Positions 1 through 37,469 of a stretch of 37,469 nucleotides of DNA are shown here, piece after piece. Position 1 is the stretch's first letter, and each line of letters begins with the position of its first letter. The DNA lies in the NCBI GenBank assembly GCA_017934275.1, contig JAGBJT010000038.1, positions 1 to 37,469 on the forward strand. The letters are read 5' to 3'. The position numbers were made by a program, and so were the translations under genes. The notes below the pieces were generated by a model. That model made no database searches. It was not told the DNA's origin and saw nothing but the letters and a program-made list of their open reading frames with translations. The stretch comes from Cardiobacteriaceae bacterium (GTDB lineage Bacteria > Pseudomonadota > Gammaproteobacteria > Cardiobacteriales > Cardiobacteriaceae).

Positions 1-1
1 C

Positions 2-843
2 ATCAAAGAGGCAGAAGGTTTAGCCGATAAAACTTGGGCAGCAACTGGACTAATTCCAGCAGGAAAAGCAATTCAAAAAGCTGGTCAAGGTGTAAAAGCT
101 ATCGGAAGAATGTTTGGCATCGGTAGCAAGGAGAAAAAAGCTGAAAAGGCTGCGCAAAAAACGGCTAAAAAAGAGAAGAAAAAGGAAGAAAAAACCGCGA
201 AAAATAGTAAGAAGAGTGAAAAAAAATCAAAGAAACAGGCGAATAATGATAGCACAAAAAATACTAAAAAGAGTGCAGAAAAATCGCAGAAGCAAGGTAA
301 TTATACGAGCAATAATAATGCTCAAAATAGTGGAAAGAGTGCGGAAGCAACTCAACAAGAAAATATCATAAAGCAAGCAGAAAATATTTCTACCGCTCTA
401 AAAATGGTCAAGCAACTGCTCCACGAGATTTGAATGAGCAAATCCACTGGAAACAAACCGCCAATAATCCTAGCAAAGGGATTAGTTTTGCGGAAAAAAC
501 AGGCAGAAATATGAATACTGATCCCCGTTTTCCAAAAGAAGCTGGATTTGACAAAAGATATACAGACCACGAATTGCCTAGTGGAGAACATATACACATT
601 CACTATAGTCGTTCCACTTCAAAATAATACTTCGTTAGCTTCGCCTCGCCGTATTAGGCATACTGTCTTCGGCTCGCTGCCTTGTCTTATTTTGAATTGA
701 AACGACTATATCAATACAATTCACATACAAATAAAGCCTATGATATGAAAATTGATACTCCGCAAAGAACACCTCCTGCATTACAACCAGGAGCACATAT
801 TGATGATAAAACACCTTTATTCGTGCCAAAGGAGAAAAAATGA
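2..843 (+). pseudogene. Broken C-terminal part of a polymorphic toxin (5' end outside window)
   Basis: An open frame runs in from the window edge and encodes a GLIPAGKAIQKAG-type segment, then a very Lys/Ala/Ser-rich linker, ending at a TGA at 431-433. From about 331 the neighbouring frame is open and carries what looks like the real continuation (YRSKNGQATAPRDLNEQ, then a GEHIHIHY stretch), so a frameshift lies between about 331 and 430. At 604-710 a 107-bp miniature element interrupts this second frame and brings in a stop at 625-627. Removing the element restores ...HIHYQYNSHTNKAYDMK... and the frame runs on to a TGA at 841-843. That stop overlaps the next gene's ATG (ATGA), as in toxin-immunity pairs. 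The fold and target of the toxin are not recognised. It is almost certainly inactive as it stands. Confidence 0.75.
604..710 (-). mobile_element. 107-bp TA-flanked MITE, copy A (inside toxin gene)
   Basis: The ends are imperfect 24-bp inverted repeats starting TATAGTCG and ending CGACTATA. It has no coding capacity and is the same length as the copies at 17850 and 19073, but lies in the opposite orientation. The toxin frame is rebuilt if a TA dinucleotide is the duplicated target: 105 bp were gained, TA at 604-605 and again at 709-710. By eye it differs from copy C at 6 positions. Confidence 0.88.
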
Positions 844-1169
844 AGGTTTTAATTCTCTCCAAAACAAAAAAGACATATGAAATAACTAATGTTTCAAATT
901 TATCAATTTGCGGAAAAAGAATTTCTTTTTCTAGAGTAGACAATGATGTTTTAACTCACATAAGTGATGAATTTATAACCATTATTGAAAATTCGATCTC
1001 TAAAAATAGCCGTTGTAATGTGTGGTTTGATGAAAAAACACAAGAAATGTGTTTTGCTATTTCTTCAAGTTTGTTTTATTCCGATAAATTATTTAACGAC
1101 TTTATCGAACATAACCAAGAAGCAATTGAAGAAGTTAAAAAACTACAATCAATATCTGCTTTGATTTAA
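840..1169 (+). CDS. Putative immunity protein of the interrupted toxin
   Basis: A 109-residue cytoplasmic-looking protein without signal peptide or membrane segment. Its ATG (840-842) overlaps the toxin's TGA (841-843), and GGAG lies 6 bases upstream. Immediate ATGA coupling after a toxin C-terminal domain is the usual position of the cognate immunity gene, which is the only basis for the call. I do not recognise the family. It is still intact although the toxin is broken, so it may now serve against the same toxin from neighbouring cells, or may simply not have decayed yet. Confidence 0.65.
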   Translation: MKVLILSKTKKTYEITNVSNLSICGKRISFSRVDNDVLTHISDEFITIIENSISKNSRCNVWFDEKTQEMCFAISSSLFYSDKLFNDFIEHNQEAIEEVKKLQSISALI

Positions 1170-1217
1170 GTTTATTATTGGCACTAATTGCGCCATTTCT
1201 TATTAAAGGGTGTAAAA

Positions 1218-1463
1218 ATGAAAATCAAATGGTGTAACGAAATTTTGGAAGTTTATGCAATAGAAAAGCAATCAGAAAATATAAATTACCTTGTATTACA
1301 AGAAAACATCCGTGGTTTTGTAGCAATCAATGCAAAAGATTGTGAAATTGTTGATAATCAAATCACAACTGATGATTTCAAATTTAAATTTACTCATAAC
1401 GGTTTTTTACTTTCACGAGAGTTTTTACAAGATGACATTTTGAGAAAACAATTGTCATCTTGA
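1218..1463 (+). CDS. Small hypothetical protein, possibly a second immunity protein
   Basis: An 81-residue protein. The ATG at 1218 has AAAGGG seven bases upstream (1205-1210), so it is preferred over the in-frame TTG at 1188, which has no ribosome site. The composition is that of a small soluble protein with alternating beta-type stretches; no signal peptide. It lies 48 bases after the immunity gene and directly before a strong terminator, so it probably ends the same transcript. The role is inferred from context alone; the family is not recognised. Confidence 0.6.
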   Translation: MKIKWCNEILEVYAIEKQSENINYLVLQENIRGFVAINAKDCEIVDNQITTDDFKFKFTHNGFLLSREFLQDDILRKQLSS

Positions 1464-1476
1464 AATTAGATTCAAC

Positions 1477-1509
1477 AAACGGCGGAATGTTATTTTCCGC
1501 CGTTTTTTT
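1477..1509 (+). terminator. Rho-independent terminator after toxin-immunity locus
   Basis: Perfect 11-bp stem (AAACGGCGGAA at 1477-1487 with TTCCGCCGTTT at 1495-1505), 7-base loop, then a run of T. It closes the plus-strand toxin/immunity unit and faces rnhB, which is transcribed towards it. Confidence 0.85.
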
Positions 1510-1535
1510 ATATCTTACAACTATTTTTTTGACTA

Positions 1536-2120
1536 TTAGCTATTATTTTCCAACCACTTTTTAATCGGAGCAAAATCACGGCGGTGTTCTGGCAATATTC
1601 CGTATTTTTCAATTGCTTGCAAATGTTGTTTTGTTCCATAACCTTTATGTTTTGCAAAACCATATTCTGGATATTTTGCATCTAATTCATACATTTGGGC
1701 ATCTCTTGCGGTTTTTGCCAAAATCGAAGCAGCCATAATATTTGCTTCCAGCGCATCACCGCCAACAATCGCTCGAGCAGAATACGGTAAATTATCAGGA
1801 ATACGATTACCGTCAATAAGCACACTGTTGGGCTTTATTTTTAACCCCATCACCGCTCTTTTCATTGCAAGCATTGCCGCGTGTAAAATATTAAGCTCGA
1901 AAATTTCTTCCACTGTTGCGCTTGAAATTTTGTAGTCTATCGCTTGTTTTTTTATCTCTTCTGCTAAAACATTTCTACGCTTTTCAGTAATTTTTTTCGA
2001 GTCATTTAGCTGCGGTAAATCATACTCTTTTGGTAAAATAACCGCAGCCGCAAAAACATCAGCAATTAACGGTCCTCTTCCTGCCTCATCTACCCCAGCC
2101 GTTAAACAAAATTCCACCAT
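1536..2120 (-). CDS. rnhB: Ribonuclease HII
   Basis: Cleaves the RNA strand of RNA-DNA hybrids and starts removal of single ribonucleotides from DNA. 194 residues, normal for the family. The N-terminal [11 protein letters not shown] motif gives catalytic D11 and E12; LIDGN gives D103; the GGD before the [11 protein letters not shown] helix gives D122, completing the DEDD set. It is last in a minus-strand run after gatB and a small membrane-protein gene (30-base gap). Confidence 0.96.
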
Positions 2121-2150
2121 CGATATAAATTTCCTATACTATTATATATA

Positions 2151-2609
2151 TTAGAAACAGGAAAAGAAAGGTAGACATAACACCCAAAACCAGTAATATA
2201 GATATGCTGCATCGAAGACAACCGCGATAAGCCAATAACGAATCATAGTTTCGCCGATATAATTAATATTCCTTCGACGGCAATAAATAAGCTGCCAAAT
2301 ACCGAATAAAAAGCCAGAAATATATATCGCCAGCAAAATAATTAAATACACCAATATTGCTTTAGCATTGCCACAACTCAAAATCCAACTGAAAGACGGT
2401 AAAAGCATAATCCAACTACCAAACGGTGAAATTATTAAAAAAAATAACATATACCAAAAACTCTTGCGGCAAAAATCAGCATATTTTTCTTCGCCCAATT
2501 TTTCCCAATTTTTCGCCGCCACAAATGAAGTAAGCAAAAAACCAAAAATCCCCGCAAAAATTAAAGCAATCGGAGAATATAGCAGTATTTTGGTATTTCT
2601 GTTATTCAT
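2151..2609 (-). CDS. Small multi-pass membrane protein of unknown function
   Basis: 152 residues with about four hydrophobic segments (roughly 10-32, 50-75, 85-110 and 125-148) separated by short charged loops, one carrying a CRRR cluster after the third segment. No motif tells a function and I do not recognise the family. It lies between gatB and rnhB on the same strand with short gaps, so co-transcription is likely; that does not itself indicate a job. Confidence 0.65.
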   Translation of the reverse strand: MNNRNTKILLYSPIALIFAGIFGFLLTSFVAAKNWEKLGEEKYADFCRKSFWYMLFFLIISPFGSWIMLLPSFSWILSCGNAKAILVYLIILLAIYISGFLFGIWQLIYCRRRNINYIGETMIRYWLIAVVFDAAYLYYWFWVLCLPFFSCF

Positions 2610-2664
2610 TTTTCACCATGTCAAAGCTCCAAACCGCCATCACCAGCGCAATGACGGCTATTTT

Positions 2665-4092
2665 TTAAGCGTCTAAAACTTCACGCAATATTTCATTGAC
2701 AATCTTCGGATTTGCCTTACCGCCAGATTTTTTCAAAACCTGTCCGACGAAAAATCCCAGCATTTTGCCCTGCCCCGCACGGTAAGCCTCAACTTGCTTG
2801 GGATTAGCTGCCACAATTTCCGCCACCCAATCGCGAATTTGACCGTCATCATTTAACTGACGCAGTCCGAGTTTGTCTATCAATTGTGCGATATCAGCAT
2901 CAGGCGCGGTAAATAATTCTTGCAAAACCTTCTTGCCAGCATTGCCAGAAATCGTATTCGCCTTAATTTCAGCAAGTAATTCCGCAAATTTATCCGCCGC
3001 AATCGGATTATCGCTGAAAGTTTTAGTATTCTCATCTAGTAATTTATAAAGTTCAGAATGCAACCAATTTGCCGACAATTTCGCATCATTTGTCTTACTA
3101 ACTAGTGCGTCAAAATAATTGCCAGTCGGCAAATCTTGCACCAAGAAATTAAGCAAATCCGTATCAAAGCCATAATCCGCATAACGAGCACGGCGATTTT
3201 GCGGCAATTCAGGCAAAAGTCGTTCAATTTCCGACAAAAAATCCTGCGATAAATCAAGTGGTAACAAATCAGGATCAGGAAAATAACGGTAGTCGTTTGC
3301 CTCTTCCTTCGTGCGCATTGTGCGAGTTTCCTGACGGTCTGGGTCAAAAAGGCGAGTTTCCTGCTCCACTGTTCCACCATTTTCAACCAATTCAATTTGC
3401 CGTTCAATCTCTAAATTTATGGCTTGTTCTACAAATCGGAAGGAATTGATATTTTTTAGCTCAACACGGTTATTAAATTCCGTCGAACCAGTCGGACGAA
3501 TCGATACATTTGCATCACAACGGAAAGAACCTTCCTGCATATTGCCATCACTAATCCCAAGATAGCGCACCAAATGGTGAATTTTGCGCATAAACGCAAC
3601 CGCTTCCTTCGCCGAACGCATATCGGGTTCAGAAACCAATTCAATCAAGGGAACGCCAGCACGGTTCAAATCAATCCCTGTGCGGTCAGAAAATGCATCA
3701 TGCACCGACTTGCCAGCATCCTCCTCCAATTGACCACGGTTAATCCGCACTTTACGGTCAAATTCCTCCAAATAAATCTCACCGCCATCAATTACCGCCT
3801 CGGCAAGCTGACTAATCTGATACCCCTTCGGCAAATCAGGATAAAAATAATTCTTGCGCATAAACACTGCACGCGGATTTATCTGACTACCAATTGCCAT
3901 ACCAAATAACGCTGCATACTCAACCGCACGCTTATTCAAAACTGGCAAAACCCCAGGATAACCAAGATCAATTTCGTTGATTTGCGTGTTCGGTTCTTGC
4001 CCAAAAACCGTCCCAGAACTGGAAAATAATTTACTCTCCGTTGCAAGCTGAATATGTAATTCCAAACCAATCACCGCTTCGTATTCGTTCAT
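2665..4092 (-). CDS. gatB: Asp-tRNA(Asn)/Glu-tRNA(Gln) amidotransferase subunit B
   Basis: GatB binds mischarged Glu-tRNA(Gln) or Asp-tRNA(Asn) and activates it for transamidation within GatCAB. 475 residues: N-terminal GatB catalytic domain beginning VIGLELHIQLATESKLFS, with DLPKGYQISQ and the LVSEPDMRSA region, then a helical linker and a C-terminal YqeY-like tail (ending KANPKIVNEILREVL). The ATG at 4092 has AGGAG five bases upstream; an in-frame extension to 4125 would run into the terminator and is rejected. GatA and GatC are not in the window. The pilQ terminator sits only 19 bases before the start codon, so expression depends on read-through or on a promoter inside the end of pilQ. Confidence 0.96.
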   Translation of the reverse strand: MNEYEAVIGLELHIQLATESKLFSSSGTVFGQEPNTQINEIDLGYPGVLPVLNKRAVEYAALFGMAIGSQINPRAVFMRKNYFYPDLPKGYQISQLAEAVIDGGEIYLEEFDRKVRINRGQLEEDAGKSVHDAFSDRTGIDLNRAGVPLIELVSEPDMRSAKEAVAFMRKIHHLVRYLGISDGNMQEGSFRCDANVSIRPTGSTEFNNRVELKNINSFRFVEQAINLEIERQIELVENGGTVEQETRLFDPDRQETRTMRTKEEANDYRYFPDPDLLPLDLSQDFLSEIERLLPELPQNRRARYADYGFDTDLLNFLVQDLPTGNYFDALVSKTNDAKLSANWLHSELYKLLDENTKTFSDNPIAADKFAELLAEIKANTISGNAGKKVLQELFTAPDADIAQLIDKLGLRQLNDDGQIRDWVAEIVAANPKQVEAYRAGQGKMLGFFVGQVLKKSGGKANPKIVNEILREVLDA

Positions 4093-4111
4093 AAAATCTC
4101 CTGAAAATAAA

Positions 4112-4139
4112 CAAAAAAACCCCACGCAAAAGTGGGGTT
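4112..4139 (-). terminator. Terminator of the pil operon
   Basis: On the minus strand an 8-bp GC-rich stem (AACCCCAC/GTGGGGTT) is followed by seven T. It lies 31 bases after the pilQ stop and 19 bases before the gatB start. Confidence 0.85.
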
Positions 4140-4170
4140 GGATTTTAAGCTGATAATCAAAAACTATCGA

Positions 4171-5838
4171 TTATTTCTTAAGACCTGAAAATTTGTCGTA
4201 ATCAGTCAAAGCCTTATCGATAATTCTTGGGGTTAAGAATACCAACAATTCAGATTTGGTGAATTCTTTTTTAGTTTGCTTGAAGAGATTACCAATAGCA
4301 GGAATATCACCTAGAATTGGAGTTTTAGAAATTGACTTGTTTTGAGTTTGTTCGTAAATACCACCCAAAACGATAGTTTCTCCATTATCAACTTCAACTT
4401 GAGTTTGAACTTCATTGGTGTCAATTGAAGGTTCCGAACCAAGACGAGAATCAGATGCTGAATCTTTGTTGATATGAATTTCCATCGCTACACGATCATT
4501 AGGATTGATGCGCGGAGTAACTTCCAATTCCAATTTAGCGTCTTTAAATTCAACATTGGTTCCGTTATTGCTATAAGTTGAATAAGGAATTTCTTTACCA
4601 GATGAAATCAAAGCTTTATAACCATCTTGGGTAACAACTTTTGGATTAGAAAGCATCTCTGTTCTACCTTCTGCTTGCATTGCACGAAGCTCTAGATCAA
4701 CATTAACTTCCGTTCCAAGAATTGAAATTCCTAATCTATTGTCAGTGCCTTGCAAAGAACCAGCCGAACCTCCCCAAGTAGTGTGATATCCTCTGCCGCC
4801 CCAAGTAACATTATTGATACTAGAGCTGCCTACATCACCACTGCCAGAACCATATCTTCCTGGTTGAACCAGAGTATCGTGTCCAGAATCACCACCAAAC
4901 ATTAAACCAAAATTGCCACCGTATTCATTGTTGAAGTTGTCTGTTGAAAGCACAATGCGCGAATCAATCATAACTTGACGGACAGGCTCATCTAAACGCT
5001 CAACCAAAGAACGAACGCGTTGGATATATTCAGGGATATCATTTACCAAGATAGTGTTTGTTCTGTTATCAACAGTTACAGAACCACGAGATGAAAGCAT
5101 TGATTCATCGCGAGAACCAGGAGCACCATCACGAGAAGCAGCACGGATAATAGCAGCTAAATCAGCAGCTTTTGCATACTTAACTTGAATCAGAACTTGT
5201 TGAGTTGGACGCAAGTTTTGCTTTCTTTGCCAAGCTTCAAGAGCTGCAATTTCAGCAGAATCCAGTTCAGCAGCAGGAGCAACATAAATTACACGGTTAA
5301 CTTCGCGTTTTGACAAACCTTTGGTTTTCATAATGATATCCAAAGCTTGATCCCAAGGCACATTATCTAAACGAAGAGTAATATTGCCACGAACACTGTC
5401 AGATACAACAATGTTGTTATTAGTAAATTCAGCAATGATTTGGATTACAGCACGAACTTCAATATCTTGGAAATTCAATGACAGAGGAGCACCAGTGTAT
5501 TTTTTGTTGTAACCATAACCCATCAAGGCATCAACATTAGCACCAGCTATTTGAGCACCTTTAATTTTATAAACATCTTCTTTTTTAGCTTTTGAACTCT
5601 TTCCACCTTGTTGTGGAACAGCGACTGGTTGCATAGCTACCGCTGGTGTGCTGACAGCTGGTGCTTGTGCAACTGGTGCAGCTTGGGCAGATTGTCCATT
5701 CAAGGAAACTTGTTTTGCATTCGGGGCAACAGCGGCAGGAGCGGTAGCCACTTGTCGTACCGAAGCTTGTTGTGCATTAGCCAGTAAAGATACGCTCGTG
5801 ATAGCTAAAACAATACTGCTGCAAAGAATTTTTTTCAT
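4171..5838 (-). CDS. pilQ: Type IV pilus secretin PilQ (short form)
   Basis: Forms the outer-membrane ring through which the pilus passes. 555 residues. Signal peptide 1-22 (MKKILCSSIVLAITS..., cut near ANA/QQ), then an Ala/Pro/Val/Gln-rich linker to about 85. Next an N0 domain starting LSLNFQDIEVRAVIQIIAEF, an N1 domain with the ILVNDIPEYIQRV motif, and the secretin barrel, with VTPRINPND, VDNGETIVLGGIYE and the conserved ILGDIPAIGNLF near the end. PilQ proteins of related bacteria are usually about 700 residues with one or two AMIN domains before N0; none is visible here. A Gly/Ser-rich insert lies around 320-360. No lipobox. Last gene of pilMNOPQ. Confidence 0.95.
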   Translation of the reverse strand: MKKILCSSIVLAITSVSLLANAQQASVRQVATAPAAVAPNAKQVSLNGQSAQAAPVAQAPAVSTPAVAMQPVAVPQQGGKSSKAKKEDVYKIKGAQIAGANVDALMGYGYNKKYTGAPLSLNFQDIEVRAVIQIIAEFTNNNIVVSDSVRGNITLRLDNVPWDQALDIIMKTKGLSKREVNRVIYVAPAAELDSAEIAALEAWQRKQNLRPTQQVLIQVKYAKAADLAAIIRAASRDGAPGSRDESMLSSRGSVTVDNRTNTILVNDIPEYIQRVRSLVERLDEPVRQVMIDSRIVLSTDNFNNEYGGNFGLMFGGDSGHDTLVQPGRYGSGSGDVGSSSINNVTWGGRGYHTTWGGSAGSLQGTDNRLGISILGTEVNVDLELRAMQAEGRTEMLSNPKVVTQDGYKALISSGKEIPYSTYSNNGTNVEFKDAKLELEVTPRINPNDRVAMEIHINKDSASDSRLGSEPSIDTNEVQTQVEVDNGETIVLGGIYEQTQNKSISKTPILGDIPAIGNLFKQTKKEFTKSELLVFLTPRIIDKALTDYDKFSGLKK

Positions 5839-5863
5839 AACTTAAATCCTATAATTAAATTTT

Positions 5864-6460
5864 TTAGTTAAACAACTCTAAAGTGGTCGTTCTGTTTTGC
5901 CAACCACGAGGAACTTTATATTTTTCGCGAATCACAATGTGATCTTGGTGAATACTAATAACTTGACCGTTATTACGACCGATAAATTCACCAACTCTTG
6001 CTTCCATCACGCCTGCATCAGGAGTTTTAATTAAAACTGCTTGCACTTGTGAAGCATTTTTAACCGTTCCTACCATATTCAATGATTCAAGGTCGTAATC
6101 TTCCAAGAAGTAAGGAATATGCTCTTGTGGTGGTTCATCGCTACAATCAGCAGTATCGCAAGTTAATTTCTTTCCAGCTTCTGTGCTAGAAGCAACTTCT
6201 TCCGCTTCAATATTTGCATTCAAAACGAACGCTTGCATTTTGAACGGATCAGCATCACCAGCTTCGTAATGGTAAGGTTTATAAGGTTCTAATTTTGGTT
6301 TTTCGCCAAGTTCTTTTTCAGAAACCCTGTAGTTTTTTTCCTGATCTTTTATTTTGGAAATACCAGATTTAGCATCACTAACTGGGCTAATAATCGAATA
6401 ACCTGTCAAGCAAAGAGCTGACGCAATTGACAATATCAATACTAGTTTATTTGTCTTCAT
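5864..6460 (-). CDS. pilP: Type IV pilus assembly protein PilP
   Basis: Inner-membrane-attached periplasmic protein that links the PilMNO platform to the PilQ secretin. 198 residues: an N-terminal hydrophobic segment (about 5-24), a linker with YKPYHYEAGDADPFK, and the C-terminal beta domain (LNMVGTVKNASQVQAVLI, then VGEFIGRNNGQVISI). PilP is normally a lipoprotein; here the N-terminus has a Cys but preceded by S-A-L and followed by L-T-G-Y, not an acceptable lipobox, so it may stay anchored by the uncleaved helix. Fourth gene of the operon, 14 bases after pilO and 25 before pilQ. Confidence 0.92.
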   Translation of the reverse strand: MKTNKLVLILSIASALCLTGYSIISPVSDAKSGISKIKDQEKNYRVSEKELGEKPKLEPYKPYHYEAGDADPFKMQAFVLNANIEAEEVASSTEAGKKLTCDTADCSDEPPQEHIPYFLEDYDLESLNMVGTVKNASQVQAVLIKTPDAGVMEARVGEFIGRNNGQVISIHQDHIVIREKYKVPRGWQNRTTTLELFN

Positions 6461-6474
6461 CAGTTTATCCTCAC

Positions 6475-7122
6475 TTATTTCTTACGAACAGGAGGCATTT
6501 CGCCTTCCATCAATGCTTTGATAACTTCTGGATCATACATATATGTTCTCAATGTTCCATCAACAGCAACAGCATTATCGCCGAACATATCGTTTTTAGA
6601 AGCATCAATAACGCTCATAGAAAAATCAGCGATATTCATAATTTGCTCTAATTCAACCAATTTTTGGGCGAATTGAGAAAAATTACTGAAATAAGTCGTA
6701 GTTTTCAAAGAAACAGGAGCTATATCAAAATCTCCACTTCTAACATAATTTGTCGGTTTATATTCACGGAAACTAATATCGCTATCCGTTCCAGAAGCAT
6801 AAACATCGTCAATCAATTTTGCCACACGGTTTTTATCTGGCAGCAATTCAAGATGATCGTGTAAAATTGCAATCAATTCTTTTTTTCTAGCTTTATACTG
6901 GTCAAGTGCAATTTGATAACGATAGTTTGTTTGATATGTTTTTAGTTTATCTTCAATCGTCTTCTTATTTCCAGCTTCTTGTTGATGCATACCTTCAAAC
7001 TTTACTTTGTAAGCAAGTCCTAAAATAACAGCAACAATCAACACCCACGCCACAACTTTATACACAAATGGCCAAGTTCCAGGATTATTCAAATCTAACT
7101 GACTTGGTGATACAAAACTCAT
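6475..7122 (-). CDS. pilO: Type IV pilus alignment protein PilO
   Basis: Partner of PilN in the inner-membrane alignment complex. 215 residues: short cytoplasmic N-terminus with LDLNNPGTWPF, one membrane helix (about 22-42), a coiled-coil region rich in Lys and Gln (48-90), and a ferredoxin-like periplasmic domain with the LPDKNRVAKLIDDV stretch typical of PilO. Sits 30 bases after pilN and 14 before pilP. Confidence 0.93.
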   Translation of the reverse strand: MSFVSPSQLDLNNPGTWPFVYKVVAWVLIVAVILGLAYKVKFEGMHQQEAGNKKTIEDKLKTYQTNYRYQIALDQYKARKKELIAILHDHLELLPDKNRVAKLIDDVYASGTDSDISFREYKPTNYVRSGDFDIAPVSLKTTTYFSNFSQFAQKLVELEQIMNIADFSMSVIDASKNDMFGDNAVAVDGTLRTYMYDPEVIKALMEGEMPPVRKK

Positions 7123-7152
7123 AAATAACTTCCTTAAATACTTTTGTAGAAA

Positions 7153-7734
7153 TTATTTCGCTAACTCACTAGGAGGAGTAACTTTTATGTTAAGAGTAAA
7201 TGATCTTACTGGCGTTTGATCCGCTACTCTATAACGGCTAGTGTTAGTTGCCGTATACATACCACCTAATGTTACATTAACAAAATTCGGAAATTTTTCC
7301 AATTCTCTAACGAAAGCAGAAACACCCATTTCATTTTCGGCAGTTCCATTCAGCGTCAAAGTTCCATTGTTATATCTAACAGAATTCAAAAATACCGTTT
7401 CAGGCATTTTGCTTGAAATATAATCAAACATCTGCAAAGTTAAACCTCTGTCAGATTGTAAATGCTGAATAGTTTGAATTTGACGCAAAACTTCTTGGTT
7501 AAATTTTCCAACCTTCTCAACTTCTTTTTTAGCGTTTTCTAATGACTTAATCTCGCTATCAATATGAGAAATAGCTTCTTGTTGTTTATCAAGATAACCT
7601 TGTTCCAAAAACCAATATATCCCGCAAACAGCTAAAGCAGCCACCACAATAACAGCAGTAAGATTAGTAAATTGTTTCTTTTGCGCTTCTCTTAATTCCG
7701 CACGCCAAGGTTGCAGATTAAATCTTCTAGTCAT
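7153..7734 (-). CDS. pilN: Type IV pilus assembly protein PilN
   Basis: 193 residues. The cytoplasmic N-terminus carries FNLQPWR (residues 5-11), the conserved peptide by which PilN docks on PilM (INLLPWR in other species). One membrane helix follows (about 25-45), then a coiled coil (50-95) and a periplasmic ferredoxin-like domain. Its ATG overlaps the pilM stop by one base, showing translational coupling that would match PilM and PilN levels. Confidence 0.95.
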   Translation of the reverse strand: MTRRFNLQPWRAELREAQKKQFTNLTAVIVVAALAVCGIYWFLEQGYLDKQQEAISHIDSEIKSLENAKKEVEKVGKFNQEVLRQIQTIQHLQSDRGLTLQMFDYISSKMPETVFLNSVRYNNGTLTLNGTAENEMGVSAFVRELEKFPNFVNVTLGGMYTATNTSRYRVADQTPVRSFTLNIKVTPPSELAK

Positions 7735-8741
7735 TATTTTTCCTCCATAGCCAAAGCAATTGCCAAACTATGATTTACACTGGTTTGAATTGCATCGTTG
7801 CCAGCTTTTCCGCGCAACTTGCTTTTCAAATCTAGCAATTCCAAAGGCATCGAAACAGCATCAGATAATTTATCCACAAACCCGTGCAATAAAGAACCGC
7901 CGCCAGTCAAATAAATTCTCTCTATGCGTTTAGCATTACTGTCGCTAGCTTCATAGAAATCAATTGCCAAGTTAATTTGTTCCGCAAACGAAGCCACATA
8001 AGGTTTAAGTATTAAATTGTTATACTCATCATCAACAGTCAAATTGAACTTTTTAGATTCAGCTGCTTCCATGTCGATATCATAAACATCACGGAACATT
8101 TCTGTCGCTTGATTTCCACCAACTTGCGCATCACGAGAGAAAATATATCTGCCATTTTGATAAACCATAATACGGCTTTTTGCATAACCAACATCAACAA
8201 TTGCAATCGTGTTAGCTTTTACATCATTACTTTCAATCAATGATTCAACCAAACGCTCATAAGCGAATACATCAACATCAACCTCAGGTGCGTCTAGTGT
8301 TTTAGCTCTATTTTCAAACAATTCTGTTTTTTGATCAACAATATCACGGCGAGCAGCAACAGCTAAATATGTGCCGTCTGGTGATGGTTGCTCTTCGAAA
8401 TCAAAATAAACTTGCTCAATATTGAAAGGCAGATTTGGAGCTAATTCAAGCTCTACCGCCCCTTCCATTTGATCAGGCGTAACATTATCAGGAATATTAA
8501 CATTACGCATAACAGTATCACCAGATGAAACATGGATAACTGGCAAGCCTTTGACTATTTTGTGAAATTTCAACAAATTCGAAACAATATTTCTCATTCC
8601 TTCTTTGTTGCGACCTTTACGAATATCCTCTGGGATCACTTCGTAGACCAAATCGCTACACACAAAACTCCTGCCAGTCTTTTTAATGCGCGCAAATTTG
8701 ACGGCATATTGCCCAATATCTATACCGATAATATCGGTCAT
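7734..8741 (-). CDS. pilM: Type IV pilus assembly ATPase-fold protein PilM
   Basis: Cytoplasmic actin/FtsA-fold protein that binds the N-terminus of PilN. 335 residues. The phosphate-1 motif IIGIDIGQYAVKFARI is at the N-terminus, the phosphate-2 motif IAIVDVGYAKSRIMV around 200, and the adenosine motif IYLTGGGSLLHGF near 285. AAGGAG lies five bases before the ATG. First gene of pilMNOPQ. It follows gltA on the same strand with a 37-base gap and no terminator, so read-through from gltA is possible. Confidence 0.95.
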   Translation of the reverse strand: MTDIIGIDIGQYAVKFARIKKTGRSFVCSDLVYEVIPEDIRKGRNKEGMRNIVSNLLKFHKIVKGLPVIHVSSGDTVMRNVNIPDNVTPDQMEGAVELELAPNLPFNIEQVYFDFEEQPSPDGTYLAVAARRDIVDQKTELFENRAKTLDAPEVDVDVFAYERLVESLIESNDVKANTIAIVDVGYAKSRIMVYQNGRYIFSRDAQVGGNQATEMFRDVYDIDMEAAESKKFNLTVDDEYNNLILKPYVASFAEQINLAIDFYEASDSNAKRIERIYLTGGGSLLHGFVDKLSDAVSMPLELLDLKSKLRGKAGNDAIQTSVNHSLAIALAMEEK

Positions 8742-8778
8742 TTGTAACTCCTTCTATTTGCCGGAACAGGTAATAAAA

Positions 8779-10050
8779 TCAAATAGTCCGCTCTTCTGAC
8801 CCCATATACATCTGACGCGGTCTACCAATACGATAACCCTCCGAAATCATCTCATTCCAGTGCGATACCCAACCAGCTGTTCTAGCAACTGCAAACATTG
8901 CAGTAAACATGTTTACAGGTATCTTCAATGCGCTGTAAATGATTCCAGAATAAAAATCAACATTCGGATAAAGTTTTCTTTCTATGAAATAATCATCCTT
9001 CAGAGCAGCTTCTTCTAAACGCAAAGCAAGCTCCATTCGAGGATCATCTCCATAATGCTTCAAAACATCATAACAGACATTTTGGATAATTCTAGCACGA
9101 GGATCATAGTTTCTATAGACTCTATGACCAAAACCCATCAACTTAAATGGATCATTCTTATCTTTCGCTTTTGCGATAAATTTCGGAATATTCTCCACAG
9201 TACCAATTTGATCCAACATTTTCAAAACAGCTTCATTCGCACCACCATGTGCGGCACCCCATAAAGCCGCAATACCAGCTGAAACCGCTGCATATGGATT
9301 AGTTCCAGTACTTCCAGCCAATCGAACCGTAGAAGTTGAAGCATTTTGTTCGTGATCAGCGTGCAAAATAAACAATAAATTCAAAGCTTTCGCTGCCAAA
9401 GGATCAATTTCATAAGAACTTCCAGGACGCTCAAACATAGTCCGTAAGAAGTGTTCAAAATAATCATCTTCCTCTTTCGGATAACCAAAAGGATAACCAC
9501 GACTATAGCGGAATGTGCAAGCAGCAATCGTAGGAATCTTCGCAATCAAACGCATAGATGCAATATATCTATCTTCTGGATTATTTACATCCAAACGATC
9601 GTGATAGAACGCAGCCAAAGAGCCAACAATACCAGTCAAAATAGCCATCGGATGCGCATCGTAATTAAATCCCTCGAAGAAATGCTGAACACGACGATTC
9701 AACATACGATAAAAACGAATATTGTCATCGAATTCTTTACTTTGCGCAGGTGTTGGCAATTCACCGTGATAGAGAAGATAGGTTACATCTAAAAAACTCA
9801 AGTTATTAGAACAAAGAGTTTCGATTGGATAACCGCGATACATTAACTTACCAGCTGCACCGTCAATATAGGTAATCTTACTTACACAAGAAGAAGTAAC
9901 CCCATAACCTGGATCGTGAGTAAAATAACCAGCAGCTTTCGGTAAGGTCGAAATATCAATACCAGGAGTACCAAGAACTGGTTCAACTACTGGAAGTTCA
10001 ACTTCCTTGTTATTAACTTTATCAATCAGTGTAACTGTGCGTTGCGTCAT
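8779..10050 (-). CDS. gltA: Citrate synthase (hexameric, type II)
   Basis: Condenses acetyl-CoA with oxaloacetate to citrate, the entry step of the TCA cycle. 423 residues, as for the gammaproteobacterial NADH-sensitive type. Catalytic histidines are in WGAAHGGANEAV and GFGHRVYRNYDPRA, the catalytic Asp in YPNVDFYSG, and the active-site arginine in the C-terminal GRPRQMYMG. The start has GGAG a few bases upstream. It sits upstream of pilM, which is not a functional link but may place the pilus genes partly under gltA transcription. Confidence 0.97.
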   Translation of the reverse strand: MTQRTVTLIDKVNNKEVELPVVEPVLGTPGIDISTLPKAAGYFTHDPGYGVTSSCVSKITYIDGAAGKLMYRGYPIETLCSNNLSFLDVTYLLYHGELPTPAQSKEFDDNIRFYRMLNRRVQHFFEGFNYDAHPMAILTGIVGSLAAFYHDRLDVNNPEDRYIASMRLIAKIPTIAACTFRYSRGYPFGYPKEEDDYFEHFLRTMFERPGSSYEIDPLAAKALNLLFILHADHEQNASTSTVRLAGSTGTNPYAAVSAGIAALWGAAHGGANEAVLKMLDQIGTVENIPKFIAKAKDKNDPFKLMGFGHRVYRNYDPRARIIQNVCYDVLKHYGDDPRMELALRLEEAALKDDYFIERKLYPNVDFYSGIIYSALKIPVNMFTAMFAVARTAGWVSHWNEMISEGYRIGRPRQMYMGSEERTI

Positions 10051-10105
10051 TTATATATCTCCGTTTAGTGGTCAATCTAGAAAACTATCAATCTTTGAAT
10101 AAAAC

Positions 10106-10351
10106 TCATTTTTTGCCATATTTACGACGGAAACGATCAACTCGTCCAGCCGTATCAACGATATTTTGAGTTCCAGTGTAGAACGGATGCGACTTACTGC
10201 TCACATCAACTCTAACTAGTGGATATTCATTTCCATCTTCCCACTTAATTGTCTCTTTTGTTTCAACAGTAGAGCGGGTCAAAAATGCGAAATTTGCCCC
10301 TGCATCTTGGAAAACAACTGGACGGTAGTTGGGATGGATATTTTCTTTCAT
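10106..10351 (-). CDS. rpmE2: Ribosomal protein L31, type B (zinc-free)
   Basis: 81 residues beginning [16 protein letters not shown], with the type B signature [12 protein letters not shown] and [15 protein letters not shown]. The four Cys of the zinc-binding type A form are absent. The ATG at 10351 has AGGAG five bases upstream; the longer in-frame start at 10474 would include the promoter and is rejected. In many bacteria this paralogue is repressed by Zur when a type A gene also exists; whether one exists here cannot be seen. It has its own promoter (10454-10482) with a repeated motif. Confidence 0.95.
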
Positions 10352-10453
10352 TATTTCTCCTAAATCTTTAACAAAATGAGGTGGGGATTTTACAACTTTT
10401 AACTTCCCAACCTTTACGCTACAAATCAACGCACCGTAAATAAACACCGAAAC

Positions 10454-10482
10454 ACTATAAATGATTTGTAGCAAATTTACAA
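10454..10482 (-). promoter_or_regulatory. Sigma-70 promoter of rpmE2
   Basis: Reading the minus strand: TTGTAA (-35), 17-base spacer, TATAGT (-10), about 100 bases before the rpmE2 ATG. Good hexamers at ideal spacing. The -35 lies inside one copy of the 12-bp direct repeat. Confidence 0.6.
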
Positions 10483-10506
10483 CATCTATTATCCAATTTA
10501 CAACAT
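10474..10506 (-). repeat. Two 12-bp direct repeats at 21-bp spacing over the rpmE2 -35 (operator candidate)
   Basis: ATGTTGTAAATT (minus strand) occurs at 10474-10485 and again at 10495-10506. The period of 21 bp is two helical turns. One copy covers the -35 and the other lies just upstream, the layout of a two-site operator. The ATGTTnTAA core resembles half of the enterobacterial Zur box, but the full palindrome is not present. Confidence 0.4.
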
Positions 10507-10522
10507 TTTTACTTTTTCTTCA

Positions 10523-11023
10523 TTATCTCCGTATTGCTGTAATCGAGTTTGCGCCCCACCAATTCGCAATTGCATACATCACAATCAAAACCGCTCCGAT
10601 GGTAATTCCGATATCTGCGACATTAAAAATCGGAAACGAATGTTCTTTGTAATGAACCAAAATGAAATCCACGACTTTTCCGTCAATATAGCGGTCATAC
10701 GCGTTACCAGCTGCACCGCCAAGGATTGAGGCATATGCAAATCTTGCGGTCATATCTAATTTCTCGAACAGAAGTTCCCAAATTAGCCACAGCCCAACTA
10801 TGACGGCGAGCAGAATAAAAAACCATTTCTGCCAGCCGCCTTGATTGGAGAGCATACTGAAAGCCGCTCCCTCATTGAATGCCAGATGAAAATCAAGAAA
10901 CGGAATAATTTTTTTCGAACCGTAAGAAAGATGCTCAACTGCCCAGATTTTCGAAAAATAATCGCCAGCAAGCCAAGCACCAGCCAGCACGAATGAAAAA
11001 ACAATACCCAAAAATCTACGCAT
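10523..11023 (-). CDS. lspA: Lipoprotein signal peptidase II
   Basis: Integral membrane aspartyl protease that cleaves prolipoprotein signal peptides before the lipidated Cys. 166 residues with four hydrophobic helices. The conserved FNEGAAFS, GNAYDRYIDGKVVDF and FNVAD motifs place the catalytic pair at D119 and D137. The ATG overlaps the ileS stop by one base; ileS-lspA pairing is standard in gammaproteobacteria. A substrate, a lipoprotein with ISAC box, is encoded at 19328. Confidence 0.96.
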   Translation of the reverse strand: MRRFLGIVFSFVLAGAWLAGDYFSKIWAVEHLSYGSKKIIPFLDFHLAFNEGAAFSMLSNQGGWQKWFFILLAVIVGLWLIWELLFEKLDMTARFAYASILGGAAGNAYDRYIDGKVVDFILVHYKEHSFPIFNVADIGITIGAVLIVMYAIANWWGANSITAIRR

Positions 11024-13809
11024 TAGCAGAACTCCCGTTTTTCGCCGCTACCATCGACATTTTCCACGCAGCGCGGGCAGAGTTCTGGGTGAGCGGCAAT
11101 ATTTCCGACATCTTCACGGTGATGCCAGCAGCGCACGCATTTTTCACCTTGTGCTTTTTCGACGCTAGTTTTTTCTACCGCTGCTTCTGTAATTTCCACC
11201 GCTGAAACAATTAACGCAAAATGCAGTTCTGATGCTATTTTTGCAACGATTTCGTATTTATCTTTCGGCAATTCAATTTTCACTTTTGCTTCTAATCCAG
11301 AGCCGATTAAGCCTTGATTGCGAGCCTTTTCGAGTTCGGCATTGATGTTTTCACGGATATTCAAAATCGTTTTCCACTCATCGAAATTTAGCCGTGAATC
11401 AGCGTCCAAGCCGCGCAGTTGCTCATAAAAACCCTCAAAAAACACGCTTTCATCTTTTTCGCCTGGGAGGTATTTCCAGATTTCTTCGGCTGTGAAGGAC
11501 AAAATCGGAGCAAGCCAAGCGAGCATTGCCCGCAAAATGTGATAAATCGCGGTTTGAGCGGAACGGCGAGCGGGTGCATCTTTGGCGACGGTGTATTGCC
11601 GATCTTTAATGACATCGAGATAAAAACCGCCCAAATCCACCGAGCAGAAGTTGAATAAGAGCTGATAAATTGTGTGAAACTCGTATTTTTCGTAGAGCTT
11701 GATGATTTTTTCTTGTAAATCAGCAGCGAGAGCTACGGCGTAACGGTCGAGTTCTACCATTTCCTCATAAGCGACAAGATTTTTTGCAGGATCAAAATCG
11801 TGCAAATTTGCAAGCAGGAAGCGGCAAGTGTTACGGATACGGCGGTAAGCATCGGCTCGTTGTTTCAAGATGTTTTTACTCAAACTTACTTCACCTGAAT
11901 AATCCACCGACGAAACCCAAAGCCTGAGTATATCTGCGCCCAGCTCTTTAATTACGCTTTCTGGATCGACGACATTTCCCAGCGATTTACTCATTTTTCT
12001 GCCCTGCTCATCGACGGTAAATCCGTGCGTGAGCAGACCTTTATACGGCGGCTGACCGTCAATTGCCGACCCAACCAGCAAAGATGAGTGAAACCAACCG
12101 CGGTGCTGATCCGAACCTTCGAGATACAAATCGACTGGATATTGCAACTCTTCACGGCGGCGCAGAACGCTGAAATGCGTGCTACCAGAGTCGAACCACA
12201 CATCGAGCACATCGTTTAATTTTTCGTATTTATCGGCATCTTTTTTGCCCACCAATTCAGCGATATCGAGTTCAAACCAAGCTTCGATACCTTTTTCGGC
12301 GATTTTTTCGGCGGCTTTGTGCATTATTTCCGCGACATTCGGATGTAGTTCGCCAGTTTCCTTATCCACCACAAAACACAGCGGCACGCCCCAATATCTT
12401 TGCCGTGAAATACACCAATCTGGTCGCCCTGCAATCATATTGGTGAGCCGTGGTCTGCCCCATTCTGGCGTAAATTGCACGCTATCCAAGCCTTTAAGCG
12501 CAGCCTGCCGCAGATTTTGCTTATCCATCGACACAAACCACTGGCTAGTTGCACGGAAAACCGTTGGCGTTTTATGTCGCCAGCAGCAAGGATAGGAATG
12601 TTGCATTTTGGAAACTTGCGCCAGAGAGCCGTTTTGCTGCATCAGTTCGATTATTTCCGCTTCGGCTTTGAAGATAAATTTGCCTGCAAATAGCGGAGTT
12701 TCCGAGGAATAAACACCGTCTCCCATCACAAAATTCGGAAATTCTTTGAGTTCGTGATATTTTTTGACCACCTCAAAGTCGTCTGCACCGTGTGCTGGCG
12801 CGGTATGCACGCAACCTGTGCCCGCATCAAGAGTGATATGTTCGCCCAAAACCACAAGCGATTTTTGACCGTCGATAAACGGATGTTTAAGCCAAATCCG
12901 TTCTAACGCCGCACCTTTTGCTCTACCGATAATTTGCCAATCGCTAGTTGAATTCCAGCGATTTTTCACCGTTTCCAGTAATTCTTCGGCAATTACAAAC
13001 GGATTACCCTCACCTTTCACCAAAACATAATCAAACTCCGAATGCAGAGCCACGGCAGTATTTGCTGGCAGAGTCCAAGGTGTCGTTGTCCAGATAATTA
13101 CATCGACTGCATCTGGTGTTTCCGTCGCATTCATTTTTTCGGCGATTTCAGCGGGATTTACGGCAGCAAAGCGCACATCAATGGAATAACTTTCTTTGTC
13201 CTGATATTCAACTTCGGCTTCGGCAAGCGAAGAACGGCAATCGAAGCACCAATTTATCGGCTTCATTCCTCTAACCACATTTCCGCCTTTCACAATCTCC
13301 GCCAAGGCTCGCACGATGTCGGCTTCGGTTTGGAAATTCATTGTCAGATACGGTTTTTCCCAATCACCGAACACGCCGAAGCGGATAAAACCTTGCTTTT
13401 GAATTTCGACTTGTTCTTTGGCGAAATTGCGGCAAGCGGCACGGAATTCAGTTGCGGAAACTTTGACATTCGGCTTACCGAGCTTTTGTTCGACTTTTTG
13501 TTCAATCGGCAGACCGTGGCAATCCCAACCTGGCACATACGGGCAGTCGTAGCCCATCATCTGCCGTGATTTCATAATGATGTCTTTCAGAATTTTGTTG
13601 AGTGCGTGCCCGACATGAATCGCGCCGTTAGCGTAAGGAGGACCGTCGTGGAGTACGAATTTGCGCCGTCCTTTGGATTTTTCGCGTTGTTTTTCATAAA
13701 TCTTGTTTTCTTGCCAGAAGCGCAAAATTTCTGGTTCACGGGCTGGAAGATTGCCGCGCATCGGAAAATCAGTTTGAGGTAGGTTCAAAGTATTTTTGTA
13801 ATCAGCCAT
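11023..13809 (-). CDS. ileS: Isoleucyl-tRNA synthetase
   Basis: 928 residues, class Ia synthetase. HIGH motif HVGH at 65-68, editing domain with [13 protein letters not shown]-rich [20 protein letters not shown] at 605-609, and a C-terminal zinc finger with Cys 891, 894, 911 and 914. This is the bacterial type with zinc finger (E. coli-like). Between ribF (31-base gap) and lspA (1-base overlap), forming ribF-ileS-lspA. Confidence 0.98.
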
Positions 13810-13840
13810 AAGAATGCCTTTTTGTGAATAAAAAAATGGT

Positions 13841-14797
13841 CTAAATTTCCATACTTGCCGTCAGAGTTTTGCTTTCAGCATCAAAAAATTGTCTAGCTGC
13901 GGCAATATCAAGAGAAATTTGCTTTTGTAATTCGGAAAAATTGTCGAATTTGACGATATTTCTAAGAAATTTCTCAACCGAAATTTTGAGTTTTTGTCCG
14001 TATAAATCCCGCTCAACATCAAGCAAATGCGCTTCGATTTTTCTTCTTGCGGAATGAAATGTCGGTGCGCTTCCAACATTAGCCACCGCCTGAAATTTTT
14101 CGCCACTTGCCAAAATCTCGACTTCCAGCGCATAAACACCGTCAGCGACCGCCCAGTTTTGCGGAATATGCAAATTAGCGGTGCGAGCGTCTAATTTTTT
14201 ACCGCGCCCTGCCCCAGCTTTGACCGTTCCGATAAAACTTGGGAAATGTCCGAGCATTTTTGCCGCCGTAGCAATATTTTTCTCTTGCAGCAATTCACGG
14301 ATTTTGGAGCTCGAAATTCTTTGATTTTCCTCGCATACCGCAGGGATTATTTCTACCGCAAAACCGTATTTTTCCCCGAATTGCGCCAGTTTTTCAGCCG
14401 TTCCCTGACCTTGATAACCGAAGCGAAAATCTTCGCCGACAATCACAAATTTCGCTTGCAATCCCGTAAGTAAACACCGTTTTACGAAATCTTCCGCCGA
14501 AGTTTGCCGCAATTTTTGGTTAAAACTCATCAAAACCCAATCAGAGATTTTTTGCTCTGCCAGATAGAAAGCACGGTCAGCGAGATTAGAAATGACACAG
14601 GGATTTTCCCCGCGAGTGAGAATTTTGGTGTGTGGAAAAAAACTCACCGCCGTTGCAAGAAGTTGTTTTTCGCTGGCAATTTCACAGCAGCGCGCCAACA
14701 TTTTTTGATGCCCACGATGCACACCGTCAAAATTACCGATTACCACCGATGATGATTGCGGCAGATGAAATCCGCTCTGCCATTTTGAAATTTTCAT
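13841..14797 (-). CDS. ribF: Bifunctional riboflavin kinase / FAD synthetase
   Basis: Makes FMN and then FAD from riboflavin. 318 residues from the ATG at 14797. The N-terminal nucleotidyl-transferase domain has [15 protein letters not shown] and the [10 protein letters not shown] motif; the C-terminal riboflavin kinase domain has [15 protein letters not shown] and the [13 protein letters not shown] stretch. The in-frame extension to 14911 adds 38 residues unlike the family and is rejected, though the chosen ATG has no clear Shine-Dalgarno. First gene of ribF-ileS-lspA, diverging from valS. Confidence 0.95.
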
Positions 14798-14965
14798 AAA
14801 TTGTGAATTTGTTCTGAAATAAGTTTTTATTTGAAAGAATTTTTTATAAATATTGCTTGGATTTGCGGTTTTCTCGGGCAAATTCAACAAATGGCGGAAA
14901 AATTCCAGCAAAATTTCTTGTGCAATCTTGATAATTCCTCATTTATCTAGGCTTTAATTCCGTCT

Positions 14966-14990
14966 AGCGGCAACACAGCCGCTTTTTATT
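14966..14990 (+). promoter_or_regulatory. Terminator-like hairpin in the valS leader
   Basis: AGCGGC (14966-14971) and GCCGCT (14978-14983) form a 6-bp GC-rich stem with an AACACA loop followed directly by TTTTATT. It ends a few bases before the valS ribosome site (AAGGA at 14994-14998). No plus-strand gene lies upstream in this 209-base divergent region, so it is not an ordinary gene-end terminator; attenuation of valS is a possible role. Confidence 0.5.
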
Positions 14991-15006
14991 TGTAAGGAAA
15001 AAACGA

Positions 15007-17805
15007 ATGACTCAAAGCAACACGACTTACCAACCGAAAGAAATTGAAAATCGCCTTTATGCACAGTGGGAAGAAGCGAATTATTTTGCGCCGCGAGACG
15101 GTAAATCTGCATACTCAATAATGATTCCGCCGCCGAATGTAACTGGTTCTTTGCATATGGGGCACGCGTTTCAGGATTCGCTAATGGATATTTTGATTCG
15201 CTACCGTCGGATGTCTGGCGATAAAACTCTCTGGCAAGTCGGTTGCGATCACGCAGGAATTGCGACGCAGATGGTAGTTGAACGGCGACTTGCGGCACAG
15301 GGAAAATCTCGCCACGATTTAGGTCGCGAAGAATTTTTACGGGAAATTTGGGACTGGAAAGCGCAATCTGGCGGACAAATAATGCGGCAATTGCGCAGGC
15401 TCGGTGCTTCGGTTGATTGGTCGCGGGAACGCTTCACGATGGACGACGATTTATCTCGTGCAGTGCGCGAAGTTTTCGTCAAACTCTATGACGACGGTTT
15501 GATTTACCGTGGCAAACGCCTAGTCAATTGGGATCCCGTGCTCAAAACCGCAATTTCTGATTTAGAAGTAGAAAACCGCGACGAGAACGGTTTTATGTAT
15601 CAAGTTCGTTATCCGATTGTGGGTGAAGACGGTTTTATCGAAATTGCAACTACGCGTCCCGAAACCATTCCCGCTGACAGCGCAATTGCGGTAAATCCGA
15701 CGGACGAACGCTATCAACATCTCATCGGCAAAACCGTGCAAGTTCCGCTTTGTAACCGTGAAATTCCCGTTATTGCTGATGATTATGTTGATAAAGAATT
15801 CGGCACGGGCTGCTTGAAAATCACGCCAGCTCACGATTTCAACGACTATGCAGTCGGACAACGCCACAATCTTCCTGCCATCAACATTTTTAATCCTGAT
15901 GCAACGGTAAATCAAAATGCGCCTTTGCCGTATCAAGGTTTAAGCCGAGAAAAAGCGCGGGAAGTTTTTGTCGCTGATTTAGAAAAAAACGGATTTTTGG
16001 CAGAAGTTAAACCGCATCAACTAACTCGTCCTTACGGCGACCGTAGCGGCGTGGTAATTGAACCTTATTTGACCGATCAATGGTTTGTAGATTTCACCGC
16101 TAAAGGCAAGGAAATTCTCACCAATCCAGCAATTGCCGCCGTGCGCGAAGGAAAAATCAAATTCGTGCCGAAAAATTGGGAAAACACTTACTTCCGCTGG
16201 CTGGAAAATCTGCAAGATTGGTGTATTTCGCGCCAACTCTGGTGGGGACACCGCATTCCCGCTTGGTATGACAAAGACGGAAATATTTATGTCGCTGAAA
16301 ACGAACAAGCGGTGCGAGAAAAATATGCGCTTACCGCCGATTTAGAGCTTCATCAAGACGAAGATGTTTTGGATACTTGGTTTTCTTCTGCGCTTTGGCC
16401 GTTCGCAACCCAAGGCTGGCCTGATAAAACCGCCGATTTAGCCGAGTTTTATCCGAGTTCCGTGCTGGTTACGGGCTTTGACATCATCTTTTTCTGGGTC
16501 GCCAGAATGGTACTGATGGGGCTTTATTGCACGGGCGATGTGCCGTTCCGTGATGTTTATATCCACGGTTTAGTGCGCGACGGCGACGGTCAAAAAATGA
16601 GTAAATCCAAGGGCAATGTGATTGACCCGATTGATGTAATCGACGGTGTTGATTTGGAAGAACTCGTCCGTAAGCGCACGGAAAATATGATGCAGCCGCA
16701 AAAGGCAGCCAAAATCGAAAAGCAGACACGGCGCGAATTTCCTGACGGTATTCCAGCTTGCGGCACTGATGCGTTGCGGTTTTATTTTGCGGCGGTAGCG
16801 ACTAGCGGTAGAGATGTGGTTTTTGATATTTCCCGCGTTGAGGGTTACCGCAATTTCTGTAACAAAATCTGGAACGCCGCCCGTTTTGTCGAAATGCAAA
16901 TCGGCGATGAGAAAGTAAATGCGGTTGATATTCAAGACTTTTCCGCAGCCGATGTTTGGATAAATATCCGTTTTAATCAAGCATTGCAGACGGTTGAAAA
17001 TGCGATAAACACTTACCGCTTCGACATTGCCGCTCAAGCCGTTTATGAATTTATCTGGCACGACTACTGCGATTGGTATCTCGAACTAACCAAACCAGTG
17101 CTCTCAAAATCCGCGACAGACGAAAAAGCCAAAGCAGCTGCGAAATTCAATCTCCTTGCGGTGCTCGAAAAAACTCTACGCCTTCTTCACCCGTTTATGC
17201 CGTTTATCACCGAGGAAATCTGGCAAAAAGTCGCCGTAAAACTTGGAATTAAGCGTCCGACCGTAATGCTGGAAAAATTCCCTACATTGCAAGCGGAATT
17301 CGGATTGGATGCGGAAAAAAATCAAAAAATCATCTCCGAAATCGAATGGCTACAACAAACTCTGCTCGGCATTCGGCAAATCCGTGCGCAAATGAATATC
17401 GCACCTGGCAAACCGCTCACCGTTCTATTTGGTGATATTGAAGACACTCACCGCGAATATTTAGCTAATCTCAAAACCTTGCTCATTTCGCTCGGACGGC
17501 TCAATTCAGCACAAATCGCACAGGGTGAAATTCCAGAATCAGCGGCGTTTGCGGTCGGTAAAACTACGGTAAATATCGCACTCGCTGGACTAATCGATAA
17601 AAAAGCAGAACTGGCACGGCTCGACAAAGAAATTGCCAAACTTGAACAAAATATCGCACGCATTTCGGCACAGCTCGGCAACGAAAAATTCCTCGCCAAA
17701 GCTCCTGCACAACTTGTCGAAACTAACCGTAAAAATTTGCAATCAGACCAAGAGCAAGTAGAAATTCTCAAAAACCAAAGAGCAAAAATCGAAAAACTAA
17801 ACTGA
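15007..17805 (+). CDS. valS: Valyl-tRNA synthetase
   Basis: 932 residues, class Ia. HIGH motif HMGH at 50-53 in PPPNVTGSLHMGHAF, CP1 editing domain with TTRPETIPADSAIAV, LQDWCISRQLWWGHRIP, KMSKS at 530-534, anticodon-binding domain, and a C-terminal Lys/Glu/Leu-rich coiled coil (about 870-932) typical of ValRS. AAGGA lies 8 bases before the ATG. A terminator-like hairpin precedes it and a strong terminator follows. Confidence 0.98.
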   Translation: MTQSNTTYQPKEIENRLYAQWEEANYFAPRDGKSAYSIMIPPPNVTGSLHMGHAFQDSLMDILIRYRRMSGDKTLWQVGCDHAGIATQMVVERRLAAQGKSRHDLGREEFLREIWDWKAQSGGQIMRQLRRLGASVDWSRERFTMDDDLSRAVREVFVKLYDDGLIYRGKRLVNWDPVLKTAISDLEVENRDENGFMYQVRYPIVGEDGFIEIATTRPETIPADSAIAVNPTDERYQHLIGKTVQVPLCNREIPVIADDYVDKEFGTGCLKITPAHDFNDYAVGQRHNLPAINIFNPDATVNQNAPLPYQGLSREKAREVFVADLEKNGFLAEVKPHQLTRPYGDRSGVVIEPYLTDQWFVDFTAKGKEILTNPAIAAVREGKIKFVPKNWENTYFRWLENLQDWCISRQLWWGHRIPAWYDKDGNIYVAENEQAVREKYALTADLELHQDEDVLDTWFSSALWPFATQGWPDKTADLAEFYPSSVLVTGFDIIFFWVARMVLMGLYCTGDVPFRDVYIHGLVRDGDGQKMSKSKGNVIDPIDVIDGVDLEELVRKRTENMMQPQKAAKIEKQTRREFPDGIPACGTDALRFYFAAVATSGRDVVFDISRVEGYRNFCNKIWNAARFVEMQIGDEKVNAVDIQDFSAADVWINIRFNQALQTVENAINTYRFDIAAQAVYEFIWHDYCDWYLELTKPVLSKSATDEKAKAAAKFNLLAVLEKTLRLLHPFMPFITEEIWQKVAVKLGIKRPTVMLEKFPTLQAEFGLDAEKNQKIISEIEWLQQTLLGIRQIRAQMNIAPGKPLTVLFGDIEDTHREYLANLKTLLISLGRLNSAQIAQGEIPESAAFAVGKTTVNIALAGLIDKKAELARLDKEIAKLEQNIARISAQLGNEKFLAKAPAQLVETNRKNLQSDQEQVEILKNQRAKIEKLN

Positions 17806-17810
17806 CCGTC

Positions 17811-17846
17811 AAAAATAAAAAATCCTCCAAATTCGGAGGATTTTTT
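17811..17846. terminator. Bidirectional terminator between valS and the cysB-like gene
   Basis: Stem AATCCTCC (17821-17828) with GGAGGATT (17835-17842), 6-base loop. A T run follows on the plus strand and an A-rich tract precedes it (T-rich on the minus strand), so it can serve both converging genes. MITE copy B begins four bases later. Confidence 0.85.
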
Positions 17847-17849
17847 CGA

Positions 17850-17956
17850 TATAGTCGTTTCAGTTCAAAATAAGACAAGGCAGCAAGCCGAAGACAGTAT
17901 CTAGAATACGGCGAGGCGAAGCTAACGCAGTATTATTTTGAAATGGAACGACTATA
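17850..17956 (+). mobile_element. 107-bp TA-flanked MITE, copy B
   Basis: Same ends and length as copies A and C: TATAGTCG...CGACTATA with 24-bp imperfect inverted repeats. By eye it differs from copy C at about 8 positions. It sits between the valS terminator and the 3' end of the cysB-like gene. Internally it has a direct near-repeat of 12 bases (GGCAAGCCGAAG-like and GGCGAGGCGAAG) each followed by CAGTAT. Confidence 0.85.
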
Positions 17957-17969
17957 CACAGATGAATAA

Positions 17970-18938
17970 TTAAATTGTCCAACCTTCTGTTTCTTTTGAT
18001 AAATGCACACGGCGAATGTAATCCTGCACCGCTCGTTTATCCGCACCTGGGACAATTTGCTCGATAAAGTCGTAATGCACCGAACGCAAACGCTTGTTTT
18101 CGTGCCAAATCAAATAGCTATGGAAAGAATTTATCCACGGTAGCGGCAAAGCAACTAAATCAGCGTCCAATTCTTCGTCATAAGAAATATCCGCAATCGC
18201 ACCAACCCCCATCGAAGAGCGCACATAGCTTTTAATCATATCGGGAGAACGGGCGGTTACCGCGATTTTCGGAGCAACCCCCGCATCCAACATCGCCTGC
18301 ACCAAACCAGATTGTCCCTTGTGCGAAGTGATGTAAGTCAAAAGCGGATACTGTCCAATTTCAGCCAAACTTTCTGGCGGTTTTTCGGCGAATTTATGCG
18401 TCTTCGGCACAATTAACATCAAATTCCAACTCATCGCTGGCAGCGAAATTAAAGACTGCATCTGATTTTGATACGGCGATAAATCCTGCGCCGAAAACCA
18501 ACCAAAATCCGCTTCCTGCGTGTTCAATGCGTCCAAAATCTGCACATTCGTACCCTCGATGATGTCCAGCGGTATTTGCGGATAAGTTTTCTGCATATAC
18601 GGCATCACGGAAATTAAGGCATAGCGCGCGAGAGTGTTGGTAGTCGCAATATGCAGCTGGGAAAAATATTCCTCCTGCGACTTTCCCGCTAAACGACGAA
18701 TTGATTCAACACCCGCTAGAACTTTTTCAATTTCAGGAAGTAGTTCATCACCAAAAGCTGTGAGACCGATAAAAGATTTGTTGTTGCGCTTGAAAATTTG
18801 ATTACCAAGTGAATCTTCGAACAATTTAATTTGCTTACTAACCGCTGGTTGCGACATAAAAAGAGCTTTCGCCGCCGCAGTTACGCTATATTCATTTGCT
18901 ACCACCGCAAACACACATTGCAACTGCCGAAGTTTCAT
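17970..18938 (-). CDS. LysR-family transcriptional regulator, CysB-like
   Basis: 322 residues. The N-terminal winged helix-turn-helix contains MKLRQLQCVFAVV, AAAKALFMSQPAVSKQIKLFED and LGNQIFKR. The substrate-binding part follows CysB: ATTNTLARYALISVMPYM, YPQIPLDIIEGT, ADFGWF, YPLLTY, then ARSPDMIKSYVRSSMGVGAI. CysB senses acetylserine and activates sulfate and cysteine genes; the resemblance is clear but no sulfur gene lies nearby, so the regulon is not shown. A promoter with perfect TTGACA lies upstream; MITE copies flank the gene on both sides. Confidence 0.88.
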   Translation of the reverse strand: MKLRQLQCVFAVVANEYSVTAAAKALFMSQPAVSKQIKLFEDSLGNQIFKRNNKSFIGLTAFGDELLPEIEKVLAGVESIRRLAGKSQEEYFSQLHIATTNTLARYALISVMPYMQKTYPQIPLDIIEGTNVQILDALNTQEADFGWFSAQDLSPYQNQMQSLISLPAMSWNLMLIVPKTHKFAEKPPESLAEIGQYPLLTYITSHKGQSGLVQAMLDAGVAPKIAVTARSPDMIKSYVRSSMGVGAIADISYDEELDADLVALPLPWINSFHSYLIWHENKRLRSVHYDFIEQIVPGADKRAVQDYIRRVHLSKETEGWTI

Positions 18939-18972
18939 TTGATTTTCCTAATTATTTGAACGAATTGCAGGC

Positions 18973-19004
18973 ATATTAACGAACAACGCGACATTTTTTG
19001 TCAA
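18973..19004 (-). promoter_or_regulatory. Promoter of the cysB-like gene
   Basis: Minus strand: consensus TTGACA (18999-19004). The -10 is either GTTAAT with 18-base spacing or TAATAT with 20-base spacing, 35-40 bases before the ATG. The -10 is weak, as is common for a self-regulated LysR gene. Confidence 0.5.
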
Positions 19005-19072
19005 TGACTAAAAAATAGAAAAAATTATTTTTAATTTACTTGGCAATATTCATCGCGAAAAAATACGGCAAA

Positions 19073-19179
19073 TATAGTCGTTTCAATTCAAAATAAGACA
19101 AGGCGGCGAGCCGAAGACAGTATGCAGAATACGGCGAGGCGAAGCCAACGCAGTATTATTTTGAAGTGGAGCGACTATA
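19073..19179 (+). mobile_element. 107-bp TA-flanked MITE, copy C
   Basis: Third copy of the element, same orientation as B. It occupies much of the 389-base gap between the cysB-like gene and the lipoprotein gene; the rest holds the cysB promoter (18973-19004) and a candidate small RNA (19186-19286). The inverted ends pair at 21 of 24 positions. It stops six bases before the T-tract of the small-RNA terminator. Confidence 0.87.
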
Positions 19180-19185
19180 GGAGAT

Positions 19186-19214
19186 AAAAAAAACGCCGAC
19201 TTAAAACATCGGCG
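19186..19214 (-). terminator. Rho-independent terminator
   Basis: On the minus strand CGCCGA/TCGGCG (19209-19214 with 19194-19199), 9-base loop, then eight T. It ends the lipoprotein transcript and/or the candidate small RNA. Confidence 0.85.
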
Positions 19215-19286
19215 ATTAAAAGAAAGGAGACCAAAGCGTTTTTTGTAACGCAGCGGTCTTTATGCAGCTTCGATGCCAAGCAAATA
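19186..19286 (-). ncRNA. Candidate small RNA or structured 3' UTR with anti-Shine-Dalgarno stretch
   Basis: Reading the minus strand: TATAAA at 19293-19298 with a weak TTATTT 17 bases further up could start a transcript near 19286. It would hold a small GCTT/AAGC hairpin, then a hairpin with two 5-bp stems around a 3x3 internal loop (AGACC/GGTCT and GCGTT/AACGC, 19228-19259), an unpaired CTCCTTTCTTTT that can pair with Shine-Dalgarno sequences, and a terminator. No credible protein frame. It lies just after the lipoprotein stop, so it might instead be that mRNA's 3' end. Confidence 0.4.
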
Positions 19287-19327
19287 AATTTCTTTATATT
19301 TCAATTGGATACGGTAAATAATAAAAA

Positions 19328-19828
19328 TCATTTTTCCTGTTCTAACAATTTTTCGCCCGCTTTTTTCATATCAGAGCCGAATTTTTCTGCTGCCTCGCCA
19401 ATGTTTTTTGCTGCTTTTTCCACTTCTGGTTGAGCCTCATTGACAAAATTTTGTGCGGCATTGCCAATTTCTTGCCCAGCTTCTTGCAATTTATTACCAA
19501 GTTTTTCTGCTTCCTGACCGACTTCTCTACCGAATTCCTGTGCAGTTTTTTCCAATTTCTGCGCTTCTTCACCAAGTTCGCGACCAATTTTGTCGGAATG
19601 CGTTTCCACTGCTTTACCGAATTCCTGCAAAGCTTCGCTTGCTTTTTTTGCCGCTTGTTCATCACCAACTGCCGCGCCAATTTGCTCGATATTTTTCGCG
19701 ATGTCGGCAGTTGCTTGTTCGGTGCTTTTCGGTTTTGTATCAGGAGCTTGCGTATTTTTCACTTCTTCTTTACAGGCGGAAATAAAAAATACCGTGAATA
19801 ACACGAAAATTTTCAGTAAATAGTTCAT
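19328..19828 (-). CDS. Lipoprotein with amphipathic 18-residue repeats
   Basis: 166 residues. The signal peptide ends in the lipobox ISAC, so Cys19 is lipidated. The mature part is almost entirely helix-forming and very rich in Glu, Lys, Ala and Gln. Three 18-residue repeats are clear: GRELGEEAQKLEKTAQEF (82-99), GREVGQEAEKLGNKLQEA (100-117) and GQEIGNAAQNF... (118-135), with weaker copies on each side. This LEA/apolipoprotein-like design suggests an extended periplasmic helix, but no function is known to me. AAGGTGA precedes the ATG by five bases. It follows the DUF1820 gene (31-base gap). Confidence 0.8.
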   Translation of the reverse strand: MNYLLKIFVLFTVFFISACKEEVKNTQAPDTKPKSTEQATADIAKNIEQIGAAVGDEQAAKKASEALQEFGKAVETHSDKIGRELGEEAQKLEKTAQEFGREVGQEAEKLGNKLQEAGQEIGNAAQNFVNEAQPEVEKAAKNIGEAAEKFGSDMKKAGEKLLEQEK

Positions 19829-19859
19829 AAATCACCTTGAAAAAAATAAAAAATTTCAT

Positions 19860-20174
19860 TTAACGAGCGGGAAAATGACGAATTTTGTCGGAATTATTTT
19901 CTTCCCGCATTTTGCTTTCACCGACTTTGCGCACTTGGTCGATGCGAGTAATTTGATAGTAAGGAATGAGCGACATTTGCACTTCCCCGAATTCATTGAT
20001 GAGCTTTTCAATTCTTGGGTCGATTACTAAATGATGCTCTTCTAAAAATAAAAATCCTTCAATACAAACAAAACCGTGCATATCGGAAGGATAAACATTG
20101 CGGACATATAAATCGTAGGTTTTATCTTCGGTCTTGAATTGAATGCGGTAAATATATTTTTCTTCCGTATTCAT
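19860..20174 (-). CDS. DUF1820 family protein
   Basis: 104 residues. The pattern YRIQFKTEDKTYDLYVRNVYPSDMHGFV, IEGFLF, VDPRIEKLINEF and YYQITRIDQVRKVGE matches the small DUF1820 proteins of gammaproteobacteria, function unknown. The ATG at 20174 has GGAGA eight bases upstream; a TTG one codon earlier is less likely. The start overlaps the exonuclease stop by one base (TGATG), so the two are translationally coupled. Confidence 0.85.
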   Translation of the reverse strand: MNTEEKYIYRIQFKTEDKTYDLYVRNVYPSDMHGFVCIEGFLFLEEHHLVIDPRIEKLINEFGEVQMSLIPYYQITRIDQVRKVGESKMREENNSDKIRHFPAR

Positions 20175-21181
20175 CAATTTTCTCCAATTAAATTGTCTTC
20201 ATTATTCCTGTTCATCTCTATCGCAACTTCTTGATTTTCAAGAGAAGTGGGATTTTCTTGCTTATTTTCAGCTTCTTTTAGCTTATTTTGCGCCTCACCG
20301 CCCAAATTTTGCTCTTTTTCTGGCATTTTTTGCGGTTCATTTGAATACAAAGCATATTTTTTTACAGAGTAATTTTGCCAAGCTGTTATAAACTCTTGGA
20401 TATGTTTTTTATCCGAATCTTGGCTTAATTTTTGTAAATATCCCGACAAAAGATCTAGATTTGCACGGTAAAGATTGTCATCTAAATTACCGCGCATTAA
20501 CTCAAATCTTAAATAAACTCCATAAGTATTCAAAACATCGGTTTCGCAATAATCACAGATAGCTTTAATATCACCAGAGACGAATAAATCTTGCACTTTA
20601 CTACCGTCAGTTTCCAGCTTGCCTGGAAAGCCGCAGAGTTTGGCAATATCGTTCAAAGAAGCCTGCGCTCGCGCTGAATATCCCGACAAAATATCCATCA
20701 AATCCAAATGCCGCCAGTGATATCGCGATAAATAGTTGTTGTAACGAAATCCGCTGACTTTACCGATGGTGTGGCTATCTTCACCGTTAGCAAAATAATT
20801 TTGCGCCCGAATACCGTGCAGCAAAGCGCGGTAATGCAAAACTGGCAAGTCAAAACCAGTTCCATTCCAACTCACCAAAGATGGCAAAAATTTGTCAATT
20901 CCCGCAAAAAAACGCTGCAAAATTTCCGCCTCGCTATGATTTCTTCCCAAAGTCCAAAGTTTGATTTTTCCTTGATAAATATCAGCCAGCAAAAGTGAAA
21001 TACAAACCACCCTATGCATATGATGCCGATGGAATGTATTACCAACTTCTGATAAGCGTTCGGCATTCATTGCCGCAAGAACTTCTTCTTCAGGAGTATT
21101 AGCGGGAATTTTATTAACTAGGCGAAAAGCGGCAGTATCCGCGACAGTTTCAATATCAAACACTAAAACTTGTCCTGACAT
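20174..21181 (-). CDS. PolB-like 3'-5' exonuclease (DEDDy)
   Basis: 335 residues. Exo I motif VFDIET (catalytic D and E), Exo II SWNGTGFDLPVL, Exo III YCETDVLNTY with the Tyr-x3-Asp spacing of DEDDy enzymes. This matches the predicted family of stand-alone PolB-type exonucleases (PF10108); substrate not established. About 60 C-terminal residues are charged and Gln/Asn/Glu-rich, beyond the catalytic domain. I choose the second ATG (21181) because GGAAG is six bases upstream of it but touches the first ATG (21187). First gene of a run with the DUF1820 and lipoprotein genes. Confidence 0.85.
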   Translation of the reverse strand: MSGQVLVFDIETVADTAAFRLVNKIPANTPEEEVLAAMNAERLSEVGNTFHRHHMHRVVCISLLLADIYQGKIKLWTLGRNHSEAEILQRFFAGIDKFLPSLVSWNGTGFDLPVLHYRALLHGIRAQNYFANGEDSHTIGKVSGFRYNNYLSRYHWRHLDLMDILSGYSARAQASLNDIAKLCGFPGKLETDGSKVQDLFVSGDIKAICDYCETDVLNTYGVYLRFELMRGNLDDNLYRANLDLLSGYLQKLSQDSDKKHIQEFITAWQNYSVKKYALYSNEPQKMPEKEQNLGGEAQNKLKEAENKQENPTSLENQEVAIEMNRNNEDNLIGEN

Positions 21182-21265
21182 TGGCATCTTCCGTATCTAT
21201 AAAAATTAAAATAATGATGAGTTTTACGGTAAAAAATAGTGATTAAATATAAACTAAAAACCGTA

Positions 21266-21297
21266 ATAAAAAATCGAGCGACACTTAAATCGCTCGA
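21266..21297 (-). terminator. Terminator after efp
   Basis: Minus strand: perfect 8-bp stem TCGAGCGA/TCGCTCGA (21290-21297 with 21274-21281), 8-base loop, then TTTTTTATT. It lies 20 bases past the efp stop. Confidence 0.85.
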
Positions 21298-21316
21298 CTA
21301 TAAAAAGTTATAAAAA

Positions 21317-21886
21317 TTACTCTTTTGCACGCCCTAAATATTCCGCGCTACGAGTATCAACTTTAATCACATCACCGATATTTAAGAAAAGCGGAACACG
21401 CACCACCGCACCAGTTTCCAAAGTTGCAGGTTTGCCGCCGCCACCAGAAGTATCACCGCGCAAACCTGGATCGGTATCAATAATTTTGCGTTCGACAAAA
21501 TTTGGCGGAGTTACGCTGATGATATTGCCGTTCCAAAGCACAACCGTGCAGTCATCTTGCTCCTTCAACCATTTTTCCGCATCAGCAACTGCTGCTTGCG
21601 AAGCTGGCAATTGGTCGAAAGTTTCGGGATTCATAAAGTACCAGTTATCTTCATCTTTGTATAAATATTGCATATTGGTTTCAAGCACATCAGCAGCTTC
21701 CACTGTTTCGCCTGATTTGAAGGTTCTTTCTAATACCCTCCCCGTCTTTAAATTCCGCACCTTTACACGGTTAAAAGCTTGCCCTTTGCCTGGTTTTACG
21801 AATTCATTTTCGACAATCGCATATGGATCGCCATCAAGCATAATTTTTAATCCGCCACGAAATTCGTTAGTTGAATAATTTGCCAT
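21317..21886 (-). CDS. efp: Translation elongation factor P
   Basis: Relieves ribosome stalling at proline runs. 189 residues with the three beta-barrel domains: KOW-like N-terminal part, OB domain 2, and C-terminal OB domain ([23 protein letters not shown]). The modified loop is [10 protein letters not shown], with K34 as the lysine that EpmA beta-lysylates; epmA is encoded 2.9 kb away at 24766. AAGGA lies 7 bases before the ATG. Confidence 0.97.
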
Positions 21887-21957
21887 AAATTTTTCCTTCT
21901 CTTTAATATGATTGACAAGTTGTTGAATAAAAAATTTTCGTTTTTACTTGAAAATAA

Positions 21958-23049
21958 TTAAACATTGAAACGGAAGTGAATCACATCGCCTTCACAAACC
22001 CGATAATCTTTACCTTCCAGCCGCCATTTTCCAGCTTCTTTTGCACCTTGTTCCCCACCGTATTGAATAAAGTCTTCAAAAGCAATAACTTCTGCTCGAA
22101 TAAAACCTCTTTCAAAATCCGAATGAATAACTCCTGCTGCTTGCGGTGCGGTTGCGTTTTTCGGCATTGTCCAAGCGCGAACTTCTTGCACGCCCGCGGT
22201 GAAATAAGTGCCGAGATTTAATAATTCATAACCTGCACGGATTAAACGATTTAACCCCGCTTCTTCTAAACCATAGGCTTGCAGAAGCTCTAATTGTTCC
22301 GCACCTGTTAGTTGAGATAATTCGGACTCTATTGCCGCACAAATCGACACTGTTTGCGCTTTATTTTCCGCTGCGTATTTTTTCACCGCTTCCAAATGCG
22401 CATTATTATTTTCGCCCCCTTCATCAATATTTGCGACATATAACATCGGCTTCATCGTAAGCAAAAAGAATTCACGGGTTGCCGCTTTTTCTTCATCTGT
22501 TAATGCAAATGAACGGGCTAACTTTCCATCTTGCAAATGATTATTTAACTTTTCGGCAATTTCTAACTTTAATTTTGCATCTTTATCGCCACCTTTTGCC
22601 ACTCTAACTAGCCTTTGGCTAATCTTTTCAAGTGATAATAAGTCTGCCAAAATTAGTTCCGATTCGATAACTTGAATATCACGAATTGGATTAACCGAAC
22701 CCGACACATGCACCACATCATCATTATCAAAACAGCGCACCACCTGCGCAATCGCATCGGTTTCACGAATATTTGCCAGAAACTGATTACCTAAACCTTC
22801 TCCCTTCGACGCACCTTCAACTAATCCCGCAATATCAACAAACTCCATCACCGTTGGCACAATTCTTTGCGGTTTGACTATTTCGGCTAATTTTTCTAAC
22901 CTCTTATCAGGAACTTGCACCACTCCTGTATTCGGTTCAATGGTGCAAAAAGGATAATTTTGAGCTTCTATTCCCGCATTCGTTAAAGCATTAAATAAAG
23001 TAGATTTTCCAACATTGGGAAGTCCAACAATCCCACAATTAAAACCCAT
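21958..23049 (-). CDS. ychF: Redox/ribosome-associated ATPase YchF (OLA1 family)
   Basis: 363 residues. P-loop [15 protein letters not shown] (residues 8-22), [22 protein letters not shown] (G3), and ANIDE in place of the NKxD motif, the NxxE change that makes this Obg-family member bind ATP. A coiled-coil insertion follows the G domain, and a C-terminal TGS domain ends in the standard [21 protein letters not shown] precedes the ATG. Confidence 0.97.
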
Positions 23050-23131
23050 ATTTTCTCCAAAAAATATCGCTTAAATTGAATAATAACAAAAGCAAAATTC
23101 CAGCTGAATTATATGCAAAATTTCAGCAAAT

Positions 23132-23776
23132 TCACTGATTTTCCAAATGTTTTTTCTCGCCAATTGTAATTGACGGTAAATTCCATTTCTTTTTAATTGC
23201 TAATAATCTTAAAAGAAATGTAACCGATAAAGAAACCGTATCTCTTAACCATATTTCGCAATTAAGTTTTAATAAAACTAAAAATACTATTCCACCGCAA
23301 ATTGCACAAGTTATATAAATTTCTTCCCGCAAAACTAATGGAATTTGCCGACAAACAATGTCGCGCATTATTCCGCCATTAACCGCGGTAATTACCCCCA
23401 TCAGCACCACGATCGGATAAGCAAAACCTTTCGACAATGCCGCTTCAAAACCAATTACCGCAAAAGCCGCAAGCCCTATTGCATCAAAAAAAACTAGTGG
23501 TCTTGCAAAAAATTTCTCTACCTGATAGTAAAAAATCTGCACTGTTATAGCGGTTATTGATACAACAATTAGATAATTTAAATCAATTAACCAAAATAAC
23601 GGGTGGCGGTTGATTAGTAAATCACGACAAGTTCCACCGCCAATTGCACCGATTGCAGCAATCATTATCGCGCCAAGAAAATCTAAACCGACTTTTTTTG
23701 CCAAACTCGCTGCCGCTGCCGCACAGGCAATACAGCCAATCAAATCAAGAATGTAAATAAAATTATGCGAAAACAT
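23132..23776 (-). CDS. TRIC/UPF0126 (YadS-type) membrane protein, putative cation channel
   Basis: 214 residues with six or seven hydrophobic segments and two internally repeated UPF0126 units: LIGCIACAAAAASLAKKVGLDFLGA with GAIGGGTCRDLL, and AIGLAAFAVIGFEAAL with GVITAVNGGIMRDIVCRQIP. The paired GGxxRD motifs are the family hallmark. Structures of relatives show trimeric intracellular cation channels; the ion here is not known. It lies upstream of ychF on the same strand. Confidence 0.88.
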   Translation of the reverse strand: MFSHNFIYILDLIGCIACAAAAASLAKKVGLDFLGAIMIAAIGAIGGGTCRDLLINRHPLFWLIDLNYLIVVSITAITVQIFYYQVEKFFARPLVFFDAIGLAAFAVIGFEAALSKGFAYPIVVLMGVITAVNGGIMRDIVCRQIPLVLREEIYITCAICGGIVFLVLLKLNCEIWLRDTVSLSVTFLLRLLAIKKKWNLPSITIGEKKHLENQ

Positions 23777-23842
23777 TATTTTTCATCATCTATCAAGCTT
23801 AAAAAATTACACTCTTACTTCTTTTTATTGCAATAAAACAAA

Positions 23843-23882
23843 TAAAAACAAACCGCCACCGTAATTAAAATTGTGGTGGCGG
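23843..23882 (-). terminator. Terminator after the dsbC-like gene
   Basis: Minus strand: 8-bp stem CCGCCACC/GGTGGCGG (23875-23882 with 23853-23860), 14-base loop, then a T-rich tail (TTTGTTTTTATTTG). It separates the dsbC-like gene from the TRIC gene. Confidence 0.7.
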
Positions 23883-23923
23883 TGGCGTAAAAATATATTT
23901 CCAAGTTAATTGCTCATAAGAAA

Positions 23924-24688
23924 TTATTTCTTTTCTTCTGTATTTTCTTGCTCTTTGCTTGTTTCTTCCTTACTTTCATCGGCTTTTTTAGACAATTGAG
24001 CTTGCATTTCCAGCACTTCTAATAAATCCTGCGGTTTTTTATAACCGACAATTAAAAGACCATCATCGCTTACCCAAGCAGGGGTTCCTGATACTCCAAA
24101 TTGCACCCCTAAATTGTATTGTTTTGCTACTCTTGTTGATTTTTCAGCTGCCTCTGGTTCTTTTCCATCAACAGCCTTATCGAATAATTTTCCTGCCTCT
24201 TTATCCTGCCAGATGGTTTCCATTTTTTTAGCTACCGCTGATTTTCCACCTGCCCTTGGAAATGCTAAATACCGCACTGTTATGCCTAATTTATTATACT
24301 CTTCCATCTGTTTATGTAGCTTTACACAATACGGACAAGTGTAATCTGTCCAAACGCTAATCGCATATTTTTCGTTTTCAGCCTTAAAAACAATCGCTTC
24401 TTTATTTACCTCTTGAAGCTTTTTGACTAGCGGAACATTTGATAAATCAACCACACCGTCTTTGTTTATTTGCAAGAGTTTTCCGTGTAAAAAATATTGT
24501 CCATCTTCACTTGCATAAAAAATACCTTTATCACTCACAACCGTTTTAATTCCTGCAAGTGGTGAGTCGATTATTTCCACCTCTTCTAATTCCAAAGGTG
24601 CAATTGCGGCTTTAATTTTTGCATCATCGGCAAATGAATATGAAATTGTTAAAAAAATCAACGCTAAACAGCTGACAATTTTGTTCAT
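23924..24688 (-). CDS. Thiol:disulfide interchange protein, DsbC/G-like
   Basis: Periplasmic disulfide isomerase type. 254 residues. Signal peptide 1-20 (ending YSFA), N-terminal dimerisation domain (22-80), helical linker, then thioredoxin fold with CPYC at 118-121 and the cis-proline loop GVSGTPAWV. E. coli DsbC has a second, structural disulfide; here the mature protein has only the two active-site cysteines. The last 25 residues are a Lys/Glu/Ser-rich tail not seen in typical DsbC. It could be called DsbC or DsbG; CPYC rather than CGYC leaves this open. Confidence 0.85.
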   Translation of the reverse strand: MNKIVSCLALIFLTISYSFADDAKIKAAIAPLELEEVEIIDSPLAGIKTVVSDKGIFYASEDGQYFLHGKLLQINKDGVVDLSNVPLVKKLQEVNKEAIVFKAENEKYAISVWTDYTCPYCVKLHKQMEEYNKLGITVRYLAFPRAGGKSAVAKKMETIWQDKEAGKLFDKAVDGKEPEAAEKSTRVAKQYNLGVQFGVSGTPAWVSDDGLLIVGYKKPQDLLEVLEMQAQLSKKADESKEETSKEQENTEEKK

Positions 24689-24732
24689 ATTTAATCCTTA
24701 AAAAATAAACTTGATTGGTTAAAAGAAGCCCT

Positions 24733-24760
24733 ATTCTACAAAAGCTCAACCATCACTTAA
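24733..24760 (-). promoter_or_regulatory. Possible promoter of the dsbC-like gene
   Basis: Minus strand: TTAAGT, 16-base spacer, TAGAAT, about 45 bases before the ATG. Moderate match only. Confidence 0.35.
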
Positions 24761-24765
24761 CCAAG

Positions 24766-25701
24766 CTAAATATATATAACCTCACGGATATTATTTATCC
24801 CCCAAGCGAGCATTAAAACTCGGTCTAAACCCAAAGCAATTCCTACGCAAGAGGGTAAGTTGTCAAGAGCATTCAAAAATTCCTCATCGATTTTCATTGT
24901 CGGTAAATTTAACTCTGCTCTTTTACGGTTATCCGCTAAAAAACGCGTTCTTTGCTCGCTGCTATCGGCAAGTTCATCAAATGCATTACAAAGTTCGATA
25001 CCTGAAATATAAGCTTCGAATCTCGCCGCAGTCAGATTGCCGTTTTTATCGGGAAAAATTTTCGCAAGTGCCGCCTGCGACGGTAAATATTCCGCAATAA
25101 ATTCCAAGCATTTTTTACCGAGATGCGGTTCAATTTCGTGGCTGAAAAGCAAATCGAGATAAGCGTCGCGGTCTAAATTCCAAGCTGCGCTCTCTGGGAC
25201 AATTTTTGTCGCAATTGCGGCAATTTCGGTGATTTTCGCAGTAAAAATATCCAAACCGAAAGCGGCGCGGAAAAGTTCGCCGTAACTAGTTTTTTTTATC
25301 GACAATTTTTGTCGCAACAAAATTTGTAATAAATCCGCGACTTCTAGCATCAAATCATCAAGCGAAAAATCAGGTCTATACCACTCCACAAGCGAAAATT
25401 CCCGCAAATGTCGCCGTCCTTCTTCTTCACCGCGAAAAACATGTCCGAATTGATAAATCGCACCAGAGCCGCGAGAGAGCAGAATTTTCATCGCATATTC
25501 AGGCGAAGTTGCGAGAAATCCGACACTTTTTCCGCGCGCGCTCACTTCCAAGCTACACAAATTCGGGTCGGTAACCGCAAACTCGCGCAAAACTTGAGTA
25601 TCAACTTCAAGCACACCGCGCTCACGAAAAAAATCACGGATTTCGGCAAACACCGCTGCTCTGACCGCAATTTTTTCGCGTAAATTTTGAAAATCACTCA
25701 T
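24766..25701 (-). CDS. epmA: EF-P--(R)-beta-lysine ligase
   Basis: LysRS-like enzyme that attaches (R)-beta-lysine to the conserved lysine of EF-P. 312 residues, containing only the class II catalytic core and no anticodon-binding domain, as for EpmA/GenX/PoxA. Motif 2 is FRGEEEGRRHLREFSLVEWYR, motif 3 GIALGLDRVLMLAWG. The ATG at 25701 (MSDFQNLREK) is chosen over an ORF extension to 25752, which would overlap xerC on the other strand. EpmB, which makes beta-lysine, is not in the window. It diverges from xerC with only 25 bases between starts, so the promoters must overlap the coding ends. Confidence 0.95.
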   Translation of the reverse strand: MSDFQNLREKIAVRAAVFAEIRDFFRERGVLEVDTQVLREFAVTDPNLCSLEVSARGKSVGFLATSPEYAMKILLSRGSGAIYQFGHVFRGEEEGRRHLREFSLVEWYRPDFSLDDLMLEVADLLQILLRQKLSIKKTSYGELFRAAFGLDIFTAKITEIAAIATKIVPESAAWNLDRDAYLDLLFSHEIEPHLGKKCLEFIAEYLPSQAALAKIFPDKNGNLTAARFEAYISGIELCNAFDELADSSEQRTRFLADNRKRAELNLPTMKIDEEFLNALDNLPSCVGIALGLDRVLMLAWGINNIREVIYI

Positions 25702-25726
25702 AAATAAAAACCTTGCAGGAATGAAT

Positions 25727-26674
25727 ATGTCCGAGAAAAAAAACGAAATCAACTACGAAATTTCCGAAAAAGTCCGTGAATTCTGTGCTTATTTACATAA
25801 CGAACGCGCTCTCGCCAAACTTTCTATCGAGACTTACCGCCGCTCACTTGCCGATTGTGAGCAATATTTCGCCGCAAGCAAAAATTCCAATCTCGCCGAG
25901 CAATCCGCCGAAGATTTGCAGGAATATCTCGCGAATTTACGGCTAAAAAACCTCACACCGCAAACCTTAAACCGTTACCGCGCCGCGATTAAGAGTTTTT
26001 TTCTATGGCTTAACCGTCGCGGTGAGCGCGAAGACAATCCCGCTGCCCTGCTCTCAATTCCGAAAATCCGTAATCAAACTTTGCCTAAATCTCTCTCACC
26101 CGAAGATGTTTCCGCTTTGCTTGCCGCACCAAATGATGCGGAAGATTTCCTTGCCGTGCGAGATTGGGCTTTGTTTGAGCTGATGTATTCCACGGGAATG
26201 CGGCTTGCAGAAATATCCGCTCTCAACTGCCGTGATATTCAGGCAAATCCCGCGCAACCGCTACCCGAAGAAATCATCATTACGGGAAAAGGCGGTAAAG
26301 ATCGCCGTGTTTTTATCGGTAAATTTGCCCGCCTTGCACTGGCGAAATGGTTGGATTTACGCCGCAACATCAGCTCTAACGACGATGCACTATTTATCAG
26401 CGAAAAAGGCAAGCGCATCACCAACCGCAATATCGAACTCCGCCTCCAACGCCTTGCAGCCGAACGGCTTCCCAGCGTTACCGTAACTCCGCATATGCTC
26501 CGCCACAGCTTTGCCGCACATATTTTGCAATCAGGCGGTGATATGCGGGCAGTGCAGGATTTGCTCGGGCATAGCTCGATTAGCACTACACAACGCTATA
26601 CCCATCTAGATTTTCAATATCTCGCCAAAATTTACGATAAAGCCCACCCCAGAGCGAGAAAAGATAAAAAATAG
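25727..26674 (+). CDS. xerC: Site-specific tyrosine recombinase XerC
   Basis: Resolves chromosome dimers at dif together with XerD. 315 residues: N-terminal SAM-like core-binding domain, then the catalytic domain with Arg in STGMRLAE, Lys in GKGGKDR, HMLRHSFAAH (His and Arg), LLGHSS (His) and the Tyr nucleophile in STTQRYTH. The ending YTHLDFQYLAKIYDKAHPRA is typical of XerC rather than XerD. The ATG at 25727 has AGGA six bases upstream; the ATG at 25721 directly abuts AGGA and is less likely. Confidence 0.95.
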   Translation: MSEKKNEINYEISEKVREFCAYLHNERALAKLSIETYRRSLADCEQYFAASKNSNLAEQSAEDLQEYLANLRLKNLTPQTLNRYRAAIKSFFLWLNRRGEREDNPAALLSIPKIRNQTLPKSLSPEDVSALLAAPNDAEDFLAVRDWALFELMYSTGMRLAEISALNCRDIQANPAQPLPEEIIITGKGGKDRRVFIGKFARLALAKWLDLRRNISSNDDALFISEKGKRITNRNIELRLQRLAAERLPSVTVTPHMLRHSFAAHILQSGGDMRAVQDLLGHSSISTTQRYTHLDFQYLAKIYDKAHPRARKDKK

Positions 26675-26735
26675 AATTTCGCGCTCACAAACTTTCAAAA
26701 AAAACAATCTTCTCAACTCAAATCAAGGAATTTTT

Positions 26736-28559
26736 ATGTGCGGAATTGTTGGCGGAGTAGCCGAAAGAAATATTGCTCCAATTCTTCTAGAAGGTCTCAA
26801 ACGCTTGGAATATCGCGGTTATGACTCCGCTGGTGTCGGTTTAATCGAAAAAAACACGCTCCACATCTGCAAAGCCGCTGGGAAAGTGCAAGTTTTGGCA
26901 GACAAAGTTAAGGCAAGCAAAATCCGCGGTTTGACTGGAATCGCACATACTCGCTGGGCAACTCACGGTATCCCGAGCGAAAAAAATGCCCATCCGCACG
27001 CAAGTTCCGAAGAAATCGCGCTGGTGCATAACGGCATCATCGAAAACTATCTAGAAATAAAAGCTGAACTTGCCAGTAAATACGAATTCAAATCAGATAC
27101 CGATAGCGAAGTCATCGCGCATCTCATTCATTTTTATTACGCGCAATCACAGGATTTTGCCGATGCCGTAAAACAAGCAATCTCGCGGCTAAAAGGTGCA
27201 TACGCGCTCGCCGTAATCTGCCGTAACAATCCCGAACAATTGTTTGCTGCATCACGCGGTGCGCCGTTGGTAATTGGTATCGGTATCGGTGAGCATTTCG
27301 TGGCATCGGATTCCTTCGCGCTTCTGCCCGTAACACGGCAATTTATCTATCTCGAAGACGGTGATTTAGCGGAAATATCACGGGAAAATTTCACAATTTG
27401 GGATAAAAACGGCAAAGAAACCGAACGGCAAGTGCAGGAAATTCTGCAAGAAGGCGGCACAGACGGCGCAAAAGCTGGTTTCAGCCACTTTATGCAAAAA
27501 GAAATTTACGAACAACCGTCAGTCATAGCCGCAACTTTGGAAGGAAGAATTCACGCGGGCGAAATCCAAACTACCAGCATTGCACCGCAATTTTTAGAAC
27601 GGCTCAAAGAAGTTGAACATATTCAAATCATCGCTTGTGGAACAAGCTACCACGCGGGACTGGTCGCGAAATATCGTTTGGAAGAACTCGGAATCACCAC
27701 GACAGTCGAAGTTGCCAGCGAATATCTCTACCGTCCAAATGCCGTCGCAAGAAATTCACTATTCATCACCATTTCACAATCTGGCGAAACCGCCGACACT
27801 CTCGCCGCACTCGAAAAAGCAAAAAAATTACCGTATCTCGACTATTTGACAATTTGTAATGTCGCGGAAAGTGCTCTCGTACGCGCTTCCAATTTTGCCC
27901 TACTTACCCGCGCTGGAAGAGAAATCGGTGTCGCATCAACCAAAGCTTTTACCACGCAATTAGTCGTCTTGGATTTCTTGGCGATGCTGATTAGTCAAGC
28001 GAAAAAAATCACAATTAACAGCAGCACCATTGCGGCTTACGGAAATATTTCCTCTGAAATCAAACGCCTACTTGCGCTAAACGAAGAAATTAAAAAAATC
28101 GCCGCTGAAATCAAAGATGCCAAAAGCTGCCTGTTTTTAGGACGCGGTGCGGCTTACCCAATCGCCTGCGAGGCAGCTTTGAAATTAAAAGAACTCACTT
28201 ACATTCACGCCGAAAGCTATCCCTGCGGCGAACTCAAACACGGTCCGCTTGCATTGGTTGATAAAACAATGCCCGTAATTGCAATCGTGCAGGCTGGCGA
28301 ACTCGGCGAAAAAACAATGAACAATCTGAATGAGGTGCAGGCTCGCGGTGGGCGGTTAATTGTGTTCGCGGACAGCCGTGTAAATACCAAAACTATCCAT
28401 ACGGAAAACATCGTGCTGCCGCTCGGCAACTGCGATAACGCAATTTTCCCGATTTTGTCAATCGTGCCGTTACAGCTTCTCGCCTACAACTGCGCGCTTC
28501 TAAAAGGAACGGATATTGACCAACCGAGAAATCTGGCAAAGTCGGTAACCGTGGAATAG
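26736..28559 (+). CDS. glmS: Glutamine--fructose-6-phosphate aminotransferase
   Basis: First step of UDP-GlcNAc synthesis for peptidoglycan and LPS. 607 residues. N-terminal glutaminase domain with nucleophile Cys2 (MCGIVGGV) and RGYDSAGVG; two SIS isomerase domains with CGTSYHAG, SQSGETADTL, ASTKAFTTQL and the conserved C-terminus NLAKSVTVE. AAGGA lies before the ATG. 61 bases after xerC on the same strand. Confidence 0.98.
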   Translation: MCGIVGGVAERNIAPILLEGLKRLEYRGYDSAGVGLIEKNTLHICKAAGKVQVLADKVKASKIRGLTGIAHTRWATHGIPSEKNAHPHASSEEIALVHNGIIENYLEIKAELASKYEFKSDTDSEVIAHLIHFYYAQSQDFADAVKQAISRLKGAYALAVICRNNPEQLFAASRGAPLVIGIGIGEHFVASDSFALLPVTRQFIYLEDGDLAEISRENFTIWDKNGKETERQVQEILQEGGTDGAKAGFSHFMQKEIYEQPSVIAATLEGRIHAGEIQTTSIAPQFLERLKEVEHIQIIACGTSYHAGLVAKYRLEELGITTTVEVASEYLYRPNAVARNSLFITISQSGETADTLAALEKAKKLPYLDYLTICNVAESALVRASNFALLTRAGREIGVASTKAFTTQLVVLDFLAMLISQAKKITINSSTIAAYGNISSEIKRLLALNEEIKKIAAEIKDAKSCLFLGRGAAYPIACEAALKLKELTYIHAESYPCGELKHGPLALVDKTMPVIAIVQAGELGEKTMNNLNEVQARGGRLIVFADSRVNTKTIHTENIVLPLGNCDNAIFPILSIVPLQLLAYNCALLKGTDIDQPRNLAKSVTVE

Positions 28560-28651
28560 GCACTAGAACTACTTTTTAATAAGATGAAACACTATTCAAA
28601 GCAGCGTTTTGGCGTATTCACAATATTTTTTATTTCAAAAAGGCAATAAAA

Positions 28652-30574
28652 ATGATCAACATCACGCTACCCGACGGTAGTCAGAAAAGTTTTGATAAAG
28701 AAGAAATTACAGGGGCGGAAGTCGCAGCAGCAATCGGTGCAGGACTTGCCAAAGCAGCAATCGCGGTAAAAGTAAATGATGAACTACGCGATTTATCCGA
28801 CAAAATCACCGCCGACAGCAGCGTTTCCATCATTACCAATAAGGACGAGGATGGCTTGCACATCATTCGCCACTCCTGCGCTCACCTACTCGGACACGCA
28901 CTCAAACAGCTTTTTCCGACGGCAAAAATGGTTATCGGACCTGTTATCGAAAACGGTTTTTACTATGACATCGACTGCGAACACCGCTTCTCACCTGATG
29001 ATTTAGGCGCAATCGAAGCCAGAATGAAAGAACTTGCCGCAACGAAATATGAAGTCATCAAAAAATGGACTAAAACAGCGGATGCTCGGCAAGTTTTCCA
29101 AGATAGAAATGAAGATTTCAAAATCCGCCTCATCGACGATTTCGACGATACGGTAAAAGAGGTCGGGCTCTATCACCATCAGGAATACATCGATATGTGC
29201 CGCGGTCCGCACATTCCTGATATGGGAAAAATTAAAGCTTTCAAATTAACCAAACTTTCAGGTTCATACTGGCGTGGAGATGCAAACGGCGAACCGCTGC
29301 AACGCATTTACGGTGTCGCTTTCCGCAATCAAAAAGAACTAGACGAATATTTAACTCAACTTGCCGAAGCTGAAAAACGCGACCATCGCAAAATCGGTAA
29401 AGCACTCGATTTATTCCACCTGCAAGAAGAAGCACCAGGAATGGTTTTCTGGCACGCCAAAGGTTGGACAATCTACAAAACGCTCGAAAATTACATTCGC
29501 GATAAGCTCAAAAAATACGGCTACGAAGAAGTGCAAGGTCCGCAAATTCTCGACCGTTCGCTCTGGGAAAAATCAGGACACTGGGACAAATTCGGCAACA
29601 ATATGTTCACTTGCTGTATCGACGAACACGACTACGCCGTCAAACCGATGAACTGCCCTGGACATATCCAAATTTTCAATCAAGGTTTGCGCTCCTACCG
29701 TGAATTACCAATCCGTTACGCTGAATTCGGCATCTGCCACCGTAATGAACCGTCTGGAACGCTACACGGAATAATGCGCGTGCGCCGCTTCGTGCAAGAC
29801 GACGGTCATATTTTTTGTAGCGAAAATCAAATCAAATCTGAAATCGAACGCTGCTGCCAAATGGTTTATGAGGTCTATCAAGATTTCGGTTTTAATGAAG
29901 TCGAACTCGCGCTCTCAACTCGCCCCGAAAAACGCGTCGGTAGCGAGGAAATTTGGGATAAAGCCGAACAAGCATTGAAAGAAGCTTTGGAAGGACAAGG
30001 TTTGAATTACCGTCTGCAACCTGGCGAAGGCGCGTTTTACGGTCCGAAAATTGAATTTACATTGAAAGATAGCATCGGACGGCGTTGGCAATGCGGCACG
30101 GTGCAGCTCGATTTCTCAATGCCAACTAGACTCGGCGCACAATTCGTAGCGGAGAACGGTGAAAAACAAACGCCCGTAATGATTCATCGTGCAGTTCTCG
30201 GCTCACTGGAAAGATTTATCGGAATTTTGATTGAACAACACGCTGGAATTTTGCCCGTATGGCTCTCGCCAGTGCAGGCGGTAGTGATGCCAATTACCGA
30301 TGCGCAAGATGATTGCGTGAATAAAGTATTCGATGAATTGCAAGAAGCTGGTGTGCGCGTTGAGAAAGATTTGAGAAATGAAAAAATTAACTATAAAATA
30401 CGCAACCACACTCTACTTCGCGTGCCGTATATGCTGGTTATCGGCGACCGAGAAAAAGAATCGAATACAGTTTCTGTTCGCACTCGGGACGGCAAAAATC
30501 TTGGTGTAATGCAAATTAAAGAATTTATCGAACGCATAAACCAAGCAAATTTAACGAAATCACAGGAGATTTAA
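28652..30574 (+). CDS. thrS: Threonyl-tRNA synthetase
   Basis: 640 residues, class II synthetase. N-terminal TGS domain (1-62), editing domain with [11 protein letters not shown] and CRGPHIP, and the catalytic core with zinc ligands in MNCPGH, the [14 protein letters not shown] motif 2 and the [12 protein letters not shown] motif 3, then the anticodon domain. Its TAA is followed after two bases by the infC start, and the infC ribosome site lies inside its last codons. thrS-infC-rpmI-rplT is the standard gammaproteobacterial order. Confidence 0.98.
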
Positions 30575-30576
30575 CA

Positions 30577-31107
30577 ATAGCTCGCACAGACGCAAAACAG
30601 AACGAACCGCGTAAAAACGAAGAAATCCGCGAAAAGTCCGTTCTTTTAATTGGTGCAGACGGAGAACAAGTCGGCGTAGTTTCAATCGAACAAGCATTAG
30701 ATAAAGCTTTCGAATTAAATCTAGATTTAGTCGAAGTCGCCGCGAATGCAAAACCGCCAGTCTGCAAGTTAATGGATTACAACAAATTCCGCTTCGAACA
30801 GCAAAAAAAGCAAAAAGAAGCACGGAAAAACCAAAAGCAAATCCAAATCAAAGAATTAAAATTTCGTCCTGGAACTGATGTTGGAGACTATCAGGTCAAG
30901 CTACGCAACCTAGTGCGTTTCCTTAATGACGGGGACAAGGTAAAAATCACCGTTCGCTTTCGCGGTCGGGAACTTGCTCATCAGGATTTAGGACAAAAAC
31001 TCCTCGACAGAATTGAAGCTGAAACCGCTGAAATCGCAGTTGTAGAGCAAAAAGCTGGAATGGAAGGTCGCCAAATGGTGATGCTGCTCGCTCCAACTAA
31101 AAAATAA
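30577..31107 (+). CDS. infC: Translation initiation factor IF-3, with AUA start codon
   Basis: 176 residues. N-terminal domain with [21 protein letters not shown] and [20 protein letters not shown], the Lys-rich linker, and C-terminal domain with [20 protein letters not shown] and GREL. The family N-terminus is in frame from 30577, where the codon is ATA, preceded by AGGAGA at 30564-30569 with ideal 7-base spacing. The first ATG in this frame is only at 30772, in the middle of the N-domain. IF3 discriminates against non-canonical starts, so an AUA start gives autoregulation as AUU does in E. coli. Confidence 0.93.
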
Positions 31108-31123
31108 CCCCGTCGAAAAAAGT

Positions 31124-31179
31124 GCTCGTGAGTTGATAAATATTGATGATTTTTCTTGAATTTTCAGTTACTTACGAGC
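31124..31179 (+). promoter_or_regulatory. Long-range stem between infC and rpmI (L20 operator candidate)
   Basis: GCTCGTGAGT (31124-31133) pairs over ten positions, one a G-U, with ACTTACGAGC (31170-31179) around a 36-base AT-rich loop. There is no T-run after it, so it is not a terminator. In E. coli L20 represses rpmI-rplT by binding structured RNA in this same interval. Confidence 0.45.
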
Positions 31180-31211
31180 TTGATTATTAGGCAAAAAATG
31201 CGGAGTCAAAA

Positions 31212-31400
31212 ATGCCAAAAATGAAAACACATAGAGGCGCAGCAAAACGCTTCAAAAAAACTAAAAACGGTTATACCGTCGGACACGCTCATGTTCGCCA
31301 TATCCTCACCAAAAAAACCACTAAACGCAAAAGACAATTACGCGGAACTTTGGAAGTTCATAAGTCTGATGTTCGTGCAGTTCGGCAAATGATTGGTTAG
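31212..31400 (+). CDS. rpmI: Ribosomal protein L35
   Basis: 62 residues beginning [16 protein letters not shown] and containing [16 protein letters not shown], diagnostic of L35 (usually 64-65 residues). The ATG at 31212 follows GGAG, and rplT starts 9 bases after its stop. Confidence 0.97.
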
Positions 31401-31409
31401 GAGTAAAAA

Positions 31410-31763
31410 ATGGCAAGAGTAAAAAGAGGTGTTCAAGCACGCGCCCGTCATAAAAAAGTCCTCAAAGCTGCCAAAGGCTATTACAACGCAAGACGCAAAG
31501 TTTTCCGCGTTGCTAATCAAGCGGTAATAAAAGCTGGTCAATACGCTTACCGCGACCGTAAAGCTAAAAAACGCGAATTTCGTAAATTGTGGATTATTCG
31601 GATTAACGCTGCCGCTAGAATTCACGGTTTAAGTTATAGCCGTTTTATCAATGGTCTTAAAAAAGCTGGAATTGCAATCGACCGTAAAATTCTCGCAGAA
31701 CTTGCGGTTTATAACAAAGCAGTTTTTGCAGCTTTGGCAGAAAAGGCAAAATCATCTTTATAA
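31410..31763 (+). CDS. rplT: Ribosomal protein L20
   Basis: 117 residues: [55 protein letters not shown] and [13 protein letters not shown], all standard for L20, an early-assembly 23S rRNA binder and repressor of its own operon. GGAG seven bases before the ATG. Downstream one would expect pheS-pheT; a CheX-like gene is there instead. Confidence 0.98.
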
Positions 31764-31807
31764 TTTTCGTGGATTACAACTCACTCAACTAAATTTGGAA
31801 ATTCACT

Positions 31808-32275
31808 ATGATCGAAGAAAGAAAAATTCAAGTTTTCATTGACGGGATTGCCCGTTTTTTTAACGAAGTCAACAATATTGATGTTGAAATAGGAACTCCA
31901 TATTTAGTTGAAAACACTAATCCCCAATCCAGCGATTTCACGGGAATTATCGGTATTTCAGGTCCTTATCGCGGTTGTGTTTATTTTTCTGCACCGCGTG
32001 TGCTCTTGCAGCATGTGCTAGTGAGTATCGGAGAAATGGGTTCAACTGATGAGGAAATGTTCGATTTAGTCGGTGAAATTGCTAATACTATTTCTGGTAA
32101 TGCACGCAGCGAATACGGTGAAAGTTTTATGATTTCCGTGCCAGTGGTGATAAACGGTGTTCCTAGCGATATTTATCTTCCGCCAGATTCTCGTTCTTAT
32201 GTCATTCCGATTTCTTGGAAAACATATTCATCGGTAATCGTGGTTTGCTTACAAGAAAACAAAGTTAATAGATAG
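31808..32275 (+). CDS. CheX-like phosphatase-family protein
   Basis: 155 residues. Fold pattern and the helix LVGEIANTISGNAR match the CheX/CheC group, with the ExxN phosphatase motif at E90-N93; the ISVPVVINGVPSDI and YVIPISW strands also fit. In chemotactic bacteria CheX dephosphorylates CheY-P; no che gene is here, and this species may be non-flagellated, so a twitching or other response-regulator partner is possible. It lies 44 bases after rplT without a terminator between them and is followed by one, so it probably belongs to the thrS-infC-rpmI-rplT transcript. Confidence 0.75.
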   Translation: MIEERKIQVFIDGIARFFNEVNNIDVEIGTPYLVENTNPQSSDFTGIIGISGPYRGCVYFSAPRVLLQHVLVSIGEMGSTDEEMFDLVGEIANTISGNARSEYGESFMISVPVVINGVPSDIYLPPDSRSYVIPISWKTYSSVIVVCLQENKVNR

Positions 32276-32313
32276 AAAGTATTTTCTGTTTTTTGTTCAT
32301 AATTTTTCCTCCT

Positions 32314-32342
32314 CGCCAGCATTGTTTGCTGGCGTATTTTTA
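32314..32342 (+). terminator. Terminator after the CheX-like gene
   Basis: Perfect 8-bp stem CGCCAGCA/TGCTGGCG (32314-32321 with 32327-32334), 5-base loop, then TATTTTTA. It ends the ribosomal-protein transcript ten bases before the trmA start codon. Confidence 0.8.
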
Positions 32343-32351
32343 TTTATAAAA

Positions 32352-33440
32352 ATGATTTATTCCGAAGAATTAACTAGCAAAGCACAATTTATTCAAAATT
32401 TATTTTCTGATTTTTACCGCGGAGACTGGGATATTTTTGCCTCCAATCCCGAACATTTCCGAATGCGGGCAGAATTTCGTATTTGGCGCGACGGTGAAAA
32501 TATTTCCTATGCGATGTCGCCAAGTGGTGAAAAAATTTCGGCAAAAAATGTAATTTTGCTTGACACTTTCCCCGTTGCGAGTTTGCGGATAAACCGTGCG
32601 ATGCCGTGTTTATTAGAGATTATCCGTTCCGAACAGGTCTTAAATCACAAGTTATTTCAGGTGGAATTTTTATCGACTTCTCGTGATGATTTACTCATCA
32701 CTTTGATTTACCACCGCAAGCTGGACGATACTTGGAAAAACGCGGCAAAAAAAATTAAAGAAAAGCTAAATACGGCGGTGATTGGTCGTTCGCGTGGCGA
32801 GAAAATTGTTTTGTCGCGAGATTTTGTGCGGGAAGAATTTACCGTCAATAGTGAGAAGTTTTCATATTTGCAATATGAGCAGAGTTTTTCGCAACCAAAT
32901 GCCGAAATTTGCCGTGAAATGCTTAATTGGACGCAAAAGCAAGCGCGAAATTTAACCGAACTCAAAAACCGTGATTTGCTAGAACTTTATTGCGGTAACG
33001 GTAATTTTTCGCTACCGATGTCGCGGGTTTTTCGACGAGTTTTAGCGACGGAAATTAGTAAAACGAGCGTTATGGCACTGCGGCAAAATGTGGCGAATAA
33101 CAAAATTCGCAATATTGATTTAGCGCGGCTTTCCGCGGAGGAATTGTCCGAAGCTTTTGCGGGAAAACGGGAATTCAAGCGTCTCAAAGAAGCAAATATC
33201 AATCTAGAAAACTATGATTTTGCTGCCGTGCTGGTTGATCCGCCGCGAGCGGGAGTTGATAAAAATACCTTAAAAATTTTGAAAAATTTTTCTTATATTT
33301 TTTACATTTCTTGTAATCCCGCAACGCTAGCTGAAAATTTACGCGAGCTTACGGAACATAAAGTTATTGCAGCGGCGATGTTCGATCAATTTCCACATAC
33401 GCCGCACATTGAAACGGCAGTTGTATTACAGTTGAAATAA
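32352..33440 (+). CDS. trmA: tRNA (uracil-5-)-methyltransferase
   Basis: Makes m5U54 in the T-loop of tRNAs using SAM. 362 residues, E. coli size. No N-terminal TRAM domain, as for TrmA. SAM motif LLELYCGNGNFSLPMS, DPPRAGVD, and the nucleophile Cys in YISCNPATL; the C-terminus DQFPHTPHIETAVVLQ is diagnostic. The ATG at 32352 has no visible Shine-Dalgarno; the upstream in-frame TTG lies inside the terminator and is rejected. It ends one base before the convergent ygfB stop. Confidence 0.95.
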   Translation: MIYSEELTSKAQFIQNLFSDFYRGDWDIFASNPEHFRMRAEFRIWRDGENISYAMSPSGEKISAKNVILLDTFPVASLRINRAMPCLLEIIRSEQVLNHKLFQVEFLSTSRDDLLITLIYHRKLDDTWKNAAKKIKEKLNTAVIGRSRGEKIVLSRDFVREEFTVNSEKFSYLQYEQSFSQPNAEICREMLNWTQKQARNLTELKNRDLLELYCGNGNFSLPMSRVFRRVLATEISKTSVMALRQNVANNKIRNIDLARLSAEELSEAFAGKREFKRLKEANINLENYDFAAVLVDPPRAGVDKNTLKILKNFSYIFYISCNPATLAENLRELTEHKVIAAAMFDQFPHTPHIETAVVLQLK

Positions 33441-33441
33441 T

Positions 33442-33960
33442 TTATTCCGCCGAATGCATACGGATATAAATCATAATCACACCCATTCGGCAATATTCTT
33501 CCAAATTGAGCAGCATTGTTAAATTCGCGTCAGACGGTTCAAGATTGGTATCTAATTTCGAAAATTCTTTGATATCTTGGATATATTCGTTTATGTCCGC
33601 CTCGAGTTGTTTAATTTGCGGTGCGAATTCCTTTTCCTGCTGCAAAAATGCGAAAACATTCAAAAATCCGTAAATCCAAGAAACAAACTGCTCTGCTCTT
33701 TCCTTCGGCATTGCTTCTTCTTCAAGCACGAGTTGATAACCGAATTCGATATCCTGCAATTGTTCGCTGATTTCTTTTTGCACTTCATTGACGAATTTTT
33801 CTTCTTCTGTTTTATCGAGAATGAAGATATTTTTAATGTATTTTTCACCGCCAAATGCCGTAAAAGCACTCAACATTCCCTGCATTTCTGACGGTGCATA
33901 CCAACAATCTAACCGTTCTATTTCGCTTTTTAATTTTGGATAATCGAATTGTCCTGACAT
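33442..33960 (-). CDS. ygfB: UPF0149 family protein YgfB
   Basis: 172 residues, acidic and helical. SEMQGMLSAFTAFGG near the N-terminus and WIYGFLNVFAF in the middle are the UPF0149 hallmarks. Relatives influence beta-lactam resistance and the ubiH/pepP neighbourhood in some species; biochemical role unknown. In E. coli ygfB also diverges from zapA, so the gene order is conserved, but here a miniature element separates them. Likely -10 at 34008-34013. Confidence 0.88.
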   Translation of the reverse strand: MSGQFDYPKLKSEIERLDCWYAPSEMQGMLSAFTAFGGEKYIKNIFILDKTEEEKFVNEVQKEISEQLQDIEFGYQLVLEEEAMPKERAEQFVSWIYGFLNVFAFLQQEKEFAPQIKQLEADINEYIQDIKEFSKLDTNLEPSDANLTMLLNLEEYCRMGVIMIYIRMHSAE

Positions 33961-34007
33961 AAATAATTCCTGGAGGTTTTTAATAAGTCTTTTATTTGTT
34001 GCGAAAA

Positions 34008-34013
34008 ATTATA
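34008..34013 (-). promoter_or_regulatory. -10 hexamer of ygfB promoter
   Basis: Consensus TATAAT on the minus strand, 48 bases before the ygfB ATG. No good -35 at normal spacing is seen (a TTGTCG lies 21 bases upstream). The miniature element begins 25 bases beyond. Confidence 0.5.
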
Positions 34014-34042
34014 AAACTATGCGCGCAGGAAAATCGACAATA

Positions 34043-34174
34043 GGGCGTATCTAAAAATTCATTTTTTACCGTTCTCCGAAAATAAAAAGAGAGGGGCTTG
34101 TGGGACGGCTGCCCCACTCCCCGCTTTTTTGAATTTGCAAATCAACCGTCAAATATCAATTTTTAGACAAACCC
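34043..34174. mobile_element. 132-bp MITE-like element with 30-bp inverted ends and AATA target duplication
   Basis: The ends GGGCGTATCTAAAAATTC... (34043-34072) and the complement of 34145-34174 (GGGTTTGTCTAAAAATTG...) match at 23 of 30 positions. Both sides are flanked by AATA (34039-34042 and 34175-34178), a 4-base target duplication. It has no coding capacity; the middle is a strong hairpin. GGG ends with a 4-base duplication recall IS5-group transposases, but the parent element is not in the window. It lies between divergent ygfB and the zapB-like gene. Confidence 0.7.
34092..34130. terminator. Strong hairpin inside the 132-bp element
   Basis: AGGGG and GTGGG (34092-34105 region) pair with CCCAC and CCCC (34113-34122), followed by GCTTTTTT on the plus strand; the minus strand also has a T-rich tail (CTTTTTATTTT). 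It could insulate the two divergent genes from transcription entering from either side. Confidence 0.55.
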
Positions 34175-34182
34175 AATATTTG

Positions 34183-34188
34183 TATAAT
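34183..34188 (+). promoter_or_regulatory. -10 hexamer of the zapB-zapA promoter
   Basis: Perfect TATAAT, nine bases outside the right end of the 132-bp element, so the -35 region at normal spacing (about 34159-34165, TTTTTA-like) lies within the element's inverted repeat. Confidence 0.55.
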
Positions 34189-34241
34189 CCCGCGCTTTCT
34201 TGACAATCCCTCAAATTTATTTTTCACTTTTAAGGAAACAT

Positions 34242-34685
34242 ATGAAAACGCTTGAACGGTTGCGAATTGAAGAATTAAAAAATGTCGAAAAGCAGGTTAA
34301 TGAATTATTAAGATTATGGCGGAAGCAGCAAAAAGAATTCCAAGATTTACAGCAAAGGTATGACAAATTATCACGGGAACATCAGCAAGTTCAGGTTAGC
34401 TCTTCCAGTCAAATTGATGATATTAGCAACCAGCATCAACAAGAATTAGAAAGAGTAAATGAGCAATGGCAAGATCAATACGAAGAAAAAATCAGCCAAC
34501 TTGATAATGAAAAAGCGACCATCGAAGAAAATTACCGCCGTCAATTAGCCGCAACCGAACGAGATTATTCCGAAAGATTAGAAAATTTAACCCGTCAAGT
34601 TGAGCGCGAAAGAGCCGTAAAAGAAGCATTACTGGCAAGAATTCGTAGCATCGATAATCTTGATTTAATCGGACAGGAGCACTAA
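34242..34685 (+). CDS. Coiled-coil protein, ZapB-like
   Basis: 147 residues, nearly all coiled coil, rich in Glu, Gln, Arg and Leu, no signal peptide. The ATG at 34242 has TAAGGA five bases upstream; an extension to 34200 is rejected. A short ZapB-like or TIGR02449 coiled-coil protein commonly precedes zapA in gammaproteobacteria and stabilises the Z ring through ZapA. This protein is about twice as long as those (70-80 residues), so the link rests on fold and position. Confidence 0.65.
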   Translation: MKTLERLRIEELKNVEKQVNELLRLWRKQQKEFQDLQQRYDKLSREHQQVQVSSSSQIDDISNQHQQELERVNEQWQDQYEEKISQLDNEKATIEENYRRQLAATERDYSERLENLTRQVERERAVKEALLARIRSIDNLDLIGQEH

Positions 34686-34688
34686 AAA

Positions 34689-35006
34689 ATGGCAGCAGCA
34701 GCAAAAGAAGAAGTTTCGGTTAATCTGAAAATTTTCAACGACTCTTACACTATTTATTGTGATCCGCAGGAAAAGGAAATTTTGCTTGATGTCGCGGAAC
34801 AATTAAATACCAAGTTTTACGAAATCCACAGTAAGCAACCGAATTTAAGCCGTGAAAAAGTCATAGTTTTCTGCGTTTTAGAATTAGTTTGCAAACTGCG
34901 CAATGACCGTAGCACCACCGCAAAAGACATCATCAATGCTAATCAAATTAGCGAAAAATTAAACGCCGCTTTGGATATGGCTTTGGCAGAAATTAAACCG
35001 CAGTGA
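34689..35006 (+). CDS. zapA: Cell division protein ZapA
   Basis: 105 residues. VSVNLKIFNDSYTIYCDPQEKEILLDVAEQLNTKF is the ZapA globular domain; a helix for dimer/tetramer formation follows, with the VIVFCVLELVCKLR stretch. ZapA bundles FtsZ filaments. AGGAG lies ten bases before the ATG. Three bases after the coiled-coil gene; a terminator follows. The 6S RNA gene often found next to zapA is not seen here. Confidence 0.93.
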   Translation: MAAAAKEEVSVNLKIFNDSYTIYCDPQEKEILLDVAEQLNTKFYEIHSKQPNLSREKVIVFCVLELVCKLRNDRSTTAKDIINANQISEKLNAALDMALAEIKPQ

Positions 35007-35038
35007 TTTGTGTTTTATTCTGTCTTACATTAACTACG

Positions 35039-35067
35039 AACGCGCCGCATAATTGGGCGCGTTTTTA
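35039..35067 (+). terminator. Terminator after zapA
   Basis: 8-bp stem AACGCGCC/GGCGCGTT (35039-35046 with 35056-35063), 9-base loop, then TTTATT. Confidence 0.85.
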
Positions 35068-35076
35068 TTGATATTT

Positions 35077-35652
35077 ATGATTAAGTTTTTATCAGACGAA
35101 GAAAATTGGTGTGCAAAAGAGGATAGAGCGGAAAATCTAATTTATGCTCGTATGGATTTTCAAAATGATGAACGGTATGTCAATTTTGCGGTAGATACCA
35201 GTGAATTTGCTCTTAATAATTACATAAAACAGTGGAAAAATGCTGCTAATTATGCTCTTCAATTTCGCCAAACAGCGGCGTTTTTTACAAGCTTTTTTCC
35301 CAGTCAAGAAGTATTTGCTAGCACATTATTTATCATAACCCCCAAGGAGATACTTAAACCTATTTCATATGCTAAATACGCTAACAAAAAATCAAATAAA
35401 ATGCCACAGTCTTTTTATCTAACCGAAGGAATATTTTATCTCACTACCAAGCTAGAAGTTTTAAACAACAGTGCAATTTTTCAAAAGTTATATAAAACTT
35501 GTAACACTAATTTACCAATATATTTTGTAAATCCTGATAATTTTGAGCGTTTTTATCCCTATATCCCAGCAACAGATGCAATAGAAATACAAAAGGGCTG
35601 CTGGTGTAGAAAAGTAGAAAAACAAGATTTAATCGCTATAAGCAATCTTTAA
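35077..35652 (+). CDS. Hypothetical protein, immunity-like context
   Basis: 191 residues from the ATG at 35077 (MIKFLSDEENW); the longer frame from a TTG at 35053 lies inside the zapA terminator. Soluble, rich in Tyr, Phe and Asn, no signal peptide. No ribosome site is evident. Family not recognised. A decayed copy of the same gene follows directly, sharing the start (MIKFLS/MINFIS), LIYARM/TLYARI and the C-terminal IFYLTT.LEVL...PIYFVN pattern. Such tandem copies near a toxin locus are often orphan immunity genes; that is inference. Confidence 0.6.
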   Translation: MIKFLSDEENWCAKEDRAENLIYARMDFQNDERYVNFAVDTSEFALNNYIKQWKNAANYALQFRQTAAFFTSFFPSQEVFASTLFIITPKEILKPISYAKYANKKSNKMPQSFYLTEGIFYLTTKLEVLNNSAIFQKLYKTCNTNLPIYFVNPDNFERFYPYIPATDAIEIQKGCWCRKVEKQDLIAISNL

Positions 35653-35663
35653 TTCCATTTCTT

Positions 35664-35994
35664 ATGATAAATTTCATTTCATATCAAGAGGCGAACATTG
35701 CAGAATAAGATATTGATGAGAAAACTTTATACGCTCGTATAGAAAAAAACCAAAGATTGTTATGTTATCGAGCAAATGTTTTATGCAACAACTGATTTAG
35801 AAATCTTGAAGTCCGATTTTGCATTTGAATTATTACAGCAAGATGATAATTATTACAGACCAATTTATTACATAAATACAAATAAAATGGAATATTTTTA
35901 CTCCTATTTCAACCTTTTTCACGGTTCGATAAAAAATATATGGCATCGAAAAATTAAGGCGGATAGCGTTAAAAAATATATTGCCTCCCCATAA
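35664..35994 (+). pseudogene. Decayed tandem copy of the preceding gene
   Basis: Begins MINFISYQEANIAE, then a TAA (35706-35708); the same frame continues DIDEKTLYARIEKNQR. The C-terminal part (MFYATTDLEILKSDFAFELL..., then YYRPIYYINTNKMEYFYSYF) is in another frame from 35776. These match the start and the last 70 or so residues of the 191-residue protein, so about 80 middle codons are missing, with one stop and one frame change. Confidence 0.75.
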
Positions 35995-36030
35995 AAAAAC
36001 ACCCAGCGAAATATTGCTAGGCGTTTTTTT
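35992..36030. terminator. Terminator between the hypothetical gene pair and the minus-strand immunity genes
   Basis: AACACCCAGC (35998-36007) and GCTAGGCGTT (36016-36025). As minus-strand RNA all ten pairs form with two G-U wobbles and seven T follow; as plus-strand RNA two mismatches arise, although a T run is also present. The best fit is termination of the minus-strand toxin-immunity transcript. Confidence 0.75.
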
Positions 36031-36079
36031 GAAGGCTTTATGTCTAAATACAAATTTTTCTCAATTATTTTTCAGCCAA

Positions 36080-36412
36080 CTAATTTCCAAAAGAACCGAA
36101 ACCATCATAGTAACAACCATATTTATTCGCTAATTGCATAAGGTTTTCTTCAATTTCCAAAATCTTATGCAATTCTGGGATTATTGTGATTTTGCAATAG
36201 CAGGTAAATTCCTCTCCATCAACATTCCGTTCTATTATGGTAGAAAAATTGCTGTTGTATCGCATTAAATCTTTAATAAAATCAACGAAATTATCAGTTC
36301 TACTTGCAACAAAAAATTCAATTGTCATTTCTTTTGTCAAATCAGAACCTGTATTTTTATACCGTTCCAATGCATCATTAGTAGCCTGAATAAATTTTTC
36401 ATCTGTTAGCAT
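36080..36412 (-). CDS. RraB-like domain protein
   Basis: 110 residues. The C-terminal half (CKITIIPELHKILEIEENL, then ANKYGCYYDGFGSF) matches the end of the RraB fold, the regulator of RNase E activity, where YDGWGT is typical. The N-terminal half is less conserved. Its ATG overlaps the stop of the preceding gene by one base. Its place after a toxin C-terminus suggests an immunity role rather than RNase E control; not proven. Confidence 0.6.
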   Translation of the reverse strand: MLTDEKFIQATNDALERYKNTGSDLTKEMTIEFFVASRTDNFVDFIKDLMRYNSNFSTIIERNVDGEEFTCYCKITIIPELHKILEIEENLMQLANKYGCYYDGFGSFGN

Positions 36413-36999
36413 TATTTTTCTTCACTCTTATCTATTTTTACCCAATATTCTTTGTTTATTCCAAATTCTTTTTCTGAAAAAGAAAACACATCTTCTAAAT
36501 CATAACTTTGTATAAATTCAAACTTCATTTTATTTTTTTTACTTTTAGAATAAACACTGTAATCAGTCAAAATTCTACTTAAACTTTCATATTTATTTTC
36601 AAAAATATAGAATATTTTATTTCCTTTTTGATACTTAAAAAATTCCTTTTTGCTTATTTCTTTTCGGTAAATATTATCGTATTCATCCATCAAATCATCA
36701 ATTGTTCCTATAATGATCGGGTTATTTTTCAGAGGAATATTATCCAAAATAGGCAACCATTTTTTTATATCAAATTTTTCAAATCTCCATATTAGATAGG
36801 ACAAGGCTAATATTGATACTCTTGATAAGTCTTCATCAGTTGAATATATATAACCACCTATCAATTCTTCAATAAATTCTAAATCCTCAGAATATAGACC
36901 ATTCGCTGCAATAACATCTATTATCTCTGATTTATTACCAGAAGAAATAATCTTTAAACTTTCCTCTTTTGTATATTCGCCAAGGCTTACATAATGCAT
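36412..36999 (-). CDS. Hypothetical protein, putative immunity protein
   Basis: 195 residues, soluble, acidic and Lys/Ile-rich with mainly helical segments (YIYSTDEDLSRVSILALSYL looks like a HEAT-type helix pair) and a C-terminal beta region. AAGGA lies nine bases before the ATG. It starts 32 bases after the toxin stop, the usual place of the cognate immunity gene. Family not recognised. Much more AT-rich than the housekeeping genes nearby, consistent with transfer. Confidence 0.6.
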   Translation of the reverse strand: MHYVSLGEYTKEESLKIISSGNKSEIIDVIAANGLYSEDLEFIEELIGGYIYSTDEDLSRVSILALSYLIWRFEKFDIKKWLPILDNIPLKNNPIIIGTIDDLMDEYDNIYRKEISKKEFFKYQKGNKIFYIFENKYESLSRILTDYSVYSKSKKNKMKFEFIQSYDLEDVFSFSEKEFGINKEYWVKIDKSEEK

Positions 37000-37031
37000 A
37001 TTATTTATTCCTTAAAAGTAATATTTATGAC

Positions 37032-37469
37032 TCATTTCAATATATTACCTTTAAGATCTGTTATCCCTGCTTTATACAAAGCATTTTTCATTTCTTGTGA
37101 TAAAGGTTCAAGATTTGTTCCTGCTTTTTTACCCTTCCATATCCGCTGATACCCGTGATATCTATTCCCTTCATGATTGTTAAATGCCACATATTCTCCC
37201 GTATTTTTATCAACTCCTACTCTTTGATTAGAAGTATTTTTCACTGGCACAGAATTATTTAACACCTCTTGCCCGTTAGTTGGTTTTGGTGATTTACTTC
37301 CGCTACCGTATCTTGAATGATACGGAGCATCTTCATATATCAACTCTTGTTTATTACTATTTCCAGCATTTGTATAAGAACCTGTTGTTTCCCCTTTCAA
37401 CAATTGCAGAGCTTTGGTTTTATCCTTCCGTCTGACCGCTTCTAAAATCAGCTCTTCCGTCTTTTTATC
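37032..37469 (-). CDS. C-terminal toxin domain of a large polymorphic toxin (cut by window edge)
   Basis: An open frame runs in from the window's right edge without a start and encodes about 145 residues. It opens with a charged stretch (KTEELILEAVRRKDKTKAL), then a low-complexity linker with Asn, Ser and Pro, then a compact domain: VGVDKNTGEYVAF, NRYHGYQRIW and a C-terminal LSQEMKNALYKAGITDLKG. Similar G-x-D-x-x-TGE..., YHG-x-x-R-x-W...M-x-x-AL-x-x-AG C-termini occur on CDI/Rhs-type toxins, possibly RNases. An in-frame TTG at 37403 is not a real start. Delivery system unknown. Confidence 0.65.
   Translation of the reverse strand, partial: DKKTEELILEAVRRKDKTKALQLLKGETTGSYTNAGNSNKQELIYEDAPYHSRYGSGSKSPKPTNGQEVLNNSVPVKNTSNQRVGVDKNTGEYVAFNNHEGNRYHGYQRIWKGKKAGTNLEPLSQEMKNALYKAGITDLKGNILK

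Follow-up and report, generated by a model that had tools for sequence, protein, structure and literature searches.

Insertion of an IS5-type miniature element into the divergent ygfB-zapB promoter region of a Cardiobacteriaceae genome

The window analysed here is a stretch of 37,469 nucleotides from the genome of a Cardiobacteriaceae bacterium (1.40 Mb, 63 contigs). The gene ygfB (UPF0149; 33442-33960, reverse strand; PF03695, E 5e-14) lies back to back with a coiled-coil gene (34242-34685, forward strand), which is followed by zapA (34689-35006, forward strand; PF05164, E 9e-12). The coiled-coil gene matched no model in Pfam or NCBIfam and is called 'zapB-like' (zapB below) purely by position, because most of the other Cardiobacteriaceae genomes compared have it at this location. 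Scans of the window against Rfam and for tRNA genes were negative, and no 6S RNA adjoins zapA. Two TATAAT boxes, both conserved in a sister species, are putative -10 elements of the two transcription units: 34183-34188 on the forward strand for the zapB-zapA operon and 34008-34013 on the reverse strand for ygfB.

Between the two boxes lies an element of 132 bp (34043-34174, forward strand) with the termini GGGCGTATCTAAAAATT...AATTTTTAGACAAACCC. It is flanked on both sides by the duplicated target sequence AATA (34039-34042 and 34175-34178), as the initial annotation had claimed. Its ends, given there as 30 bp, form an imperfect inverted repeat; the measured arms are 34 nt long and 76% complementary, with the terminal inverted repeats delimited at 34043-34073 (left, forward strand) and 34144-34174 (right, reverse strand). 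The element contains no open reading frame. Its core carries a GC-rich hairpin followed by a T-run (34093-34130), which resembles a terminator and has a T-run on the other strand as well. Folding of the whole element gave z-scores of -2.7 (forward) and -4.3 (reverse), and the hairpin is kept in several older copies; a strict terminator scan returned no hit.

The genome search suggested earlier yielded six other full-length copies with 93-98% identity over the full length, so the element is not a chance arrangement of letters. Older degraded copies were found in addition to these seven. The target-site duplications have a fixed length of 4 bp and are perfect at six of the seven full-length copies (AATA, AATA, TGTA, ATTA, TTTT and TAAA), while the seventh matches at three of four positions (TAGT/TAAT). 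The same genome encodes an IS5-family transposase (NF033581, E 3e-71), and seven of its contigs break off about 120 bp into an insertion sequence with the left end GGGCGCATCTAAAAATTC, which is nearly that of the 132-bp element (17 of the first 18 bp identical). Based on this shared left end, we assign the element to the non-autonomous IS5-type MITEs. The right ends of the resident insertion sequence are of the type GGGCGCATC[CT]AAATTT and show only partial similarity to the right end of the MITE, GGGTTTGTCTAAAAATT; the identity of the mobilising transposase is thus deduced from partial end similarity, and movement in trans by the resident IS5-family transposase is most likely. A search of a plasmid collection with the MITE gave no match, and no relatives of the transposase were found in viral contigs. 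A second family with IS5-type ends, about 119 bp long, is also present in the genome (contigs C16, C20, C38, C39 and C40); it has the ends GGGCGCATC[CT]AAAAATT, a GTCATCCTGAGCGTAGCGAAGGATC core and 4-bp duplications.

The sister species is represented by a genome of the same genus that, over the 3,315 bases compared, is identical to RGIG4814, a MAG recovered from the reticulum of roe deer and labelled Cardiobacteriaceae. The window's genome and the sister genome are both MAGs at draft stage, with completeness values of 73% and 86%. Comparison of the interval between ygfB and zapA, as proposed in the initial annotation, showed that the sister lacks the 132-bp MITE, with flanks that are 91-93% identical to the window. 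At the same insertion point, between GACAATA and TTTGTATAAT, it carries an unrelated Correia-like element. Reconstruction of the empty sites of both species led to the same 33-bp gap with identically spaced TATAAT boxes, and the empty site GACAATATTTG was recovered independently from the sister. At the sites of four other MITE copies, the sister has clean empty sites in two cases, and in the other two the intergenic region contains another kind of small element. The MITE thus occurs in several dispersed copies and has orthologous sites that are empty. Six further members of the family share the gene order and have neither element, with ygfB-zapB intervals of 76-140 bp where measured; the interval of one of them (G005) is 97 bp when the downstream ATG is taken as the start of its ygfB. 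Since the closest sequenced relative has a different element at the same spot, we regard the insertion of this IS5-type MITE into the divergent promoter, a recent event, as real. The sequence comparison supports an entry of the MITE between the -10 boxes later than the divergence of the two sister species. The ygfB-zapB interval of other Cardiobacteriaceae (six genomes) has a TAGTATA motif in common, which could act as a -10 element in both directions because its complement reads TATACTA.

The element at the sister's site (locus L087, 886-990, on contig C68) is 102 bp long, has the ends TAGTCGTTCC...CAACTATA and is flanked by a TA duplication. It matches the window's genome at about 60-80 places and the sister genome at about 33, and four further genomes from the family contain related stretches. 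Two copies of about 107 bp lie in the window itself (604-711, reverse strand; 19072-19179, forward strand). The lengths are mostly 107 bp, with 106 bp next, in keeping with 104-108 or 153-157 bp at a TA target. A window copy is 75% identical to repeats of N. gonorrhoeae across 99% of its length (E 7e-9), two records of that species each containing 17-19 matching places, and both core and ends are homologous to the Neisseria CREE. The exact 26-bp Correia repeat is absent and the ends have diverged, for which reason we call the element 'Correia-like' rather than a strict CREE. A phage search with the 107-bp element gave no match. One copy, flanked by TA, lies within a gene for an IS5-family transposase in the window's genome (locus L210, 1-540, on contig C34). 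We also considered whether the sister's element was ancestral at the ygfB-zapB site and precisely replaced in the window's genome; no trace of it remains there, and two independent insertions are the simpler account.

Once the MITE and one AATA are taken out, the two TATAAT boxes stand exactly 33 bp apart, which agrees with the initial estimate of about 33 bp. An overlap of the two -35 regions in the empty site had also been claimed. The hexamers would interleave, each lying in the spacer of the other promoter, but they would not themselves overlap. The -35 slot of ygfB was left unchanged by the insertions in both species. The -35 slot of zapB now lies in MITE DNA, as had been proposed; a recognisable -35 element was not supplied along with it. 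At a spacing of 17 bp the slot reads TTTTTA (34160-34165, forward strand; three of six positions), the other candidate being TTTAGA (four of six) at 15 bp. With a simple scoring matrix based on the usual features of E. coli sigma-70 promoters, the better of the two gets a score that about 39% of random window positions reach, i.e. no better than chance. The slot before insertion, CGCAGG, was also poor (79% of random positions). These observations hint only faintly that the insertion may have rewired the promoter. Any consequences for regulation are putative, and as regards the -35 element the sequence shows none.

Taken together, we consider it very probable that an IS5-type MITE, probably moved in trans, entered the 33-bp gap of two back-to-back promoters with retention of both boxes, and that this site is a recurrent target of MITEs. 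A non-autonomous element of a ruminant-associated Cardiobacteriaceae lineage inserted here with an AATA duplication, as the comparison with the sister shows, its movement probably being provided by the resident IS5-family transposase. Both -10 boxes were retained. On the zapB side, the DNA from 8 bp upstream of the -10 box onwards, including the -35 slot, was exchanged for AT-rich MITE DNA, while ygfB kept its own slot. Most likely, the conserved TATAAT boxes continue to drive transcription, the match to a -35 element has hardly improved, and the sites bound by RNA polymerase would cease to overlap physically. The ygfB-zapB gap is one of many intergenic gaps that repeatedly receive elements in a MITE-dense genus, with the unrelated Correia-like element of the sister species arriving in the same gap.

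A functional hybrid promoter, in which the MITE end provides the -35 element and the native TATAAT the -10 element so that zapB-zapA expression is raised, is unlikely for the window. The zapB -35 slot does fall within the MITE at the right distance, and hybrid promoters formed by transposable elements are documented (PMC3281130), among them the CREE 'Black' promoter with its hybrid layout (PMC2649163). However, the MITE end holds no -35-like hexamer 16-18 bp from the -10 box beyond the chance-level TTTTTA, and a consensus scan around the MITE found no promoter matching at 9 of 12 positions or better. The sister's element offers a better match, since its end brings TTGAAG to a spacing of exactly 17 bp in front of the conserved TATAAT, a score reached by 3.5% of random positions compared to 23% for the sister's empty site. 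As such layouts are known, a hybrid promoter is a plausible proposal in the sister species and a weak one in the window. Among 54 full-length Correia-like copies, a -10 element stands at the matching offset beside 4 of 108 ends (typically 0-2 per offset), and only one of these four, that of the sister's zapB-like gene, has an open reading frame within reach. This enrichment is at most suggestive and three of the four ends lack a nearby open reading frame, so a general promoter role of Correia-like ends is not claimed.

It is quite improbable that selection repeatedly favoured the splitting of two overlapping promoters and that two species thereby kept independent MITEs at one shared point. Two unrelated elements within the same approximately 4 bp in sister species would fit such selection, as would promoters that, judging by the 33-bp gap, could not be occupied at once in the empty site. 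Nevertheless, the gap offers only two TA dinucleotides, and with MITEs this dense chance is a sufficient explanation of the double insertion. Moreover, co-occupancy is common here, as seen at two of the four other tested copies, so the zapB coincidence needs no selection, and other members of the family retain compact ygfB-zapB intervals. We are very doubtful of the extended form of this idea, in which the promoter pair was pressed to separate and two transposon superfamilies, inserting independently at one and the same base, supplied a spacer together with a new upstream half of a promoter, decoupling the division genes from ygfB twice. Finally, the uncoupling of ygfB and zapB by a terminator within the MITE, put forward in the initial annotation, is highly improbable despite the strong predicted hairpin and its T-runs on both strands, since the genes diverge and the hairpin sits upstream of both outward-facing start sites, where their transcripts never cross it and only backward or antisense transcripts could be stopped.

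The locus offers a natural sister-species pair in which two miniature elements of unrelated origin interrupt one promoter region at an identical point. The pair is a ready comparison for the tolerance of promoters to MITE insertion.

Compared to known hybrid promoters, the layout is alike in that a MITE end occupies the -35 slot and native DNA carries the -10 element; it differs in that the hexamer supplied in the window is not a recognisable -35 element, and promoter activity here would be putative. The element at the sister's site resembles the Neisseria CREE in its length class (102-108 bp), its TATAGT...ACTATA ends, its TA duplication and its homologous core. It differs in the terminal repeat, which has diverged (TATAGTCGTTTCAATTC in the Correia-like element compared to TATAGTGGATTAAATTT), and in its host, a gammaproteobacterium. 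Elements termed unique to Neisseria in one paper (PMC5039591) thus have abundant Correia-like counterparts in a gammaproteobacterial family. The right end of the 132-bp MITE, which is not identical to that of the resident insertion sequence, sets it apart from known IS5-family MITEs. In its terminal inverted repeats, 4-bp AT-rich duplications, lack of an open reading frame and multiple near-identical copies, and in sharing its genome with an IS5-family transposase with a similar end, it is in line with them.
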